Of a stretch of 64,000 bases of DNA, positions 1-64,000 are shown one piece after another. Position numbers and translations under genes: made by a program. The notes under the pieces were generated by a model that was not told where the DNA came from, searched no databases, and saw only the letters and a program-made list of their open reading frames with translations. Location: the NCBI RefSeq assembly GCF_900128415.1, contig NZ_LT635772.1, positions 372,001-436,000 of the forward strand. Reading direction: 5' to 3'. The first letter of the stretch is position 1. Each line of letters starts with the position of its first letter. The DNA is from Anaerococcus mediterraneensis (GTDB lineage Bacteria; Bacillota; Clostridia; Tissierellales; Peptoniphilaceae).

Positions 1-167
1 TCACTATCTTCTTCTATTGGCTCATTGTAGCCCATGATTTTGCCATTGACAACAGCACCAAGGGCTGCCCTGTATAGGCCCATAGAGATATCTTTTGTTA
101 CATCCTTAACCAAAACTCCAGCTTGGTATTCTTTTACTGATCCGTCTGGTAAACTAATCTTAATCAT
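1..167 (-). CDS. thrS: threonyl-tRNA synthetase, N-terminal fragment (partial)
   Basis: Only the first 55 or so codons are in the window; the gene runs off the left edge. The translation begins MIKISLPDGSVKEYQ and continues with a beta-rich stretch ending near GYNEPIEED, which matches the TGS domain that opens threonyl-tRNA synthetases. ThrRS charges tRNA-Thr in the cytoplasm. The ATG at 165-167 has an AGGAG site just upstream. The identification is strengthened by a T-box leader directly upstream, the normal control for aminoacyl-tRNA synthetase genes in Firmicutes. The catalytic core is not visible here. Confidence 0.85.
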   Translation of the reverse strand, partial: MIKISLPDGSVKEYQAGVLVKDVTKDISMGLYRAALGAVVNGKIMGYNEPIEEDS

Positions 168-228
168 TCTAATCTCCTATAAATAATTCATAAATCCTTT
201 TTTCGAGCAAAAATCATCAGATCCATAT

Positions 229-265
229 AAAAAAACCGCCCTAATATCCAAAGGATATAGGACGG
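229..265 (-). terminator. T-box attenuator terminator
   Basis: A 13-14 bp stem with one bulge (CCGTCCTATATCC / GGATATTAGGGCGG, loop TTT) is followed on the minus strand by a run of seven T. It lies between the T-box sequence and the thrS start. Confidence 0.85.
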
Positions 266-438
266 CCTTGCCGTGGTTCCACCTAATTTTTTACTCATTA
301 TAGCTGTATCGTAGCCCTACGTCCCGATTTCTGGGGAAACTCAGGGGTGGTTTTCAAAATAAATTGCCAAGGTCTTTCACCATCCGACCCCTCTCTTTGG
401 GCAATCTTATCTTTACTCGTCCCATCATCGTTAATATA
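229..438 (-). promoter_or_regulatory. T-box leader of thrS
   Basis: On the minus strand the leader shows the hallmarks of a T-box riboswitch: a stem I start reading GATGGGACGAGTA, a GGTGAAAGACC apical region, the conserved T-box GGTGGAACCACG (about 271-284) and then an intrinsic terminator. T-boxes sense uncharged tRNA, which switches the terminator to an antiterminator. A candidate ACC threonine specifier lies around 346-351; its assignment is inferred from position, not from a folded structure. It would raise thrS expression on threonine starvation. Confidence 0.88.
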
Positions 439-445
439 TGTTAGT

Positions 446-473
446 ATTTTACCCAATACATTTTATTTTTCAA
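446..473 (-). promoter_or_regulatory. thrS promoter
   Basis: On the minus strand TTGAAA (468-473) and TAAAAT (446-451) are separated by 16 bp, a good match to a vegetative promoter, just upstream of the T-box leader. Confidence 0.6.
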
Positions 474-543
474 ATATTTAAACCTTCAAAAGTAGGGCCC
501 AATAGAGTATCATCATAATATATGATTTAAGAAAGGCAAAAAA

Positions 544-1566
544 ATGAAAAATGTTCTAATCACAGGCGGAGCCGGCTATATCGGCACCCACATTTCTGTC
601 GAACTTTTAGAAAAAAATTACAATTTGATAATATATGACAATCTCTCAAACTCATCAGAAGAAGGAATGAAAAGAGTAGAGGTCATAACAAATAAAAAAC
701 TAAAATTCTACAAGGGAGATGTCCTTGACAAAGAATATCTCACCGAAGTCCTAAAAAAAGAGAAAATTGACCTAGTCATCCACTGCGCATCACTCAAGGC
801 CGTTGGAGATTCGGTCAAAAAACCTTTGGAATATTACCATAACAATGTCACAGGATCTATAATTCTTTTAGAATCCATGAGAGATGCTGGGGTTAAAAAT
901 ATAATCTTTTCCTCATCAGCAACAGTCTATGGGGATAGCAAAATAATCCCTATCACGGAGGATGTCCCAAAGGGAGTCTGCACCAATCCATACGGTTGGT
1001 CAAAATCTATGATTGAGCAAATAATGATAGATGCAGCCAAGGCAGATCCTTCCCTAAAAGTAGTTTTGCTTCGTTATTTTAACCCAATCGGGGCCCACAA
1101 GTCAGGACTCATTGGAGAAGATCCTAGGGGCCTACCTACAAATCTCATCCCCTATGTGGCCCTAGTCGCTGTAGGAAAACTTGCCTATGTAGAAGTTTTT
1201 GGCGATGACTATGACACCAAAGATGGGACTGGCGTTCGTGATTATATCCACGTTGTAGACCTTGCCAAGGGACACTTGGCGGCTGTAGAAAAAATTGATG
1301 ACTTAGAAAGTATTTCTATATTTAACCTGGCTACAGGCAAGGGCTATTCGGTTTTAGACCTGATAAGGGCCTACGAAAAAGCAAGTGGCAAAAAAATCCC
1401 TTATAAAATAGTAGGCAGGAGGGCAGGCGATGTGGCGACATCCTACGCTGATGCCTCCAAGGCAGAAAAAATCCTAGGATGGAAATGCAAATACGACCTA
1501 GATCAAATGTGCAAAGACTCATATAATTGGCAAAGCAAAAACCCAAATGGTTATGGAGGAGACTGA
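544..1566 (+). CDS. galE: UDP-glucose 4-epimerase
   Basis: A 340-residue extended short-chain dehydrogenase. The N-terminal NAD site reads GGAGYIGTH (residues 8-16), the SSSATVYG segment supplies the catalytic serine region and PYGWSK holds the catalytic tyrosine-lysine pair. Length and motifs are those of bacterial GalE, which interconverts UDP-glucose and UDP-galactose in the cytoplasm for the Leloir pathway and for surface sugar synthesis. A GAAAGG site precedes the ATG. The stop codon overlaps the ATG of the next gene (TGATG), so the two are probably translated together. Some relatives also epimerise UDP-GlcNAc; the sequence alone does not settle this. Confidence 0.93.
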   Translation: MKNVLITGGAGYIGTHISVELLEKNYNLIIYDNLSNSSEEGMKRVEVITNKKLKFYKGDVLDKEYLTEVLKKEKIDLVIHCASLKAVGDSVKKPLEYYHNNVTGSIILLESMRDAGVKNIIFSSSATVYGDSKIIPITEDVPKGVCTNPYGWSKSMIEQIMIDAAKADPSLKVVLLRYFNPIGAHKSGLIGEDPRGLPTNLIPYVALVAVGKLAYVEVFGDDYDTKDGTGVRDYIHVVDLAKGHLAAVEKIDDLESISIFNLATGKGYSVLDLIRAYEKASGKKIPYKIVGRRAGDVATSYADASKAEKILGWKCKYDLDQMCKDSYNWQSKNPNGYGGD

Positions 1567-2495
1567 TGGATACAACACTCATAGTCCTAGCTGCAGGCAT
1601 AGGGCAAAGATACGGTGCTGGCATCAAGCAGCTGGCACAGATGGATAAAAACGGATATACAATTATAGATTATTCTATATATGATGCCATTAAGGCTGGT
1701 TTTTCAAAGGTTATTTTTATAATAAGACCTGAGATAGAAAAAGATTTCAAAAACATCATCGGTACTAGGATAGAAAAAATTATCCCAGTAGGATACGCCT
1801 ACCAAAATATGGACTTACCAGCTGGTTTTATATCTCCAAAAGATAGAAAAAAACCTTGGGGTACGGTTGATGCGGTTCTATCCTGCAAAGATCTTGTAAA
1901 AGATCCATTTTTAGTCATAAATGCTGATGACTACTATGGTAAAGAAGTTTTCAAAAAACTCCACGACTTTCTAATATCAACAAAAGAAAAAAAAGATGGC
2001 AAAATCCAAATAGCCATGGCAGGCTACAAGCTAGAAAATACCCTATCAGAAAATGGAACTGTCACCAGGGGAGTTTGCACAGCAGATAATAATAAAAATC
2101 TAGAAAATATCATAGAAACCCACGAAATAGAAAAAAAATCCGACGGATCTTTTTCGTCCAAGGAGACTCTCCCAAGCCATATCCTAAATGATGACACCCT
2201 AGTATCTATGAATCTATGGGCATCTTTCCCAGAGTTTATAGACCTGGCAGAGGATTATTTTATAGATTTTCTAGAAAAAAACAAAGACAATTTAGAAAAG
2301 GCAGAATACGTCCTACCAGTCATGATTGGTCAGTTTCTAGAAGATAAAAAAGCAGAAGTCAAAATCCTACCAACTAAGGAAAAATGGGTAGGCATAACCT
2401 ACAAAGAAGACTTGGCCAAAGCCCAGGATTCCTTTAGGCAAATGCTAGAGCTTGGCCTTTATCCAAAGGACATCTGGAAAAATTTTAAATTATAA
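1566..2495 (+). CDS. NTP-transferase family nucleotidyltransferase
   Basis: 309 residues when started at the ATG that overlaps the galE stop, where GGAGGAG (1555-1561) is the obvious ribosome binding site; an upstream in-frame ATG would lie inside galE and lacks this support. The protein opens with the nucleotidyltransferase signature VLAAGIGQRYG...K and carries INADDYYG, the usual metal-binding aspartate region of sugar-1-phosphate nucleotidyltransferases. It probably makes an activated sugar or polyol in the cytoplasm. Coupling to galE suggests a role in surface polysaccharide or glycolipid precursors, but substrate and nucleotide are unknown. Confidence 0.75.
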   Translation: MDTTLIVLAAGIGQRYGAGIKQLAQMDKNGYTIIDYSIYDAIKAGFSKVIFIIRPEIEKDFKNIIGTRIEKIIPVGYAYQNMDLPAGFISPKDRKKPWGTVDAVLSCKDLVKDPFLVINADDYYGKEVFKKLHDFLISTKEKKDGKIQIAMAGYKLENTLSENGTVTRGVCTADNNKNLENIIETHEIEKKSDGSFSSKETLPSHILNDDTLVSMNLWASFPEFIDLAEDYFIDFLEKNKDNLEKAEYVLPVMIGQFLEDKKAEVKILPTKEKWVGITYKEDLAKAQDSFRQMLELGLYPKDIWKNFKL

Positions 2496-2521
2496 TTTTA
2501 TATATATCAAATTATACAAAG

Positions 2522-2555
2522 AAAAATGGATGCATCAGCATCCATTTTATTTTTC
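2522..2555. terminator. bidirectional terminator between convergent genes
   Basis: The hairpin AAAATGGATGC-ATCA-GCATCCATTTT has T-rich sequence on both sides. It ends the galE operon and also covers the stop codon of the convergent CNNM-type gene. Confidence 0.85.
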
Positions 2556-3896
2556 TTCTAATTCTTCTTTTTGATCTTCCATATTTTCTTCTGGCTCGTT
2601 TTTTAGTTTTCTGATCCTACAGGCCTTGATCCTATTATCCTCCATGTAGAGGATTTTTATCTCATAGCCATTGTAGATTATTGTTTCATTGCTAGCTGGA
2701 TCTGGTATATAGCCAAGTCTATCAATTATAAAACCACCCAAGGAGTCATAGTTTTCATTTTCCTCATCTATATCTATTGGGATTTTTTCATTTAGGTCTC
2801 TGATTCCTATAGAGGCCTTGACTACAAAGACATTTTTTGAGTTGATTTTGATATCTGGTATATCATAGTCAAAAGAGTCCTCCATCTCGCCAACAATTTC
2901 TTCTATCAAGTCCTCCATTGTCAAGACTCCAGAAAAACCTCCGTATTCGTCTATCAAAATAGACATGTGGATATGATTTTTTTGCATATCAGCAAAGAGT
3001 TTGTCTGCCTCTATCTTATCTGGGGCAAAATGACCAGGTCTTATAAGTTTTTTTATATCAACATTGTAAAGACCGACCTTGGTGGCCTCCAAGAGATAGT
3101 CTTTTGTGTATAAAACGCCCAGGATATTGTCAACTGTGTCTTCATAAATAGGGATCCTGTTGTGTCTGATTTTGACAAACTCATCTAAAAACTCCCTGTC
3201 TTTGTCGTTTATATCTATCATAAAGACATCAGTCCTAGCAGTCATTATCTCTTCTGCTATGGTATCGTCAAAGGTCATTATAGAGTGGATCATCCTGGAT
3301 TCCATAGGTCTAATTATGCCTTGGTCTTCGCCGATTTGGACTATGGATTTGATCTGCTCGCCAGTGACTTCTTTTTGTATAACCTTGGCTTCTATACCAA
3401 AAACTTTCATAAAAAAGTTGGTCACAAGGTCTGTAAATTTGACAAAAGGCCTTGTTATAAAAAGTATAAAGCTAGAAAGCCCCATGGTAGACCTACTGAG
3501 GTCTAGTGGGTTTCTAATTCCTATCCTCTGAGGGATCTTGTCTACAAAGATAATTTTTACTATTATGTATAACAATATAGTTATAGTCACAGCTAGCCTT
3601 TGGGGTATATTTTTTAATAAAAAATCCGACTGTCTAGTTGCTTGGGCTATAAAGGCTATAGTAAAAAGCGAAATAATCGCATTTATCATAGAAAAAGATT
3701 GGCTAAGCCTATCTTGGTTTGATGTTATCTTTAAAAGTCTATCAGCGTCTGTATTTCCATCTTCTTTTAGATCTTTTAATTTGTCTGAGTTTATAGCTAT
3801 AAGTCCATTATAGATGGCGGTAAAAAAGCCATTTAAAACAATTAGTCCGATTATGATTAATAAATTTATAAAACTGTGGTAGGGCCCAGTTTCCAT
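2547..3896 (-). CDS. CNNM/CorC-HlyC family membrane protein with CBS pair
   Basis: 449 residues with the order typical of the CNNM/TlyC/YhdP group: an N-terminal DUF21-type membrane region with about four hydrophobic segments (residues 8-30, 70-90, 98-118, 138-160), a CBS pair around residues 210-330 (MTARTDVFMID... and HIHMSILIDEYGG...LTMEDLIEEIVGEMED) and a C-terminal CorC/HlyC FAD-fold domain. The family is linked to magnesium or cobalt export, although older annotation calls it hemolysin. AAGGAG lies upstream of the ATG. The tail is rich in glutamate. No neighbour suggests a more specific role. Confidence 0.85.
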   Translation of the reverse strand: METGPYHSFINLLIIIGLIVLNGFFTAIYNGLIAINSDKLKDLKEDGNTDADRLLKITSNQDRLSQSFSMINAIISLFTIAFIAQATRQSDFLLKNIPQRLAVTITILLYIIVKIIFVDKIPQRIGIRNPLDLSRSTMGLSSFILFITRPFVKFTDLVTNFFMKVFGIEAKVIQKEVTGEQIKSIVQIGEDQGIIRPMESRMIHSIMTFDDTIAEEIMTARTDVFMIDINDKDREFLDEFVKIRHNRIPIYEDTVDNILGVLYTKDYLLEATKVGLYNVDIKKLIRPGHFAPDKIEADKLFADMQKNHIHMSILIDEYGGFSGVLTMEDLIEEIVGEMEDSFDYDIPDIKINSKNVFVVKASIGIRDLNEKIPIDIDEENENYDSLGGFIIDRLGYIPDPASNETIIYNGYEIKILYMEDNRIKACRIRKLKNEPEENMEDQKEELEEK

Positions 3897-4229
3897 TTTT
3901 GTCTCCTTAATTTTTTTCTTTATTAGATTATATAATAAAATATATAAAAGTCAAAAAGTCAAAGCTTAGAAAATAGGTCTTTGCTTAACTTTTTCTAGGT
4001 CATTTATTTTATTTATGATAAGTATTTACACCATTTTTACAAATCCTAAAAACAAAATATACAAGACTTTTTTATAATATAAGTGAAAGATTAGAACTAA
4101 TAACATACTCTTCCTTAAAGTTCCATCTTTCTAGCAAAAACTTAACCCTCAGTTTTTGCATGGCTAATCATTTATAGATGCAAAAATCCACCTTTTATGG
4201 TGGATTTTTGTTTTATATATTTTTATATT
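3897..4229. other. intergenic region with alternative hairpins, no gene seen
   Basis: No convincing coding frame. On the plus strand a TATAAT lies at 4073-4078, followed by segments GCAAAAAC (4134-4141), GTTTTTGCAT (4152-4161) and ATGCAAAAATCCACC (4179-4192), each able to pair with the next. The last can also pair with GGTGGATTTTTG (4199-4210). A short untranslated transcript is possible but not demonstrated. Confidence 0.35.
4182..4209. terminator. hairpin terminator downstream of DUF4097 gene
   Basis: AAAAATCCACC-TTTTAT-GGTGGATTTTT is symmetric and can end transcripts in either direction; it lies 20 bp past the stop of the minus-strand DUF4097 gene. Confidence 0.8.
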
Positions 4230-5291
4230 TTATCTGATAGAAATCTTGCCAGATGAGGCTCTTGCTCTAATTTCTAGGTCTGTATCAGTGTTTGATGTTG
4301 ATATTTCGTAGCCTTCATCAGTTTTTATCTTGTTTACAAATTTATCTGTCACATTTACTGATGGGCCTTCTGCAAAGGCTCTGATCTGGCCCTTGTAGTT
4401 GTTTGTATCTATAACTAGGGTACCACTTATGGTTTCTAGGTCGATTTCCTTGCTGCCATCGATATTATAAAGTCTGATGGATCCTGACTTGGTTTCTGCC
4501 TTTAGACTCTTGGATTTTAAGCTATCTACCCTTATGTTTCCAGAAATATTATCTACATCTATAATCTCGCCTTTGATATCAGCTAGGTATATAGATCCAG
4601 AAATATTGTCAATCCTCACATCGCCTTCTACATTTTTGATATCTACCTTGCCATTTACATTATCTATATCGATATTGCTTTTTAGGTTGATAAGGGTAAT
4701 CTTGCCATTTACTGAGTTTATTTCTAGGTTTTCAAAGTCTACATCACAAACTTCTACCTTGGCATTGATTGTATCTATAAATAGTTTTTCATAAAAATCA
4801 CTGCCCAGAGATACTTTTAGGTTGACGCTTGCGCCAGTTTCTGAGTAGTCATTATTTTCTTCTATGTTTAGGATGCCATCTTTGATTTCTACTTCTATGA
4901 AGTCCTCAAGGTTGGCTTGTTTTGCATAAACATCTGCAGAAATAATTATGCCTGGCTCTTGGTTTTTTTCTACTACTATATTGCCATTTACAACATCTAT
5001 ATTTATCTTTTCGATTTCATCGTCTACTCTCATATCCTTGTGGCTATTTATTTCACCTTTTAGGTTGTAGTTTGGAATATTTGATAGGTCAAAACTTGTA
5101 TCTATATCAAAAGCTGAGATTGTCTCTGTAGCTTTTTTCAAAATACTATCGACAGTTGATGAAATTTTGCCAGTAAAATCATTTATAGGACTTTTTTTAT
5201 CGCCTATTGCCTCTAGGAGATCACTTGCTTCTTCGACTGTGATCTTGCCTTCTTTGAGCATGTTTAAAATCAATTGTTTTTCTTCAGTCAT
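4230..5291 (-). CDS. DUF4097-type beta-repeat protein with SHOCT-like N-terminus
   Basis: 353 residues. The first 30 residues contain the helical motif LNMLKEGKITVEEASDLLEAIG, a SHOCT-like short helical hairpin. From about residue 80 on there is a regular beta-strand repeat (VNGNI, VNGKI, VNGKV, ISGSI, ISGNI, SGSI, ISGTL spaced by about 20 residues) as in the DUF4097/YvlB family. There is no signal peptide or membrane segment. Such proteins accompany envelope-stress or membrane regulators; the biochemical role is unknown. It overlaps the upstream DUF2089 gene by 8 bp, so the pair is translationally coupled and probably works together. Confidence 0.8.
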   Translation of the reverse strand: MTEEKQLILNMLKEGKITVEEASDLLEAIGDKKSPINDFTGKISSTVDSILKKATETISAFDIDTSFDLSNIPNYNLKGEINSHKDMRVDDEIEKINIDVVNGNIVVEKNQEPGIIISADVYAKQANLEDFIEVEIKDGILNIEENNDYSETGASVNLKVSLGSDFYEKLFIDTINAKVEVCDVDFENLEINSVNGKITLINLKSNIDIDNVNGKVDIKNVEGDVRIDNISGSIYLADIKGEIIDVDNISGNIRVDSLKSKSLKAETKSGSIRLYNIDGSKEIDLETISGTLVIDTNNYKGQIRAFAEGPSVNVTDKFVNKIKTDEGYEISTSNTDTDLEIRARASSGKISIR

Positions 5292-5640
5292 TTTTTATCT
5301 CCTTTAATAAGTCTCTAGCCTCTTCTGGGCTTATTTCTCCATTATCTAGCATATTTAGGATGTCTATTCTTTGTGTTTTTTTGTCAATCTTGCCACCTAA
5401 TTTTGCCACTATCTTGTCTATTCTATTTCTAACTGTTGGGTAGGAAATTCCGATTTCTTCACCAACATCTTTTATAGAACCTCTTTTTTGTAAAAATAAT
5501 TCTATGAAGTCCTTGTCTTCTTTGTCTAGTCTGGAAAAATTGTCTATTTCAAATTCTCCACTTACCTCTGTATAACAGGAATTGCACCTATATGAAGTGA
5601 TAACCATTTGGTCACCGCAGTTTGGACATTTATTAATCAT
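5284..5640 (-). CDS. DUF2089 family zinc-ribbon and helix-turn-helix regulator
   Basis: 118 residues. The N-terminus is a zinc ribbon (C5, C8, C19, C22), followed by an HTH with VGEEIGISYPTVRNRIDKI near residues 58-76 and a C-terminal SHOCT-like tail LNMLDNGEISPEEARDLLKEI that closely resembles the start of the downstream DUF4097 protein. The layout matches DUF2089. A DNA-binding regulator that communicates with its partner through the shared helical motif is a reasonable inference. The start is supported by AAGGGGGAAGCT before the ATG and by a strong promoter just upstream. Confidence 0.82.
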   Translation of the reverse strand: MINKCPNCGDQMVITSYRCNSCYTEVSGEFEIDNFSRLDKEDKDFIELFLQKRGSIKDVGEEIGISYPTVRNRIDKIVAKLGGKIDKKTQRIDILNMLDNGEISPEEARDLLKEIKND

Positions 5641-5663
5641 AGCTTCCCCCTTCTTTTGATAGA

Positions 5664-5692
5664 ATTATACTATGCACTTTTATATTTGTAAA
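5664..5692 (-). promoter_or_regulatory. promoter of DUF2089-DUF4097 operon
   Basis: TTTACA (5687-5692) and a perfect TATAAT (5664-5669) on the minus strand are 17 bp apart. Confidence 0.7.
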
Positions 5693-5764
5693 GCGTGAAT
5701 TGATTATTTTAAGTTTTATTTTTAAATTATTTAATATCTTGATTTCTCTTTTCATTATTCTCCA

Positions 5765-5796
5765 CAAAAAAAGATAGAAAGAAAATCTTTCTATCT
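5765..5796 (-). terminator. terminator of glycosyltransferase operon
   Basis: AGATAGAAAG-ATTTT-CTTTCTATCT followed by seven T on the minus strand, directly after the stop of the four-helix membrane protein gene. Confidence 0.85.
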
Positions 5797-5805
5797 CTTG
5801 TATTT

Positions 5806-6501
5806 TTATATAAAGTCCCTATCCCAATATGATTTTAGGGTTCTTGATATCCAGAGAATAGTATTTAGCATGTAGCTTGCCAAAAGTATCATCTGACCTA
5901 GGACATAAAGAGCATAATTTGAGCTTGTCTTGTCAAAGGCCTTGCCAATTAGGCTTGTGATGATCACTGCTGCAAAAAATACTACTAGCCATTTGATGCT
6001 TGTTTTTAGATTGCCATCAAAATCTGGATAAATAGTTTTTTTATGACCGTATTTCTTTTTAAAACTATTTCTCCTAGCCTTGTATTCATCACGATTATTT
6101 CTATCAGTAATACCTATAAGGGCTGAATAATAGTGGTTCATATCCTTGACCTGGTTGGTATATTTTTTTAGGTTTTCTGCCTCACTAGCTGATGGTTCTT
6201 TGATAAGGATAGCCCTTGTGACTTCTGCTTTTGACTTGTAGGACTTGCGCTCATCTCTGATCTGTCTTAGTTTTTCTATATCATCTTTATTTTCTTCTAT
6301 CATCGTTAGTGTCTTATCTTCATAGACTTTTATAAGCCTGAGGGTCCCTAAAAATACAAACATTATAGCAGTCACTATTATAAGCTGACTTACCATCATA
6401 CCTGCATCATTAGGATCCATTCCTACAAAAAATCTGCTAGCAAAGGTTGGAACTAGGACAAGGATCCCAACTGCTCCTGTTAGTTTTAGTACTGATCTCA
6501 T
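5806..6501 (-). CDS. unrecognised four-helix membrane protein
   Basis: 231 residues, family not recognised. Two hydrophobic helices near the N-terminus (about 8-26 and 36-56) and two near the C-terminus (about 168-187 and 196-222) frame a charged, probably cytoplasmic helical region of about 110 residues rich in Lys, Glu and Arg. The start overlaps the stop of the upstream CpoA-like gene by four bases (ATGA), so it is the third gene of the glycolipid glycosyltransferase operon. A role in membrane glycolipid or lipoteichoic-acid anchor assembly follows only from this position. Confidence 0.7.
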   Translation of the reverse strand: MRSVLKLTGAVGILVLVPTFASRFFVGMDPNDAGMMVSQLIIVTAIMFVFLGTLRLIKVYEDKTLTMIEENKDDIEKLRQIRDERKSYKSKAEVTRAILIKEPSASEAENLKKYTNQVKDMNHYYSALIGITDRNNRDEYKARRNSFKKKYGHKKTIYPDFDGNLKTSIKWLVVFFAAVIITSLIGKAFDKTSSNYALYVLGQMILLASYMLNTILWISRTLKSYWDRDFI

Positions 6502-7499
6502 AATTTCATCGCCTTTTCATATAAATTTATTAGTCTCTTGCCTGTATTTGCAATGGATTTTGCCTCTGCTATCTTGTAGGCTTTTTCTGTCAAATCAGGA
6601 AGGTCGCCTTCTAAGATAGCTCTGGCCTTTTGTTCAAATTCTTCCAGATTTTTTCCCTTATAGATATTTATCCCATCTGTATAGTCTTTTTCAAATATTT
6701 CTATATCTCTAATTAGGGTTTTAGACTTTGTAGCTAGGGCTTCTAATAAAACTATGCCCTCTGTCTCCTCATGGGTTAAAAATAAATAAAGGTCAGACCC
6801 TCCGTAAGCTTGTCTTATTTCTTCGCTGCCTACATAGCCTGGTGTGTGGAAATTTTCACTTGCATTTTCTATTTCTTTTTTTATGCCAGGGCTCATTAGG
6901 GACCTATCGAGTTTGCCAAACCAGACAAATTCGTATTCTGGCATTTTTTTAGCAAGTTTTATAAAATCATCTATGCCCTTTCTCTTTATAGGTAGACCAA
7001 CAGATATTATTGATTTCTTTTTAGGATCCAGTCTATATCTCTTGTAGAAATTCTCCCTATCATCAACTTTTTTCTGCCAAAAGTCGAGGTCTATGCCATT
7101 TGACACAACCTCTATTGGCCTATCAAGACCATATGTAGACAAAATATTTTTTGAATACTCTGTAGGAGTCAAAACCATATGGCCAAGCCTATAGGCATAA
7201 ATCAGCCACTTTTTGAAGGCTGGTGCTAGTTGGTTTGAAAAAATAAAAGAATTTTTAAAATCCTCCATAGTAGAGTGACCGTGATAAATTATCTTCTTGC
7301 CCATTTTTCTAGCTTTTTTTGCAAAAAATACAGATGAGGGCAGGCAAGTATTGATATGGACTAGGTCAAAATCATCATTTTCATCTAGGGTAAAATCGTA
7401 ACCATATTTTTTTAAAGCCTTTATCTGGTGGTCAATCGCTTTGCCCACACCGCTTTGTCTTACCTTGTCATAATCTTTTGAATATATTAGGACTTTCAT
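6498..7499 (-). CDS. CpoA-like diglycosyldiacylglycerol glycosyltransferase
   Basis: 333 residues, GT4 fold. The N-terminal half contains SGVGKAIDHQIKALKKYG, VHINT and the unusually conserved HGHSTMEDFKNSFIFSNQLAP block that I recall from the pneumococcal CpoA/alDGS family. The C-terminal donor-binding EGIVLLEALA motif is near residue 250. The likely reaction is adding a second sugar to monoglycosyldiacylglycerol at the inner membrane face, giving the glycolipid anchor used for lipoteichoic acid. It overlaps the upstream glycosyltransferase by 32 bp. The sugar (glucose or galactose) cannot be told from sequence. Confidence 0.8.
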   Translation of the reverse strand: MKVLIYSKDYDKVRQSGVGKAIDHQIKALKKYGYDFTLDENDDFDLVHINTCLPSSVFFAKKARKMGKKIIYHGHSTMEDFKNSFIFSNQLAPAFKKWLIYAYRLGHMVLTPTEYSKNILSTYGLDRPIEVVSNGIDLDFWQKKVDDRENFYKRYRLDPKKKSIISVGLPIKRKGIDDFIKLAKKMPEYEFVWFGKLDRSLMSPGIKKEIENASENFHTPGYVGSEEIRQAYGGSDLYLFLTHEETEGIVLLEALATKSKTLIRDIEIFEKDYTDGINIYKGKNLEEFEQKARAILEGDLPDLTEKAYKIAEAKSIANTGKRLINLYEKAMKL

Positions 7500-8631
7500 C
7501 TATATATTCTCCTATACTTTTTTCATACGAAGCCAAACACTTCTGACCAAAATTATCTACAGAAAAATGTTCTAGGGCATATTCTCTGGCGTTTTTTTCT
7601 AATAGATCTTTATATTCCATGTCGGAAAAAACCCTCGATACAAAATTTTGGAATTGATCAAAGTCCTTGTACCTAAATCCATTAAAACCATTTATTATAA
7701 CCCCATCAAGGACAGAATCATCCCTGCAAAGGGCTATGGTAGCATTTGATAGGGCCTCATAATATGTAAGACCTTGGGTTTCTGACCTAGACCCACTTGC
7801 AAAAATATCTGCCGCTTGGTAATAACGACTGACAGAATTAGAATCCACCATGCCGGTAAAGACAATTTTCTTTTTTATATTTTCTGCATAAGATTTTAGC
7901 TTTTCTAGGTAAGGCCCACCGCCTACTATATATAGATTTATGTCTTCTTCTTTCAATTTATGATAAAAACTTATGATCTCTTCTATATTTTTTTCTTCTC
8001 CAAGCCTGCCTAGGTATAAGATTATTTTCTCATCCTTTTCTATGCCCAAGGATTTTCTCAAAATATCCTTATCAAAAAGCTCTGGCATCTGGATACCTGT
8101 TGGGATTATGTCTATTTTCTCACTTCCAATCCCATAGCTTAGCAAAAGCTTGTAGGTTTTTTCTGTTGGGACAATAATCCTATCACAAAATCCCGCAAAA
8201 GTCTTGCTAGCAAGGGCAACCATCTTTTTGCCCGCCCTTTCAGATGGAGAAAAATAATGGGTGTAGTCTTCATAAACAGTATGATAAGTGTGGACTATGG
8301 GTATCTCCAAATCTTTTTGGATCCTTTTAGCCATTATAAAGGTAGAAAACTCACACTGAGAATGGATCACATCTGGTCCCCAGTCCCTAATCTCCTTTAG
8401 ATGGGATTCTGCCAAAAGATTTGTAACCCTGGCTTGGGGATAAATTTTTTTTGCAGAAAGACTGCCTACATAAAAAACATTGCCATCTTTATATGATTTG
8501 CTTGTATTTGACAAGGTCAATACCCTTACATCATGGCCTTGGTCTTCTAAATATTTTTGTAAATTTAAAACAGAACGGACCACCCCGTTTACAACAGGCC
8601 AGTACCAGTCACTTGTTATAAGTATTTTCAT
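7468..8631 (-). CDS. MGlcDAG-synthase-like GT4 glycosyltransferase
   Basis: 387 residues from the ATG at 8629-8631, which has GTGAGG a few bases upstream; an upstream in-frame start would add ten residues without a site. It begins MKILITSDWYWPVVNGVVRSVLNL, the glycine-containing acceptor loop of the alMGS/Spr0982 group, contains HTYHTVYEDYTHYF, and has the GT4 donor motif ETQGLTYYEAL near residue 290. The predicted reaction is transfer of glucose from UDP-glucose to diacylglycerol. The following CpoA-like gene would extend the product. The tandem order matches the pneumococcal arrangement. Confidence 0.8.
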   Translation of the reverse strand: MKILITSDWYWPVVNGVVRSVLNLQKYLEDQGHDVRVLTLSNTSKSYKDGNVFYVGSLSAKKIYPQARVTNLLAESHLKEIRDWGPDVIHSQCEFSTFIMAKRIQKDLEIPIVHTYHTVYEDYTHYFSPSERAGKKMVALASKTFAGFCDRIIVPTEKTYKLLLSYGIGSEKIDIIPTGIQMPELFDKDILRKSLGIEKDEKIILYLGRLGEEKNIEEIISFYHKLKEEDINLYIVGGGPYLEKLKSYAENIKKKIVFTGMVDSNSVSRYYQAADIFASGSRSETQGLTYYEALSNATIALCRDDSVLDGVIINGFNGFRYKDFDQFQNFVSRVFSDMEYKDLLEKNAREYALEHFSVDNFGQKCLASYEKSIGEYIDESPNIFKRL

Positions 8632-8703
8632 ATAAACCTCACTTATATTAAGATACCACAAAAGCTCACATAAATAAACAAAAAGGATTTATCAAGTCCA
8701 ATC

Positions 8704-8732
8704 TTTGCTATTAGGAGAGTTTTAAGTATAAT
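8704..8732 (+). promoter_or_regulatory. promoter of SdpI-family gene leader
   Basis: A perfect TATAAT (8727-8732) with TTTGCT 17 bp upstream (8704-8709). It would start a transcript about 80 bases before the SdpI-family gene. Confidence 0.5.
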
Positions 8733-8760
8733 AATGATGATGTATATGTCAAATCATCAT

Positions 8761-8798
8761 AAAAAAGCAGGAGGTCCAAAAGACTAACCTGCTTTTTT
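8761..8798 (+). terminator. leader terminator (attenuator-like) before SdpI-family gene
   Basis: AAAAAAGCAGG and CCTGCTTTTTT enclose a smaller GGTC/GACT stem, giving a strong terminator that ends 22 bp before the SdpI-family ATG and downstream of its only visible promoter. A preceding hairpin ATGATGA/TCATCAT (8735-8760) makes conditional readthrough plausible. Confidence 0.7.
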
Positions 8799-8819
8799 AA
8801 AATATTTTTAGGAGAATTT

Positions 8820-9173
8820 ATGGGACCAATTATTGTAGGCGATATAATGCTTTTGATATTTTCAATCTACATAGGCGTATTTTTTAGGTTTTTTCACTCA
8901 AAATATCCTGGTATGGAAGTAGGTTTTCACGTTTGGGAAGCCTGCTATAGCAAAAAAACTTGGCCCTATGCCAACCGTCTAGCAGGATACCTATCTATAG
9001 GTCTTGGCATAATTTTTTATGGGATTGTGATACCTATACTTATATATTTAGACCTATCAAGAAAGCGTCTTTCCATAATACTGATAGCAAGTCTTTTGCT
9101 TTATTTTGTATTGCTATTTGCTATAAGCAAAATAATCCTAAGAAAAAAGTTTAATTTAAAGGATAATGATTGA
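8820..9173 (+). CDS. SdpI/YhfL-family membrane protein
   Basis: 117 residues with three hydrophobic segments (about 5-23, 57-77, 84-106). The stretch KKTWPYANRLAGYLSIGLGIIF holds the W..AN motif followed by a glycine-rich helix that typifies the SdpI/YhfL family; in Bacillus subtilis SdpI confers immunity to the SDP toxin, but most relatives have no assigned role. AGGAG precedes the ATG. No toxin gene is visible next to it. The structured leader with its terminator suggests conditional expression. Confidence 0.7.
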   Translation: MGPIIVGDIMLLIFSIYIGVFFRFFHSKYPGMEVGFHVWEACYSKKTWPYANRLAGYLSIGLGIIFYGIVIPILIYLDLSRKRLSIILIASLLLYFVLLFAISKIILRKKFNLKDND

Positions 9174-9197
9174 AATTATCTAATTTTAATATATAAT
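9170..9197 (+). promoter_or_regulatory. promoter of the P-type ATPase riboswitch
   Basis: TTGAAA (9170-9175), overlapping the stop codon of the SdpI-family gene, and TATAAT (9192-9197), spaced by 16 bp. Confidence 0.65.
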
Positions 9198-9202
9198 AAT
9201 AC

Positions 9203-9309
9203 CAGCAAAAGGGAGTAGCTCAATTATTCAATCGTCAAAACGGATTTTCCCGGTTGGATAAACCCTAAAAGGTGGCAAGACTTTTGGCTTAATGCCAAAA
9301 GTTTTTTTT
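9203..9309 (+). promoter_or_regulatory. yybP-ykoY (manganese) riboswitch
   Basis: The leader has AAAAGGGAGTAGC (9207-9219), a central CGGATTTTCCCGGTTGGATAAACCC region and a terminal hairpin CTTTTGGC-TTAAT-GCCAAAAG with eight T. This is the layout of the yybP-ykoY element, which binds Mn2+ and commonly controls P-type ATPases and other manganese exporters. I recognise it by conserved segments and by the gene it precedes, not by a covariance model. Manganese binding would be expected to disrupt the terminator and allow expression. Confidence 0.75.
9281..9309 (+). terminator. expression-platform terminator of the riboswitch
   Basis: CTTTTGGC-TTAAT-GCCAAAAG followed by a T run, 33 bp before the ATPase start. 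Confidence 0.85.
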
Positions 9310-9341
9310 ATATCTTTTTGCAAAAATTTATAGGAGGAATT

Positions 9342-12014
9342 ATGGACTACAAAGGCAGTATCAATGAAGTCATCAAGTCTTTACAGACTGACTCAAAAAG
9401 AGGACTGACTTCACAAGATGCAGAAAAAAGACTAGAAAAATATGGGCCAAATGTCATAGAATCATCAAACAAAAAGTCTTTGATCAAAAAAATTATAGAA
9501 CAAATTGCAGATCCAATGGTTATCTTGCTGATAGCAGCTGCGATTGTTTCTGCCTTCACAGGTGATGCTATAGAATGTGCTATTATAATTGCAATAGTTG
9601 TTATAAACGCTATCATGTCTATCATCCAAGAAGGCAAGGCCGAAGACTCTGTGGCAGCCCTACAAAAAATGAGTTCGCCAGAGGCCACGGTCATCCGTGA
9701 CGGATCTAGAAAACATATCAAGGCAGAAGACTTGGTACCAGGTGATATAGTTGTCATAGAAACTGGAGATATTATCCCAGCAGATATGAGACTTTTAGAA
9801 TCATCAAACCTAAAAATCGATGAATCATCCCTAACAGGAGAATCAGTTGCTGTAGAAAAAGACTCAAGTGCCGAATATACAGAGGAAGTAGGCATCGGTG
9901 ATAGGGAAAACTTTGCCTATTCATCTTCTATTGTAACCTACGGCCACGGTATAGGATTAGTAACATCTACAGGATCTCATACTGAAATGGGCAAGATCGC
10001 TACCAGTCTAGAAAGCGTTGAGGAAAAAGAAACTCCTCTTCAAAAACAGCTTAAAAAACTTTCAAAAGTCCTTGCTGTTCTTGTCGTGATAGTTTGTATA
10101 GCAGTATTTGCTCTTGATTATTTCAGAGGTGACAATGACCTACTAGAAAACTTTATGATCGCAGTATCTCTTGCAGTAGCTGCTATACCAGAGGGACTGA
10201 CAGCAGTTGTAACTATAGTTTTATCTATAGGTATGAACAGGATGTCAGAGAAAAAGGCAATTGTCAAAAACCTCTTGTCAGTAGAAACCCTTGGTTCAAC
10301 TACAACTATCTGCTCAGATAAGACTGGTACCCTAACTCAAAATGAAATGACCATCACAAGAGTCTATACAAATGGAGAGCAATTTGAGGTCGAAGGATCT
10401 GGCTACAAACCAGAAGGAGATATAAGAAATTCATCCAAAGAAGTCATCACAGATGACGGTCAAATAAATCTACTAATGACAATTGCCTCTTTGTGCAATG
10501 ACGCAAATCTCATCAGAGAAGGCGAAGAATACAAGATCACAGGTGACCCTACAGAAGGAGCTATGCTCACATTTTCTGAAAAATGGAATATCAACCAAGA
10601 AGACCTTAACGATAAATATCCAAGGCTTGCTGAGATTCCTTTTGATTCTACAAGAAAAATGATGACAACCTTCCACGAAATGGATGGCAAATACTATGCC
10701 TTCACCAAGGGTGCACCAGATATAGTAATGAAAAACTCATCAAAGATCCTAATCGATGGAGAACTTCGTGATTTTGACCAAAAATTAAGAGATGAGTATG
10801 CAGAGAAAAACAACGACCTAGCTAGCCAAGCCCTCAGGGTTATGGCCTATGCCTTTAAGCCACTCGCGAACCTAGATACTGACCTTACTACAGAAAATAT
10901 CGAGCATGACTTGGTATTTGTAGGTCTTACAGGCATGATTGATCCACCAAGACCAGAAGCCAAGGCAGCTGTTGCCGAATGTCACGCATCAGGTATAAAC
11001 GTCATGATGATAACAGGTGATTATTTTGAAACAGCCCTAGCCATAGCCAAGGACCTAGGTATAGCAGATAGCAGAAACCAAGCTATGCAAGGATCAGAAT
11101 TAAATGGCAAAACTGATGAAGAAATCAGAGAGATAGTCAAAGAAAAGAGAATTTTTGCTAGGGTATCTCCAGAAAACAAGGTCCAACTTGTAAAGGCCCT
11201 CCAAAAAAATGGAGAAATAGTAGCTATGACTGGAGATGGTGTCAACGACGCACCAGCTATCAAAAACGCAGATATCGGTATATCAATGGGTATAACCGGT
11301 ACAGATGTTGCAAAAGATACAGCTGATATGATCCTAGTTGATGATAACTTCGCAACCATAGTCAACGCTGTCGAAGAAGGAAGAGTTATATTTTCAAATA
11401 TCAAAAAATTTGTATCCTTCCTTCTATCTTGCAATATAGCCGAAGTCCTTATAGTATTTTTGTCAATCCTATTTGGTCTTCCAAACCCACTAACCCCTAT
11501 CCAGCTTTTGTGGCTAAACTTAGTTACTGATGCCTTCCCAGCCCTAGCCCTAGGTGTTGAGCCAGCAGAGCCAGGCCTAATGGAAGAGCCACCAAGAGAT
11601 CCAAGCAAGTCAATATTATCAGGCCAAACCAGGGTCGATTTGATCTTGCAATCCATATATATAACCATAGCTGTCTTGGCAGCCTACCTAGTAGGTCTAA
11701 AATTTATATTCCCAGACAGTATAGAGGGTGCTCACACAATGGTTTTTGCAAGCTTGATCACATCAGAACTCCTAAGAGCTTTCTCAGTTAGGAGTAGTAA
11801 ATATACCCTAAAAGAACTGGGCCTAACTTCTAATCCAAAGCTTATAAAGGCAGTTATCCTTTCCTTTGCCCTACTACTTGTAGTAATGTATGTACCAGTT
11901 CTTAGAGAATTATTTGAAGTAGTAGCCTTTACTTGGGAATGGATCCCAGTATTCTTGCTTGCCCTCATACCTCTAGTTTTAGGTGAACTTGGCAAAGTTG
12001 TCAGAAGAAAATAA
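9342..12014 (+). CDS. calcium/manganese-type P-type ATPase (PMR1/YloB-like)
   Basis: 890 residues from the ATG at 9342, which follows an ideal AGGAGG; the in-frame upstream ATG lacks a site. The order is that of P2A ATPases: cation N domain, TGES actuator loop (SSLTGESVAVEK), IPEGL in helix 4, CSDKTGTLT phosphorylation site, GDGVNDAPAI hinge, NLVTDAFPALALG helix 6 and the C-terminal helices. It would pump Ca2+ and/or Mn2+ out of the cytoplasm. The manganese riboswitch upstream favours Mn2+ export as a physiological role, as proposed for lactococcal YoaB. Confidence 0.9.
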   Translation: MDYKGSINEVIKSLQTDSKRGLTSQDAEKRLEKYGPNVIESSNKKSLIKKIIEQIADPMVILLIAAAIVSAFTGDAIECAIIIAIVVINAIMSIIQEGKAEDSVAALQKMSSPEATVIRDGSRKHIKAEDLVPGDIVVIETGDIIPADMRLLESSNLKIDESSLTGESVAVEKDSSAEYTEEVGIGDRENFAYSSSIVTYGHGIGLVTSTGSHTEMGKIATSLESVEEKETPLQKQLKKLSKVLAVLVVIVCIAVFALDYFRGDNDLLENFMIAVSLAVAAIPEGLTAVVTIVLSIGMNRMSEKKAIVKNLLSVETLGSTTTICSDKTGTLTQNEMTITRVYTNGEQFEVEGSGYKPEGDIRNSSKEVITDDGQINLLMTIASLCNDANLIREGEEYKITGDPTEGAMLTFSEKWNINQEDLNDKYPRLAEIPFDSTRKMMTTFHEMDGKYYAFTKGAPDIVMKNSSKILIDGELRDFDQKLRDEYAEKNNDLASQALRVMAYAFKPLANLDTDLTTENIEHDLVFVGLTGMIDPPRPEAKAAVAECHASGINVMMITGDYFETALAIAKDLGIADSRNQAMQGSELNGKTDEEIREIVKEKRIFARVSPENKVQLVKALQKNGEIVAMTGDGVNDAPAIKNADIGISMGITGTDVAKDTADMILVDDNFATIVNAVEEGRVIFSNIKKFVSFLLSCNIAEVLIVFLSILFGLPNPLTPIQLLWLNLVTDAFPALALGVEPAEPGLMEEPPRDPSKSILSGQTRVDLILQSIYITIAVLAAYLVGLKFIFPDSIEGAHTMVFASLITSELLRAFSVRSSKYTLKELGLTSNPKLIKAVILSFALLLVVMYVPVLRELFEVVAFTWEWIPVFLLALIPLVLGELGKVVRRK

Positions 12015-12018
12015 AACA

Positions 12019-12055
12019 AAAAGAATCCAAGCATTTTTGCTTGGATTCTTTTTTT
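12019..12055. terminator. bidirectional terminator
   Basis: AAGAATCCAAGCA-TTTT-TGCTTGGATTCTT with T runs on both strands, between the convergent ATPase and chromate transporter genes. Confidence 0.9.
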
Positions 12056-12056
12056 A

Positions 12057-12617
12057 TCAAAGGCCAAAAACCATGCCCAAAACTGCTCCAACAACAATCA
12101 CAAAAATCGGATGAATTTTTTTAAACTTAAAGAGGACAAACAAAAATAGAGCAAAAAGTACTATTGGTATTAGTCTTATGAGATCTACAAATTGTCCTGT
12201 CTGATTAAAAAGCTCGGTATTAAAAAGAGTTAGAACCAAAACCTGGCTCATAGCTCCAAAAATAAGGCCTGCTGTGGCTGGTCTTAGGGTTATGAAAGCG
12301 TCATTTACAGTTTTGGAATTTTTAAAAGCCACCATCATCCTAGCAATTATCATTATTATTATGATAGGACCAGTCACCAAGGATAGGGTGGCAAGGATAC
12401 CTCCTAGCGGTCCGTAGGCCTTGATACCAGCATAGGTTGCCATATTTATACCTATAGCTCCTGGTGTAGACTCTGAAACAGCTATCATATCCAAAAGCTC
12501 TTCGTTGGTAAAATATCCGTATTTTGTTCCCATTTCTTGGAGAAAGGGAATAGTGGCCATGCCACCGCCTACTGCAAAAATTCCTGTCTTAAAAAACTCC
12601 CACATCATCCTAAGCAT
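12057..12617 (-). CDS. chrA: chromate transporter, second half-size subunit
   Basis: 186 residues of a short-chain CHR protein. It has the N-terminal FFKTGIFAVGGGMATIPFLQEM motif, the ESTPGAIGINMATYAG motif and four to six hydrophobic segments. Two half-size CHR proteins encoded in tandem form the functional transporter, which exports chromate by exchange in studied cases; in most hosts the natural substrate is unknown. GGGAGAG lies eight bases before the ATG, and the start overlaps the upstream homologue by 8 bp. Confidence 0.85.
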   Translation of the reverse strand: MLRMMWEFFKTGIFAVGGGMATIPFLQEMGTKYGYFTNEELLDMIAVSESTPGAIGINMATYAGIKAYGPLGGILATLSLVTGPIIIIMIIARMMVAFKNSKTVNDAFITLRPATAGLIFGAMSQVLVLTLFNTELFNQTGQFVDLIRLIPIVLFALFLFVLFKFKKIHPIFVIVVGAVLGMVFGL

Positions 12618-13146
12618 TTTTTACTCTCCCAAAAATTATCCCACTAGCTGCAATCAAAACGACAAGTACAACAGGTGATATATCAAAAACAGCTATAGCC
12701 AAAAAAGTCAAAACAAAGATCATAAATTTTGGCAAGCTTTTGGCATTTTTCTTTACCATATTAGCCACAGAATACACAACCAAGGCACAAACTGCAATCC
12801 TAATCCCAGCAAAGGCGTGCTGGATATAAGAAATATGAGAAAAGTTTTTCAAAAAACTAGCTATAATTGTAATTATAACTATAGATGGAAAAATAAAACC
12901 AAGGCTTGCAACTATGCCCCCGATAGGGCCTGCTTTTTTTACACCACAAAATGTAGATGTATTTATAGCTATGATCCCAGGTGTTGATTGGCCTATGGCA
13001 TAATAATCTAAAATTTCATCACTGCTCGCCCAGCCTTTTTTATCTACTATCTCTCTTTCAAGTATAGGTAGCATTGCATATCCTCCGCCAAAGGTAAAAA
13101 GCCCAACCTTGGCAAAGCTTAAAAATAATTCTAATAAAACTCCCAT
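12610..13146 (-). CDS. chrA: chromate transporter, first half-size subunit
   Basis: 178 residues, homologous to the downstream gene: FAKVGLFTFGGGYAMLPILEREIV at the N-terminus and GQSTPGIIAINTSTFCG in the second conserved block, plus hydrophobic helices to the C-terminus. With its partner it makes the split ChrA transporter. AGGAG precedes the ATG. The convergent ATPase gene is unrelated in regulation; no chromate-specific regulator is nearby. Confidence 0.85.
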   Translation of the reverse strand: MGVLLELFLSFAKVGLFTFGGGYAMLPILEREIVDKKGWASSDEILDYYAIGQSTPGIIAINTSTFCGVKKAGPIGGIVASLGFIFPSIVIITIIASFLKNFSHISYIQHAFAGIRIAVCALVVYSVANMVKKNAKSLPKFMIFVLTFLAIAVFDISPVVLVVLIAASGIIFGRVKNA

Positions 13147-13230
13147 AAAAATCTCCTATTTTTTTCTTATAGTCCTATTATATTATTATTTATAAATAAT
13201 AAAAGGATTGCCTTTTTGGCAAAAAATTGT

Positions 13231-13264
13231 AAATTGTATATGATCTATAAATAAAATACAATTT
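13231..13264. promoter_or_regulatory. inverted repeat upstream of HAD gene
   Basis: AAATTGTAT (13231-13239) and ATACAATTT (13256-13264) form a perfect 9-bp inverted repeat just upstream of the HAD gene ribosome binding site. It may be an operator or a hairpin in the leader; nothing else identifies it. Confidence 0.35.
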
Positions 13265-13281
13265 GTCAAAGAAAGGAAAAT

Positions 13282-13941
13282 ATGAAAAAACTAATTTTTG
13301 ATGTAGATGGGACAATACTTGATTCTATGCATATTTGGATAAATCCACAAAACGAACTATTTAGCAGATATGGTTTTGTCCTTGAGGACCTATCAGCAGA
13401 AAAAAAAGGCATGATAGAAGCTCTAGCCTACGAGGATATGTGCCAATATATAGCAGATGAAATAGCAACAGATATGACCTACCAAGAAGTAGTAGATCAT
13501 TTTGATCAGATAATAATAAATGCTTACAAAAATGAACTAATGCCAAAAGAAGGCAACCTAGAAAAGCTAAAGGAGTTAAAAGAAGCAGGCTATAAAATGT
13601 CTGTAGCCTCATCCACTCCTTTTAGGCTTATAGAGATGGCCCTCAAAAGGCTAGGAATCTTTGATTATTTTGACTTTTTTGCTACACCTGATATTGTAAA
13701 TAGCAAAAAATCTGAACCAAACTTTTGGATCTATTCCTACGAAAACCACAAGGCTGCCCCAGAGGACTGTGTCCTCTTTGATGATGCCCTTTATGCTATA
13801 AAGGCCGCCAAAAAAGAAGGGATAAGGACCATAGGCCTAGAGGACTTCCCTTGGAATAAAAACGAATGGGACCAAATAGTTGATGAGGCTGACTTAGTTA
13901 TAAAAAGCCTAGCCGATCTTGACCTAGAAGATTTAAAATGA
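13282..13941 (+). CDS. HAD-superfamily phosphatase, beta-phosphoglucomutase-like
   Basis: 219 residues. Motif I is DVDGTILDS (residues 7-15), motif II lies at VASSTP (about 109-114), motif III at K128/K134 and motif IV at LFDDALYAI (about 165). The helical cap inserted after motif I puts it in subfamily IA with phosphoglycolate phosphatases and beta-phosphoglucomutases. Substrate unknown. GAAAGGAAAAT gives a good ribosome binding site. It stands alone, with its own terminator. Confidence 0.82.
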   Translation: MKKLIFDVDGTILDSMHIWINPQNELFSRYGFVLEDLSAEKKGMIEALAYEDMCQYIADEIATDMTYQEVVDHFDQIIINAYKNELMPKEGNLEKLKELKEAGYKMSVASSTPFRLIEMALKRLGIFDYFDFFATPDIVNSKKSEPNFWIYSYENHKAAPEDCVLFDDALYAIKAAKKEGIRTIGLEDFPWNKNEWDQIVDEADLVIKSLADLDLEDLK

Positions 13942-13945
13942 TTTT

Positions 13946-13978
13946 CAAGCTGTTACAATTTGTGACAGCTTTTTTCTT
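13946..13978 (+). terminator. terminator of HAD gene
   Basis: AAGCTGTTACA-ATT-TGTGACAGCTT followed by TTTT, right after the stop. Confidence 0.85.
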
Positions 13979-14157
13979 ATTTAAAACCAATTTTATTATA
14001 AAAAAATTAAAATTTTCATCATCTCCTTAAAAAATCTAAATAAAACAAAAATAAAACAAAAATCTCCAAAACTTGTATATTTCAAAGAATTTCCATAGTT
14101 TCTCCTGGTTTTTTTCAATTAATGTAATCTTTTTGTAATTTTTTTGTTACAGATTTG

Positions 14158-14186
14158 TTGACTTTTATCTCAAGATGGTATAGAAT
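14158..14186 (+). promoter_or_regulatory. promoter of secreted glucosaminidase gene
   Basis: TTGACT (14158-14163) and TAGAAT (14181-14186) with a 17-bp spacer, followed about 20 bp later by AAAGGAG. Confidence 0.7.
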
Positions 14187-14216
14187 ATACTTTGTTGTTT
14201 GATAAAAGGAGATAAA

Positions 14217-15059
14217 ATGAAAAAATTAAAATACATAATAGCAAGCGTAGCTATCTTTGCTGCCCTTATTTCAAATTCATCTGCTGATGAACTTATAAAT
14301 GAAAATGAAATAGTTTATTACGATTCTACAAACCTGGATGATCTTCTGATAAAACCATCAGAGATAGACCTAAATAACTACGAAGAAACAAAACTTGAGG
14401 CTACAAACTACAAAGACTCAAACCAGGTAAATGTAGAAGAAAAAAGTGTCGAAGAAGAAAGTAAAGAAGAAGATATCCATAAAGATATTGTGGAAATAAA
14501 GGGATCTACAAAAAATGCCAACGGTACTGAAACAGAGCCAGGCACAGTTAGATTTACAAATTATTATTATGGAGTTCTTTCTAATTTTGATATCAGGACT
14601 AAAAACCCAGACCATATTGACGGTGCCTATATAGATCGTTTCCTAGAAAAAAGAGGCCACTACTCAGCCCTAAAAGGTTATGGAGATACAATCTTAAAAT
14701 ATTCTAATAAATACGGTATAAATGTAGGTGTATTCATGGGACAAATCGCCAAGGAAACAACTTTTGGCATGAATCCTGCAGGCGGCAAATATAATTTTGG
14801 ATCTGTTCGCTATTTCAAAAATGGAGCAGGCAGCCAATACCCACCAGCCTATGCCAGGGGCCTAGCTTGGATAAATCCACCAACAGTAGAAGAGGGTATA
14901 GAAGTACTTTTCAAACTTATGAGAGAAAACTATGCTGACAAGGGCTATGTGACCTACAAATCTTTCCTAAACAGATATGCACCATCGGTTGAAAATAACC
15001 ATGCTTCTTTTGAAAAATTAGCAGCCGGCACAATGAATGCCCTAATGATAGCTTATTAA
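14217..15059 (+). CDS. secreted glucosaminidase-domain cell-wall hydrolase
   Basis: 280 residues from the ATG at 14217, which sits at normal distance from AAAGGAG. A signal peptide (KKLKYIIASVAIFAALISNSSA) is followed by an acidic low-complexity linker (about residues 70-105). The C-terminal half is a glucosaminidase fold: DGAYIDRFLEKRG, the catalytic-type glutamate in FMGQIAKETTFGMNPA, NFGSV and a final AGTMNALMIAY. Such enzymes cut the N-acetylglucosaminyl bond in peptidoglycan during growth or separation. There is no binding repeat or anchor, so it is probably released or loosely held at the wall. Confidence 0.78.
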   Translation: MKKLKYIIASVAIFAALISNSSADELINENEIVYYDSTNLDDLLIKPSEIDLNNYEETKLEATNYKDSNQVNVEEKSVEEESKEEDIHKDIVEIKGSTKNANGTETEPGTVRFTNYYYGVLSNFDIRTKNPDHIDGAYIDRFLEKRGHYSALKGYGDTILKYSNKYGINVGVFMGQIAKETTFGMNPAGGKYNFGSVRYFKNGAGSQYPPAYARGLAWINPPTVEEGIEVLFKLMRENYADKGYVTYKSFLNRYAPSVENNHASFEKLAAGTMNALMIAY

Positions 15060-15072
15060 TAGAAAACAAAAA

Positions 15073-15254
15073 AGACCCAAGAGGGTCTCAGAACGTAGAC
15101 AAAGTATATAATCCAACGTCATTCCGACAGAGAAGCTATACGCTTCGACGAGGAATCCCACGAATTGGGGATTTGTTTGTTGGCTATTCACATTTTATTT
15201 TTTAAATCGAATGTTTTTGTAACTTTGTCAACAGCCTGAGACCCAAGAGGTTCT
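15073..15254. mobile_element. MITE-like element, copy A, with 16-bp target duplication
   Basis: A 150-bp non-coding unit (15089-15238) with imperfect terminal inverted repeats (CAGAACGTAGACAAAGT / reverse of ACTTTGTCAACAGCCTG). It is flanked by direct repeats AGACCCAAGAGGGTCT (15073-15088) and AGACCCAAGAGGTTCT (15239-15254). The repeats are the arms and loop of the shared terminator of the two convergent genes. A reverse-oriented copy of exactly the same 150-bp length lies at 33461-33610. Confidence 0.75.
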
Positions 15255-15275
15255 TTTTTTGTGTCCAATTTTATT

Positions 15276-16622
15276 TTATCCTCGATCCTTGTATTTATTT
15301 ACCTTTCTGTATAAAAGCCCCATGGCCAAGAGTCCCTTGGCTATAGATGTGACGCTCATTGCTATCCAAACTCCATAAACTCCAACTTTTGGCATAAGTA
15401 AAATAGCTATTGGTATCCTAAAAAGATTGGCACCGACTCCCAGGCTTGCTGGGGTTTTTGTATCACCCATACCATTAAAACATCCTGCAAGACCTATTTC
15501 TATGGCCATAAAGGCTTGGGAGGTTCCTAGTATAAATAGGTAGGCCGCTCCTAGTTTTATAGCCTCTGGATCACTAGGAGTGAAGATTTCAAAAAGTCCT
15601 TTTCTAAAGCCAATCAGAACAATAGTTGCAAGGATCCCTATAAAGGCAACTAGCCTAAAGGATTCTTTGATAGATTCTACAACCCTATTTTTATTTTCCG
15701 CCCCATAATTTTGGGCTACAAGGGCCTGGATACCTACCTGGATACCTTCTGTTGTATTCCAAGAAATAGACTCAAGCTGGGCTCCGATAGAAGCTACCGC
15801 CACTGGTGTTGGGCCAAAGCCTGACATAAACCTATTTAAAACCATAGATATGGATGCATGGAAGCTACTCAAAAGACAGGCTGGCAGTCCTAGCTTGAAA
15901 ATTTCTAACTGCCAATTTTCCTTGTAGTCAATCTCGCTTATGGCTGATTTTATTATCCCATCTTGCCTTATAATCATAATTATAAAGACGCAAAATACCA
16001 AAAATTGGCTAAAAATCGTAGCTATAGCAGCCCCAGCTACACCCATAGCTGGAAAGGGTCCATAGCCAAAAATAAGGACCGGATCCAGGATAATATTGGC
16101 AAAAAGCCCTATTGCATTTATAACAAAGGGGGTAAAAGAATCCCCCAAAGATGTAAATGATTGGGTCAAAATTGGATTTATAAAATATAAGATCATCCCA
16201 AGACTAACTATAAGCATATAGGTCTTGGCAGCAGACTCAGCCTTAAAACCCAATTTATAAAACTCGATAAAATTATTTCTCACAAGGAGGGCAAGGCTTG
16301 TAAAAACAAAACCAATTATTATAGCCTGGCTCATGCCATTATTTATAATCCTAATTGTCTCATCTTTTTTGCCAGACCCATAGGCTTGGGAAGCAAAAAC
16401 CCCCATGCCTACCTTAGGGATCAAAGCTAGGGAATTTGCTATCCAAAAAACAAAACCAGCTATACCAACTCCTGCCACCACATCAGTACCTAGCCTTGAT
16501 ATATAAACCGTATCTACAAAACCATAGGCAATCTGAATAAAGGCAGTCAGAGCAAGGGGCAAGGACAATTTTAGAAGGGTTGGCCTAATCTGGCCCTCTA
16601 TTAAATTAATATTTTTTCTCAT
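15276..16622 (-). CDS. MATE family multidrug/metabolite efflux transporter
   Basis: 448 residues from the ATG at 16620-16622, which follows GGGAG; an upstream in-frame start would add nine residues without better support. Twelve hydrophobic segments in two pseudo-repeats, with the N-terminal PTLLKLSLPLALTAFIQIAYGFVDTVYISRLG of the NorM/DinF group. It would exchange cations (Na+ or H+) for organic substrates across the cytoplasmic membrane. Substrate unknown. Its original terminator downstream now holds a MITE-like insertion. Confidence 0.88.
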   Translation of the reverse strand: MRKNINLIEGQIRPTLLKLSLPLALTAFIQIAYGFVDTVYISRLGTDVVAGVGIAGFVFWIANSLALIPKVGMGVFASQAYGSGKKDETIRIINNGMSQAIIIGFVFTSLALLVRNNFIEFYKLGFKAESAAKTYMLIVSLGMILYFINPILTQSFTSLGDSFTPFVINAIGLFANIILDPVLIFGYGPFPAMGVAGAAIATIFSQFLVFCVFIIMIIRQDGIIKSAISEIDYKENWQLEIFKLGLPACLLSSFHASISMVLNRFMSGFGPTPVAVASIGAQLESISWNTTEGIQVGIQALVAQNYGAENKNRVVESIKESFRLVAFIGILATIVLIGFRKGLFEIFTPSDPEAIKLGAAYLFILGTSQAFMAIEIGLAGCFNGMGDTKTPASLGVGANLFRIPIAILLMPKVGVYGVWIAMSVTSIAKGLLAMGLLYRKVNKYKDRG

Positions 16623-16741
16623 ACAAACTCCCTTACCTTTCTTAAACAATTTATTCTAAAATTATACGCTTTGCCAAGACCTTTTACTAATCCATACCAG
16701 ATATAGATTGTTAAAAATATTCAATGAAGTATATTTATCAT

Positions 16742-17341
16742 ATGAAAAACTATGAAAATATGCTAAAAGGCGAGCTTTTTGTTACAGATAAGTTTCTAGA
16801 AGAAAAGTTAACAGGCTCTTGGGAAAAATTATTAAAATTAAATAATACTATAAATAGGCATGAGAGAAATAAAATATGCCAAGACCTCTTTGGTAGTTTT
16901 GGCAAATCTACCGTCCTGTCCCCATTTAGGTGCGACTACGGAGAAAATATCTACATAGGAGATAGGTCTTTTATAAATTTCAATGTCTCAATTATCGATT
17001 TGGGCAAGGTTATAATTGGCGATAGGGTCTTGATAGGTCCTGGGGTTGGGATCTTTACTGCAGTCCACCCAACCGATCCAGAAATCAGATCTACCGGTAT
17101 AGAAAAAGGTCTAGATGTAAAAATAGAAGATGGGGCATGGATAGGCGGCAATGCCACAATCCTACCAGGTGTTACAATCGGCAAGGGCGCTATAATCGGT
17201 GCTGGCTCAGTTGTGACAAAGGATATAGAAGAAATGTCTATAGCAGCTGGCAATCCTGCCAAGGTCATCAGAAAAATCACCGACGAAGATAAAAAATATT
17301 GGCAAGAAAAATACGATGCCTACCTAGCCGATAAGAAATAA
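16742..17341 (+). CDS. sugar O-acetyltransferase, hexapeptide-repeat (Maa/LacA-like)
   Basis: About 199 residues. The N-terminus NYENMLKGELF resembles the Maa domain, followed by left-handed beta-helix hexapeptide repeats (IGDRVLIGPGVGIFTAVHP, IEDGAWIGGNATILPGVTIGKGAIIGAGSVVTKDI) with the catalytic-type histidine in AVHP and the closing GNPAKVIRKI. It transfers acetyl from acetyl-CoA to a sugar hydroxyl; maltose or galactoside is typical but unproven. The start is uncertain: an in-frame ATG also lies at 16724, and neither has a strong ribosome binding site. Confidence 0.82.
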   Translation: MKNYENMLKGELFVTDKFLEEKLTGSWEKLLKLNNTINRHERNKICQDLFGSFGKSTVLSPFRCDYGENIYIGDRSFINFNVSIIDLGKVIIGDRVLIGPGVGIFTAVHPTDPEIRSTGIEKGLDVKIEDGAWIGGNATILPGVTIGKGAIIGAGSVVTKDIEEMSIAAGNPAKVIRKITDEDKKYWQEKYDAYLADKK

Positions 17342-17347
17342 TAAAGA

Positions 17348-17385
17348 AGAAAAAAGTCCAAACCTAATTTAGGTCTGGACTTTTC
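17348..17385 (+). terminator. terminator between convergent genes
   Basis: AAAAGTCC-AA-ACCTAA-T-TTAGGT-CT-GGACTTTT, with A and T runs on the two sides so that it may serve both strands. Confidence 0.85.
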
Positions 17386-17398
17386 TTATGAGTTTTTT

Positions 17399-18205
17399 TT
17401 ATTTATTTAGGATAAATTCCTCTAGGTAAAAGGCAATCCCGTCATCGTCGTTGGACTTTGTCACATAGTCAGCTATTTCTTGGATCTCTTTTCTACCATT
17501 GCCCATGACTACCCCTGTCCCTGCATTTTTTATCATAGCCAGGTCATTTTCTTCATCACCAAAGGCTAGGGTATCTTTTATATCAAAATCCAGATAAGAA
17601 CCTATCTCAACAAGGCTCTTCCCCTTATCGATCCCCTTTGGCATTATTTCGTAGAAACACGGAGTAGATTTGACCTGGTCTGTTAGGTCGCCAAATTTTT
17701 CCTCAAGCTTTTTCCCATCTTTTTCTATATATTTTGGGTCATTGGTAAATAAAATCTTGTGGGGAGGAAAATCCAGACTCTGGTCCAAATCCCCTATAAC
17801 TTTATAATCCATATTTACCCTCTCAGCCGTCTCTTTTAGATTATAGGCATCCTCTGAATTGGTCAATATAAGATCTTTTTCATAGATCAAATATTTTGCA
17901 TCAAGGTTTTTGGCAAAGGATAAGATCTCCTTGGCCAGGTCAAGATCTAATCTATGGTCTATCAAAACCTCCTTGGTTTTTTGATTTATGATCATCCCAC
18001 CATTGAAGGCAGAGACCAAGCCCCCATATTTTTCTAGCTTTAAAATCTCTGCATAGGGCCTGATCCCATTTGGATCTCTACCCGAGGATATAACCACAGT
18101 GTGGCCGTCTTCCTGGGCTTTTATAAGACTATCTCTGGTTTTATCTGTAATATTATTATCCGAATCCAAAAGAGTCCCATCTATATCAACAAAAATCAAT
18201 TTCAT
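17399..18205 (-). CDS. Cof-type HAD-IIB phosphatase
   Basis: 268 residues with the HAD motif I IFVDIDGTLLDSDN at the N-terminus, a IIB cap in the middle and the C-terminal signature LAFGDEENDLAMIKNAGTGVVMGNG. Cof enzymes dephosphorylate sugar phosphates, phosphorylated cofactors such as pyridoxal phosphate, or flavin precursors; substrate not predictable. AAGGAG precedes the ATG. The gene lies next to the left repeat of the phage-like insertion. Confidence 0.87.
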   Translation of the reverse strand: MKLIFVDIDGTLLDSDNNITDKTRDSLIKAQEDGHTVVISSGRDPNGIRPYAEILKLEKYGGLVSAFNGGMIINQKTKEVLIDHRLDLDLAKEILSFAKNLDAKYLIYEKDLILTNSEDAYNLKETAERVNMDYKVIGDLDQSLDFPPHKILFTNDPKYIEKDGKKLEEKFGDLTDQVKSTPCFYEIMPKGIDKGKSLVEIGSYLDFDIKDTLAFGDEENDLAMIKNAGTGVVMGNGRKEIQEIADYVTKSNDDDGIAFYLEEFILNK

Positions 18206-18255
18206 ATCATACTCCTTACTCTTTTCTATTACTAATATAAGGTTTTATCTTGCTT

Positions 18256-18379
18256 TAGTCAAAGGTATATTAGCTATAAGAATGAGAAAGGAGTTTGTAT
18301 GATCTTATTAGATGTGCCTTATGATGAAAAAAATGAAGCAAAAAACCTCGGTGCCAAGTGGAGCCCTGACTATAAAAAA
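18256..18379 (+). repeat. left 124-bp direct repeat flanking phage-like remnant
   Basis: Closely matches 19781-19904. It covers the promoter-side leader, AAAGGAG site and first 27 codons of the DUF5710 gene. A few substitutions separate the copies, so the duplication is not brand new. Confidence 0.85.
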
Positions 18380-18388
18380 TTTTTTTGA
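18299..18388 (+). pseudogene. truncated 5' copy of the DUF5710 gene
   Basis: An ATG with a good AAAGGAG opens a 29-codon frame, MILLDVPYDEKNEAKNLG...PDYKKFF, nearly identical to the first 27 residues of the intact gene at 19824-20498, then reaches a TGA in unrelated sequence. It is a duplicated gene start cut off at the left boundary of the inserted segment. A stable product is unlikely. Confidence 0.85.
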
Positions 18389-18426
18389 GTATTATTTTTT
18401 TGGCGATATCACCCAAGAGATGCAAC

Positions 18427-18519
18427 TTAACCCCATTTATTGTTTTGTTTTTGTCTAATTATGACTTGCCATCTGCCAGAATCTTTGCGTTTTCTAATTG
18501 TGGATGATGTTTTTCTCAT
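18427..18519 (-). pseudogene. vestige of a phage-type tyrosine integrase N-terminus
   Basis: The 30-codon frame starts MRKTSSTIRKRKDSGRWQVI and ends IRQKQNNKWG before a stop. The pattern of basic residues, then G+WQV, then KWG/K is that of the arm-binding N-terminus of phage and ICE integrases. The rest of the enzyme is missing. Its position just inside the left repeat is where an integrase gene would be expected. The assignment rests on a short stretch and is therefore tentative. Confidence 0.5.
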
Positions 18520-18563
18520 TTCTGTAAAATGTGAATAATAAACATGTCGTACTTTTGGGTATG

Positions 18564-18613
18564 CAAAAAAAAGACTCTTGCTTTTTGTGGTGATTAGCGT
18601 GGGTCTTTTTTTG
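18564..18613 (-). terminator. terminator of small phage-type gene
   Basis: AAAAAAAGAC...GTCTTTTTTT with an inner GCT/AGC pair, just past the stop of the 138-residue gene. Confidence 0.6.
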
Positions 18614-18616
18614 TTA

Positions 18617-19033
18617 TTAATAATAATGTTCTGCCAATATCAATAATGTCCATAATATTATATTAAGAAAAATTAAAAAAATTAATAATCTCTTAACAAG
18701 AGGAGTCATTTTGTTTTTATTATTTGCTTGGTAATTATTCGCATATATTGATTCATCTGTTAAGTTATCAATACTATCAAAATCATCATTATAATCAAAA
18801 TCATCATTATAATCAAAATCAGTGTTTAAATCTTCATAAAGTGTATCATAAACAGATTTGGTAGTTTTATGATAAACCTTATTATAAAGTGCTTTTTTAG
18901 GATTATTTACATATCCCATACCACTTTTACCATAAAGTGGATTGATAGAAGATTTGACCGCTCTTTTAACTCTACCTGTAGTTTTTGCTTTAAATTTTTT
19001 ACTAAAATTAGGTTTTCTATATCCAAGTTTCAA
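18617..19033 (-). CDS. small phage-lysogeny-type protein with C-terminal membrane helix
   Basis: 138 residues starting at TTG (19031-19033) behind an excellent AAAGGAGG. The basic N-terminal half contains INPLYGKSGMGYVNNPKKALYNKVYHKTT, a block I associate with small proteins encoded next to the repressor in Firmicute prophages. A short acidic tandem repeat DFDYNDD follows, then one hydrophobic helix (about residues 114-134). Function unknown; superinfection control is a guess. It follows the broken repressor in the same direction. Confidence 0.6.
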   Translation of the reverse strand: MKLGYRKPNFSKKFKAKTTGRVKRAVKSSINPLYGKSGMGYVNNPKKALYNKVYHKTTKSVYDTLYEDLNTDFDYNDDFDYNDDFDSIDNLTDESIYANNYQANNKNKMTPLVKRLLIFLIFLNIILWTLLILAEHYY

Positions 19034-19047
19034 TTTTTTACCTCCTT

Positions 19048-19684
19048 TTATTTACTATCATTCACATACATTCCAACTATTTCTCCAAGGACTCTAATTT
19101 TTTGTCCGTTAACTTTTCTAATTATGAGGGGTGAGTAGGCTTTGTTTTCTGGTTGTAATATTATTTGATTTTCGTTTTTATAAAATCTTTTGAGGGTTGT
19201 TTCATTGTCTATGAGGACTGCTGCAATTTTGCCATTTTCTACCTGGGGAACTTCTTTGAAAAATACAAGGTCGCCATCATGGATACCTGCGTCTATCATT
19301 GAATCACCTCTAGCCTTTAGCATGAAGTTGGGTCTATCTAGTTCAGCATCCCATTGGAATATGATGTCATAATTTTCTTGACAGAAGATTGGTTCGCCAC
19401 AGGCTATTTCACCTAATAAGGGTACTGTGATCATTTCTTTTATGATTTTGACGCCTGGGATTTGTGAGAGGGTTGTTTTGTCTTCTGTTAAGTCTGATCT
19501 ATATATGCCGAAAAAGTCAGCCATTCGTTTAATCCTATATCTATGCTAGGATATGTTTGACAATGTAACAAATTAAATACGGTTGTATAGTTAAATACTA
19601 TTTTCTTGAAAATTCTGTAGGTGTTAAATTGTTTTTATCTAATTGGTTTTTTAAGTTCATAGAAAATATTTTTTTATTATCCAT
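19048..19684 (-). pseudogene. S24/LexA-like phage repressor broken by frameshifts
   Basis: The intact C-terminal frame (158 codons, TTG/ATG-proximal MADFFGIYRSD) encodes the S24 peptidase domain: PLLGEIACGEP self-cleavage region, the GDSMID serine motif and the LKRFYKNE lysine region. Upstream, behind AAAGGAG, another frame starts MDNKKIFSMNLKNQLDKNN...TPTEFSRK, then stops. The helix-turn-helix continues one frame over as YTTVFNLL...QTYPSIDIG. Two single-base losses in A-rich sequence are enough to explain both breaks. The DNA-binding part can therefore no longer be made in one piece. Confidence 0.75.
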
Positions 19685-19707
19685 TTTTGCACTCCTTTCT
19701 ACATTTT

Positions 19708-19743
19708 ATTATAACATAATCCATCTATAAGCAAAACGTTTGC
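19708..19743 (-). promoter_or_regulatory. promoter and candidate operator of the phage repressor
   Basis: TTTGCT (19730-19735) and TATAAT (19708-19713) on the minus strand are 16 bp apart. The -35 region is overlapped by the palindrome GCAAA-ACG-TTTGC (19731-19743), a plausible autoregulatory operator. Confidence 0.5.
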
Positions 19744-19780
19744 CTAGAAATAAAAAAGTATATTTACTCCTCATTTTTAC

Positions 19781-19904
19781 TAGTCAAAGGTATATTATCT
19801 ATAAGAATAAGAAAGGAGTCTGTATGCTCTTATTAGATGTGCCTTATGATGAAAGAAATGAAGCAAAAAACCTCGGTGCAAAGTGGAGTCCTGACTATAA
19901 AAAA
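19781..19904 (+). repeat. right 124-bp direct repeat flanking phage-like remnant
   Basis: Matches 18256-18379 with a few differences; this copy leads into the full-length DUF5710 gene. Confidence 0.85.
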
Positions 19905-20498
19905 TGGTATGTAGAAAAAAGAGAGGACTATGGCAAATTTATAAAATGGATGGGGGATGACAAGCTCTTAGTCCTTGACAATCTCTACCTCATAGAGGGG
20001 ATCCATACTTGTTTTAAATGCGGCAAGGATACCAGGGTCATAGGTTTTGGCCTTGATAAGTATTTACCAATTTATGACTACATAATAGATGATTCTGTAG
20101 GATCTTATGACCTAGAAAGATTTGCTAGGGATATAAAATTGTCAGAGACAATGGATCCTGATATCCACATTGTAGGTCCCATTGATCCTATACCTGAGGC
20201 CTTGATGAGGGTCCTATCCAAAAAATATAATTATAAGATGCGTTATTCAAAAACTATAAATAGATCAAGTATCAGCAATTGCTGCGATTATTGCGATGTA
20301 CTCCAGGGTGATTTTTTCCTTTTTAGCGAAGTAGATAGTCCTTTTTGGATAAATGATATAGAAGATGTCAAAAAGCTAAAGATCTATCATTTTATTTTAA
20401 ACAGAGACCTCTTGGTAGAGGCTAATGAGGGTTGGTCATCTTTTGATGAGCTTTTCAAAAAATACGGCCGCATAAAATCAATGAGGGTCAAAATATAA
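19824..20498 (+). CDS. DUF5710-domain protein with zinc-ribbon-like cysteines
   Basis: 224 residues from the ATG at 19824, placed by AAAGGAG and by homology to the truncated copy at 18299. The first 35 residues, LDVPYDERNEAKNLGAKWSPDYKKWYV, are the DUF5710 module that is often attached to DNA-processing or plasmid-type proteins. A CFKCGKD pair (about residue 62) and a CCDYCD pair (about residue 153) could bind zinc. The remaining sequence is not recognised. The gene has its own terminator and lies at the right border of the phage-like remnant. Confidence 0.7.
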   Translation: MLLLDVPYDERNEAKNLGAKWSPDYKKWYVEKREDYGKFIKWMGDDKLLVLDNLYLIEGIHTCFKCGKDTRVIGFGLDKYLPIYDYIIDDSVGSYDLERFARDIKLSETMDPDIHIVGPIDPIPEALMRVLSKKYNYKMRYSKTINRSSISNCCDYCDVLQGDFFLFSEVDSPFWINDIEDVKKLKIYHFILNRDLLVEANEGWSSFDELFKKYGRIKSMRVKI

Positions 20499-20509
20499 AA
20501 ATTTATAAT

Positions 20510-20561
20510 AAAATCCCCACTTTCTTTAGGATAAGATTAGCAAAGAAAGTGGGGATTTTTA
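20510..20561. terminator. bidirectional terminator
   Basis: AAAATCCCCACTTTCTTT and AAAGAAAGTGGGGATTTT form a near-perfect 17-bp stem between DUF5710 and sdaAA. Confidence 0.9.
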
Positions 20562-20565
20562 TTTT

Positions 20566-21477
20566 CTAATGTCTGGCTTCATTTTCTATTGTTTGGCCCT
20601 TTTGAGGGTTGTCTATATACTTATCCCTAAGTCTAAGGGCTGATGGGCAAACTGCTATGCCGCCCTCGCCTGTTTCTCTAAGCCTTGGTGAAAGACTATC
20701 GCCAACTCTTTTCATAGCCTCTACTGCCTCATCAAAAGTGACAAACATATCTACTCCTGCCATAGCCATATCTGCACTTGCTAGGGCGTTCATAATACCA
20801 TTTGCATTTCTAAGATTGCAAGGAAACTCTACCATGCCGCCTATAGGATCACAGATCAGGCCCATGATATTTAGAAGAGAGGCTGTAGCTGCGTTTTCTT
20901 GAGTTTCTATATCATAGCCTCTCAGATAGCAAACTGCTGCAGCCGCCATAGCGGATGCAGATCCTGTTTCTGCCTGACATCCTCCCTCTGCTCCTGCAAA
21001 GGTCGCATTGTCAAAGATGACTTGACCGATTTGGCTTGCAACCAAAAGGGCTTCTTTTAACTTCCTATCATCGTAGCCATATTTTTTATACATAGTCATA
21101 AGGGTCGCTGGAATTATCCCAGCAGAGCCTGCCGTTGGGGCTGCTACAATCCTGCCCATGGCTGCGTTTACCTCTGAGGTAGAAAGGGCCATAGCCATAG
21201 CCAGAGATGGAACCTCACCCAAGACTGCCTTGTCAGATAAGAAATATTGGTTCATTTTTTTGGCATTGCCACCTGTCATACCAGTTACGCTTCTGACGTC
21301 TTCTTCTAGGGCTCTCTGGGCTGAGGCCTTCATGACATCTAGGGTTTTTTGAAGCCTAGCAAATATTTCCTCTTCGCTCTTGCCTGTGTTTTCTATTTCA
21401 TCTTTTATAGCCAGCTGCCAGAGGTTTAGATTTTCTTCCTCGCACCTAGCCTTGAGTAATTTCATTGTTGTAAGCAT
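20566..21477 (-). CDS. sdaAA: L-serine dehydratase, iron-sulfur dependent, alpha subunit
   Basis: 303 residues. Cysteines in GGCQAETGSASAM, AAAVC, CDPIGGMVEFPC match the [4Fe-4S] ligands and conserved blocks of the SdaA alpha chain; APTAGSAGIIPATL is also diagnostic. With the beta subunit it deaminates L-serine to pyruvate and ammonia in the cytoplasm. The cluster is oxygen-labile, in keeping with an anaerobe. It begins six bases after the beta subunit gene. Confidence 0.93.
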   Translation of the reverse strand: MLTTMKLLKARCEEENLNLWQLAIKDEIENTGKSEEEIFARLQKTLDVMKASAQRALEEDVRSVTGMTGGNAKKMNQYFLSDKAVLGEVPSLAMAMALSTSEVNAAMGRIVAAPTAGSAGIIPATLMTMYKKYGYDDRKLKEALLVASQIGQVIFDNATFAGAEGGCQAETGSASAMAAAAVCYLRGYDIETQENAATASLLNIMGLICDPIGGMVEFPCNLRNANGIMNALASADMAMAGVDMFVTFDEAVEAMKRVGDSLSPRLRETGEGGIAVCPSALRLRDKYIDNPQKGQTIENEARH

Positions 21478-21483
21478 ATATTC

Positions 21484-22143
21484 CTATCCTATATATTTTA
21501 TAAAGGTAAATTCCTTGCCTGCTCTTATCTCATCTAGGATACCATCTCTGAGTGGCTCATCTAGTTCGCAAACCAGCATGACATTGTCCCCATCCTTGAT
21601 TGTTTTCATAGCGTGGATATTATAACCAAAATCAAAAAGTATACCACTAACAAAAGCTATAACTCCCTTTTGCTCTCCATAAGACATAAAGAGGGTTGGT
21701 TTTACAGCCTTATATTCGATTGGGTTACCATTTATCTTTGTTATAACAATAGAACCACCGCCTATAGATGAACCTTGGATCTCAAGGGGAGTCCTGTCTG
21801 GGTATTTAAAAATTATTTTGACTGTGTTTGGGTGGACATCGCCCAGGTCTGTCTCTAAAAAACTATATTTGATCCCGGCCTGGTCTGCATAGTCAAAAGA
21901 GTTTATTATCCTATCATCATCTGGCTCATAACCTAAAACTCCACCTACCAGTGCCCTGTTGGTTCCATGTCCCTTGTATGTTTTGGCAAAAGATCCGTGT
22001 AGGAGAAATTCTACTTCATTGAAGTTTCTATCTACCATTTTCCTTGCTATATTTCCTATCTTGCAAGCTCCAGCTGTGTGTGAGCTTGATGGGCCAACCA
22101 TGATAGGGCCCATTATATCAAAAACAGAAGCATTTACTGCCAT
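21484..22143 (-). CDS. sdaAB: L-serine dehydratase, iron-sulfur dependent, beta subunit
   Basis: 219 residues. The start SVFDIMGPIMVGPSSSHTAGACKIG is the conserved serine-binding segment of SdaA beta chains, and the C-terminal region has an ACT-like pattern (YNIHAMKTIKDGDNVMLVCELDEP). Its position directly before the alpha subunit gene is standard for Firmicutes. AAAGGAG precedes the ATG. The 160-bp leader contains several competing hairpins, described separately. Confidence 0.92.
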   Translation of the reverse strand: MAVNASVFDIMGPIMVGPSSSHTAGACKIGNIARKMVDRNFNEVEFLLHGSFAKTYKGHGTNRALVGGVLGYEPDDDRIINSFDYADQAGIKYSFLETDLGDVHPNTVKIIFKYPDRTPLEIQGSSIGGGSIVITKINGNPIEYKAVKPTLFMSYGEQKGVIAFVSGILFDFGYNIHAMKTIKDGDNVMLVCELDEPLRDGILDEIRAGKEFTFIKYIG

Positions 22144-22302
22144 AAAATCTCCTTTAAAACCAAAGGCGCTTGGTAAAAACCAAGCCCCTTCTAGAAAAAT
22201 TAAGTCTGGCAGGTAGAAAAAACTACCGCCTAATATTATTTTATTATTTATTTTTCAACCTGCCAGTTATGGCAAATAAATCTAAAGTCTTTATCAAAAA
22301 TT
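22144..22302 (-). promoter_or_regulatory. structured leader upstream of sdaAB
   Basis: On the minus strand CTGGCAGGT (22260-22268) can pair with ACCTGCCAG (22207-22215), while the latter also closes GGCGGTAG-TTTTTT-CTACCTGCC. A third stem GCTTGGT/ACCAAGC lies just before the ribosome binding site. These exclusive pairings suggest an attenuator or riboswitch-like control, but no known class is recognised. Confidence 0.4.
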
Positions 22303-23418
22303 TTATAAGATCTCTTTTGATTTCTCACTTTTTATAAAGGTCATTTTCGCAAGATCCCTAGCCTGGAGTCTGTACCTATCAGAAGACTTGGCCTTTGCTT
22401 TTAGGTCTTCTATCTGACCTCCTATATCCCTATCTATAATTAGGGACAAGGCTGTTTGGTCAAACTCACTTAGCATGGCGTAGTCCCCATCGCTATCTCC
22501 ACCTACTATGATTGGTCCAAAATCATTTTTTATGAGTTTTTTTATAGTCTCCACCTTGCCTTCTCTGACTGTCCTCGGCAGACTCCTATCTAGCGCTGGG
22601 ATTATCTTTCCATCCTCATCTAAAAGTAGCATCTGCCCTATAACTTTTTTATCATCTAACTTATAGGCATTGGCTGTGGCGTAGGATTTTACAATTTGGC
22701 TTATGGATGCAGAAACTATAAAAGTATCAATCCCATTTTCTTCTAGGGCCCTGTACAGGTCTGCCATCTCACATACATCTGATATGCCACAAAAATATTT
22801 TAGGCTAATCCTACCTGCCTTTGACTTTATATCCGGAGATACAAATTCTACCCATCTAGGTTTTTGCTTTTTCATATAGGCAAAGGCTTCTTGGCAGAGT
22901 TTTTTTAGGTCATCATCTTTGTAATTTTTTAGCAAGTATCCAATCCAAATGTATTTCTCGTCTGATTTTGGATCGACCTTTGCAAATTTGTAGCGAAAAA
23001 ACATCTTGGACACAAATTCTTTGTAGGCATTGGTAGCTTTTATGATATCAAAATCTATGTCTCCTCCAAGCCTATCAGAAGTTTGGTAGAGTTTTTCGTA
23101 GACATCTTTTATATCATTAGAAATAGGGTCAATGCCTATCTTCTCTCCAGCGAGGTTTGCTCCAAAATCCTCCCTGGATACATTTTTCCTGATGATCTCA
23201 TAAAGCTCATCAGGGCCTATCTTAAAACATAAATTTGTGACCATATAATAAAAAAATGCTTCTTCTACATCGCCTATTATAGAAGTATTATCCCAATCAA
23301 AAACTGCAAAGGGTTTTTTCTTATAATCTGGATTATCCTTTCCATATTTTTCTATAATTTCATTTATCTTTTTATAAACTCGGTCATTAAAATTGCCTTG
23401 GTCTAAATATTTTTTCAT
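22303..23418 (-). CDS. HAD-superfamily phosphatase (phosphoserine-phosphatase-like class)
   Basis: 371 residues. Motif I is FAVFDWDNTSIIGDVEEA (about 38-55), the motif II serine lies in FIVSASISQIV, and motif IV is PIIVGGDSDGDYAML. A large helical cap of about 170 residues sits between motifs I and II. This arrangement fits the SerB/phosphocholine-phosphatase-like group rather than sugar phosphatases. Proximity to serine dehydratase genes makes a serine-related phosphate ester possible. It starts six bases after the MaoC-like gene, so both are probably in one transcript. Confidence 0.72.
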   Translation of the reverse strand: MKKYLDQGNFNDRVYKKINEIIEKYGKDNPDYKKKPFAVFDWDNTSIIGDVEEAFFYYMVTNLCFKIGPDELYEIIRKNVSREDFGANLAGEKIGIDPISNDIKDVYEKLYQTSDRLGGDIDFDIIKATNAYKEFVSKMFFRYKFAKVDPKSDEKYIWIGYLLKNYKDDDLKKLCQEAFAYMKKQKPRWVEFVSPDIKSKAGRISLKYFCGISDVCEMADLYRALEENGIDTFIVSASISQIVKSYATANAYKLDDKKVIGQMLLLDEDGKIIPALDRSLPRTVREGKVETIKKLIKNDFGPIIVGGDSDGDYAMLSEFDQTALSLIIDRDIGGQIEDLKAKAKSSDRYRLQARDLAKMTFIKSEKSKEIL

Positions 23419-23424
23419 ACTTTA

Positions 23425-23889
23425 TCATTTTCCTGGATTTTTTTTAAAATTATCCTTTCTATAGGCTACAAGTGCCCTCCCACAGTATTTGCTAACTTCA
23501 TTTCCCTCTGGGTCATAGGCCGTCACCAAAACAGCCACAGATCCATTCTTACCCGGCTTTCTAATCTTTTTATCCACAACTTCTGCCTTTATAGTATATA
23601 GGACATCTGCAAAAACTGGTCTTAGCCACTGGGCATAGTCAACTCCCATACCTGCTATGACCCCATCGGCATCTATGCCTGTCTTTATCCATTGGCCCCA
23701 AAAAACCATATTTGTATATGATCCTGGGCCAATTATTTGGCCAAAGGGTGATTCTTCTGCTACTTTTTTATCTATATGGATAAGCCTTGGGTCAAATTTT
23801 TTGCCAGCTTCCATGAGCTCTTCTTCACTAAAGGTCACTGGCTCTATTTGGTCAAAAACCATCCCAACTTCATAATCCTCAAAATACAT
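23425..23889 (-). CDS. MaoC-like hot-dog dehydratase
   Basis: 154 residues of a single hot-dog fold. FDPRLIHIDKKVAEESPFGQIIGPGSYTNMVFWGQWI resembles the MaoC/R-hydratase active-site block, where an aspartate and a histidine act on an enoyl thioester. The family includes (R)-specific enoyl-CoA hydratases and mesaconyl-CoA hydratases. Here the usual FN.IH text is altered to DPRLIHID, so the substrate may differ. It lies between fumC and the HAD gene in the dicarboxylate/serine cluster. Confidence 0.75.
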   Translation of the reverse strand: MYFEDYEVGMVFDQIEPVTFSEEELMEAGKKFDPRLIHIDKKVAEESPFGQIIGPGSYTNMVFWGQWIKTGIDADGVIAGMGVDYAQWLRPVFADVLYTIKAEVVDKKIRKPGKNGSVAVLVTAYDPEGNEVSKYCGRALVAYRKDNFKKNPGK

Positions 23890-23948
23890 CTATATACCTC
23901 TCTTTATTTATAAGTAATTGTCTATATTTGTCTATATAGTTTTATACC

Positions 23949-25313
23949 CTAAATCATTTTTTTAGGATCAACAATTTTTATAAAGTCATCATCACTTATA
24001 AATCCTAGGACCTTGTTGGCTTCTCTGAGGCTTATGTTTTTCTCGTGGGCAAATTTTGCAAGACTTGCCGCCTTGTCATAGCCAATATGACTTGAAAGAG
24101 CTGTCACAAGCATGAGGGACTTTTCCAGATTTTCTTGAATTTTTTCCCTATTTGCTGCAAGGCCTCTGACTAAATGTATGTCAAAAGACTCTACAGCCTT
24201 GGTTAAAAGTTTTATAGAATCCAACATCTTAAAAATTATCAGTGGCATATAGGCATTTAGCTCTAGCTGGCCCAAAGAATTAGCCATTGATATTGCTAGA
24301 TCATTTGAAATAACGCTTATGCAAATACTCATCAGCATTTCAATCTGAGTTGGGTTGACCTTGCCAGGCATGATTGATGAACCTGGTTCGTTAGATGGGA
24401 TTATAAGCTCGCCGATTCCTGTTCTTGGACCTGATGATAAAAATCTCAGATCTTCTCCAATTTTCATCAGGTCTGTAGCCAAGATTTTTATAGCACCATG
24501 GCTTTTGGCTAGGGCCTGTTTTGATCCGAGGGATAAAAATTTATTAGGATCACTTTCTAGGTCAAAACCTACAAGCTCACTTAGGACCTCTCCCATCAAC
24601 TTATCATAGTCTTTTTTTGTATTTAGGCCTGTGCCGACAGCAGTCGCCCCTATTGCAAGTTTTTTAAGGTCTTCGCTCGTTTGACTTATATAGTCTGTGT
24701 CTCTTTTTATCATATCCCCGTAGGTTCTTATCTCATCAGCTAGCCTTAGGGGAGTTGCATCTTGGAGATGGGTCCTGCCAGTTTTTATGATCCCAGCAAA
24801 ATAATCTGCTTTTTCATAAAAACTTTGGGCAAGATTTTCTAGTTGTGGGATAAGGTCATCTCTTATGGCCCTAAGGCTTGCTATGTGCATAGCTGTTGGG
24901 AAAACGTCATTGGTCGATTGGCTCATATTTACATGGTCATTTGGGTGAATTAGGTCTTCGCCCAAAGACTTGTTGGCTATGTGGCTTATGACCTCGTTGA
25001 TATTCATATTTGTTTGGGTCCCAGATCCTGTTTGCCAAACTGTTAGGGGGAATTGGTCATCAAAGTCTCCTGATAAAATCTGATCGCAAGCAGCCAATAT
25101 AGCATCTTTTCTCCTATCATCTAGGCGACCTTGCTTGTTATTTACAAGGGCTGCTGCCTTTTTGACTATAACGATGGATCTTATCTGCTCTTTTGGCATA
25201 AGGTCTACGTCTTTGGGGAAATTTTCAAGAGACCTTTGGGTTTGGGCTCCCCAATATTTGTCAGCTCCTACCCTTATCTCCCCCATGGAGTCTTTTTCTA
25301 TCCTTGTTTGCAT
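23949..25313 (-). CDS. fumC: class II fumarate hydratase
   Basis: 454 residues starting at the ATG 25311-25313, one base after the aspA stop and behind GGAAGGG; an upstream in-frame start would overlap aspA. It has GAQTQRSLENF, GSGTQTNMNINEVISH and the GSSIMPGKVNPTQIEM signature loop of the fumarase/aspartase superfamily. The GSGTQTNMN form separates fumarases from aspartases. It interconverts fumarate and malate without an iron-sulfur cluster. Coupling to aspA gives a path aspartate to fumarate to malate. Confidence 0.93.
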   Translation of the reverse strand: MQTRIEKDSMGEIRVGADKYWGAQTQRSLENFPKDVDLMPKEQIRSIVIVKKAAALVNNKQGRLDDRRKDAILAACDQILSGDFDDQFPLTVWQTGSGTQTNMNINEVISHIANKSLGEDLIHPNDHVNMSQSTNDVFPTAMHIASLRAIRDDLIPQLENLAQSFYEKADYFAGIIKTGRTHLQDATPLRLADEIRTYGDMIKRDTDYISQTSEDLKKLAIGATAVGTGLNTKKDYDKLMGEVLSELVGFDLESDPNKFLSLGSKQALAKSHGAIKILATDLMKIGEDLRFLSSGPRTGIGELIIPSNEPGSSIMPGKVNPTQIEMLMSICISVISNDLAISMANSLGQLELNAYMPLIIFKMLDSIKLLTKAVESFDIHLVRGLAANREKIQENLEKSLMLVTALSSHIGYDKAASLAKFAHEKNISLREANKVLGFISDDDFIKIVDPKKMI

Positions 25314-25314
25314 T

Positions 25315-26733
25315 TTAGTCCCTTCCCATGTGTTCTTCATCCAAAATACCTGGTATGGTCATCTTTTTGTAGTCTAAAATTTTATCTATTTCTTCTTCTG
25401 TCATTATATTTTTTTCAAGGAGCAAGGTCCTAACAGATTTGCCTGTTTTCATTGATTCCTTGGCTACAGAGCTTGCAAGGTCATAGCCAATGTGAGGAGC
25501 AAAAGGTGTTATGATTGCAACAGAGTTTTCTACCTTGAGTCTGAGTTTTTCTTTATCAGCGGTGATACCTTCTATACAATTGACGGTGAGGGTTGCTACT
25601 GCACCTTTTAGGCTGGTTATAGATTGGATCAGGCTATAAAAGATAATTGGTTCAAAGGCATTTAGCTCCATTTGTCCAGCCTCAACAGCCATTGTCACTG
25701 TTAGGTCATTGCCTACAACCAAAAAGGCAACTTGGTTTACAACCTCAGGTATAACTGGGTTGACCTTGCCAGGCATGATTGATGAGCCGGCTTGTTTGGC
25801 AGGCAAGGTAAAATCGCTGATCCCTGTTGTAGGTCCTGATGATAAAAGTCTAAGGTCATTTGCAACCTTGGACAAACTTGTAGCAAAAGTCTTAAGAACT
25901 GATGAAGCAAACAAAAATCCGTCCAAGTTTTGTGTAGCATCTATCAGATCATCTGCCTTTCTAAGGTCAAGCCCTGTGATCTCCCTTAGGAGTTTGTCAA
26001 TATTTTCTACAAACTCATCATCAGCATTTAGACCTGTACCGACAGCTGTACCTCCCAAATTGATTGTAGAAAGCTCTTCTATGGCTTGGTTAAACCTCCT
26101 AAGTCCTCTTTCTACTACTAGGCTGTAGGCCTTAAACTCCTGGCCTAGAGTAATAGGTACTGCATCCTGAAGCTGAGTCCTGCCCATTTTTACATAATCA
26201 TCAAACTCGATTGCCTTTTTATCCAAGGCTTTTATAAGGCCCTCAACCTCGACAGTCAAATCTTTTATATAGCGAATAATAGCAATCTTGCCAGCTGTTG
26301 GGATAACATCATTTGTAGATTGACCCAAATTTACGTGGTCATTTGGGTGGATATATTCATATTTTCCAAGGCTGCCGCCGAGTTTGAGATTGGCAATGTT
26401 TGCTATAACCTCATTGGCATTCATATTAAAAGAAGTACCTGCCCCACCTTGTATAGGGTCAACTATAAAATCGTCTAGATATTTGCCCTCCAAAATCTCA
26501 TCGCAAGCTTCTACTATAGTATCCTTCTTTCTGTCTGACAAGATCCCAACTATATTATTTTGTATAGCGCAGGCTTTTTTGATCTCTACTATGGCCCTGA
26601 TAAAATAAGTATCCATAGCCTTGCCAGTGATCCTAAAATTGTTGTAGGCCCTTAGGGAATTGGCCCCATAATAAGCATCGCTTTTTATATATAATTCTCC
26701 CAAAGAATCTGTCTCGATCCTATAATCTGTCAT
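25315..26733 (-). CDS. aspA: aspartate ammonia-lyase
   Basis: 472 residues. It has the aspartase-type block GGAGTSFNMNANEVIAN, HPNDHVNLGQSTND, and GSSIMPGKVNPVIPE. These agree with AspA, which releases ammonia from L-aspartate to give fumarate. An oddity is GANSLRA near residue 25 where aspartases usually have GIQTLRA. Some change at the active-site edge is possible, so a related amino-acid lyase cannot be excluded. It is the first gene of the cluster and has a good promoter. Confidence 0.86.
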   Translation of the reverse strand: MTDYRIETDSLGELYIKSDAYYGANSLRAYNNFRITGKAMDTYFIRAIVEIKKACAIQNNIVGILSDRKKDTIVEACDEILEGKYLDDFIVDPIQGGAGTSFNMNANEVIANIANLKLGGSLGKYEYIHPNDHVNLGQSTNDVIPTAGKIAIIRYIKDLTVEVEGLIKALDKKAIEFDDYVKMGRTQLQDAVPITLGQEFKAYSLVVERGLRRFNQAIEELSTINLGGTAVGTGLNADDEFVENIDKLLREITGLDLRKADDLIDATQNLDGFLFASSVLKTFATSLSKVANDLRLLSSGPTTGISDFTLPAKQAGSSIMPGKVNPVIPEVVNQVAFLVVGNDLTVTMAVEAGQMELNAFEPIIFYSLIQSITSLKGAVATLTVNCIEGITADKEKLRLKVENSVAIITPFAPHIGYDLASSVAKESMKTGKSVRTLLLEKNIMTEEEIDKILDYKKMTIPGILDEEHMGRD

Positions 26734-26767
26734 AAAAAACTCCTTTAAAAATTAAGTATCTATACCA

Positions 26768-26796
26768 ATTATAAACAATTATGACCAAGCAAGCAA
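26768..26796 (-). promoter_or_regulatory. aspA promoter
   Basis: TTGCTT (26791-26796) and TATAAT (26768-26773) on the minus strand, 17-bp spacer. Confidence 0.6.
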
Positions 26797-26851
26797 ACGA
26801 TTTTCATAAATCATAAAATACTTTTCTACATATTTTAAAGGAGAATTTTTA

Positions 26852-26907
26852 TCAAAAAAAATCTCTACAAAAATAAGACCGGCCTTTGCCAGTCCTATTC
26901 TTGTAGA
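26852..26907 (-). terminator. terminator of the Fur-box surface-protein gene
   Basis: TCTACAA...TTGTAGA encloses AATA/TATT, GAC/GTC and GGC/GCC stems and is followed on the minus strand by eight T. It lies about 125 bp beyond the stop codon. Confidence 0.7.
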
Positions 26908-27031
26908 AATAGTATAGATACTTTTATTAACCCTTATCCCAACTAAGCTGTCTAGAGGAGATATCTATATTTTTTAGGCGAAGATAAGGGATTATAAACT
27001 TATATAAATATTAGAAAGACTTTATTTAATC

Positions 27032-28192
27032 TTAATCATTTCTTTTTTTGCTTGCAAATAAAGCTGTTGAGCTTAGACCCAAAACTGCCATGGCTATTAT
27101 AGATGAGCCCACGCCAGTTTTTGCGTTTTTAGCTGGTGCTTTTTTAGAATTTTCTTCTTTTGTTTGAACTTTTTCTGTACTTTTTGACTTTTCTTCTTTC
27201 TTATTTGCTACTTTTTCTTCATTTTTGTCTTCAGATTTTTTTGTAGCGCTAGATTCTTGATCAACTTTTTCTTTATTGTCTACTTTTTTACCTACTTTTT
27301 TATTATCGGCTGGTTTTTCTTTTGATCCTTCATTTTTTACATAAACAAGGTCACCATTTTCAAAATAAGTACCGTCAGCCAATTTTATAAGGACTATTGG
27401 TTTTATAAATTTGGTGCCTGCAGGTAGGTTTGAAACCTCAACTTCATAGCCATTTTCTATTTCTTTTATTGTATAGGTATTTCTATCAAGTTCAGCCTTT
27501 TTATATTTTGGTGTAGATGATGATACCCCATCAACCTTGGTTGCCTTATAATCATCCTCTGTAACATAGTTTAGTTTTATAAATTTATCATCACTTTCGC
27601 CAATCTTTTTTAGACCCTTGGCGCTTGATTTTATTGTAAATTTATTATTTACAAGACCAACATATTTTTTGTTGTTATGAGGATTTACATTCTCCCTCTT
27701 GCCCAAAACTTCAAAATCAACTAGGGCCTTGTGGGCATAACCTCTAAAAAGTCCCTGTTTTTTGCCATTTACTTTTTTGAATGGGATTTTTTGTATTTCT
27801 TCTAGCTTAGCTTGGTCTATGTCCTCATCAGCCAAAAGCTCTTTGGACCTGGCTATGGATTTTTTGATCTCTTCTTTTGTTTGACCTTCGAAAACTATAG
27901 ATGGATCATCGATAGACTTTTCATCCATAGAGTCTAGGTATTTTTTAAGCTCTGCCTTTGCATCAGCAACTTTTTTATCAAAGGAATATGTATCTTCTGC
28001 CTTATCACTTTCTTTTTCATCTTCTCCCAAGGCTTGTCTAAGGACTTTTTCTATTTCATCATCCTTGTTATCGCTAACTATGCCTTGGTAAGGCTTATCC
28101 TCTTTTGGTTGAGCCTCCTGGGCCTGGGCTGGTATAAAATTAATAGCTAGCAAAAGCGCCAAAGCAAGTGAAACTTTATTTTTTACTTTCAT
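27032..28192 (-). CDS. cell-wall anchored surface protein behind a Fur box
   Basis: 386 residues from the ATG at 28190-28192 (GGAGG upstream). A signal peptide (KVKNKVSLALALLLAINFIPAQAQ) is followed by an acidic helical region, a beta-rich segment of about 130 residues (roughly 140-275) of unrecognised family, a Lys/Glu-rich linker and a sortase-type C-terminus: NAKTG, a hydrophobic stretch and KKRND. The NAKTG signal differs from LPXTG. The upstream Fur box suggests a role in iron or heme acquisition. The beta-rich part has some NEAT-like look, but I cannot assign it. Confidence 0.7.
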   Translation of the reverse strand: MKVKNKVSLALALLLAINFIPAQAQEAQPKEDKPYQGIVSDNKDDEIEKVLRQALGEDEKESDKAEDTYSFDKKVADAKAELKKYLDSMDEKSIDDPSIVFEGQTKEEIKKSIARSKELLADEDIDQAKLEEIQKIPFKKVNGKKQGLFRGYAHKALVDFEVLGKRENVNPHNNKKYVGLVNNKFTIKSSAKGLKKIGESDDKFIKLNYVTEDDYKATKVDGVSSSTPKYKKAELDRNTYTIKEIENGYEVEVSNLPAGTKFIKPIVLIKLADGTYFENGDLVYVKNEGSKEKPADNKKVGKKVDNKEKVDQESSATKKSEDKNEEKVANKKEEKSKSTEKVQTKEENSKKAPAKNAKTGVGSSIIAMAVLGLSSTALFASKKRND

Positions 28193-28311
28193 AATTACCT
28201 CCAAAATTATTGACTTAATTTTATCCCATAAACCTACGCTTTTTTCTTTAATGATAAGTAAAAGACTATAAGATTTATTAGGGAATAATAAATTAAGTTT
28301 CTTTTGACATA

Positions 28312-28340
28312 ATTGTAGCAGAAAAAATCCAACTTGTCAA
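28312..28340 (-). promoter_or_regulatory. promoter of the Fur-box surface-protein gene
   Basis: Perfect TTGACA (28335-28340) and TACAAT (28312-28317) on the minus strand with a 17-bp spacer. Confidence 0.75.
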
Positions 28341-28357
28341 TAATGATTATCACTATC
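28339..28357. promoter_or_regulatory. Fur box
   Basis: AATAATGATTATCACTATC matches the 19-bp Fur consensus GATAATGATAATCATTATC at 16 positions by hand count and touches the -35 hexamer of the surface-protein promoter, where bound Fur would block polymerase. Confidence 0.75.
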
Positions 28358-28403
28358 CTAGTTTGTAAATATTTTTTTACAACTTATCTTTATCCTTAAA
28401 AAA

Positions 28404-28620
28404 AGCTCCCCTAAAGGGAGCACAAACTGTTGACAAAGTTACAAAATCCAAATCCGTTCGGAAGAAATTCAAATTGAAATAATCCGCCCGTAAATCGCAC
28501 TGTTCGAGCGATAGCGAGTTTGCGATTTACGCAGATTTGAAATTTAGAATTCCACAATTTCTGTAGTCGGATAAGCGTTTTTGGATTTTGTCTACGTTCT
28601 GAGCTCCCCAAAGGAAGCTA
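28404..28620. mobile_element. MITE-like element, copy B, inside the nagA terminator
   Basis: Element 28423-28601 (179 bp). The ends (CAAACTGTTGACAAAGTTAC and GTCTACGTTCTG) match copies A and C but the core differs. Flanks AGCTCCCCTAAAGGGAGC (left) and AGCTCCCCAAAGGAAGCT (right) are duplicated halves of a hairpin; the left copy is followed on the minus strand by the terminator T run. Confidence 0.7.
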
Positions 28621-28627
28621 GGATTTG

Positions 28628-29761
28628 TTATTCTTTTTTATAAACTAATTTTCCACCTATATAAGTTTTTTCTAAGTTTAAATCATGGTCTAGGACTATA
28701 AAATCTGCCTCATAGCCTGGTTTTATCTTACCGCAAATATGGTCTATACCCACTGATTTGGCAGGGACTAGGCTTGCCATTTGGATAGCCTCGAAAACAT
28801 TTCCTATATTCCATTCTACTATATTTTTCATCCCATCTTTAAGCTTCAAAATAGATCCTGCAAGATTGCCCCCATCTTTTAGTCTGGCTGTCCCATCGGC
28901 AACTACAACTGGGAGCTCTCCAAGATTGTAGTCTCCATCAGCCATGCCTCCTGCCGCCATACAATCTGTGATTAGAGCTATATTTTCATTGCCCTTGGTC
29001 TTGGATAAAACTTTTATAGCTTCTTTTTCTACATGGTGGCCATCTGCAATTAGTTCTGCAATTGTATCGCTTAAAAACATAGCCCCGACCATGCCTGCCT
29101 GTCTGTGGTGGAGAGGACTCATGCCATTGTAGGCGTGGACAAAGATATTTGCTCCAGCATGGACAGCTGCCATAGCCTGATCAAAACTCGCATCGGAGTG
29201 GCCCAGAGCGACCTTGACCCCAAGGTCTTTGGCTTTTTTTATAAAATCTATAGAGCCAGACCTTTCTGAAGCTATGGCAATTTTTTTGACCAATCCATCT
29301 GAGATTTCAATCCACTCTTTGAGGATTTCTATAGAAGGATCTGTCATGTATTTGCTATTTTGGGCTCCCTTGTATTTTTCTGTAAAAAATGGGCCCTCCA
29401 AGAAAATCCCCCTGACCTTGGCTCCCTCTAGGTTTTTATATTCATCTGCGATTAGCCTAAGGGCCTGGTTGGTTTTTTCTTTAGAATCTGTAAGGGTGGT
29501 TGGCAAGAAACTTGTAACCCCACCTTCTACTATGCCCTTGGAGATAGTATTTAGGCCTCCTTTTTTACAGTCCATAATATCTACCCCACCATAACCGTGG
29601 ATATGGGTATCGACAAGGCCAGGTCCTACATAATAGCCTAGGTAAATATAATCTTCTGGCTCATCTTTTGTAAAAGAAGAGATCTTTCCATCCCTTACTT
29701 CCATAAAATGATTTTCTAAAATCCTATCTTCTAATATAAAATAATCTGCCTTATAAAACAT
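28628..29761 (-). CDS. nagA: N-acetylglucosamine-6-phosphate deacetylase
   Basis: 377 residues from the ATG at 29759-29761, preceded by GGGGAA. Metal and catalytic motifs of NagA are present: DTHIHGYGG, the LEGPFF glutamate, LGHSDA, HAYNGMSPLHHR and TDCMAAGG with the catalytic aspartate. It deacetylates GlcNAc-6-P to glucosamine-6-P, for wall recycling or amino-sugar use. It is the last gene of a TetR-acetyltransferase-small membrane protein-nagA operon. No nagB is visible here. Confidence 0.92.
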   Translation of the reverse strand: MFYKADYFILEDRILENHFMEVRDGKISSFTKDEPEDYIYLGYYVGPGLVDTHIHGYGGVDIMDCKKGGLNTISKGIVEGGVTSFLPTTLTDSKEKTNQALRLIADEYKNLEGAKVRGIFLEGPFFTEKYKGAQNSKYMTDPSIEILKEWIEISDGLVKKIAIASERSGSIDFIKKAKDLGVKVALGHSDASFDQAMAAVHAGANIFVHAYNGMSPLHHRQAGMVGAMFLSDTIAELIADGHHVEKEAIKVLSKTKGNENIALITDCMAAGGMADGDYNLGELPVVVADGTARLKDGGNLAGSILKLKDGMKNIVEWNIGNVFEAIQMASLVPAKSVGIDHICGKIKPGYEADFIVLDHDLNLEKTYIGGKLVYKKE

Positions 29762-29795
29762 AAAGTTTCCCCAATTTCTGTCTTCTAATCTCTTC

Positions 29796-29984
29796 CTAGT
29801 TCTCGTTTGCAGAAAATAATTCTTTCCAAGAACCTTTATTGAAAATCTCAAAAAATGACGCTACCAAAACTATAGCAGCCAAAAGCCTGATAAATATATT
29901 ATCCCTTGTGTCAAGGGCATTAGATGCCACTATGATGCCGGCTATGGCAATTATTTTTTTAAAAATTATTTCTGGCTTTTTCAT
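29796..29984 (-). CDS. small two-helix membrane protein
   Basis: 62 residues with two hydrophobic segments (about 9-22 and 32-47) and a charged start. The ATG overlaps the stop of the upstream acetyltransferase gene (TAATG), which supports it as a real, translationally coupled gene. Family not recognised; nagA follows 34 bp later. Confidence 0.6.
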   Translation of the reverse strand: MKKPEIIFKKIIAIAGIIVASNALDTRDNIFIRLLAAIVLVASFFEIFNKGSWKELFSANEN

Positions 29985-30706
29985 TATGTAATCCTATCTT
30001 TTTTCTCTCCAACAATAAAAGTACCCATCTCAAATCCTGCCCTTGATATGGCATTTATGGACCTTGTATGGGAAAATTGTGTTGTAGCTACTGGTCCTTT
30101 TCCATTTTTATTTATTATTATACCCATTTTATTTATCATACTAGAAGCCAGACCCTTGTATTTTGGATGGTCAGAAAATTTTTCTAGGCCTATTTCCCAG
30201 ACGTATTTGCCTAAACGACTCGACCCACCTAGGCAAATAAGCTTACCACCATCATAAAAAGCCAGTCCAAACCTATCATCATCGTCAAATGTAAAGGCCA
30301 TTTTAGTCTGATTTTTGTAATCTTTTATAGAGTCTTTGCCTATGAAGGAAAAATCAAAGTCATTTTTTTCTACAAAATCGATACCTGGGGTGAAAATCGG
30401 GAAAAAATTGACTATGTCTATCCCAAAGTCTGCCAAGATACTCCTTAGGTTTTTCATGTTTTTTTCCTCGCAGAACCAGGCTATAGGATAGGTTTTATAT
30501 TCTTTTTCTAGTCTTTCTATGAGTTTTTGATTTTCCGACCTTATAAATAAGATACCATGAGATATTAGAAGTGAAAAGTCGTATCGATTGTGAAAAAGAA
30601 AGTCAGCATCCGCCTTATTTGTCACAAAAAACCTGTCTTTTGACTCAAAATCTATCTCTGATAGGGAAAAATCATTTAATATTTGTTTCTTGAAATTTTT
30701 TTCCAT
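29984..30706 (-). CDS. GNAT-like acetyltransferase
   Basis: About 240 residues from the ATG at 30704-30706, eleven bases after the tetR stop; a GTG further upstream would overlap tetR. The C-terminal half has the outline of a GNAT fold: MAFTFDDDDRFGLAFYDGGKLICLGG, WEIGLEKFSDHPKYKGLASSMINKMG resembling motif A, then a late RSINAISRAGFEMGTF helix-strand unit like motif B. The N-terminal part is poorly conserved. Substrate unknown. Confidence 0.65.
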   Translation of the reverse strand: MEKNFKKQILNDFSLSEIDFESKDRFFVTNKADADFLFHNRYDFSLLISHGILFIRSENQKLIERLEKEYKTYPIAWFCEEKNMKNLRSILADFGIDIVNFFPIFTPGIDFVEKNDFDFSFIGKDSIKDYKNQTKMAFTFDDDDRFGLAFYDGGKLICLGGSSRLGKYVWEIGLEKFSDHPKYKGLASSMINKMGIIINKNGKGPVATTQFSHTRSINAISRAGFEMGTFIVGEKKDRIT

Positions 30707-30717
30707 ATTTTCTTCTA

Positions 30718-31281
30718 CTATAAGCCTAAAAATATCCACACCCTAGTTTGGATGGTTGCATCTATATCAAAATCATCTTTTTTATAAATCCATTCCAAAA
30801 GGCTACCTCTGATAATAGCCTTAATAGATTCCTTATAAAATTCACTGGTATATTTATCATCAAGCTCGCCAGAGTCTATGGTTCTTTGGACGATTTTTTT
30901 TAATATATCCCACATATCATGGTCAACCCTTGCAGATAAGTCTTCAGCCAGCCTAGCTCTCATGATAAGAATATTGGCATAATAACCCCACTCTTTTACA
31001 TATGCACCAAAAAGATGTACAAACTTGATTATGGCGTCTTTGTTTGATTTTTCATCTAAGATTTCATTTTCTTTGTCAAAAAAATATAAGTTTAAAACTT
31101 CAAACATATCATCAACAATCTTATCCTTAGATTCGAAATAATGATAAAAAGTACCTATAGATATATTAGCCTGGTCGCATATCTGTTTTATAGATATATT
31201 TTTCAAACCCTGGTCATCAATCATATTTGCTATTACATCAACTATTTGTTTTTTCTTCTCATTTATATATATTTTTTTCAT
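30718..31281 (-). CDS. TetR/AcrR family transcriptional regulator
   Basis: About 187 residues from the ATG at 31279-31281; an alternative in-frame start lies 33 bp upstream and neither has a strong ribosome binding site. The N-terminal HTH reads MIDDQGLKNISIKQICDQANISIGTFYHYFESKDKIVDDMF, the textbook TetR pattern; the C-terminal helical part would bind a ligand. It heads the operon with the acetyltransferase and nagA genes and probably represses its own promoter; a palindrome sits just upstream. Confidence 0.85.
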   Translation of the reverse strand: MKKIYINEKKKQIVDVIANMIDDQGLKNISIKQICDQANISIGTFYHYFESKDKIVDDMFEVLNLYFFDKENEILDEKSNKDAIIKFVHLFGAYVKEWGYYANILIMRARLAEDLSARVDHDMWDILKKIVQRTIDSGELDDKYTSEFYKESIKAIIRGSLLEWIYKKDDFDIDATIQTRVWIFLGL

Positions 31282-31303
31282 CTTCTTATTATAATACTCC
31301 AAG

Positions 31304-31338
31304 AGAAAAAACATACGATATTTCTACCGTATGTTTTA
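31304..31338 (-). terminator. terminator of fumarate-reductase-like gene and possible TetR operator
   Basis: AAAACATACG-GTAGAAATAT-CGTATGTTTT with trailing T on the minus strand ends the upstream gene. The same ACATACG...CGTATGT palindrome lies about 30 bp before the tetR start and could serve as its operator. Confidence 0.65.
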
Positions 31339-31343
31339 AAAAT

Positions 31344-33281
31344 TTATTTTCCAGCTGCTGCTGATTTTCCTGCTATTCTACCATATACAACTGTTTCAGG
31401 TATAGCGTTACCTCCAAGTCTATTTGACCCATGGATACCACCTGTTACCTCACCTGCTGCGTATAGGCCAGGTATAACCTTGCCATTTTTATCCAGAACT
31501 TGTGCATCCTTGCTTATTTCTAGTCCTCCCATGGTGTGGTGGATTGTTGGAACTCTTCTTGATGCGTAGAAAGGTGGCTTGTCAAAAGGATCTTGTAGGA
31601 CTTTTTTGCCAAAGTCATCTTCTTTTTCACCAGCTACAACCTTGTTATAATCATCAACTGTAGCTACTAGGTTTTCTTCTGGAACTCCCATAGCTTTCGC
31701 TAATTCTTCGATTGTATCTCCCTTTACTGCTACGCCCTTCTTAACAAGGTCTCCAATTTCTTCGTTAAAATCATTTTTGACACTTTCATCTGTATATTCG
31801 TGAGCGTCATGTAAAATCCACATTTCTTTTTTGTCTTGTTCCATTAGACCCTGGGTTAGTACATCACGTCTTTGATCTTCTGCAACGAACCTCTTGCCTT
31901 GGTTATTTACAAATAATTGGTTGGCAGCATTTATAGATATATTTCCTTGCATACCACCGGTTTTTGGATCTCCTACTGGCAATAATTGAATCCATTCCAT
32001 GCCTACTAGGTTAGCTCCAGCTTCCTCTCCCATTATGATACCATCACCAGTTGCACTTACTGCGTTTGTAGAGCCAAGTCCTTCTAGCCCTTCCCAATGG
32101 ATACCATATTTTTTGACAAGTTCACTATTTCTAGCAAAACCACCTGTTGCCAAAATTACGCCTTTTTTAGCCTTGGCAATTATTTTATTTCCAGCCTGGT
32201 TAGCTTCAACTCCTACAACTTTTCCATCTTCTATTATTAATTTTTCAGCCTTAGCCTCATACATTATCTCTGCCTTATCGCCAGCCTTGCCTATGTATTC
32301 CATGTAGGCGTCAATTGGACCTGTAACAAGCGGTTTTACAAATTGGTGGGTTCTTGGCCATAGGGCACCTGTTACTGTAAATACTCCATCAACAAATTCT
32401 ACACCCAAATTTTCTAATACGTCGATAGACTTCTCAGCTCCTTGGGTTAGTTGATAAATTAAATCTAGCTTGCCAACATAGTCCCCACCCCTATATGTTT
32501 GTAGGGCATGAAGTTCTGCAGAATCAAAAGTTGTATCCTTGCCAGATTTCTCGTATTCTTCTATTTCTGCTTTAAGCTTATCCATAAGCTCCTTATGAAG
32601 GTCATTTTTTGCATCTTCTTCATAATAAGAACGAGCTGACTCAAATGTATCCTTTCTCATAGGCATTTTGTCTTGTCTCTTAGGGTCAACTGCATTATAC
32701 TGACCACCAGCTATGATTGTAGAACCACCAACAGTTGGCATTTTTTCAAGAACAAGTACACTTGCTCCCTCTTCAAGGGCAGCAACACTTGCTGCTAAAC
32801 CAGAGCCGCCACCGCCAACAACAACTACATCATATTCTTTCTCTATAGTTTGGCCCTCGCCCTGTTTTTCTTCCTTTTCCTTCATAAAATCTTCTGGGTT
32901 TGTACCAGCAGCTTCTAAGGCAGCCTTAACAGCCTCTATAATAGCCTTAGAGGTATAAGTAGCACCAGAAATAGTATCAACATTTAAGCTTTGGTCTTTG
33001 ATAATTGCAGCTGGTATCTGCTCCAAAGCTGGATCTGCAATACCCTTAGTTTCTTTATGCTCTCCTATGGTGATATCCTCTATCTTGCCATCAGCTAGCT
33101 TAACTGATAACTTTAGCTCACCATTAAGACCTTCTCCAACACCTTCAAATACACCAGATACAGAAGACTCTTCTTTTTTATCCTCGCTCTTCACCTCTGA
33201 CGACCCCTTGTCAACCTTGCCACAGCCCGCAAAAAGAACAGACAGGGACAGGATTGCCGCGAACAATTTTTTCCTATTCAT
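31344..33281 (-). CDS. secreted flavinylated fumarate-reductase-like lipoprotein
   Basis: 645 residues. A lipoprotein signal (LFAGC, lipid cysteine at 20) is followed by an FMN-binding domain with the covalent flavinylation motif DTISGAT (threonine about 108). A FAD-binding domain starts YDVVVVGGGGSGLAAS (about 149) and ends GGEVTGGIHGSNRLGG...GRIAGKSAA. This is the layout of extracellular flavocytochrome-like fumarate or related acrylate reductases, flavinylated by ApbE. It would accept electrons at the outer membrane face. The exact substrate is not clear. Two palindromes precede it. Confidence 0.85.
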   Translation of the reverse strand: MNRKKLFAAILSLSVLFAGCGKVDKGSSEVKSEDKKEESSVSGVFEGVGEGLNGELKLSVKLADGKIEDITIGEHKETKGIADPALEQIPAAIIKDQSLNVDTISGATYTSKAIIEAVKAALEAAGTNPEDFMKEKEEKQGEGQTIEKEYDVVVVGGGGSGLAASVAALEEGASVLVLEKMPTVGGSTIIAGGQYNAVDPKRQDKMPMRKDTFESARSYYEEDAKNDLHKELMDKLKAEIEEYEKSGKDTTFDSAELHALQTYRGGDYVGKLDLIYQLTQGAEKSIDVLENLGVEFVDGVFTVTGALWPRTHQFVKPLVTGPIDAYMEYIGKAGDKAEIMYEAKAEKLIIEDGKVVGVEANQAGNKIIAKAKKGVILATGGFARNSELVKKYGIHWEGLEGLGSTNAVSATGDGIIMGEEAGANLVGMEWIQLLPVGDPKTGGMQGNISINAANQLFVNNQGKRFVAEDQRRDVLTQGLMEQDKKEMWILHDAHEYTDESVKNDFNEEIGDLVKKGVAVKGDTIEELAKAMGVPEENLVATVDDYNKVVAGEKEDDFGKKVLQDPFDKPPFYASRRVPTIHHTMGGLEISKDAQVLDKNGKVIPGLYAAGEVTGGIHGSNRLGGNAIPETVVYGRIAGKSAAAGK

Positions 33282-33303
33282 TTTTCCTCCTAGAATATAA
33301 TAA

Positions 33304-33348
33304 TAGAATATTCTACATTATTATTTCATATTGACAAGGTTTTGTCAA
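33304..33348 (-). promoter_or_regulatory. promoter region with two palindromes upstream of the fumarate-reductase-like gene
   Basis: TTGACAA-GGTT-TTGTCAA (33331-33348) and TAGAATATTCTA (33304-33315) are perfect palindromes. On the minus strand TTGTCA and TAGAAT within them make a promoter with a 16-bp spacer, so each palindrome covers one promoter element. Confidence 0.55.
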
Positions 33349-33436
33349 GTGTTTTTATTAAAATATATGAATTTATTTATTTATATACAATTTAAAATCT
33401 AAATCCTATCCTCATTTCTCTAGAAACTGTAGATAT

Positions 33437-33634
33437 TATCTTATAAGTAAAAATAAAATTCAGGCTGTTGACAAGGTTACAAAAATATTCGATTAAAAAA
33501 ATAAAATGTGAATAGCCAACAAACAAATCCCAGATTCGTGGGATTCCTCGTCGAAGCCTATAGCTTCTCTGTCGGAATGACTTTGGATTATATACTTTGT
33601 CTACGTTCTGTATCTTATAAGTAAAAATAAGATT
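33437..33634. mobile_element. MITE-like element, copy C, with 24-bp target duplication
   Basis: Element 33461-33610, 150 bp, in reverse orientation to copy A and equal in length. The flanks 33437-33460 and 33611-33634 are direct repeats differing at one position; the shared text starts TATCTTATAAGTAAAAATAA. It lies upstream of the fumarate-reductase-like promoter. Confidence 0.8.
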
Positions 33635-33658
33635 TCCTTATTGCTAATTAAGTGGACA

Positions 33659-33700
33659 TAAAAAAACCTCCATATTAAAAAATATAGAGGGGTTTTTTTA
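33659..33700. terminator. terminator of uvrA
   Basis: AAAAAACCTC-ATATT-loop-AATAT-GAGGGGTTTTTT, with A and T runs on either side. Confidence 0.8.
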
Positions 33701-36514
33701 TTTCAACATTTTTTTAAGATATTGACCGGTATAGGATTTTTTTACTTTGGCTATTTCTTCTGGAGTGCCTGTGGCTACTATTTGTCCTCCACCGTATCCT
33801 CCTTCTGGGCCTAGGTCTATGATGTAGTCTGAAACCTTGATCACATCTAGGTTGTGCTCTATAACTACAACTGTATTATTTTGGTCAACAAGCCTATTTA
33901 GGACTTCTATTAGCTTGTGGACATCTGCTGTATGAAGGCCTGTGGTTGGCTCGTCCAAAATATAGAGGGTTTGACCTGTTGATACCTTGGCAAGCTCTGT
34001 AGCTAGCTTTACCCTTTGGGCCTCACCTCCAGAAAGCTCTGTCGATGGCTGGCCGATTTTTATATAGCCGAGACCAACATCATAGAGAGTTTGAAGTTTT
34101 CTAACTATTGGTGCGTGGTTTTCAAAAAATTCTATACCTTCTTCTACAGTCATATCCAAAACTTCTGATATGTCCTTGCCCTTATATTTGACTTCTAGGG
34201 TTTCTCTGTTGTATCTTTTGCCGTGGCAGACTTCGCAAGGCACATAGACATCTGGCAAAAACATCATGTCGACTTTGATTGTCCCATCGCCCTTGCAGGC
34301 TTCGCACCTTCCGCCCTTGACATTAAATGAAAACCTACCTTTTTTGTAGCCTTTCATCTTGGCCTGGTTGGTCATGGCAAAAACATCTCTGATATTGTCA
34401 AAAACTTTTGTATAGGTCGCTGGGTTTGACCTAGGAGTCCTACCTATAGGCGATTGGTCAATGGCTATGACCTTATCGATCTGGTCAAGGCCCAGGATTT
34501 TTTTGTGGGCCCCAGCGTGGATTTTTGTTTTATTTAATTTTCTAGTGGCAACCTTGTAGAGGATCTCATTTACAAGAGAAGACTTGCCCGAACCAGAAAC
34601 CCCGCTTACACTTGTCAAAGTCCCTATAGGGAATTTCACATCTATATTTTTGAGGTTGTTCTCGCTTGCCCCCTTGATTTCTATAAATTTATCCGACTTT
34701 CTCCTCTGACTTGGAACTGGGATTTTTTTCCTGCCTGCTAGGTAGTCTCCTGTTATAGAGTTTTTGTTTTTCATTATATCTTCAAGGCTGCCCTTGGCTA
34801 CAATCTCGCCCCCGTGAACTCCAGCCTTTGGTCCAATATCTACAATAAAATCAGCCGCCCTCATGGTATCCTCATCGTGTTCTACTATTATGAGGGTATT
34901 GCCAATGTCAGTTAAGTTTCTCAGTGATTTTATAAGCTTGTCATTATCTCTTTGGTGAAGGCCAATTGATGGCTCATCTAGGACGTAGGATACGCCGACA
35001 AGGCCTGATCCTATTTGGGTAGCAAGCCTTATCCTCTGGCTTTCTCCACCAGATAAGGTGGCAGCAGCCCTATTTAAGGTCAGATAAGAAAGGCCCACGT
35101 CATTTAAAAATTTTAGCCTTGCCTTTATCTCTTTTATAATTAGGTCTGCAATTTTTTTCTTAGTTGGAGAAAGATCGAGCTTTTCAAAAAATCCTATAGA
35201 ATTGATTACAGAAAGCCTTGTAAGCTCTGATATATTTTTATCCCCAACCTTGATGGATAGGACCTCTTCTTTTAGCCTATCCCCATGGCAAACCCTACAT
35301 TCTTCCTCGCCCATATATTCTCTAAATCTTTTCTTTTGGGCTTCAGAATTTGTTCTTTGGTACCTATCCCATAGATTTTTGACAGCTCCCTCAAAGACAC
35401 CCTTGTATTTTTTCATGCCCGAAAAGTGCGAATCAAAAACAAAGGTCAAATCGTAATCAGTCCCATACAAAATATCATGGATAAGACCATCTGGAGCGTC
35501 CTCTAAGGGCTTGTCATAGGCAAAGTCATAATGGTCTGCTATTGCCCTAATGACTTCATAATAATAAGTCCCCTTGCCAGATCCTGAATAAGGATCGATA
35601 GCACCTTCTTTTATAGATAGGGACTTATCAGGTATGATCAGGTCCTTATCTATCTGCAAATGAAAGCCAAGACCATTACACTCTGGACACATACCGATAG
35701 GTGCATTGAATGAAAACATATTTGGTGTGATCTCTGGTAGAGAGATATGGCCTTCTGGACAGGCAAGCTTGGATGATAGGAGAATCTCTTCACCCCCTAT
35801 GACATCTACAATCACAAGCCCATCTGCCATACCTATAATTGTCTCTATAGAATCAGAAAGCCTAGATTCTATACCAGCTTTTATTTTTATCCTGTCTACA
35901 ATAACAGAAATATCATGTTTTTTATTCTTATCAAGGTCTATATCATCCTCGATTTCATACCTTTCGCCATCGATGATTACCCTTACAAAGCCGTCTTTTT
36001 GGATATTGGCAAGGGCGTTTTTGTGCTGACCTTTTCTGCCCCTTATAACTGGGGCAAGAAGTTGGATCTTTGTCCCCTCGGCAAGCTCCATTATCCTATC
36101 AACCATCTGGTCTACAGTTTGGGCAACAATTGGCTTGCCACAAACAGGACAATATGCATCACCGATCCTGGCATACAAAAGCCTATAATAATCATAGATC
36201 TCAGTGACAGTAGCCACTGTAGACCTAGGGTTCCTATTTGTTGTCTTTTGATCTATAGAAATAGATGGAGAAAGCCCCTCGATACTATCTACATCTGGCT
36301 TGTCAACTCCACCTAAAAATTGTCTAGCATAGGAGGAAAGACTTTCTACATATCTCCTCTGGCCCTCAGCATAGATTGTATCAAAGGCTAGGGTAGACTT
36401 GCCCGACCCAGATAGGCCAGTAAAAACAATCATCTCATCTCTTGGCAGAGTCAGGTCAATGTTTTTGAGATTATTAGTCCTCGCTCCTTTTATTATAATG
36501 GATTTATCTTTCAT
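33698..36514 (-). CDS. uvrA: excinuclease ABC subunit A
   Basis: 938 residues; the ATG at 36512-36514 follows AAGGAG at ideal distance. Two ABC modules are complete: Walker [29 protein letters not shown] and VSGSGKSS, signatures [12 protein letters not shown] and [12 protein letters not shown], plus the zinc modules CPVCGK/CPECNG, CRVCHGD and CEACKGDG...[10 protein letters not shown]. UvrA scans DNA for bulky lesions and loads UvrB in nucleotide excision repair. uvrB lies upstream in the same direction, about 1 kb away, separated by insertions. Confidence 0.97.
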
Positions 36515-36766
36515 CAATATATCTCCTTGAGGGTTAAAAACCCTTGAATTTTATTAAATTAATCTTTGTTTCTTATAATATATTACATTTTTTATTTTTT
36601 ATGAAATAATTATACTTTTATTATTTATTGTAATATTATTATATATTTTTACCCTTCGTACTAAGGGGAAACACAAGATGGACTGTTAGCCATAGGGACT
36701 TTCCCTATAACTCTTTTTATTATTTGAATTTTTCTTTTCAGAATTTTTTTGGTATTTACATATTAT
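36515..36766. other. intergenic segment upstream of uvrA, nothing recognised
   Basis: AT-rich, no coding frame and no clear terminator. A CCTATAGGGAAAGTCC-like stretch near 36698-36712 can form a small hairpin (GGGACTTTCCC). The uvrA promoter must lie here, but I cannot place it with confidence. Confidence 0.3.
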
Positions 36767-37280
36767 CTTCGTTCCAGGGGGACAGCTAAGGGGGCGGCAG
36801 ATGCCCCCTCCAGCTTTGCCCCCTTGAACCCCCTTTTCCCTCACCCCCTCTGCTCCTTAAGCGGAGTGCGAAACTAGAAGATTGCCTACGGCAATACTCT
36901 TATGGTAGGGGGAATCCTTCGTTTGTGTTGACATTGACTTTGGGTGATTAATAATCCCAAGCCCCTAAAAATCACAAACTCACCTATCGGCTCAGTCCTC
37001 AACGAGCCGGACGGGCTAATTGCGATTATCTTTACGGGTCATGGGATTATAAATCTGCTGACCATTTACATCTTAATATCAAGTAAATCTTATTTATCAA
37101 GATGATTTGTAATTAAGGCTCTGCTAATCAACCGGTTTGCCGTAGGCAAACCTCCATATCCCCCGAGAGGGGCCGCCTGGAGGGGGTAGCGTAAGGGGGT
37201 TAGGTGGAGCCGGTGGGGGAACATCATGCCCAAGCGGCCGAGAGCGCGGAACGTTCCCCTGGGCTCCCCCTGGAACGAAG
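36767..37280. mobile_element. non-coding GC-rich insertion with 15-bp inverted ends
   Basis: CTTCGTTCCAGGGGG (36767-36781) and its exact reverse complement (37266-37280) bound a 514-bp segment that is clearly richer in G and C than its surroundings. It contains several small hairpins (GGTTTGCC-GTA-GGCAAACC at 37130-37150; GAGCCGGACGGGCT at 37004). Open frames inside are low-complexity and not gene-like. It resembles a dispersed palindromic element moved in trans; no flanking target duplication is obvious. Confidence 0.6.
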
Positions 37281-37360
37281 AAATACAGATCATAGCCACT
37301 ATTCACAAAAAAATCAAATTAAATAAGATAATTAAAAAATAATTTTATAAAACTTTTTCT

Positions 37361-37535
37361 AAAAGTTTTCTCTCATTTTCCTAATTTGATCTCTTAATCT
37401 TGCTGCCCTTTCAAAGTCTAATTCTTCGGCAGCACGAAAACTCGTTTGCGAGCAAACTCCCCCGTGCTAAGGCACTATGTTTTCGGGGCAAAAGCCCCAA
37501 GTCAAGGGGCTTTTGCCTTGTACATTTCTGCTTCC
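37361..37535 (-). pseudogene. duplicated 3' end of uvrB carrying an 84-bp insertion
   Basis: The minus strand encodes [22 protein letters not shown] and a stop, almost the same as the real uvrB C-terminus. The duplication is interrupted at 37434-37517 by an 84-bp piece holding GGCAAAAGCCCC/GGGGCTTTTGCC and CTCG-TTTG-CGAG hairpins; the homology resumes at 37518-37535. It continues into a hairpin (AACTTTT-AGA-AAAAGTT) that probably was the original uvrB terminator. Confidence 0.75.
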
Positions 37536-37540
37536 TGGAA

Positions 37541-39496
37541 TCAGAAATTCTCTCTCATTTTCTTTATTTGATCTCTCAGTCTTGCTGCTCTTTCGAAGTC
37601 TAATTCTTCGGCAGCTTTGTACATTTCTGCTTCCATGTTTATTAGGATTGTGTCTATGTCTTCTCTGTTGAATTCTTCTATTTCTGCTTCTTGGGCTTTT
37701 TTGGTTACTTGGATTATTTCACCTATATTTTTCCTTATGGTTGTTGGGGTTATGTTGTTTTCTTTGTTGAATTTCTCCTGGATCTCTCTACGGCGTTTGG
37801 TTTCATCTATGGCCTTTTGCATGGATTTTGTTATTGTGTCCCCATACATTATGACCCTACCTTCTGAGTTTCTGGCAGCACGTCCTATGGTTTGGATGAG
37901 GGAGGTTTCACTTCTTAAAAATCCTTCCTTATCGGCATCTAGTATTGCTATTAGGGATACCTCTGGTATGTCAAGACCCTCACGGAGGAGGTTGATACCT
38001 ACAAGTACATCAAATTCACCAAGCCTTAGCTCTCTTATGATCTCGCTTCTTTCTATGGTTTTGATGTCTGAATGGAGATATTTGACCTTGATGTGATTTT
38101 CTGTCAGATAATCTGTCAGATCTTCTGCCATTTTTTTAGTAAGTGTTGTCACCAAGACCCTATCGCCCTTTTCTATTGTCTTGTGGACTTCTTCTATCAG
38201 GTCATCAATCTGGTTTTCTGTAGGCCTTACTTCTATATTTGGATCTAATAGTCCTGTTGGCCTTATGATTTGCTCTACGATTTTGCCCCCTGTTTTTTCT
38301 AGCTCATAAGGCCCTGGTGTTGCAGATACATAGATAGTTTGGTTTATAAGTGATTCAAACTCATCAAATTTTAAAGGCCTGTTGTCTAGGGCTGATGGGA
38401 GTCTAAAACCATAGTCAACCAGGTTTTGCTTCCTGGACCTATCACCTGCATACATGCCCCCAACTTGTGGAATAGATACGTGGGACTCATCAACCATGAG
38501 GATAAAGTCTTTTGGGAAATAGTCAATCAAGGTATAAGGCCTAGACCCTCTTGGTCTTTGTGAAAGATGGGCAGAGTAGTTTTCTATACCAGAGCAAAAT
38601 CCGATCTCTCTGAGCATTTCTATATCATATTTGGTTCTTTGCTCTATTCTTTGAGCCTCTAAAAGTTTATTTTGGCTTTCAAATTCTTTTATCCTCTCCT
38701 CTAGCTCCTGCTCGATTGTAATTATTGCCCTTTCAGTTTTTTCACTTGTTGTAGCGTAGTGGCTGGCTGGATATATATAACCATGGGAAAGCTTTGATAA
38801 AATCTTGCCTGTTAGGGGATCAAATTCTGAGATCTGATCGATCTCATCACCAAAAAACTCAATTCTTATTGCCTTTTGGTCAAAGCCTGCAGGATAAATA
38901 TCCAAAATATCCCCACGAGATCTAAAAGTCCCCCTGTCAAAATCTATGTCATTTCTGACATATTGGACATCTATCAGCTTTTTCATAACCTCTTCTGGGC
39001 TTATCTCCTGGCCAGGACGGAGAGAAACTACTAGCTTTTTATAATCTATCGGATCTCCCAGGCCATAAATACAAGAAACAGATGCAACTATGATTACATC
39101 CTTTCGCTCAAAAAGAGCCATGGTTGCTGAGTGGCGCATCTTGTCTATCTCATCATTTATAGACGAATCCTTGGCTATATAGGTATCTGTCGCTGCTACA
39201 TAGGCCTCTGGTTGGTAATAATCATAATAGGAAACAAAATACTCTACAGCATTGTTTGGGAAAAACTCCTTGAATTCTGTAAAAAGTTGGTAGGCCAAAG
39301 TCTTGTTGTGGGCCAAGACCAGTGTTGGCCTTTGGACTTTTTCTATAATATTGGCCATGGTAAAGGTCTTGCCAGAACCTGTAACTCCCCTTAGGATTTG
39401 GTCCTTCTTGCCAGCAAGAATCCCTTTTGATAATTTATCTATAGCCTCTGGCTGGTCGCCACGAGGTTTATATTCTGAATTAAGTTCAAATTTCAT
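37541..39496 (-). CDS. uvrB: excinuclease ABC subunit B
   Basis: 651 residues. Walker [14 protein letters not shown], the beta-hairpin [15 protein letters not shown]-type VDESHVS, motif [12 protein letters not shown] and the C-terminal UVR domain [20 protein letters not shown] are all present. UvrB verifies damage handed over by UvrA and recruits UvrC. The last about 95 bp are duplicated just downstream, but the reading frame here is complete with its own TGA. Confidence 0.97.
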
Positions 39497-39620
39497 CTCT
39501 AATCCTTATCTTAAATCTTTAAAAACATCCTATAATCGTCCTATAATTATACTAGAATTTGGCGTATTTTCAATGTTTATAGGTCTAGCCATCACAGATA
39601 AAAAATCTATATAAAAAGTA

Positions 39621-39648
39621 TTGACAAGCAAGATACATATGATATAAT
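39621..39648 (+). promoter_or_regulatory. promoter of the ArsR-HMA-ATPase operon
   Basis: TTGACA (39621-39626) and TATAAT (39643-39648) with 16-bp spacing, both consensus. Confidence 0.85.
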
Positions 39649-39676
39649 ATTCATATGAATAGATAGTCATATGAAT
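39636..39676 (+). promoter_or_regulatory. ArsR-type operator array, three CATATGA boxes
   Basis: CATATGA occurs at 39636, 39652 and 39668, exactly 16 bp apart. The middle one is part of the palindrome ATTCATATGAAT (39649-39660). The array covers the -10 element and start site, as expected for a metal-released ArsR/SmtB repressor. Confidence 0.7.
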
Positions 39677-39689
39677 GGAGGTAAGTATC

Positions 39690-39998
39690 ATGCCGAAGAC
39701 AAAAAATATTTCTGACAATGTCCTGTCCGACTTGGCAGATTTATTCAAAATTTTTTCCGACTCCACAAGGATGAGGATAATGTATAAGCTTTTTGATGGC
39801 AAGGCTAGTGTTGGCGATATAGCTGAAAACCTAGACATGAGCCAATCAGCTATCAGCCACCAGCTTAGAAACCTAAAGAAAAACAACTTGGTCAAATGCA
39901 AAAGGGATGGCAAATCCATGCTTTATAGCCTGGCTGATGACCATGTAAAACTTATTATCGAAACCGGACTTGAACATATATGCGAAGATTGTAAATAA
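39690..39998 (+). CDS. ArsR/SmtB-family metal-sensing repressor (CzrA/CadC-like)
   Basis: 102 residues from the ATG at 39690; an ATG at 39675 lies within the operator and its GGAGG is the ribosome binding site for 39690. The winged HTH contains FKIFSDSTRMRIMYKLFDGKASVGDIAENLDMSQSAISHQLRNLKKNNLVKCKRDGKSMLYSLADDHV. The last helix has D...H.....E..H, consistent with the alpha-5 zinc site of CzrA/SmtB. It should repress the downstream efflux genes and release on Zn2+ or Cd2+. Confidence 0.88.
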   Translation: MPKTKNISDNVLSDLADLFKIFSDSTRMRIMYKLFDGKASVGDIAENLDMSQSAISHQLRNLKKNNLVKCKRDGKSMLYSLADDHVKLIIETGLEHICEDCK

Positions 39999-40008
39999 GG
40001 AGAATATT

Positions 40009-40233
40009 ATGAAAAAGAAATTTAAAATAGAAGGTCTAGAATGTGCAAACTGTGGAGCAAAAATCCAAGAAGCTCTTTCAAAACTTGACGGGGTCAATTC
40101 TGTAAATGTATCATTTTTGACAGAAAAAGTAAAATTTGACCTTGATGATGATGTAGATGTAGATGATCTTTTAGCAAAGGCAAATAAAATATCTGATAAG
40201 ATTGAGCCAGGCTCAAAAATTATAGGAAAATAA
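40009..40233 (+). CDS. heavy-metal-associated (HMA) domain protein
   Basis: 74 residues forming one ferredoxin-like HMA domain; the metal site is LECANCGAKIQ (C-x2-C). It starts behind AAGGAGAA ten bases after the repressor gene and ends one base before the ATPase ATG. As the ATPase lacks an N-terminal HMA domain, this free domain probably delivers metal to it. The glutamate before ANC and acidic C-terminal half (DLDDDVDVDDL) fit Zn/Cd better than Cu. Confidence 0.85.
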   Translation: MKKKFKIEGLECANCGAKIQEALSKLDGVNSVNVSFLTEKVKFDLDDDVDVDDLLAKANKISDKIEPGSKIIGK

Positions 40234-40234
40234 C

Positions 40235-42097
40235 ATGTTTGCATCAATGACAAAAGACCACAAGAGAAAGCTTTTAAAGCTGATCCTTATAGGCCTTGCA
40301 AGCTTAGGACTAGCCTTAGTCACAGGAGCTGGCCACAAGCACGGAGAAAAAATAAATTACTCAATCCTAATAGTCTATATACTCTTATACCTAGCAGCAG
40401 CTTACGATGTCTTGATAGAGGCCTTTGAGGGTATAAAAAGGGGCCAGGCCTTGGATGAAAATTTCCTCATGACAATAGCTACAGTCACAGCCTTTTTTAT
40501 AGGTGAATATCTGGAAGCCATTGCCGTTATGGTTTTCTATGGTTTTGGCGAGCTTTTTGAAGAGATTGCTACCCACAGGTCAAAAGAAAATATCAAAAAC
40601 CTCCTAGACTTGGTCCCTGACCTTGCAAATAGGGTCACAGAAGATGGTAATGTTGAGGAAATCGACCTAGATGATGTGGAAATCGGCGATATACTTTTGG
40701 TCCGTGATGGGGAAAAAGTCGGAGTTGATGGAGTCATTGTAGAGGGATCTTGCCTTGTTGATACCTCATCTGTCACAGGAGAATCCATGCCAGTAGAGCT
40801 AGAGGAAGGATCTGAAATTATTTCTTCATCTATTCTTACCCAAGGGATCATAAAATACAGGGCGACAAAAGAATTTGATGATTCTATAGCTGCAAAAATC
40901 ATAGAGCTTATAGAAGATTCTCACATGAGCAAGTCAAAAAGTGAAAAAATGATCACAAGATTTGCTAGGATCTATACTCCTATAGTTGTAGGTATAGCTA
41001 TACTAGTCGGTATAATTCCACCACTATTTATGGGTGGGGCTTGGTCAGATTATCTTTTTAGGGCAGCTACATTTTTAGTTTTATCTTGTCCTTGTGCCTT
41101 GGTTTTGTCAGTCCCACTTTCCTTTATGTCAGGACTTGGTCTTGCCAGCAAAGAAGGGATTCTAATCAAGGGCAGCCAATATTTTGAAGAACTAAACAAA
41201 GCCAATATACTTCTTACAGATAAGACTGGGACCCTAACAACAGGGGAATTTACTGTCAAAAATATAGAGTATTTCACAGACTATGACAAGGAAAAAATCC
41301 TAGACTATATCTACAATATGGAAAAAATGTCCACCCACCCTATAGGTAGGGGCATAGTCAAATCCCTAGATAGGAAAGAAAATCCTGACCTTTTTGAAAA
41401 TGTCACCAACGAAAAAGGCCTTGGCATCATGGCCACAAACAAGGATGGGGAAAAAATCAAAATAGGTTCTGCCAAATACCTTGGCCTAGATCTAGATGGC
41501 AAAGAAAAATCTGTCTACCTAAGTATAGATGACAACTTGGCAGCAAAAATCATTATCGAAGATAAAATAAAGGATAGAGCTAGCGAGACCATAGCCTACC
41601 TAAAAAATGATTTTGAACAAATAAGCCTACTTTCTGGTGACAGCCAAAAACCAGTAGCAGACCTAGCCCAAAATCTAAAAATAAGCGACTACCACGCAGA
41701 GCTCATGCCTGCTGATAAGCTAAAATATCTGACAGAACTCCAGGAAAAAGGCAAAAAACTTGTCTTTGTAGGAGATGGGATCAACGATGCCCCAGTTATT
41801 AAAAAAGCTGATGTCGGTATATCCATGGGCGAGGGAGCAAGCGACCTTGCCATAGAGTCTTCTGATATCTTGATAGCAAGCGGAGAGTTTTATCAGCTAG
41901 AAAAACTGATGAAAATCGCAAAAATAACCAACAAGACAGTCGTAGAAAATATTAGTTTTATAATGGCAGTCAAAATTATAATCCTAATCCTAGGACTATT
42001 TGGCTACGCATCAATGTGGCTAGCCATAATAGGCGACGTTGGTGTATCCATCATAGCTATTTTGTGGTCAATGAGGATACTAAAGAAAAAATTATAA
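40235..42097 (+). CDS. zntA: Zn/Cd/Co-type heavy-metal P-type ATPase
   Basis: 620 residues, P1B type. The sequence shows the TGES actuator motif (SSVTGESMPV), the intramembrane CPC in SCPCALVLSVPLS, DKTGTLTTGEF, the HP motif in STHPIGRGIV, and GDGINDAPVI. It begins directly with the membrane domain because the HMA domain is encoded separately upstream. It would export Zn2+ and Cd2+, possibly Co2+, across the cytoplasmic membrane. Regulation by the upstream ArsR-type repressor is strongly implied. Confidence 0.92.
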   Translation: MFASMTKDHKRKLLKLILIGLASLGLALVTGAGHKHGEKINYSILIVYILLYLAAAYDVLIEAFEGIKRGQALDENFLMTIATVTAFFIGEYLEAIAVMVFYGFGELFEEIATHRSKENIKNLLDLVPDLANRVTEDGNVEEIDLDDVEIGDILLVRDGEKVGVDGVIVEGSCLVDTSSVTGESMPVELEEGSEIISSSILTQGIIKYRATKEFDDSIAAKIIELIEDSHMSKSKSEKMITRFARIYTPIVVGIAILVGIIPPLFMGGAWSDYLFRAATFLVLSCPCALVLSVPLSFMSGLGLASKEGILIKGSQYFEELNKANILLTDKTGTLTTGEFTVKNIEYFTDYDKEKILDYIYNMEKMSTHPIGRGIVKSLDRKENPDLFENVTNEKGLGIMATNKDGEKIKIGSAKYLGLDLDGKEKSVYLSIDDNLAAKIIIEDKIKDRASETIAYLKNDFEQISLLSGDSQKPVADLAQNLKISDYHAELMPADKLKYLTELQEKGKKLVFVGDGINDAPVIKKADVGISMGEGASDLAIESSDILIASGEFYQLEKLMKIAKITNKTVVENISFIMAVKIIILILGLFGYASMWLAIIGDVGVSIIAILWSMRILKKKL

Positions 42098-42107
42098 ATA
42101 AAAAGCT

Positions 42108-42316
42108 CTTAGCTTTTAAGAGCAGAGTGTTAAAATAAAGCAAAAGACCTTATTTAAAGCAAACAAAATAAAAATCCCACATTTTAATCGAATATAATAA
42201 GAATCCCCTTATTTCGACCGAGCGAAGTGAGTGGAGAAATCTCATGAGATCTCTCCATCCTTCATAAATTCAAGTCGAAACAAGGGGATTTTTTATTCAT
42301 CTCAGCTTTTAAGATC
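42108..42316. mobile_element. insertion inside the zntA terminator, flanked by 16-bp repeats
   Basis: CTTAGCTTTTAAGAGC (42108-42123) and CTCAGCTTTTAAGATC (42301-42316) flank about 177 bp. The left flank still forms a GCTCTTA-GCTTT-TAAGAGC hairpin but lacks its T run. The right end of the insert is the hairpin AATCCCCTT...AAGGGGATTTTTT. The ends do not clearly match copies A-D, so family membership is uncertain. Confidence 0.55.
42197..42297 (+). terminator. large hairpin with T tail downstream of zntA
   Basis: AATCCCCTTATTTCGAC and GTCGAAACAAGGGGATT enclose about 60 bases with an inner GGAGAAATCTCATGAGATCTCTCC pairing, followed by TTTTTT on the plus strand. Confidence 0.6.
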
Positions 42317-42320
42317 TTTT

Positions 42321-42848
42321 TCAATCAAAATAATGGTATTTATTTATTTTTTTCTCGGGGTCTTTGGTATAAACATAGCAGGTCCCGTCTTCTTCGTAGA
42401 CTTCAAGGCTCTCTTCTTTTTTATTTACCCTATATTTTTTCCCTTTTGGGAAATTGCCCTGCTTATTTTTATAAGGAATATTTGCCGGATCTGTCTGGTA
42501 TTCTAAAACCCCATCAAAATCAAAGTCTTCATCCTTATCTCTCACAGCCTCACCACCATAATAATAAATAGTATCGTCCAACATAACCATAGGGCGTCTT
42601 TCATATTTAATATTTTCCCCATCAGCTCTTGCACTTTCTAAAATCTCCTCGAAACTTTTTTCATCTACAAGGGATGGATAGGTATCTGAGTATGGCATAA
42701 GGTCGTAGATTTTTTTATCCTTCACCCTTAGATAAAAGGATGAAAAGCCCAAGTAGTAAAGGTCGCCTTGGTTAAAATCTTCATAGTCTAGGCCAGATTT
42801 TTTTAGAATCTGGTCAAAAAGTCTTGACTCAGTCCCGTATTCTTTCAT
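42321..42848 (-). CDS. hypothetical protein, third gene of a small lipoprotein cluster
   Basis: 175 residues, acidic, no signal peptide or membrane segment, family not recognised. Composition is rich in Tyr, Asp, Lys and Glu (GDLYYLGFSSFYLRVKDKKIYDLMPYSD), which hints at an extracellular beta fold, as in DKNYY-like surface proteins. The start has only a weak site, and the gene follows a short lipoprotein gene by 15 bp. It might be the remainder of a longer exported protein, but no broken frame is visible. Confidence 0.55.
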   Translation of the reverse strand: MKEYGTESRLFDQILKKSGLDYEDFNQGDLYYLGFSSFYLRVKDKKIYDLMPYSDTYPSLVDEKSFEEILESARADGENIKYERRPMVMLDDTIYYYGGEAVRDKDEDFDFDGVLEYQTDPANIPYKNKQGNFPKGKKYRVNKKEESLEVYEEDGTCYVYTKDPEKKINKYHYFD

Positions 42849-42863
42849 ATATCCATCTTTATT

Positions 42864-43139
42864 TTAGATAATAATATAGGCAAGGTAAGTCCCGTCCTTA
42901 TCCTCAAACTCTATATATTTTGCAAATTTTTTAGAATCTGCATCCAAAAGATCTTTTTCTAGACTGATTTTTATATCTTTTGGTATTTTTTTGCCATCTG
43001 TGGCAAAAAGTTCACTCACAAAGGAATAATCATTTTTCTCCAAACTTATAATCTCTTCTGGCTTTGGATCTTCTTTTTGACATCCGGTTAAAAACAAAAT
43101 AACACAGAGAAAAGCTATTTTAATCCAAGAATTTTTCAT
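42864..43139 (-). CDS. short putative lipoprotein
   Basis: 91 residues. Signal and lipobox are clear (IAFLCVILFLTGC, lipid cysteine at 20), AGGAGGAG lies just before the ATG. The mature part of about 70 residues is charged and not recognised. It sits between the His/Asp-rich lipoprotein and the unrecognised 175-residue protein, all in one direction, suggesting one surface-exposed set. Confidence 0.65.
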   Translation of the reverse strand: MKNSWIKIAFLCVILFLTGCQKEDPKPEEIISLEKNDYSFVSELFATDGKKIPKDIKISLEKDLLDADSKKFAKYIEFEDKDGTYLAYIII

Positions 43140-43148
43140 AATCTCCTC

Positions 43149-43907
43149 CTAATGATGGTGGTCAGTTTCTGCCCACTTATCGTGCTGACTAAAAATCATT
43201 TTTTTGTCTACATTGTACAAGACAAAACCATTTGCAAAAACTGAGATTTCTCCATGATCATGATGGTCATCTTCGTGGTCATGATCATCTTCATGGTCGT
43301 CATGGTGGCTGTGGTCATGGTCTCCGTGGGCATTTTTTTCTATATCCCCACTTGCCAAGGCCTCCTTGTACTGGCTATTTTCTATTATCTTTGTGCTTAT
43401 AGGGCTAGATGGGAGAAATAAAATATACCTATCAGCAGGATCTAGGCCCTTGGCAAAATCAACCCAATACAAATATTCCATCTTTCCATCAGGGCCGCTT
43501 GTATTTGAAATCTTAAAATCAGAAAGTTCTACTTGATAGATACCCTTTTTTATGGTCTTTATAACCTTGAAATTGCCAGAAAAAACACTCTTGTGGTCCT
43601 CGTCCTTGCCGTACTTATTTTTTATTTTTTCCTTATCCTCACTCTCATATCCATCTAGGCTTGGATTTGAAAAATAATCTCCAACAAAATTGCCCGAGTC
43701 CTCAAAATCTATCCTTGTAAAATAATCAGAAGAATAATTATCCTTTAGACTTAGCCCATCCAAAAGGGCATAAATATCGATCTTTTGGTCATTTTTATCT
43801 TTTATTTCTGCTATTTCTTTTTTATTTTCTATAGTTTTTTCTTTGCCCTTATCCTTAGAGCAAGCTGCTAAAAATACGGTCAAAAATATCCAAATTAATT
43901 TTTTCAT
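43149..43907 (-). CDS. His/Asp-rich lipoprotein, probable zinc binder
   Basis: 252 residues. Lipobox FLAAC (cysteine 16). Residues about 194-218 are nearly all His, Asp and Glu, and the protein ends in DHHH. Such loops bind Zn2+ in ZnuA/AdcA and in zinc-storage proteins. The remainder (a YWVDFAKGL...PADRYILFLPSSP segment) is not assigned to a family. It lies near the Zn/Cd exporter operon but on the opposite strand. A zinc-buffering or sensing function on the cell surface is an inference. Confidence 0.65.
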   Translation of the reverse strand: MKKLIWIFLTVFLAACSKDKGKEKTIENKKEIAEIKDKNDQKIDIYALLDGLSLKDNYSSDYFTRIDFEDSGNFVGDYFSNPSLDGYESEDKEKIKNKYGKDEDHKSVFSGNFKVIKTIKKGIYQVELSDFKISNTSGPDGKMEYLYWVDFAKGLDPADRYILFLPSSPISTKIIENSQYKEALASGDIEKNAHGDHDHSHHDDHEDDHDHEDDHHDHGEISVFANGFVLYNVDKKMIFSQHDKWAETDHHH

Positions 43908-43978
43908 AAAACCCCTATTTCAATTCTTTATAATATTTTACCCCAATACCTAGTAGAATTTTCTAAAAGTAAAGAAAT

Positions 43979-44005
43979 AAAAAAACCGCAGAGATATTCT
44001 GCGGA
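43979..44005 (-). terminator. terminator of tRNA-Gln
   Basis: CCGCAGA-ATATC-TCTGCGG followed by a T run on the minus strand, 8 bp after the tRNA CCA end. Confidence 0.85.
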
Positions 44006-44012
44006 TAGGCTT

Positions 44013-44088
44013 TGGCTGGAATAGTAGGACTCGAACCTACGCTCTCCAGAGTCAGAATCTGGTGCCTTACCAACTTGGCTATATTCCA
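44013..44088 (-). tRNA. tRNA-Gln (CTG anticodon)
   Basis: A complete cloverleaf can be drawn on the minus strand: acceptor TGGAATA/TATTCCA, D arm with AGTTGGTAAGG, anticodon arm CCAGA-TTCTGAC-TCTGG with anticodon CTG, T arm GTAGG-TTCGAGT-CCTAC, discriminator G and encoded CCA. The U1-A72 start pair is typical for tRNA-Gln. Confidence 0.93.
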
Positions 44089-44160
44089 AAAATACATTTA
44101 CTATAATAAATTACTCTTTTTTAGGGACTTGTCAATTAAAAATCTATAAAGAAAATTCAC

Positions 44161-44198
44161 AAAAATTTAGGGAGTAGAAATCCTACTCCCATTTTTTT
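44161..44198. terminator. terminator after the kinase-nuclease gene
   Basis: GGGAGTAG-GATTT-CTACTCCC with T-rich sequence on both sides, 13 bp beyond the stop codon. Confidence 0.75.
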
Positions 44199-44210
44199 AC
44201 TTACTAAAAA

Positions 44211-47200
44211 TCAACCTTGAGATGCGATTAGCTTTTCAAAATATCCTTTCAAATCACCATCTAGGGTATCTCTTTCTATGAGCAAAACTCCAGATTGCTT
44301 ACACCTATTTCTTATTCTCTCTATGTCATTTTCATTTTTATAGTTAAATGAATTTATTATAATAGGTACAGTATCTATACCAAATTTTGAAGCGTGATAG
44401 CCAATCTCGTATATAAACTCATTTTTTAGCATGGACTGCTTGCAAGAAATCAAATATGTTGTAAGGCCCTTGATACAAACTATATCTATTTCATTTTTGA
44501 TCAGCTCGCTATCCCTATCAAAATTATCCTCAGCCTTCCAGTCAATTTCTAAATTTAGGCCCACATTGTCAAAAACATCCCCAAACCTTGCTATTTTGAA
44601 AAAGACATAGGTTTCAAGGGCATTGCCTTCTCTTGCAAAAAAGTCCCTAAAGGCTAAAGATCCATAAGAAAAATTGAGCTTGACCAAATCATCATCTTCA
44701 TTATAGCTAGCATATTCTTTCTTTTTATCATCTAGGATATTAAAAACTTTTAGGTCTTGGCTAATCTTGTTATATTTTTCTATAAAATCGTTAAAAGCTC
44801 CTAAATAATCCTCTACATCTTCTATATAATGGAAATTAGCTGCCTTGCCGTCAGGTAGAATATCAAAGGTCTCTATTTCACTATCGCAATCTAAAGATGA
44901 GCTGATCAAATAATAATAATCATTTCGTCGAATTTCTTCACTATCAACATAGTCTATCTTGTAATTTAGTTTTACCAATTCAATTTTTTCTACCATATTT
45001 TCTATACACCTAATCAAAAAATCACCTAGATCTTCCAAACAATTTTTATCATAAGCTTTAACTTTTAGAAATCCTAGCTTTTCAGGAACTTCATAGGATT
45101 CTATAAAGCCATTATGAACTAAGTCATCCAAAACCCTAATGACCGGCCTAAAAATGTCTCTATTTGTCTCAGTCATTTTTTCCTTGAAGGCAAATGGATA
45201 GACTTTTCCAGATTTCATGACATTGTTTAGAGAAAATATATAGGACTTTTGTCCCTCATTTATTGTGTGTATATAATTTCTGTAGTCCTTGCCACCTGTA
45301 TCTTTATAGATATCCCACAAGCTATCTGCATATATATCTAGGTCCAAAAAGCTATTTATCTTATCTTCTGTATCAAGTCTAGCATTGTTTAGGTAGAAAG
45401 TCTCTTCTATACTTAGGCTTGGCATCATTAGATTATAATCAAGGCCCTCATAGTCCCCACCCCATTTGTTGTTGCCCTCATATATGACATAAGGAACTGG
45501 TCTTGGTGTGTTTAGAAAAGATGCAAACCTAGCCTGCTTGACAGTATTGCCTGTAAAATCAAAAATTATATTTTTATCAGCATGGTTTTCTATCTCAAAC
45601 TTGGCCTGGTCTTGGTCAATGATCCTTATATCTGTTGAACATAGATCTCTTTTATCACGGAGAAATCTCTTTATAGTTTCAAACTTATAGAGATTATTTT
45701 CTGATGGATCTTTTATAAAGACGACTTGGGTCGGCCTAAATTTTAGGACGCTAGCTATATTTTTCCAAAGACTGCCATCATCGCCTACAAAAGGCTTGTA
45801 GATTATATCGACAGGTCCATAGAGGATTTGCCCTATAGCATCAACTATATCATAATCTGTAATCCTATAATTTTTGTAGTTTTTGTTTGAAATTATAGTG
45901 CTTACCATCTCATCTATATCCAAATAAGTACTTTTAAACTTAGGAGATATTTCCTCTTCGCCTATAGAAAATAAATCTCTTATTTTCCTATCGATAAATT
46001 TATATATGGCCTGGCTATCCTTATCGCCTTTTCTTATATTTTCTATAGTATTTGCTAGCTTTTCCATATAAGATTTTAGGCTCTTATTTATAGGATCATC
46101 TGGATAATCATAGTTAATAACCAAAGATTTGATATTATCATCTAAAAACTTTTTACAATCTTTTATACTGGCTTCCTGGGCCTTTCTTATATTTTCAGAA
46201 ATCCTATCTATCTCATCAATATCCTTGCTATCTACAGCTTTTAGGTGGTAGTTGCTGATAAGGGGGTGGAGTTTTGCCTTTTTATCACGGTGGTCATTTT
46301 TATTTTTATAGGCGTAGGAGAAAAATACCTTATCAGTCGGCTTGTCATAGCCATCTACTATCATAAATTTATTCCAAGAATGGTGTTCCATATAGGCCAT
46401 CTTATCCCTAATTGTAGGACCTGTTGGATTTTCTGGATCAATTGGACTTTCATTTTTGATTAATTTTGAAAATTCCCTATAAGGTTTTGGGCTTCTGTGG
46501 ACACCACAATCATAGAGTTTGTATTTGATAGAAAGAGCAGATCGTAGAGATGATTTTGCATTATAAATATCTTTTTCCTCTATAAATTTTTCAAAAATCT
46601 TATCCCTATCGATCCTTTCTTCGGATGATAATTCATAAAAACTATGGACTCCAAAGGCTTGTTCTAGGATCTTGCCTTCAAATTCGCCCCTTTCTTCAGT
46701 GGCCATTTTTATTTGGTCATAATATATTAGGCTTGTCCCACTTGTAGTTTGATCTTTCCTATCCATACCAAGATTCAAAGACCTAACTATAATAACTCTT
46801 TTTTTATTATCATCTTTGACTTTGTCAAATATTTTCTTGCCAAGGTCCTCTTCCTTGGTATTTTTATTCTCTAAAAGAAGTATATAGGTATTTTTTTCTA
46901 TGTCTTTTAATTTATCAAAATTTTCGACCTCTACAAAATTTATACTAGCATAGGCCTCATCTGTTATAGACTTGTCAATATCATCAAAGACAAGATCATC
47001 ATTTATTTTTATCTGACAGGTTTTCTTTAAAAGAGGAGCTTCTTCTAATAAATACTCTTCGAATTTACTAGAGGTCCTATAATAAAAAGTGAAATTTAGG
47101 TCAACCCCCTCTATCAAAAGTGGGGCAAAGATCAAATCAAAATATAGTTTTGCCTTTTCACCATCATCAGCAATTATGCCTATATTTATATTTGATTCAC

Positions 47201-48212
47201 TATCTATATAATCATAAAGAGGATGTTTATCCAGAATATGGGCAGCTGCGATAAGATCAACTAGGGGTTGTCTAGTTTTTTCTGCAATCAAGTTTTTTGC
47301 CTTCATTAATTCTTGGATTATCCTATTATCACTTATAAACCTATCATAGATTCTCACACATTCTACAACTAGATCTATTAGGATAGAATTTATCCTCTCA
47401 TCTAAAAAGATCTTGTTTTTTATTTTATTTAGCTGGCCATAAAGTAGGTCTCTGATGAGATCCTCATCTTCTAAGATCCTATCATCTAGGTATTTACCAG
47501 TTATCAAATAAAACATATTTGAACCAAACATAAAGGTATCTAGACTAGGCTTTATCATGTAGGACCTGATAGTTTCCATATCACTTGTGTTTTTTAGCTC
47601 AGGTGCTAGAAAAGATTTTTGGCTAGGTCCATAGATGCTTTTGACTTTGTCTTTTTCCTTTAGGTCTATACAAGCATCAAAATCAAAAAACCTTACTTTT
47701 CTTTCTTCATAATCATATAATATATTGCTTGGCTTTAGGTCCATATAGACAATGTTTTCGTCATGGAGATTTTTTAGTATGCTTGCTAAGCTAGCCATAA
47801 CTTCTACTATCCTAAATATATCTAGAGATTTGAAATTATCTAGACTTCTGGCATTGTTTGTTTGATAAAAAGCAAGGAGCCTATCCTCATATTCTGACAG
47901 GTAAAGCGGCTCTACCATATCATCTCCCAGGATTGAAAAAAGTCTTTTATTCTTTTTAAAATCTTCTTTAAATTTTCTCCTATCTTTATCATTTATAATT
48001 TCTGAATCTTCCTTATTCTTTACTTTAAGCTCTTTTATGATAATTGTTTTTCTTGTATCTTCAGCAAGATTTACCACTGATTGATATATTCTTACATTAC
48101 TTTGCTCATCTATTAACTTTGGATGTAAAACTCTTATCTTTTTAGATGAGCCATCCATAGTCTCTATTTCTACAAGAAAATTATTTGGAAGCATTTGATC
48201 TTTTTTATTCAT
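44211..48212 (-). CDS. Ser/Thr kinase - RyR-like - CARF-like - PD-(D/E)xK nuclease fusion
   Basis: 1333 residues from the ATG at 48210-48212 (AAGGA upstream; other in-frame starts overlap the preceding gene). Domains seen: Hanks-type kinase (about 20-320) with lysine in IIIKELK (60), YMDLKPSNIL (D158, N163), DFD (D177) and APE (205). A Rossmann-like part (about 342-487, NINIGIIADDG) follows. An RyR-like part (about 602-677) has EHHSWNKFMIVDGY and KLHPLISNY. A CARF-like part (about 782-932) has IIFDFTGNT in place of the NxTGGT loop, and a helical linker follows. A C-terminal restriction-like fold of the DUF1887/Card1 type has LE near 1200, NEID (1240-1243) and SCK (1256-1258). A signal-activated nuclease controlled by phosphorylation or ligand binding is inferred. 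Kinase and nuclease calls are firm; the three middle domains are tentative. Confidence 0.72.
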   Translation of the reverse strand: MNKKDQMLPNNFLVEIETMDGSSKKIRVLHPKLIDEQSNVRIYQSVVNLAEDTRKTIIIKELKVKNKEDSEIINDKDRRKFKEDFKKNKRLFSILGDDMVEPLYLSEYEDRLLAFYQTNNARSLDNFKSLDIFRIVEVMASLASILKNLHDENIVYMDLKPSNILYDYEERKVRFFDFDACIDLKEKDKVKSIYGPSQKSFLAPELKNTSDMETIRSYMIKPSLDTFMFGSNMFYLITGKYLDDRILEDEDLIRDLLYGQLNKIKNKIFLDERINSILIDLVVECVRIYDRFISDNRIIQELMKAKNLIAEKTRQPLVDLIAAAHILDKHPLYDYIDSESNINIGIIADDGEKAKLYFDLIFAPLLIEGVDLNFTFYYRTSSKFEEYLLEEAPLLKKTCQIKINDDLVFDDIDKSITDEAYASINFVEVENFDKLKDIEKNTYILLLENKNTKEEDLGKKIFDKVKDDNKKRVIIVRSLNLGMDRKDQTTSGTSLIYYDQIKMATEERGEFEGKILEQAFGVHSFYELSSEERIDRDKIFEKFIEEKDIYNAKSSLRSALSIKYKLYDCGVHRSPKPYREFSKLIKNESPIDPENPTGPTIRDKMAYMEHHSWNKFMIVDGYDKPTDKVFFSYAYKNKNDHRDKKAKLHPLISNYHLKAVDSKDIDEIDRISENIRKAQEASIKDCKKFLDDNIKSLVINYDYPDDPINKSLKSYMEKLANTIENIRKGDKDSQAIYKFIDRKIRDLFSIGEEEISPKFKSTYLDIDEMVSTIISNKNYKNYRITDYDIVDAIGQILYGPVDIIYKPFVGDDGSLWKNIASVLKFRPTQVVFIKDPSENNLYKFETIKRFLRDKRDLCSTDIRIIDQDQAKFEIENHADKNIIFDFTGNTVKQARFASFLNTPRPVPYVIYEGNNKWGGDYEGLDYNLMMPSLSIEETFYLNNARLDTEDKINSFLDLDIYADSLWDIYKDTGGKDYRNYIHTINEGQKSYIFSLNNVMKSGKVYPFAFKEKMTETNRDIFRPVIRVLDDLVHNGFIESYEVPEKLGFLKVKAYDKNCLEDLGDFLIRCIENMVEKIELVKLNYKIDYVDSEEIRRNDYYYLISSSLDCDSEIETFDILPDGKAANFHYIEDVEDYLGAFNDFIEKYNKISQDLKVFNILDDKKKEYASYNEDDDLVKLNFSYGSLAFRDFFAREGNALETYVFFKIARFGDVFDNVGLNLEIDWKAEDNFDRDSELIKNEIDIVCIKGLTTYLISCKQSMLKNEFIYEIGYHASKFGIDTVPIIINSFNYKNENDIERIRNRCKQSGVLLIERDTLDGDLKGYFEKLIASQG

Positions 48213-48222
48213 ATGTTTTTCC

Positions 48223-48750
48223 TTATTCAATAATTTCATAAGTTTTTTCAAAAATCTCTTTGTCTACAAAATTGAAATCGTACTTGCAAGGTCCTTTTTT
48301 ATCCTCAGAATAAATCAATAGATAATCTTTCTTTCTGCCATAGACTGTAAAAGAATCTATCCTGGCCTTGAAATATTTTTCGGGATCGTCTGTGATCTCT
48401 AAAAATCCCTTATCCTTTAGATAGGAAATTATTTTATCGTCTAAATCATCGGACCTAAAGGCTTTGCGGACCTTGCTTGTTTCTAAATATATATTAGGAG
48501 ATATGACCTTATGATTTTTTTCAAAATCACAGGCCTTGACCGGATATATATCTCCGTCCTTATCTATTTTTATAAAAGAGTCTATATCTGCTACTTGACC
48601 CTTATTATTCCTCGTTTCTTTAGTCAAAACCTCATAAAAATCAATATTATTTATAAGCTTTCCTAACTTTATAAAATATTCCTCCAAAGGATTTTCACAT
48701 CCTAGTCTAAAGGCCATAACTAGGCCTGGTTTTTTTCTAACTTTTATCAT
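48223..48750 (-). CDS. small PGDYG-like protein coupled to the kinase-nuclease fusion
   Basis: 175 residues, no signal peptide. The start MIKVRKKPGLVMAFRLG and the middle IDKDGDIYPVKACDFEKNHKVI resemble the PGDYG-type fold found in phage and conflict-system proteins; the PGDYG motif itself is not exact. AGGAGG precedes the ATG. The stop lies only 11 bp before the kinase-nuclease ATG, so the two are in one transcript and probably function together. An accessory sensor or regulatory partner is an inference. Confidence 0.5.
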   Translation of the reverse strand: MIKVRKKPGLVMAFRLGCENPLEEYFIKLGKLINNIDFYEVLTKETRNNKGQVADIDSFIKIDKDGDIYPVKACDFEKNHKVISPNIYLETSKVRKAFRSDDLDDKIISYLKDKGFLEITDDPEKYFKARIDSFTVYGRKKDYLLIYSEDKKGPCKYDFNFVDKEIFEKTYEIIE

Positions 48751-48907
48751 TTCTGCCTCCTAAAAATGTTTACCACTAACTAAATCCTTATTTACATTGT
48801 TATGGGTAGAAAATTGATAAATAATTTTTTATCCCATCTATAAAAACAAACACCACAAATATAAGAAAAATAATTAATATATACCAAAATGCGTGGCTTT
48901 TTTAATA

Positions 48908-49210
48908 CTATAATAGGTCTTTAAGGTTATTTACACCCAAAATATTAAAATTACCCTTGGCTTTGCTGTTAGGATTTAGTAATTCTTCTGTTTTTTTCTT
49001 GTAGTCTTCCGCCTTTTTATACTTGCCTCTAGACTCATAATAATCTGAAAGGTCCTTATATGATCCTACCAAATTTTCAAGTATTTCACCATCAGATGAA
49101 TTATCATGTAAATCTTCTAAAATACCCTTGGCTTCTAATAGATGTTTCTTGGTCTTTTTCCCCTTGGAATTACCATATAGTGCACCTAAATTTCCATAAA
49201 TGATTGCCAA
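48908..49210 (-). pseudogene. C-terminal TPR fragment of a broken NACHT-TPR gene
   Basis: A 100-codon frame starting from a poor TTG. Its upstream extension (FRTKKCLAIIYGNLGALYG) joins the preceding TPR frame by a one-base shift next to a run of seven A, around 49215-49222. The sequence YGNLGALYGN...AKGILEDLHD...LVGSYKDLSDYYESRGKYKKAEDYKK continues the TPR pattern. It is probably the C-terminus of the same ancestral gene as 49224-50021. Confidence 0.65.
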
Positions 49211-49223
49211 GCATTTTTTTGTT

Positions 49224-50021
49224 CTAAATCCTTTCTTTAACTACAAGCTTTTGAAACTTAAGAGCCTTTTCCGCGAACTTCCTTGATTGACCATGCTTAT
49301 TTTTCTTAAAGTATAAATCTGATAATACATTGCTAGAATTTACCATATTTCTTTTATCTTCATATGATTGATTTTTATTAGGAATATCTTCCACAAGACT
49401 TATGACTTCCTTGAAATAGAATTCTGAATCATCATACCTTTCCATTGATTCATATAATTTTCCTAGGTTATTATAGGACCTTGCTAGGTCTGATATGTCA
49501 GTCATAGAGCTTTGAGATTCTTTGAGTTCTTTATATAATTCTATTGCTTTTTTATTATAGATTTCTGATTTTTCATAATTTTGCATTGATTCATATAAGA
49601 CTCCTAGGTTGTTATAGGACCTTGCTAGGTCTGATATATCTGTTAGAGAATTGCGTGATTCTTTGAGTTCTTTATATAATTCTATTGCTTTTTTAAGATA
49701 TCTTTCTGACTTTTCATAATTTTGTATTGATTCTTGCAAGTACCCTAGATTATTATAAGAATTGCCAAGCTCATCTTTATAATCTAAATTAACTTTTCCT
49801 AATGATAGAATCTCTTGTTTTTCTATAATACCTTTAATAATATTTAAAGACTCATCTTCTTTTCCTATTTTCTCTAGTAGTTCACTATATCTGTTGACTA
49901 CTTTTAAATGATATAAGATATTCTCCTCGTCATCTTTATAAATTCCTATCATATCCTCATATAATTTTGTTGCAGGTTCTACCCTAAAATAATCTATTTC
50001 TTCATTTGCAAAATCTAACAA
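49224..50021 (-). pseudogene. TPR fragment of a broken NACHT-TPR gene
   Basis: 265 codons with at least three nearly identical 40-residue tetratricopeptide repeats (DLARSYNNLGVLYESMQNYEKSE and variants). The frame is open further upstream (ERLLNNKEAKDRLLDFANEE) but there is no ribosome binding site, so it looks like the middle of a longer protein rather than an independent gene. In NACHT proteins such repeats recognise the trigger. The frame ends at a TAG in the shift described for the next fragment. Confidence 0.65.
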
Positions 50022-50082
50022 CCTATCCTTGGCTTCTTTGTTGTTTAAAAGTCTTTCAGCGCCTTTTGTCCTCTCTGGTTTT

Positions 50083-50985
50083 TTAGGGCTCTATTAGGAT
50101 CATTTGGTTTTCCATTTTTCCGTCTATGCATATGGAGAGGGGTCTGACTATGAGGTAGTCGAATTCTTCTGCTTCTTTGTAGTCTTCTCTTATGTGGATT
50201 TGCCCGTCGTCTACATTTTCTTCTAGGCCCATTTGGTTTATTTTTTTCGTTGGCACTGCTATGGATTCTAGTTGGTGGAGTAGGGCTGTCCTGTAGTCTG
50301 GGATTTGGCAGGCTAGTTGGAAGGCTAGCTCTCTTATTAGGTTTTTGCTGGTGGAGAAGTTTTCTTTGTTGTATTCGCAGAAGAAGCTTGCTGCTACATG
50401 GTAGTCGGTGTGGCATTTTTCGGCGGCGTAGTGGGATTTGCCTGTGGCTGGTTGGACGTAGACTACTCCTATTTTTTTACCCTCTGGATCATCTATATAT
50501 TTTATCAAGTCCTCATTTATCTCTATGATCCTTTGATAAATTTTCTTGGCTTCTAAGAAGTTTTTGCCGGCTAATTTAATAGCCGCTTGGATTTCATATT
50601 GTTTTCTCATCAAATATAATTCATTGGTCAAATCAATCCACTGGCCATTGTTTGCCCAAACTATATTACAAGCTTCTATTCCTATCTTGTTTTTTCTCTC
50701 AGATGGATCTAGACTTTCTATATCAATATCCATAGGTCTTTGCTCATAAAACTCCGATATTTGTTCTTTGTATTTATCAAGCCTCTCACGGTCATAATTC
50801 TTCCCCCAAATTTGATAGAGGTCATTGGCCAAGATTATTAGGTCCAAGTAGAGGTTTTCACCAACTTTATAATCACCTTGGCATATAAAATATTCTGCAA
50901 CTATTCTTTCTCTTTCGATCACATTGTTTATAGCTAGAACTAGATCATCTTCTATAGACTTTATGATATTGTTTTCCTTATTCAT
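50083..50985 (-). pseudogene. NACHT/STAND NTPase fragment, truncated after Walker B
   Basis: About 300 codons with a proper start (GAGGGG before the second ATG). A helical N-terminal domain (about 1-165) is followed by a STAND NTPase: Walker A variant VQPATGKSHYAAE, then AASFFCEYN...STSKNLIRELAFQLACQIPDYR and a Walker B-like MILIE at the very end. A frameshift and deletion then remove the rest of the NTPase and the winged helix before the TPR part. The NTPase portion has C-ending codons and more G+C than the AT-rich N-terminal part. Confidence 0.7.
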
Positions 50986-51051
50986 AATCATACCCCTCTC
51001 TTTTTTCTTATTATAGACTATGATTTTTTATAAATTTTTCCAAAATCCTAT

Positions 51052-51086
51052 TCCAAAAAAAGCCAAGGCTTGCCCTTGACTTTTTA
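51052..51086 (-). terminator. terminator of the citrate-branch operon
   Basis: GTCAAGG-GCAA-GCCTTGGC followed by seven T on the minus strand; the stem begins within the last codon of gltA. Confidence 0.8.
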
Positions 51087-52433
51087 TCTGTCTTCTAGAT
51101 TTATGTATTCTTTTACTTGACTTAGGGACTTGTAGGCTGGTCTTATAATTTTTGTATCTGCGATCTGCTCCAGCCTATGGGCTGACCATCCTACTGTTCT
51201 GGCTATGGCAAAGCATGGCAGGTAGAGTTCTTTTGGTATTTCTAGCATATCATAGACTAGGCCTGAGTACAAGTCGACATTGGCGCATGGAGGATAGGCC
51301 CTGCCAAACTTTTCTTGGATGAGTTTTTGGCCAATTTTTTCTACATTTTCTACAAAAAGAAAATCTGCTTCTCTTCCCTTGATCTTAGCCAAGTCCCTTG
51401 CTTTTTCTTTTAAAAGAGTGGCCCTTGGGTCTGATAGGGTATAGACAGCATGGCCCAAACCGTAGATTAGTCCCTGGCCGTCAAAGGCTTTTTTGTCTAG
51501 GATTTTTTCTAGGTAGGCCTCTATTTCTTTTTTATCTCCTGTATTTGCTATATTTTCTTTTATATTATCAAGCATCTGGCTTACTTTTATATTTGCTCCC
51601 CCGTGTCTTGGCCCTTTTAGAGAGGCAAGGCCAGCTGCCATTGCAGAGTAGGAGTCAGTCCCTGATGATGATACAACGTGGGTTGCAAAGGCAGAGTTAT
51701 TTCCGCCGCCGTGCTCTGCATGGACTATCAAAAGTAGGTCTAGGATTTGTGCTTCTTCTCTAGTATATATTTGATCGATCCTAAGCATAGCTAGGATGTT
51801 TTCTGCTATGGTTTTTTCTGGGTCTGGATTGTGGATTACCAGGGATTTTTTATCAAAATTGTGGATTTTGACCTGGTAGGAATATATAGCTATGAGGGGG
51901 ATTTTTGAAATTAGGGATAAGGATTGTTTTAGGACATTTTTTGTATCAGTCCCATCTGGATTTTTATCATAGGTATAAAGGGCCAGCATAGACCTCATCA
52001 TCTTGTTCATTATATCAGAACCTGGGACCTTCATTATGGTATCTTCTATAAAATAAGCAGGTAATTTCCTCTGGTCAGCTAGGACATCTTTGAAAATCTC
52101 AAGCTCTTTTGCCTTTGGCAATTTATTAAAAAGCAAAAGATAGATTATCTCCTCAAAGCCAAGCCTATTTGTCCTTTCTACATCCCTTACAATTTTTGTT
52201 ATAGGATAGCCCCTGTAGAAAAGCTCTCCCTCGGCTGGGATTTTTTCCCCGTCTTTTATCTCATAACCGCAAACATCACCCACCTTGGTGACCCCAACGA
52301 GGACTCCGGTCCCATTTTTATTCCTAAGCCCTCTTTTTATATTATATTTTTCATAAATATCCCTATCTATGGTCGATTCTTTTTCTATTTTTTTTGCATA
52401 AGCCTTTAATTTTTCTTTTATATTCTTATTCAT
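51084..52433 (-). CDS. gltA: citrate synthase
   Basis: 449 residues. Active-site histidines lie in LLIVHAEHGGGNNSAF and GLGHAVYTLSDPRA, and SLKGPRHGGANIKV is present; these are diagnostic for citrate synthase. The protein is longer at the N-terminus than the minimal bacterial enzyme (a basic helical stretch of about 40 residues). It condenses oxaloacetate and acetyl-CoA. It starts three bases after the isocitrate dehydrogenase stop. The three-gene set gives a route to 2-oxoglutarate for glutamate synthesis. Confidence 0.9.
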   Translation of the reverse strand: MNKNIKEKLKAYAKKIEKESTIDRDIYEKYNIKRGLRNKNGTGVLVGVTKVGDVCGYEIKDGEKIPAEGELFYRGYPITKIVRDVERTNRLGFEEIIYLLLFNKLPKAKELEIFKDVLADQRKLPAYFIEDTIMKVPGSDIMNKMMRSMLALYTYDKNPDGTDTKNVLKQSLSLISKIPLIAIYSYQVKIHNFDKKSLVIHNPDPEKTIAENILAMLRIDQIYTREEAQILDLLLIVHAEHGGGNNSAFATHVVSSSGTDSYSAMAAGLASLKGPRHGGANIKVSQMLDNIKENIANTGDKKEIEAYLEKILDKKAFDGQGLIYGLGHAVYTLSDPRATLLKEKARDLAKIKGREADFLFVENVEKIGQKLIQEKFGRAYPPCANVDLYSGLVYDMLEIPKELYLPCFAIARTVGWSAHRLEQIADTKIIRPAYKSLSQVKEYINLEDR

Positions 52434-52436
52434 ATT

Positions 52437-53432
52437 CTATCCCAAATTTGAAATTATTATCTCACAAATCCCAGATGTAGTGTTTGTTCCGCCCAAATCT
52501 CTTGTATAATTTTTCTTATCAGATAGGCACTTATAGATGCTTGCTCTGACCTTTTCTGCCTGGTCTTTGTAGCCAATATCATCTAACATCAGACACATGG
52601 TCAAAAGCATGGCTATTGGATTTGCAAGGTTTTTGCCTGCTATATCTGGTGCAGATCCGTGGATTGATTCATAGATTGCAATGTCTTTTCCCTTGTTGAC
52701 TCCAGGCATGAGGCCAAGCCCACCGACAAGTCCTGCTCCAAGGTCTGATAAAATATCCCCGTAGAGATTTTCTGTAACTATGACATCAAAACGCCCAGGG
52801 TTCATAACCATCTGCATGGCGGTATTGTCAACCAAAAGCTCTTCAAATTCTATATCTGGATAAGCTTTGGCAACTTCCCTACCGACTTCTAGAAAAAGCC
52901 CATCAGAAAGTTTCATTATATTAGCCTTGGTAATGATACTTACTTTTTTTCTATTATTTTCTCTTGCAAAATCAAAGGCCTTTTTTATTATCCTTTGGGA
53001 CTTATCCCTAGTTATGACCTTTATAGAATGAGCCTCGTCAGGAGAGATTTGTTTTTCAATGCCTGCATATAGGTCTTCGGTATTTTCCCTAAAGATCACC
53101 ATATCAACCCCATCAAATTTTAGGTCCAAAGGACCTGGAGCCTTTATGGGTCTGATGTTGGCAAAAAGATCGAATTTCTTCCTGAGCTCTACATTTATAG
53201 ACCTAAATCCATGGCCAATTGGTGTTGTGATTGGGCCCTTTATGGCTATTTTATTTTTTTCTATAGAATCAAAAAGCCTTTGGGGAATATAGACTCCCTC
53301 TTTTTCAAAAATGCTAAGACCAGCGTTTATTTCTTCAAATTCTATATCTATTTCTAGAGCATCGACCACTTTTTTCATAACTTCTGTGATCTCTGGACCT
53401 ATGCCATCGCCCTTTATAAGTGTGATTTTCAT
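52437..53432 (-). CDS. icd: isocitrate dehydrogenase (NAD-type)
   Basis: 331 residues of the isocitrate/isopropylmalate dehydrogenase family. It shows GDGIGPEI, the substrate loop NVELRKKFDLFANIRP, RENTEDLYAGIE and the metal-binding LVDNTAMQMV...NLYGDILSD. RENTEDLYAGIE and the operon (aconitase before, citrate synthase after) favour isocitrate over isopropylmalate. The short size and sequence fit NAD-dependent homologues. The start overlaps the aconitase stop by four bases. Confidence 0.87.
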   Translation of the reverse strand: MKITLIKGDGIGPEITEVMKKVVDALEIDIEFEEINAGLSIFEKEGVYIPQRLFDSIEKNKIAIKGPITTPIGHGFRSINVELRKKFDLFANIRPIKAPGPLDLKFDGVDMVIFRENTEDLYAGIEKQISPDEAHSIKVITRDKSQRIIKKAFDFARENNRKKVSIITKANIMKLSDGLFLEVGREVAKAYPDIEFEELLVDNTAMQMVMNPGRFDVIVTENLYGDILSDLGAGLVGGLGLMPGVNKGKDIAIYESIHGSAPDIAGKNLANPIAMLLTMCLMLDDIGYKDQAEKVRASIYKCLSDKKNYTRDLGGTNTTSGICEIIISNLG

Positions 53433-55366
53433 TTTGCCTCCAAGTCTAGGTTTTTGGCGTAGTTTAGGTAGCCGCCTTGGATAAGGATCTCTTTTTCCCT
53501 ATCAGAAAGGTCTGACTTCAATTTTATTTTTATACTTTTGCTGATATTTTCTAGGATAAATTCTCCATTTTCTATCGAATTTTTCATATCAGATATTTTT
53601 ACCTGGTCATTTTCATCTATTTTGTCATAGTCTTCGCCATTTACAAATTCCAATGGCAAAATCGCATTGTTTATGAGGTTGGACCTGTGGATTCTGGCAA
53701 AAGATTTGGCCACTACTGCCTTGATGCCCAGATACAAAGGTATGAGGGCTGCGTGTTCTCTGGATGATCCCTGGCCGTAGTTTTCGCCTGCAACAATGAT
53801 CCCCCCGCCATTTGCTTGGCATCTTTTTTTGAAATCGTCAATCTTGGTTGTAAAGGCAAAGTTTGAAAGATATTCAATATTTGACCTAAATGGTAAAAGA
53901 TGAGCATTTGAAGGACAAATATCATCAGTTGTGATCCCATCCCCTGCTTTGTATATTACTTTTTTATCTATATCGCTCGCCTTATCTGCTTTTGGAAAAG
54001 GCTTGATATTTTTGCCCTTGACTGTTTCTTTTATCCTCTTTGATAGGTCTTTTTCAGGCTCAATAAAATAAGCATCTGTATGGTTGAAACTTACATTTTT
54101 GTCAAAATCTTCTTTATAATCGACCTCTCCCGGATCTACTATAAAGCCAGCAATAGCACTTGCTGCACAGGTTTCTGGACTTGCTAGATAGATTTTGGCA
54201 TCCATAGTGCCTGACCTTCCCTCAAAATTTCTATTAAAGGACCTGAGAGAAACCCCTCCTGATTTTGGTGCCTGGCCCATGCCTATACAAGGTCCGCAAC
54301 CAGATTCTAAAACCCTGGCACCCGCCTTGATAATAGTAGCAAGAGCCCCATTTTCTGAAATTTTTTCTAAAATAGTAGCAGATCCTGGGGAAATAACCAA
54401 GGATACATCAGGATGGACTTTTTTGCCATCTAGGATAGCTGCCACCTTCATCAAATCCATATAAGAAGAGTTTGTACAAGATCCAATAGCCACCTGGTCA
54501 AGCTTTATTTTTCCAAGATCAGATACCTTTTCGTATTGGTCAGGAAAATGTGGTTTGGCAACAGCCGGCTCGATTTTTGATAAGTCTATTTCTAAAGTTT
54601 CATCATAGTCTGCATCAGAATCTGCAGATAATTCTAGGTAGTCTGCCTCCCTATTTTGGCTTATAAGATAGGCTTTGGTATTTTCATCTGATGGGAAAAT
54701 CGAAGTTGTTGCCCCAAGTTCTGCCCCCATATTGCAAATAGTTGCCCTATCTGTCACAGAAAGCGACTTCACTCCCTCTCCAGTGTATTCCATGATATAG
54801 CCTGTTCCGCCCTTGACAGTTAGCTTGCCAAGGATATACAAAATCACATCCTTGGCATTGGCAGATGCTTTTAGGGTCTTTGTCAAATTGACCCTATAAA
54901 TCTTTGGCACCTTCAAAAAATAAAAGCCCTTGGCCATAGCTACCGCCACCTCAAGACCACCAGCTCCTATAGCAAGTTGGCCAAGGCCGCCCCCTGTTGG
55001 AGTGTGGGAATCAGATCCTAAAAGAGTAGAGCCAGGTTTGGCAAACTGCTCTAGGTTGACCTGGTGGCAAATCCCGCCGCCTGCCTTGGAAAATCTGATC
55101 CCAAACTTGTTGGCAGCTGACTTTATAAATTCGTGGTCATCGGCATTTTCAAAACCCGCCTGCAAAATATTGTGGTCTATGTAGGCAACAGAGTTTTCTG
55201 TCGCCACATCCTCTATGTCCATGGCCTCTAGCTGCAAATAAGCCATAGTCCCAGTAGAATCCTGGGTTAGGGTCTGGTCGATCTTTATTGCGACCTCCTT
55301 GCCTGTGACAAGTTGTCCCTTCAACAAATGATTTTTTAATATTTTCATAGCTAATGATAAGCCCAT
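53429..55366 (-). CDS. acnA: aconitate hydratase
   Basis: 645 residues from the ATG at 55364-55366, which follows AAGGGG; a longer frame exists upstream without a site. Cluster cysteines lie in IGSCTNSSYMDL and SGCGPCIGMGQAP; the substrate segment GSDSHTPTGGG and the C-terminal swivel-domain GENYGQGSSREHAALIP are present. The length matches the clostridial monomeric form rather than the 890-residue AcnA. It isomerises citrate to isocitrate through a [4Fe-4S] cluster and opens the acn-icd-gltA operon. Confidence 0.92.
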   Translation of the reverse strand: MGLSLAMKILKNHLLKGQLVTGKEVAIKIDQTLTQDSTGTMAYLQLEAMDIEDVATENSVAYIDHNILQAGFENADDHEFIKSAANKFGIRFSKAGGGICHQVNLEQFAKPGSTLLGSDSHTPTGGGLGQLAIGAGGLEVAVAMAKGFYFLKVPKIYRVNLTKTLKASANAKDVILYILGKLTVKGGTGYIMEYTGEGVKSLSVTDRATICNMGAELGATTSIFPSDENTKAYLISQNREADYLELSADSDADYDETLEIDLSKIEPAVAKPHFPDQYEKVSDLGKIKLDQVAIGSCTNSSYMDLMKVAAILDGKKVHPDVSLVISPGSATILEKISENGALATIIKAGARVLESGCGPCIGMGQAPKSGGVSLRSFNRNFEGRSGTMDAKIYLASPETCAASAIAGFIVDPGEVDYKEDFDKNVSFNHTDAYFIEPEKDLSKRIKETVKGKNIKPFPKADKASDIDKKVIYKAGDGITTDDICPSNAHLLPFRSNIEYLSNFAFTTKIDDFKKRCQANGGGIIVAGENYGQGSSREHAALIPLYLGIKAVVAKSFARIHRSNLINNAILPLEFVNGEDYDKIDENDQVKISDMKNSIENGEFILENISKSIKIKLKSDLSDREKEILIQGGYLNYAKNLDLEAK

Positions 55367-55493
55367 AATAATCCCCTTCAATCTATTTAATGTATTATTG
55401 TAATTATGGTTAATTATACTTTTATTTTGATTTTTTCCCATTTTATTATCAAAACCATATTATAAACTTAGAAAATTTAGCAAACAAAAAAGC

Positions 55494-55716
55494 ACTTAGC
55501 TTTTATTTCTAAGTGCTCACCTTATTTACAAATCACAAAAATATTTGTTTTATAAATTAAAATATTAAAAACTAATAAACAAATCCCTAATTCGTGGGAT
55601 TCCTCGTCACCTCGACCTCGCTCGGGGTAAACTCTCTAAAGGCTTATCTGTCGGAATGACCTTGGATTATATACTTTGTCTACGCTCTTAAAACTTAGCT
55701 TTTATTTCTAAGTGCT
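55494..55716. mobile_element. MITE-like element, copy D, with exact 24-bp target duplication
   Basis: Element 55518-55692 (175 bp) shares the right-hand part of copies A and C (AATCCC...ATTCGTGGGATTCCTCGTC and GTCGGAATGACCTTGGATTATATACTTTGTCTACG), with a diverged left end. The flanks 55494-55517 and 55693-55716 are identical 24-mers that span the hairpin CACTTAG-loop-CTAAGTG, that is, the terminator downstream of the Pht-like gene. Confidence 0.82.
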
Positions 55717-55731
55717 TTTTGTAATTTTAGC

Positions 55732-58056
55732 TTACTTTAGGCTGTAGTACCATCTTCCATCTGTTCCTTGGAAGAGATCGTATGAATCTTTTGAATGGTT
55801 ATTTTCTAGGGCTTTTTTAGCAGCCTTTTCTGCTTCTTCTTTGCTTGCAAAACCGTCTTGGGCTTTTTCTAAGTTTTCTTCTTTCTCTTTTTTATCTATC
55901 TCTTGCTTTTCCACCTTATTTTCTGGCTCTTTTTTCCCTTCTTCTGCTTTCGAATTTTCTTCTGAAGGAATTTCCGATTTGTTTTCTTCAGCATTTTCAT
56001 TAGAAGGATTTTCTTCTTCCTTTTTATCTGGATTTTCTTCACTAGTTTCTTCTTTTTTCATCTCTGGAAGCTTGCCTTTTTTATAGACTATCTTGCCATC
56101 AACATCTTCAAAATCGCTTATATGGAAAGTGAAGTTGCTTGAGCCAAATACATGGAAGTTTAGCTCTATATTATCTACATCTGCTTCAGGATATTCTCTT
56201 TTCAACATTTGAATAATATTATATCTTAGGATTTCAGATTTTTCGTCGTCATAGTCATTTCCTATTTTTTCATCTGGATTTTCCATTTTGTATTTTAAGG
56301 TTGCGACTATATCTTTGGCAGTGAATTCTCCAAGCTCTCCAGCTTTTTCCATTTTTACCAAGTCTTCTATACTTAGGTAGTGGTAGTGGTCACCATGGAG
56401 CCAGTAGAATACATTGCCGCCCTTGTATTGGCCGCCTGGTCCAAAGGCAGGTTTTTCATCTTTTATTCGTCCATAGCTATTCATTTCGTTGAACCTACTA
56501 TCAAAGATTTTTTCAATTCCTGGGATTTTTTTAGCGTTTACGCTATCGTAGGTAAATAGATCATCATCCCCGACTTCTACATTTGAATAGTCTTTTGATT
56601 CGTCTATATATTCGGCATTTGGGTAGTGGGATTTTGGATTTTCTGTGACTACCCCTATTTCTTCATCACCCTTGTATAGGTGCCAGTGGTCTCCGTGGCT
56701 TACTATTTTTGTAACCCCTTCTGGCCACTTAAATTCATCTTTATTCTTCTCTTCATCTCCGTGGCTTCCCTCATAGTGGCCAAAGTTTGCATGTGGGTAG
56801 ATATCTTGTGGGTTTACATGAGTCACACCTTCATTGCCTTTTGAGTCATAAATATGGTAATGGTCACCATGTTTTAGTATTTTTACAATATCGTATCGGT
56901 CTACTTTTTCCTTGCCTAGGATGTTTGTAATTTTTAAGTTTTCTATCTTTGAAAGCCTATCTAATTCTTTATTGTTTGAATTGCCTGTGCTTGCATCATC
57001 TCCTGTTTTTCCTTGGCTTTTGTTTTCTTTTTTATCTTCTTTTTCATCTCCGTGGCTACCGACATAGGTTCCTATTGGCACATCTGGATAAAGACCTGAT
57101 GGATCTCCATAGCTTATATACTCTTGTCCATCTGCTGTATAGATGTGGTAGTGGTCGCCGTGTTTTAGGATGCTCACTACATTATGAGTTTTTTTATTTT
57201 CTTCTACTTTTACCAGCTTGTCAGCTTCTACTAGTTTATCAGAGTTTTCCTTCTTATCTTTTATACCGGCCGCTTTTTTCTTAGCTTGGTTTTCCTTATC
57301 CTCTTTGAGAATCTGTGCTATCATATTTTTCCTATCGCCATGGTTACCTTCATATAGACCATAAGATGCATTTGGATAGAGGGCTCTTGGGTCTTCGTAG
57401 GTCACAAACTCATTGCCCTTTGATGTATAAATATGGTAGTGGTCACCGTGTTTTAGGATTTTTATAACTCTTTCGTCGTCTTTTTCGATCTTTTCTTTTA
57501 CTTTTTTAGTTTCTCCTATTTTTTGTGTTTTGCTCTTGCTTCTATTTGCTTGTCCATGGCTTCCTACATAAGTCCCTATTTTTATGTTCGGAAATAAGGC
57601 TGATGGGTCTTCATAGGTAAGGTATTCACTCCCATCTGCCAGATAAACGTGGTAATGGTCGCCGTGTTTTTTAATAGCCACTACATTTTTGTTTTTTAGT
57701 TGGCTTTTTCCTACAACACTGACCATTTCAAAATTAGAATTATCCTTAATTTGGTTTGGATCTGAGTAGGTTATTTTTTCCCTACCATCCTTGGTAAATA
57801 CATGCCAGTGGTCACCGTGTTTTACAACTTTGACTATATCGTCCTTTTTAATTTCAGCATCTACCAAGACTTCTGTTGTCTTATCTTTTTTGATACTGGT
57901 TTTCTTAGCTTCGTATATTATTTGTTGGCTTTTTTTGCTAGATTTATCTAAAAAATTTTCTTCTTTTTTATTTTTAAAAATGGAGCATGAGCTTAGGCTT
58001 GTTGCAAAAAGGCAAGCAAGTAAGACAGCCCTTCCTATATTTTTCTTATCTTTCAT
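55732..58056 (-). CDS. Pht-like histidine-triad lipoprotein
   Basis: 774 residues. Lipobox LSSC (cysteine 24). The repeated zinc motif HGDHxH occurs seven times, near residues 80, 132, 205, 302, 399, 455 and 555, most followed by a (L/I)YP.A/V..G.Y.G.HG unit, as in streptococcal Pht proteins. A Glu/Lys-rich linker (about 660-735) precedes a short C-terminal EEAEKAAKKAL...GRWYYSLK module. Pht proteins capture Zn2+ at the surface and pass it to AdcA-type binding proteins. The gene starts 10 bp after adcB, which supports that role. Confidence 0.88.
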   Translation of the reverse strand: MKDKKNIGRAVLLACLFATSLSSCSIFKNKKEENFLDKSSKKSQQIIYEAKKTSIKKDKTTEVLVDAEIKKDDIVKVVKHGDHWHVFTKDGREKITYSDPNQIKDNSNFEMVSVVGKSQLKNKNVVAIKKHGDHYHVYLADGSEYLTYEDPSALFPNIKIGTYVGSHGQANRSKSKTQKIGETKKVKEKIEKDDERVIKILKHGDHYHIYTSKGNEFVTYEDPRALYPNASYGLYEGNHGDRKNMIAQILKEDKENQAKKKAAGIKDKKENSDKLVEADKLVKVEENKKTHNVVSILKHGDHYHIYTADGQEYISYGDPSGLYPDVPIGTYVGSHGDEKEDKKENKSQGKTGDDASTGNSNNKELDRLSKIENLKITNILGKEKVDRYDIVKILKHGDHYHIYDSKGNEGVTHVNPQDIYPHANFGHYEGSHGDEEKNKDEFKWPEGVTKIVSHGDHWHLYKGDEEIGVVTENPKSHYPNAEYIDESKDYSNVEVGDDDLFTYDSVNAKKIPGIEKIFDSRFNEMNSYGRIKDEKPAFGPGGQYKGGNVFYWLHGDHYHYLSIEDLVKMEKAGELGEFTAKDIVATLKYKMENPDEKIGNDYDDEKSEILRYNIIQMLKREYPEADVDNIELNFHVFGSSNFTFHISDFEDVDGKIVYKKGKLPEMKKEETSEENPDKKEEENPSNENAEENKSEIPSEENSKAEEGKKEPENKVEKQEIDKKEKEENLEKAQDGFASKEEAEKAAKKALENNHSKDSYDLFQGTDGRWYYSLK

Positions 58057-58066
58057 TTTTTCTCCT

Positions 58067-58861
58067 TTATTTTCTCTTTATAACTAGGCTAATAACCAGC
58101 CATATGACTGATATTAGTACTATTACAGAGCCTGGTTTTAGGTCTAGGTAATAGGAAATTATTAGGCCTAGGCATACAAAAATCATAGAAAATCCTATAG
58201 ATAAAAACAGAGTATTCTTATAAGTTTTTGTATATTGCATGGCACAAATGCTTGGTATGACCAAGATAGATGAAACTATCAGAGACCCTATGGTTCTGGC
58301 TGATATTGATACTGTAATAGCTGTCAAAAATGTAATAAATAGATTAATTATCCTGGTGTTTATTCCCATAATCTTTGCCGCTTGTTGGTCAAAGATTGTT
58401 AGATAGAGACTTTTGTATAAAATTGTATAAGCAGCTAGTACAAAAATAGCAACTCCTATTACAAGATAAAATTCCTCATCAGAAATTGTAACAATTGAAC
58501 CAAATAGATATGACGATATCGTATTGGTATTTTTTACCATAGATGAAAATATCCCCGCAAGACCAATAGACGCCGCCAAGATAATAACTGTTGAAATTTC
58601 CTGATATGACCTTAATTTGCTCCTGATTAGCTCGATAGAAAGACCTGCCAAAAGACAGGCAATAATCGCAGCAAGAATCGGGCTAAAACCAAAGGCCAGC
58701 CCTATAGTAAGACCAGCTAGTGATGAATGAGATAGGGTATCCCCTATCATCGATAGTCTTTTAAGGAGCACAATTTGTCCCATACAAGGCAAAATCAAGG
58801 CCAAAAGCCCTCCAACTATAAAGGCCCTTTGCATAAATTCATATTCTAATATATCTAGCAT
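58067..58861 (-). CDS. adcB: zinc ABC transporter permease (AdcB/ZnuB-like)
   Basis: 264 residues with seven or more hydrophobic helices and the conserved ABC-3 family segments MGQIVLLKRLSMIGDTLSHSSLAGL and RTIGSLIVSSILVIPSICA. ABC-3 permeases move Zn2+ or Mn2+. Six bases separate it from adcC. Zinc is favoured over manganese by the histidine-triad protein encoded next. Confidence 0.88.
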   Translation of the reverse strand: MLDILEYEFMQRAFIVGGLLALILPCMGQIVLLKRLSMIGDTLSHSSLAGLTIGLAFGFSPILAAIIACLLAGLSIELIRSKLRSYQEISTVIILAASIGLAGIFSSMVKNTNTISSYLFGSIVTISDEEFYLVIGVAIFVLAAYTILYKSLYLTIFDQQAAKIMGINTRIINLFITFLTAITVSISARTIGSLIVSSILVIPSICAMQYTKTYKNTLFLSIGFSMIFVCLGLIISYYLDLKPGSVIVLISVIWLVISLVIKRK

Positions 58862-58867
58862 AAAACC

Positions 58868-59530
58868 TCACAAACTAAGCCTTTCTCTGCTTATTTTTTC
58901 TATTTTTCCCTTTTTTATCCTCAAAGCATAATCTACAAAAGATCCTGCCATATCAAGCTGGTGGGTAATTATCAAAATCGTCTTATTATCTTTTTTGAGA
59001 TTGATAAGGTCTTCAAAAAATTCTTTTGCAAAATCCTCATCTATACCTGTCGTAGGCTCATCAAGTAAGATAAGGCTGGCATCTTTTATTAGGGCAAGAC
59101 TTATAGCAAATCTTTGGATTTGCCCTCCTGATAATTCAGATAAAGACTTCTTTCTATGGTCATATAAGCCAAGCTTTTCCATAAGTTCTTTTGGATCTGA
59201 TTTCTTTTTTAGATAGGCAAGGTGGATTTTTATAGCCTCTTCAACACTTGTTGGGAAATTCCTATAAGATGCTACAGCATTTTGAGAAATATAGGCAAGG
59301 TCCCTATAATGATTGTCCTTTTTTATAGGGTCTCCAAATATCCTTATCTGACCTTGCGCAGCCTTTAATTCTCCCAATATAAGCTTCAGCAGGGTTGACT
59401 TGCCAACTCCATTTGCTCCAACCAGGGCCACAAAATCTCCCTCATTAACTTCAAAATTAAGATCATCAAGGATCAAATCCTTATCATAGGCAAATTTGAG
59501 ACCTTCTACCTTTATGACTTCTCTATTCAT
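58868..59530 (-). CDS. adcC: zinc ABC transporter ATP-binding protein (AdcC/ZnuC-like)
   Basis: 220 residues from the ATG at 59528-59530, inside the last codons of adcA. Walker A GANGVGKSTLLK, signature LSGGQIQR, Walker B LILLDEPTTGID and switch ITHQLD are complete. It powers the permease from the cytoplasmic side. The ribosome binding site is weak, consistent with coupling to adcA translation. Confidence 0.88.
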   Translation of the reverse strand: MNREVIKVEGLKFAYDKDLILDDLNFEVNEGDFVALVGANGVGKSTLLKLILGELKAAQGQIRIFGDPIKKDNHYRDLAYISQNAVASYRNFPTSVEEAIKIHLAYLKKKSDPKELMEKLGLYDHRKKSLSELSGGQIQRFAISLALIKDASLILLDEPTTGIDEDFAKEFFEDLINLKKDNKTILIITHQLDMAGSFVDYALRIKKGKIEKISRERLSL

Positions 59531-60464
59531 TGAAGGACTCAACCAGGGCCTTTAGATTTTCTTCCATAAGGCCAATATAGCCTTTTTCTATCATAGATTC
59601 GTCTAAGTTTTCCATTGTATAAAGAGTAGAAGTCTTGGTGCCAGTATTTTTTGCCAAAGTCTCAGCAACTTTTGGGGTTGCCTTGCCTTCAAAAAATATT
59701 GTTTTTATATTTTTATCTTTAACAAAATCTGCAATTGTCTTGAGATCTTTAGCAGATGGTTCTTCTTCAGGAGATATTCCTGTTACAGCCACTTGCTTTA
59801 GACCATAATCATCTGCTAGATAATTGAAAGCTGCATGGGAAACAACAAAATATTTCTCCTTATCCTTAACCTTGGAAAGCTCCTCTGTAAATTTATCATC
59901 AAGTTTATCAAATTTTGAAAGCACCTTATCCAGGTTTTCTTTGTAATAACCTTCGTTATCAGGATCCATAGCTGAAAGTTTCCTATAGATATTATCAACC
60001 ATAATTTTGGCGTTTTTTATAGAAAGCCAGGTGTGTGGATTTACCGAAGTCATATCAGAACCTTCCCCAGAAGAATCTAGCAGGGTAAGGCCAGCTGATA
60101 AATCTAAAAACTTATCATTATTCTTTATATTGTCCTTGAGGTCATCTATAAAAGACTCCATACCAGCCCCATTATAGGCTATCAAATCAGCATCTCCTAG
60201 ATCTTTCATAGCTTGGCTTGTCAGCTCAAAAGAATGGGGTTCATCACTAGTATCTATAATAGTCTTAACCTCAAACTTATCTCCTGCAATCATCTTAACA
60301 AACTCAGCCACAGGATAAAAACTAGCATAAATAGTCTTTTTATCCTCAGTTTTTTCTTCCTGAACTGGTTTATCTTTCATACTCTTATCGTCCTTGCCAC
60401 AAGCTGTCATAGAAATAAGGGCAAGGAGAAAAATAATAAATAAATTTCTAAATTTTTTGATCAT
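59523..60464 (-). CDS. adcA: zinc-binding lipoprotein (AdcA/ZnuA-like)
   Basis: 313 residues. Lipobox ISMTAC (cysteine 22). A cluster-9 metal-binding fold: ASFYPVAEFVKMI, a first histidine in DEPHSFELT, second in NPHTWLS, third in SHAAFNYLADDYG and the late FFEGKATPKVAETLAK acidic ligand. The His-rich loop usual in zinc-specific members is absent, so the loop function may be carried by the Pht-like protein. AAGGAGGAATT precedes the ATG. It is the first gene of the adcACB-pht operon. Confidence 0.9.
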   Translation of the reverse strand: MIKKFRNLFIIFLLALISMTACGKDDKSMKDKPVQEEKTEDKKTIYASFYPVAEFVKMIAGDKFEVKTIIDTSDEPHSFELTSQAMKDLGDADLIAYNGAGMESFIDDLKDNIKNNDKFLDLSAGLTLLDSSGEGSDMTSVNPHTWLSIKNAKIMVDNIYRKLSAMDPDNEGYYKENLDKVLSKFDKLDDKFTEELSKVKDKEKYFVVSHAAFNYLADDYGLKQVAVTGISPEEEPSAKDLKTIADFVKDKNIKTIFFEGKATPKVAETLAKNTGTKTSTLYTMENLDESMIEKGYIGLMEENLKALVESFNE

Positions 60465-60478
60465 AATTCCTCCTTATA

Positions 60479-60531
60479 TGCAAGTAACTTGCAACAGATA
60501 TAATCATACACCTATTGCAAGTGGTTCGCAA
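60479..60531 (-). promoter_or_regulatory. adc promoter with two palindromic operators
   Basis: On the minus strand TTGCGA (60526-60531) and TATGAT (60503-60508) are 17 bp apart. Palindrome TTGCAAGTGGTTCGCAA (60515-60531) covers the -35 and TGCAAGTAACTTGCA (60479-60493) lies downstream of the -10. Both share TGCAAGT..., which points to one zinc-responsive repressor (Zur- or AdcR-type); neither known consensus matches exactly. Confidence 0.7.
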
Positions 60532-60586
60532 TAGCAAAATATTTTTTTTGAAAATGACCTAAAATATATGCTTATAATAAAAAAAT

Positions 60587-60784
60587 AAGGGGCTGTTGCA
60601 GAATGAATAAATCGTCCCAATATCACCAGAGGAACCCCTTTGAAAATTTTGCCTCCGTGAGCCGGAAGGCTATAGTTGGCCTACCGGCCTTTAGAGGTAA
60701 AATTTTCTAAGAGAGTCTCAATGAGCCGACGGGCTTTTCTCTACCGATGGGACGATAATTATTCACAATTTGCAACAGCCCCTT
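60587..60784. mobile_element. small palindromic element with 14-bp inverted ends
   Basis: AAGGGGCTGTTGCA (60587-60600) and TGCAACAGCCCCTT (60771-60784) are perfect inverted repeats, with a second inner pair (AATCGTCCCA / TGGGACGAT). The 198-bp unit is non-coding and holds GAGCCGACGGGCT. It lies upstream of the adc promoter. Confidence 0.6.
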
Positions 60785-61105
60785 GTTAGTTTTTAAATAT
60801 CTTTAGATCCTAGTTCTATGATATATTTAAAAAATTATTCAATTATTTGATATGATCCAAATATAAGACCTATAATTAAAGATTAATTAATTTCTATAAT
60901 AATTATAAGCTCATATGTTAGACAGGATTAAAAACGAAAAAGCTAATGAATATAACTTATGATAAATATTCCCTACCTGATAAAACATTTTTATATACAG
61001 CCTTATCTAAATTATATAAGAGAGAAAACATATAGGGATAAAAAATATTGACACAAAAAAATCGACTTCGCAGTTTCTTTACACTCCAAAGTCGATTTAT
61101 ATTTT
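60785..61105. other. intergenic region with one hairpin, no supported gene
   Basis: AT-rich. AAATCGACTT (61060-61069) and AAGTCGATTT (61089-61098) form a hairpin whose T-rich flanks could act as a terminator. A 29-codon frame at 60946-61035 has no ribosome binding site and no recognisable product. Confidence 0.35.
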
Positions 61106-61415
61106 CCTAGCAGCGCAGCGATTTGATTTAGGTTCTATCACGCTTATCATCCTTTCCAAAAGTTTTCACTTTTTCTATATACAAATGCTGTCATTATTCA
61201 TCTTTTATTTAATTTTGATATTCAATTTTCTTCTCAATCTAATTACGCATAGACTAAAATGCTTTTCTCATTCTCATAGTAGATCTAATAGGAAAACGTC
61301 AGATGGCTGATCTCTTACACTTAATTCCCACCACTTTTCCTAAGTTTATATTTGCTCAACATATTCAAACAAGAAATCTTCTTTAATTATTTATTTTTTA
61401 TGCTGCGCTGCTAGG
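61106..61415. repeat. 310-bp segment bounded by 14-bp perfect inverted repeats
   Basis: CCTAGCAGCGCAGC (61106-61119) and GCTGCGCTGCTAGG (61402-61415). The interior has no full gene. On the minus strand a short stop-free stretch reading KWWELSVRDQPSDVFLLDLL looks like a coding remnant. It may be a decayed mobile element. Confidence 0.5.
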
Positions 61416-61493
61416 CAGTCAAAAGAAATTATTCTTTTGTTATTTATATAATACCCAGATAAATTATCTTTAAACATTTTTTTACAAAAATTT

Positions 61494-61524
61494 AAAAAAT
61501 CTCCCAGATTTTAGGGAGATTTTA
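61494..61524. terminator. bidirectional hairpin terminator
   Basis: AAAATCTCCC-AGATTTTAG-GGGAGATTTT, with A and T runs on the two sides; about 160 bp beyond the broken CoA-hydratase gene. Confidence 0.65.
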
Positions 61525-61685
61525 ATAAAAACGGATAATATTTGTATTTATTCTTATCAAATAAGCAAAAATTGGGCCTAATAAATAAAATAAAAACTAT
61601 ATAAGATTTCTCCGTAGACTTGGTTCAGTAAAAATAAGGCTTATCTTTTTATATCAAATTTTAAAATTTTAGATTTTCAGACTTT

Positions 61686-62153
61686 TTAATTGATTTCTAA
61701 CAAAGCCTTCACTTCTCCATCATCTACGCCATTTATAGATTTAATTAGCCACTGGGCCTTGTAGTCTTTCTCAATGATCAAAGACCTGATACCCTCTCTC
61801 ATAGATCCAATTTTTTGCCCATAGTTTAAGATTTTTAAATCTAAGGCCATTATCTCTTTATATGTCAATTTCTTGCAGAGAAAATACTTTTCAAATTGAG
61901 TTTTAAGCATAAAAGGTGATCTTTCATTAAAAAGTTCAAAAGATTTCCTTGCAAAATCATCATCCAAATTATCTTTAAGACCATCATAAATTAACTCAAT
62001 CCTGTCATAAGAAAAATATTTGTTGATATCATCGATTTTGTGGTCAATTTTAGAAACTTTTTTGCTATTCTCGTATTTTTTACTAGCCTTTTTGATCTCT
62101 TCTATTAAAACATCTCCCTCATAGTCTAAGGATAAATCAATTACCTCATCCAT
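61686..62153 (-). pseudogene. C-terminal half of a 3-hydroxyisobutyryl-CoA hydrolase-like gene
   Basis: 155 codons beginning with the ATG that directly follows, in the same frame, the TAG closing the N-terminal half. The helical C-terminal part (SFELFNERSPFMLKTQFEKYFLCKKLTYKEIMALDLKI...GIRSLIIEKDYKAQW) corresponds to the C-terminal region of HIBCH-like proteins, where R(D/S)..IEKD..P.W is conserved. No ribosome binding site of its own is seen; reinitiation or readthrough would be needed. Confidence 0.7.
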
Positions 62154-62726
62154 CTAAGTAATATAAGACCCAGATCCTATAAAAATATCTGCGAACCCAT
62201 ATTTTATAAGGTCAGATGCCCCCATACTTTGGCCCAAAAGACCTATATACTGGCCTAGGGCTTGGGGTAGGGTTGATATATACTGACAAGAGCCAACATC
62301 AGGTACAAAACCGATCTTAGTTTCAGGCATGGCCCAGTTGACAGTTTCATCAACTATGATTAGGTCAGAATTTATTGTAAGACCTACTCCACCGCCCATG
62401 ATAATACCATACCAGTGGCTTATAACTGGCTTTTTATAAGCCTCTACGTATTCACAAAGGTCTGACTCTGTGGCAAAAAAGTTATCTTCTGGATCATACT
62501 TATTAGCTATAATCTCCTCATAAACAGCCTTGACATCCCCACCAGCACAAAGTCCGCTTTTCGTCTCAGAATCAAAAAGAACAAGTCTAACCTGATCATC
62601 ATTCTCCCAAGATTTTAGGGTTGATTCTATATCATTTATCATCTCAAGATTTAGGGCATTTAATTTCTCAGGTCTATCAAGATAAATTATTCCAACTTTA
62701 TTTTTTATTTGTGTTCTAATCATCAA
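62154..62726 (-). pseudogene. N-terminal half of a 3-hydroxyisobutyryl-CoA hydrolase-like gene
   Basis: 190 codons of crotonase fold: RPEKLNALNLEM, the oxyanion-hole CAGGDVKAVYEE and MGGGVGL, and MPETKIGFVPDVG, which favours 3-hydroxyisobutyryl-CoA hydrolase-like proteins over ordinary enoyl-CoA hydratases. The frame ends in ...GSGSYIT-TAG and continues without shift into the next 155 codons. Joined length (about 346) equals that of intact family members, so the TAG is most simply a nonsense mutation. Confidence 0.75.
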
Positions 62727-62968
62727 ATTCTCCTATTTTTATACTAATAAAACTATATGATAAGTCATAATTAAAACAAGTAAGAAAAATTTTAACTAAA
62801 AACTATACTTTTAGATAAGTAAAAACCAAATTTATTTCAATTAAAATTATAGGAACTGACCAGCAAGAAAAAATTTTATAGAATTTCTCCTAAAAAACAA
62901 GCTTTATCTATATAAATAATTTAAACTCATATATAATATATTATAGTCCAAATCGGTAATTTTAGGCA

Positions 62969-62997
62969 ACAAAAAAGACTGGATTTCTCCAGTCTAC
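62969..62997 (-). terminator. rRNA operon terminator
   Basis: AGACTGGA-GAAA-TCCAGTCT followed by TTTTTT on the minus strand, right after 5S rRNA. Confidence 0.85.
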
Positions 62998-63002
62998 TTT
63001 GT

Positions 63003-63117
63003 TTAGCAGCTTCCTAGTCTCCCGGGAGGTTGCCCTCCGAGTACCATCGGCGTTGTTAGGCTTAACTTCTGTGTTCGGTATGGGAACAGGTGTATCCCTA
63101 GCGCTATCGCCACTATA
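63003..63117 (-). rRNA. rrf: 5S ribosomal RNA
   Basis: The minus strand reads TAGTGGCGATAGCG, the highly conserved CACCTGTTCCCATACCGAAC, AGAAGTTAAG and ends GAAGCTGCTA, the terminal stem partner. Ends are accurate to a few bases. Confidence 0.93.
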
Positions 63118-63327
63118 TTCATGATCCTAACCCAATTTGCTTTGCAAATTGATGGTAGGTCAGATGTCGCACCGTTTCAAATCTATGATTTGTCAGAGTG
63201 CCGACTCATGACCTAACCCAAAAACTTGTTAGGTTCTTTTCCAACTTCTCGCTTCGCTCGACCATTTCATGGAGAGTTCTCCACGAGCCGGACGGGCTTG
63301 CTCTAAATAGCAATCAATATTTCCAGT
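63118..63327 (-). other. 23S-5S spacer with inverted repeats
   Basis: Contains CAATTTGC-TTT-GCAAATTG (63132-63150), a wider AGGTCA/TGACCT pair around 63156-63223 and GAGCCGGACGGGCT (63285-63298). No tRNA gene is visible in it. Confidence 0.5.

Positions 63328-64000
<673 letters not shown>

Follow-up and report, generated by a model that had tools for sequence, protein, structure and literature searches.

Architecture of the encoded protein

The stretch of DNA analysed here (the 'window') covers 64 kb, corresponding to positions 372001–436000 of the one 2.08-Mb contig that constitutes its genome (G000). On the reverse strand, a single open frame (44211–48212, start ATG at 48212) encodes a protein of 1333 amino acids, confirming what a first-pass annotation had read from the letters; an alternative in-frame TTG start at 48251 would give a product of 1346 residues, and it is from this TTG that residues are numbered throughout. 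We use 'giant' for any protein with this kinase–RCK–RyR–CARF–nuclease architecture, the window's copy being P0001. Just downstream of the gene lies a tRNA-Gln (CTG) gene (44013–44088), a possible integration site.

From the N-terminus onwards, and all on the reverse strand, we see a Hanks-type protein kinase domain (residues 65–300; 47352–48059; PF00069, E 1.4e-14), an RCK/TrkA-N-like Rossmann domain (about residues 328–520; 46692–47270), a tandem RyR Repeat12-like domain (about residues 521–685; 46197–46691), a CARF domain recognised by structure overlay (about residues 812–935; 45447–45818) and a PD-(D/E)xK nuclease domain (residues 1185–1346; 44214–44699) assigned by PADLOC CARF_PDDEXK, PF09002 and fold; the Rossmann-like, RyR-like and CARF-like segments originally proposed for the middle of the protein thus hold as domain calls. 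The giant is a real, intact and repeatedly met architecture. Its single domains are already known; what appears to be new is their combination, together with the link between RyR and TIR genes set out below. Among the matches listed in the open-licence literature we found no description of a kinase–RyR–CARF–nuclease protein, nor of a bacterial RyR domain as receptor for a TIR-made signal; bacterial proteins of the RyR or TrkA-RyR kind may be touched on in a 2015 treatment of nucleotide-centric conflict systems by the Aravind group.

The catalytic residues of the kinase, K73, D171, N176 and D190, are all present within a protein matching PF00069, bearing out the earlier call of a Hanks kinase with usable K60, D158, N163 and D177 (the same residues, counted from the ATG); the GxGxxG glycine loop is eroded, with D48 and Q50. 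The PF00069 match is shared by P0001 and most of its family (41/51 members in all). PADLOC matches to mad6, MkoA and PD-T4-6 span the kinase domain only, and were rejected for classification. In a PDB search with the whole-protein profile, the best 60 of 2570 rows were kinases, so that the search is uninformative on the middle of the protein.

The RCK-RyR core

What varies least among the giants is the RCK-RyR sensor rather than the kinase. A RyR profile built without the giants matches P0001 with an E-value of 1.3e-4, its best stretch spanning the EHxxW site in 51/51 family members (E<0.05 in 47), with none of 312 controls falling under E 0.1; the PF02026 model alone gave no match reaching E 0.01 in G000. 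The predicted structure of this part may be a tandem-repeat helical fold, to judge from a weak match.

Two conserved segments define a putative ligand site: H623-x-x-W626 (46374–46385, reverse strand), equivalent by motif to H75 and W78 of the phage protein RyDEP, and H662 to D679 (46215–46268, reverse strand), which the motif likewise pairs with H100 and D117 of RyDEP. In RyDEP, H75 and D117 touch the terminal ribose of the ligand, W78 its adenine and H100 its phosphates (PMC13232231); judged by motif order, the H, W, H and D of the giant would be counterparts of these ligand residues. H623 and D679 are invariant across our alignment (43/43), W626 and H662 are each found in 42/43 sequences, and all four occur together in 41/43; they are likewise all present in 14 of 16 individually checked giants, with one change each in L026 and L023. 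The alignment includes 42 of the 50 family homologues, P0004, P0006–P0009, P0012, P0013 and P0017 being left out for balance of depth and P0031 being excluded as no relative.

The CARF-nuclease half

The predicted structure carries the whole-chain CARF plus PD-(D/E)xK fold of the Card1/Can2 type, so that the overlay on Card1 proposed as a check by the first-pass annotation gives a match; the CARF domain could be overlaid on those of Card1/Can2/VC1899 and also on the CARF domains of Csm6, Cam1 and ring nucleases. The nuclease triad (44439–44615, reverse strand), formed by E1213 (44613–44615), D1256 (44484–44486) and K1271 (44439–44441), is intact in the window's copy, and its residues occur together in 31/43 aligned sequences; the SCK here, rather than ECK, is also what stand-alone Card1-like proteins in this class usually have. 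PF09002 itself stays below its curated cut-off (21.9 bits against 26.4; 25.3 bits in the genome scan), and the earlier assignment of a C-terminal DUF1887/Card1-type nuclease stands on CARF_PDDEXK, fold and triad in addition to this sub-cutoff match.

In the segment IIFDFTGNT (residues 895–903; 45543–45569, reverse strand), correctly singled out before as replacing the usual ligand loop, the GG of the CARF loop is lost; the pair is found in 0/43 giants as against 22/23 stand-alone relatives (TGG in 20), the latter set comprising Card1-like frames of 380–470 aa. Binding of cA4 in the usual manner is thus doubtful for the giants. Csm1 was not found in G000, and no Cas10 palm was found over cut-off in 11 giant-bearing genomes (with one sub-cutoff match in G211, E 5.4e-5); nor did we see CRISPR array-like repeats in the 64-kb window, all in keeping with the initial observation that no cas gene or array is visible here.

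Distribution, and loss of kinase or nuclease

A survey for the same domain order, suggested at the outset, found the architecture repeatedly in further genomes: giants occur in 8/31 genomes of the same genus (11 copies), with at least three more in 391 genomes of the class, whilst most of the 43 class genomes with matches have stand-alone frames of about 400 aa alone. No new giant was found in 398 genomes of the phylum, with at most two candidates per genome scored there as in the class survey, making these counts lower bounds. Relatives in phages, plasmids and IMG/VR viral contigs were not visible to our searches, and for this reason we discarded the view that the giant plainly belongs to phages or plasmids.

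The window's copy is 63–91% identical to its nearest relatives and about 30% identical to a separate branch of 'lone' giants (L019, L020, L023, L026, L065, L066). These six have a dead nuclease and intact kinase residues, lie (by eye) at apparently one conserved place beside luciferase-like and ribosomal or rpoC genes, and look domesticated.

Across the aligned rows, the nuclease triad is broken in 12/43, all of which keep the kinase K, D, N and D, and the kinase is degenerate or absent in 10/43, all of which keep the triad; both are kept in 21/43, P0001 among them, and there is no row in which neither is kept. The count of ten may be nine, P0041 being perhaps truncated N-terminally by its contig, and P0015 lacks the N-terminal region in which the kinase lysine would lie. 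Since the rows are related, these counts describe a pattern and are not a test; the same applies to all k-of-n counts given here, sequences and neighbourhoods being non-independent. It looks as if kinase and nuclease were two outputs, each of which can disappear while the other stays, and a kinase that releases the nuclease is therefore just one possible wiring. Dead triads are found in all ten other Anaerococcus giants, and in P0002, the closest relative of the window's giant, the triad K has become T. A kinase-only derivative is present in an operon of G028 and of G029, being split in the latter; such remnants of the giant are seen at L063 (11304–12335) and L064 (9532–10586, split), within an operon of 175-aa, 560-aa and DUF4062 genes, and at L064 the STAND-TPR gene has shrunk to a 147-aa TPR remnant.

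Neighbouring genes

Ten bases upstream of the giant's ATG ends a gene for a 175-aa partner (48223–48750, reverse strand), with homologues near giants or the kinase-only derivative at L017, L018, L021, L024, L025, L058, L063 and L064; it matches PHROG 419 (E 4.8e-6) and gave no Pfam match over cut-off, and in the PDB nothing scored below E 1.3. Beyond it are the pieces of a STAND/TPR gene (48908–50991, reverse strand), with TPR at 48908–49210 and 49224–50021 and NPHP3_N at 50083–50991; the gene is probably decayed. Here and below, gene names without a family call were assigned by eye, and by eye no PP2C gene was seen among those adjoining the window's giant.

Three further Anaerococcus loci (L017, where the giant is interrupted by a stop, L018 and L021) share the order 175-aa gene, gene of about 560 aa, giant, DUF4062-STAND-TPR gene, and L022 has the same layout without the small gene; in all four the DUF4062-STAND-TPR gene follows within about 0.4 kb of the giant. 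DUF4062 has seven matches in the 11 genomes: five over cut-off, all beside a giant (G012, G025 twice, G026) or the kinase-only gene (G028), and two sub-cutoff, neither of them so placed; G000 has no match. The 560–777-aa partners from Anaerococcus, L024 and L025 belong to a single family, which was rejected as a universal component, genes of similar size by the L058–L060 giants giving no match. In L059 and L060 the giant is flanked directly by a PP2C gene upstream (PF13672, E 8e-23 and 2e-19 respectively) and a PF02026 gene downstream; in L025 a PP2C gene (PF13672, E 1e-27) is one gene away. At L058, 16565–17146, two genes upstream of the giant, encodes a Clp protease (PF00574, E 4e-64), and close to the giant on the other strand is a gene (8180–9748) for a fusion of TIR domain and protein kinase.

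TIR genes lie within 10 kb of the giants in L024 (6 kb upstream), L058, L059 and L060. In three Clostridia genomes, selected because they bear giants, 11 of 12 TIR_2 genes are within 19 kb of the giant (G211, 3/3; G328, 4/4; G405, 4/5) and 8/12 within 10 kb; the eight same-genus genomes have five TIR_2 matches, none near a giant. The nearest to the window's giant, a TIR_2 domain in a 1129-aa frame outside the window (G000 C1:317704–317970), is about 98 kb off.

Some RyR genes outside the giant loci also lie near TIR genes. PF02026 is found over cut-off in 20 of 291 Clostridia genomes, which together hold 37 TIR_2 genes; in 7/20, TIR and RyR genes are found no more than 1.2 kb apart, as against about 0.06 expected under uniform placement. 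Two of these seven pairs are giant loci (G211, G328) and five lie elsewhere; the other 13 genomes, three of them without any TIR_2 match, have no pair within 1.5 kb. At L061 (389–4863) and L062 (7124–10613), the encoded proteins combine a Rossmann-RyR part with an N-terminus that is hydrophobic by eye, and their genes are followed by TIR genes, with a PF02026 gene between in L062; these loci may be Thoeris-like systems of two or three genes whose output is at the membrane.

Discussion

We read the giant as an immune receptor-effector, its RCK-RyR core reading an alarm of the ADPR/cADPR type and driving the nuclease and/or the kinase, and give this a probability of roughly 0.55. Infection, once sensed, would lead TIR or TIR-like (DUF4062) enzymes to use up NAD; some DUF4062 proteins are NADases that protect against phage (PMC13174449). 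The RCK-RyR core would then bind an NAD-derived adenine nucleotide, most likely of the ADPR/cADPR type, upon which the Card1-type CARF-nuclease would cut nucleic acid and stop phage growth, and/or the kinase would phosphorylate a partner, with PP2C opposing the kinase in some lineages. Gene neighbourhoods support the link between NADase and RyR, and the conserved residues support ligand binding; how sensor and outputs are coupled, the two enzyme activities and a role against phage are presumptive. The first-pass suggestion of an undescribed signal-activated nuclease in a CRISPR-independent conflict system is supported in that our searches found no cas10 and that the TIR, DUF4062-STAND-TPR and PP2C neighbourhoods of several relatives fit, a function in conflict itself being putative. 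With the nearest TIR_2 gene so far away, the signal maker for the window's copy would act from a distance, and this is the weakest point of the mechanism as applied to it.

A kinase–phosphatase switch might instead be the core, in which the kinase phosphorylates a partner or the nuclease half, PP2C resets the switch, and nucleotide sensing is secondary. The PP2C genes adjoining the giant (L059, L060) or one gene away from it (L025), kinase residues retained where the nuclease is dead, the kinase-only derivative adjoining DUF4062 in G028 and the TIR-kinase fusion near the L058 giant all speak for this; we nonetheless consider it unlikely, as the ten relatives without an intact kinase still have RyR and nuclease, and the window's copy combines an eroded glycine loop with no PP2C noticed beside it.

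It is less probable that sensing really falls to the CARF domain, which would read a cyclic oligonucleotide made by a distant CRISPR or CBASS-type polymerase, with RyR and RCK structural or modulatory: the CARF fold is complete and D898 (43/43) and T900 (42/43) are conserved, but the uniform absence of GG from the ligand loop argues against it, as do the lack of a Csm1 match in G000 and of a Cas10 palm over cut-off in the giant-bearing genomes, the G211 match notwithstanding.

Domestication of the Anaerococcus family, the window's copy included, into a non-defence regulator of stress or metabolism is a reading suggested by the six dead-nuclease lone giants at their apparently conserved place; we think it improbable, since the window's copy sits on another branch, with an intact triad and different neighbours. 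Finally, a chance fusion or decaying gene without function, to which the decayed STAND/TPR neighbour, the eroded glycine loop and the K to T change in P0002 might point, merits hardly any credence given an open frame of 1333 codons, conserved site residues, and the retention of PF00069 and of the RyR site throughout most or all of the family.

Compared with known systems, the giant shares with Card1/Can2 (DUF1887, PF09002) the CARF plus PD-(D/E)xK fold and the catalytic E, D and K, but differs in the kinase, RCK and RyR fused in front, in the lost GG loop and in its company, several relatives having TIR, DUF4062 or PP2C genes nearby and the genomes searched having no Cas10 palm over cut-off. 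With phage RyDEP and bacterial or animal RyR Repeat12 (PF02026) it has in common the HxxW...H...D motif and perhaps, by a weak match, the tandem-repeat helical fold; the phage proteins, however, are sponges or glycosidases, and the giant a host-side protein with several outputs. Its likeness to Thoeris lies in the TIR genes close to giants in L024, L058, L059 and L060 and in the predicted ADPR-type signal, its difference in the RyR sensor, the kinase and nuclease outputs and, for the window's copy, the absence of an adjoining TIR gene. The DUF4062-STAND-TPR gene after the giant in four Anaerococcus loci recalls Swarozyc/DUF4062-NACHT; set against the tested single-gene Swarozyc, these neighbours have a STAND-TPR layout nearer to TEP1/NPHP3, and G000 lacks a DUF4062 match. 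The Rossmann-RyR proteins of L061 and L062 (with a similar one at L024, 5455–7464) resemble in part the Rossmann-RyR half of the giant, and, where the giant has kinase and nuclease, carry what by eye is probably a membrane part, with no Pfam family over cut-off.

More tentatively, RyR Repeat12 domains in general may be bacterial host receptors for TIR-made cyclic ADP-ribose, as in animal ryanodine receptors, which would explain the phage RyR sponges; the giant would then be a dual-output member in which one RCK-RyR receptor serves a kinase as well as a nuclease that once belonged to CRISPR, some lineages retaining both outputs and others a single one. The four residues named above turn the ligand into a testable prediction. 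Should our reading prove true, phage RyR sponges and glycosidases would have a host-side counterpart, a CRISPR effector would have been re-used under a different signal, and a module of animal calcium channels would act as an alarm receptor in bacterial immunity.
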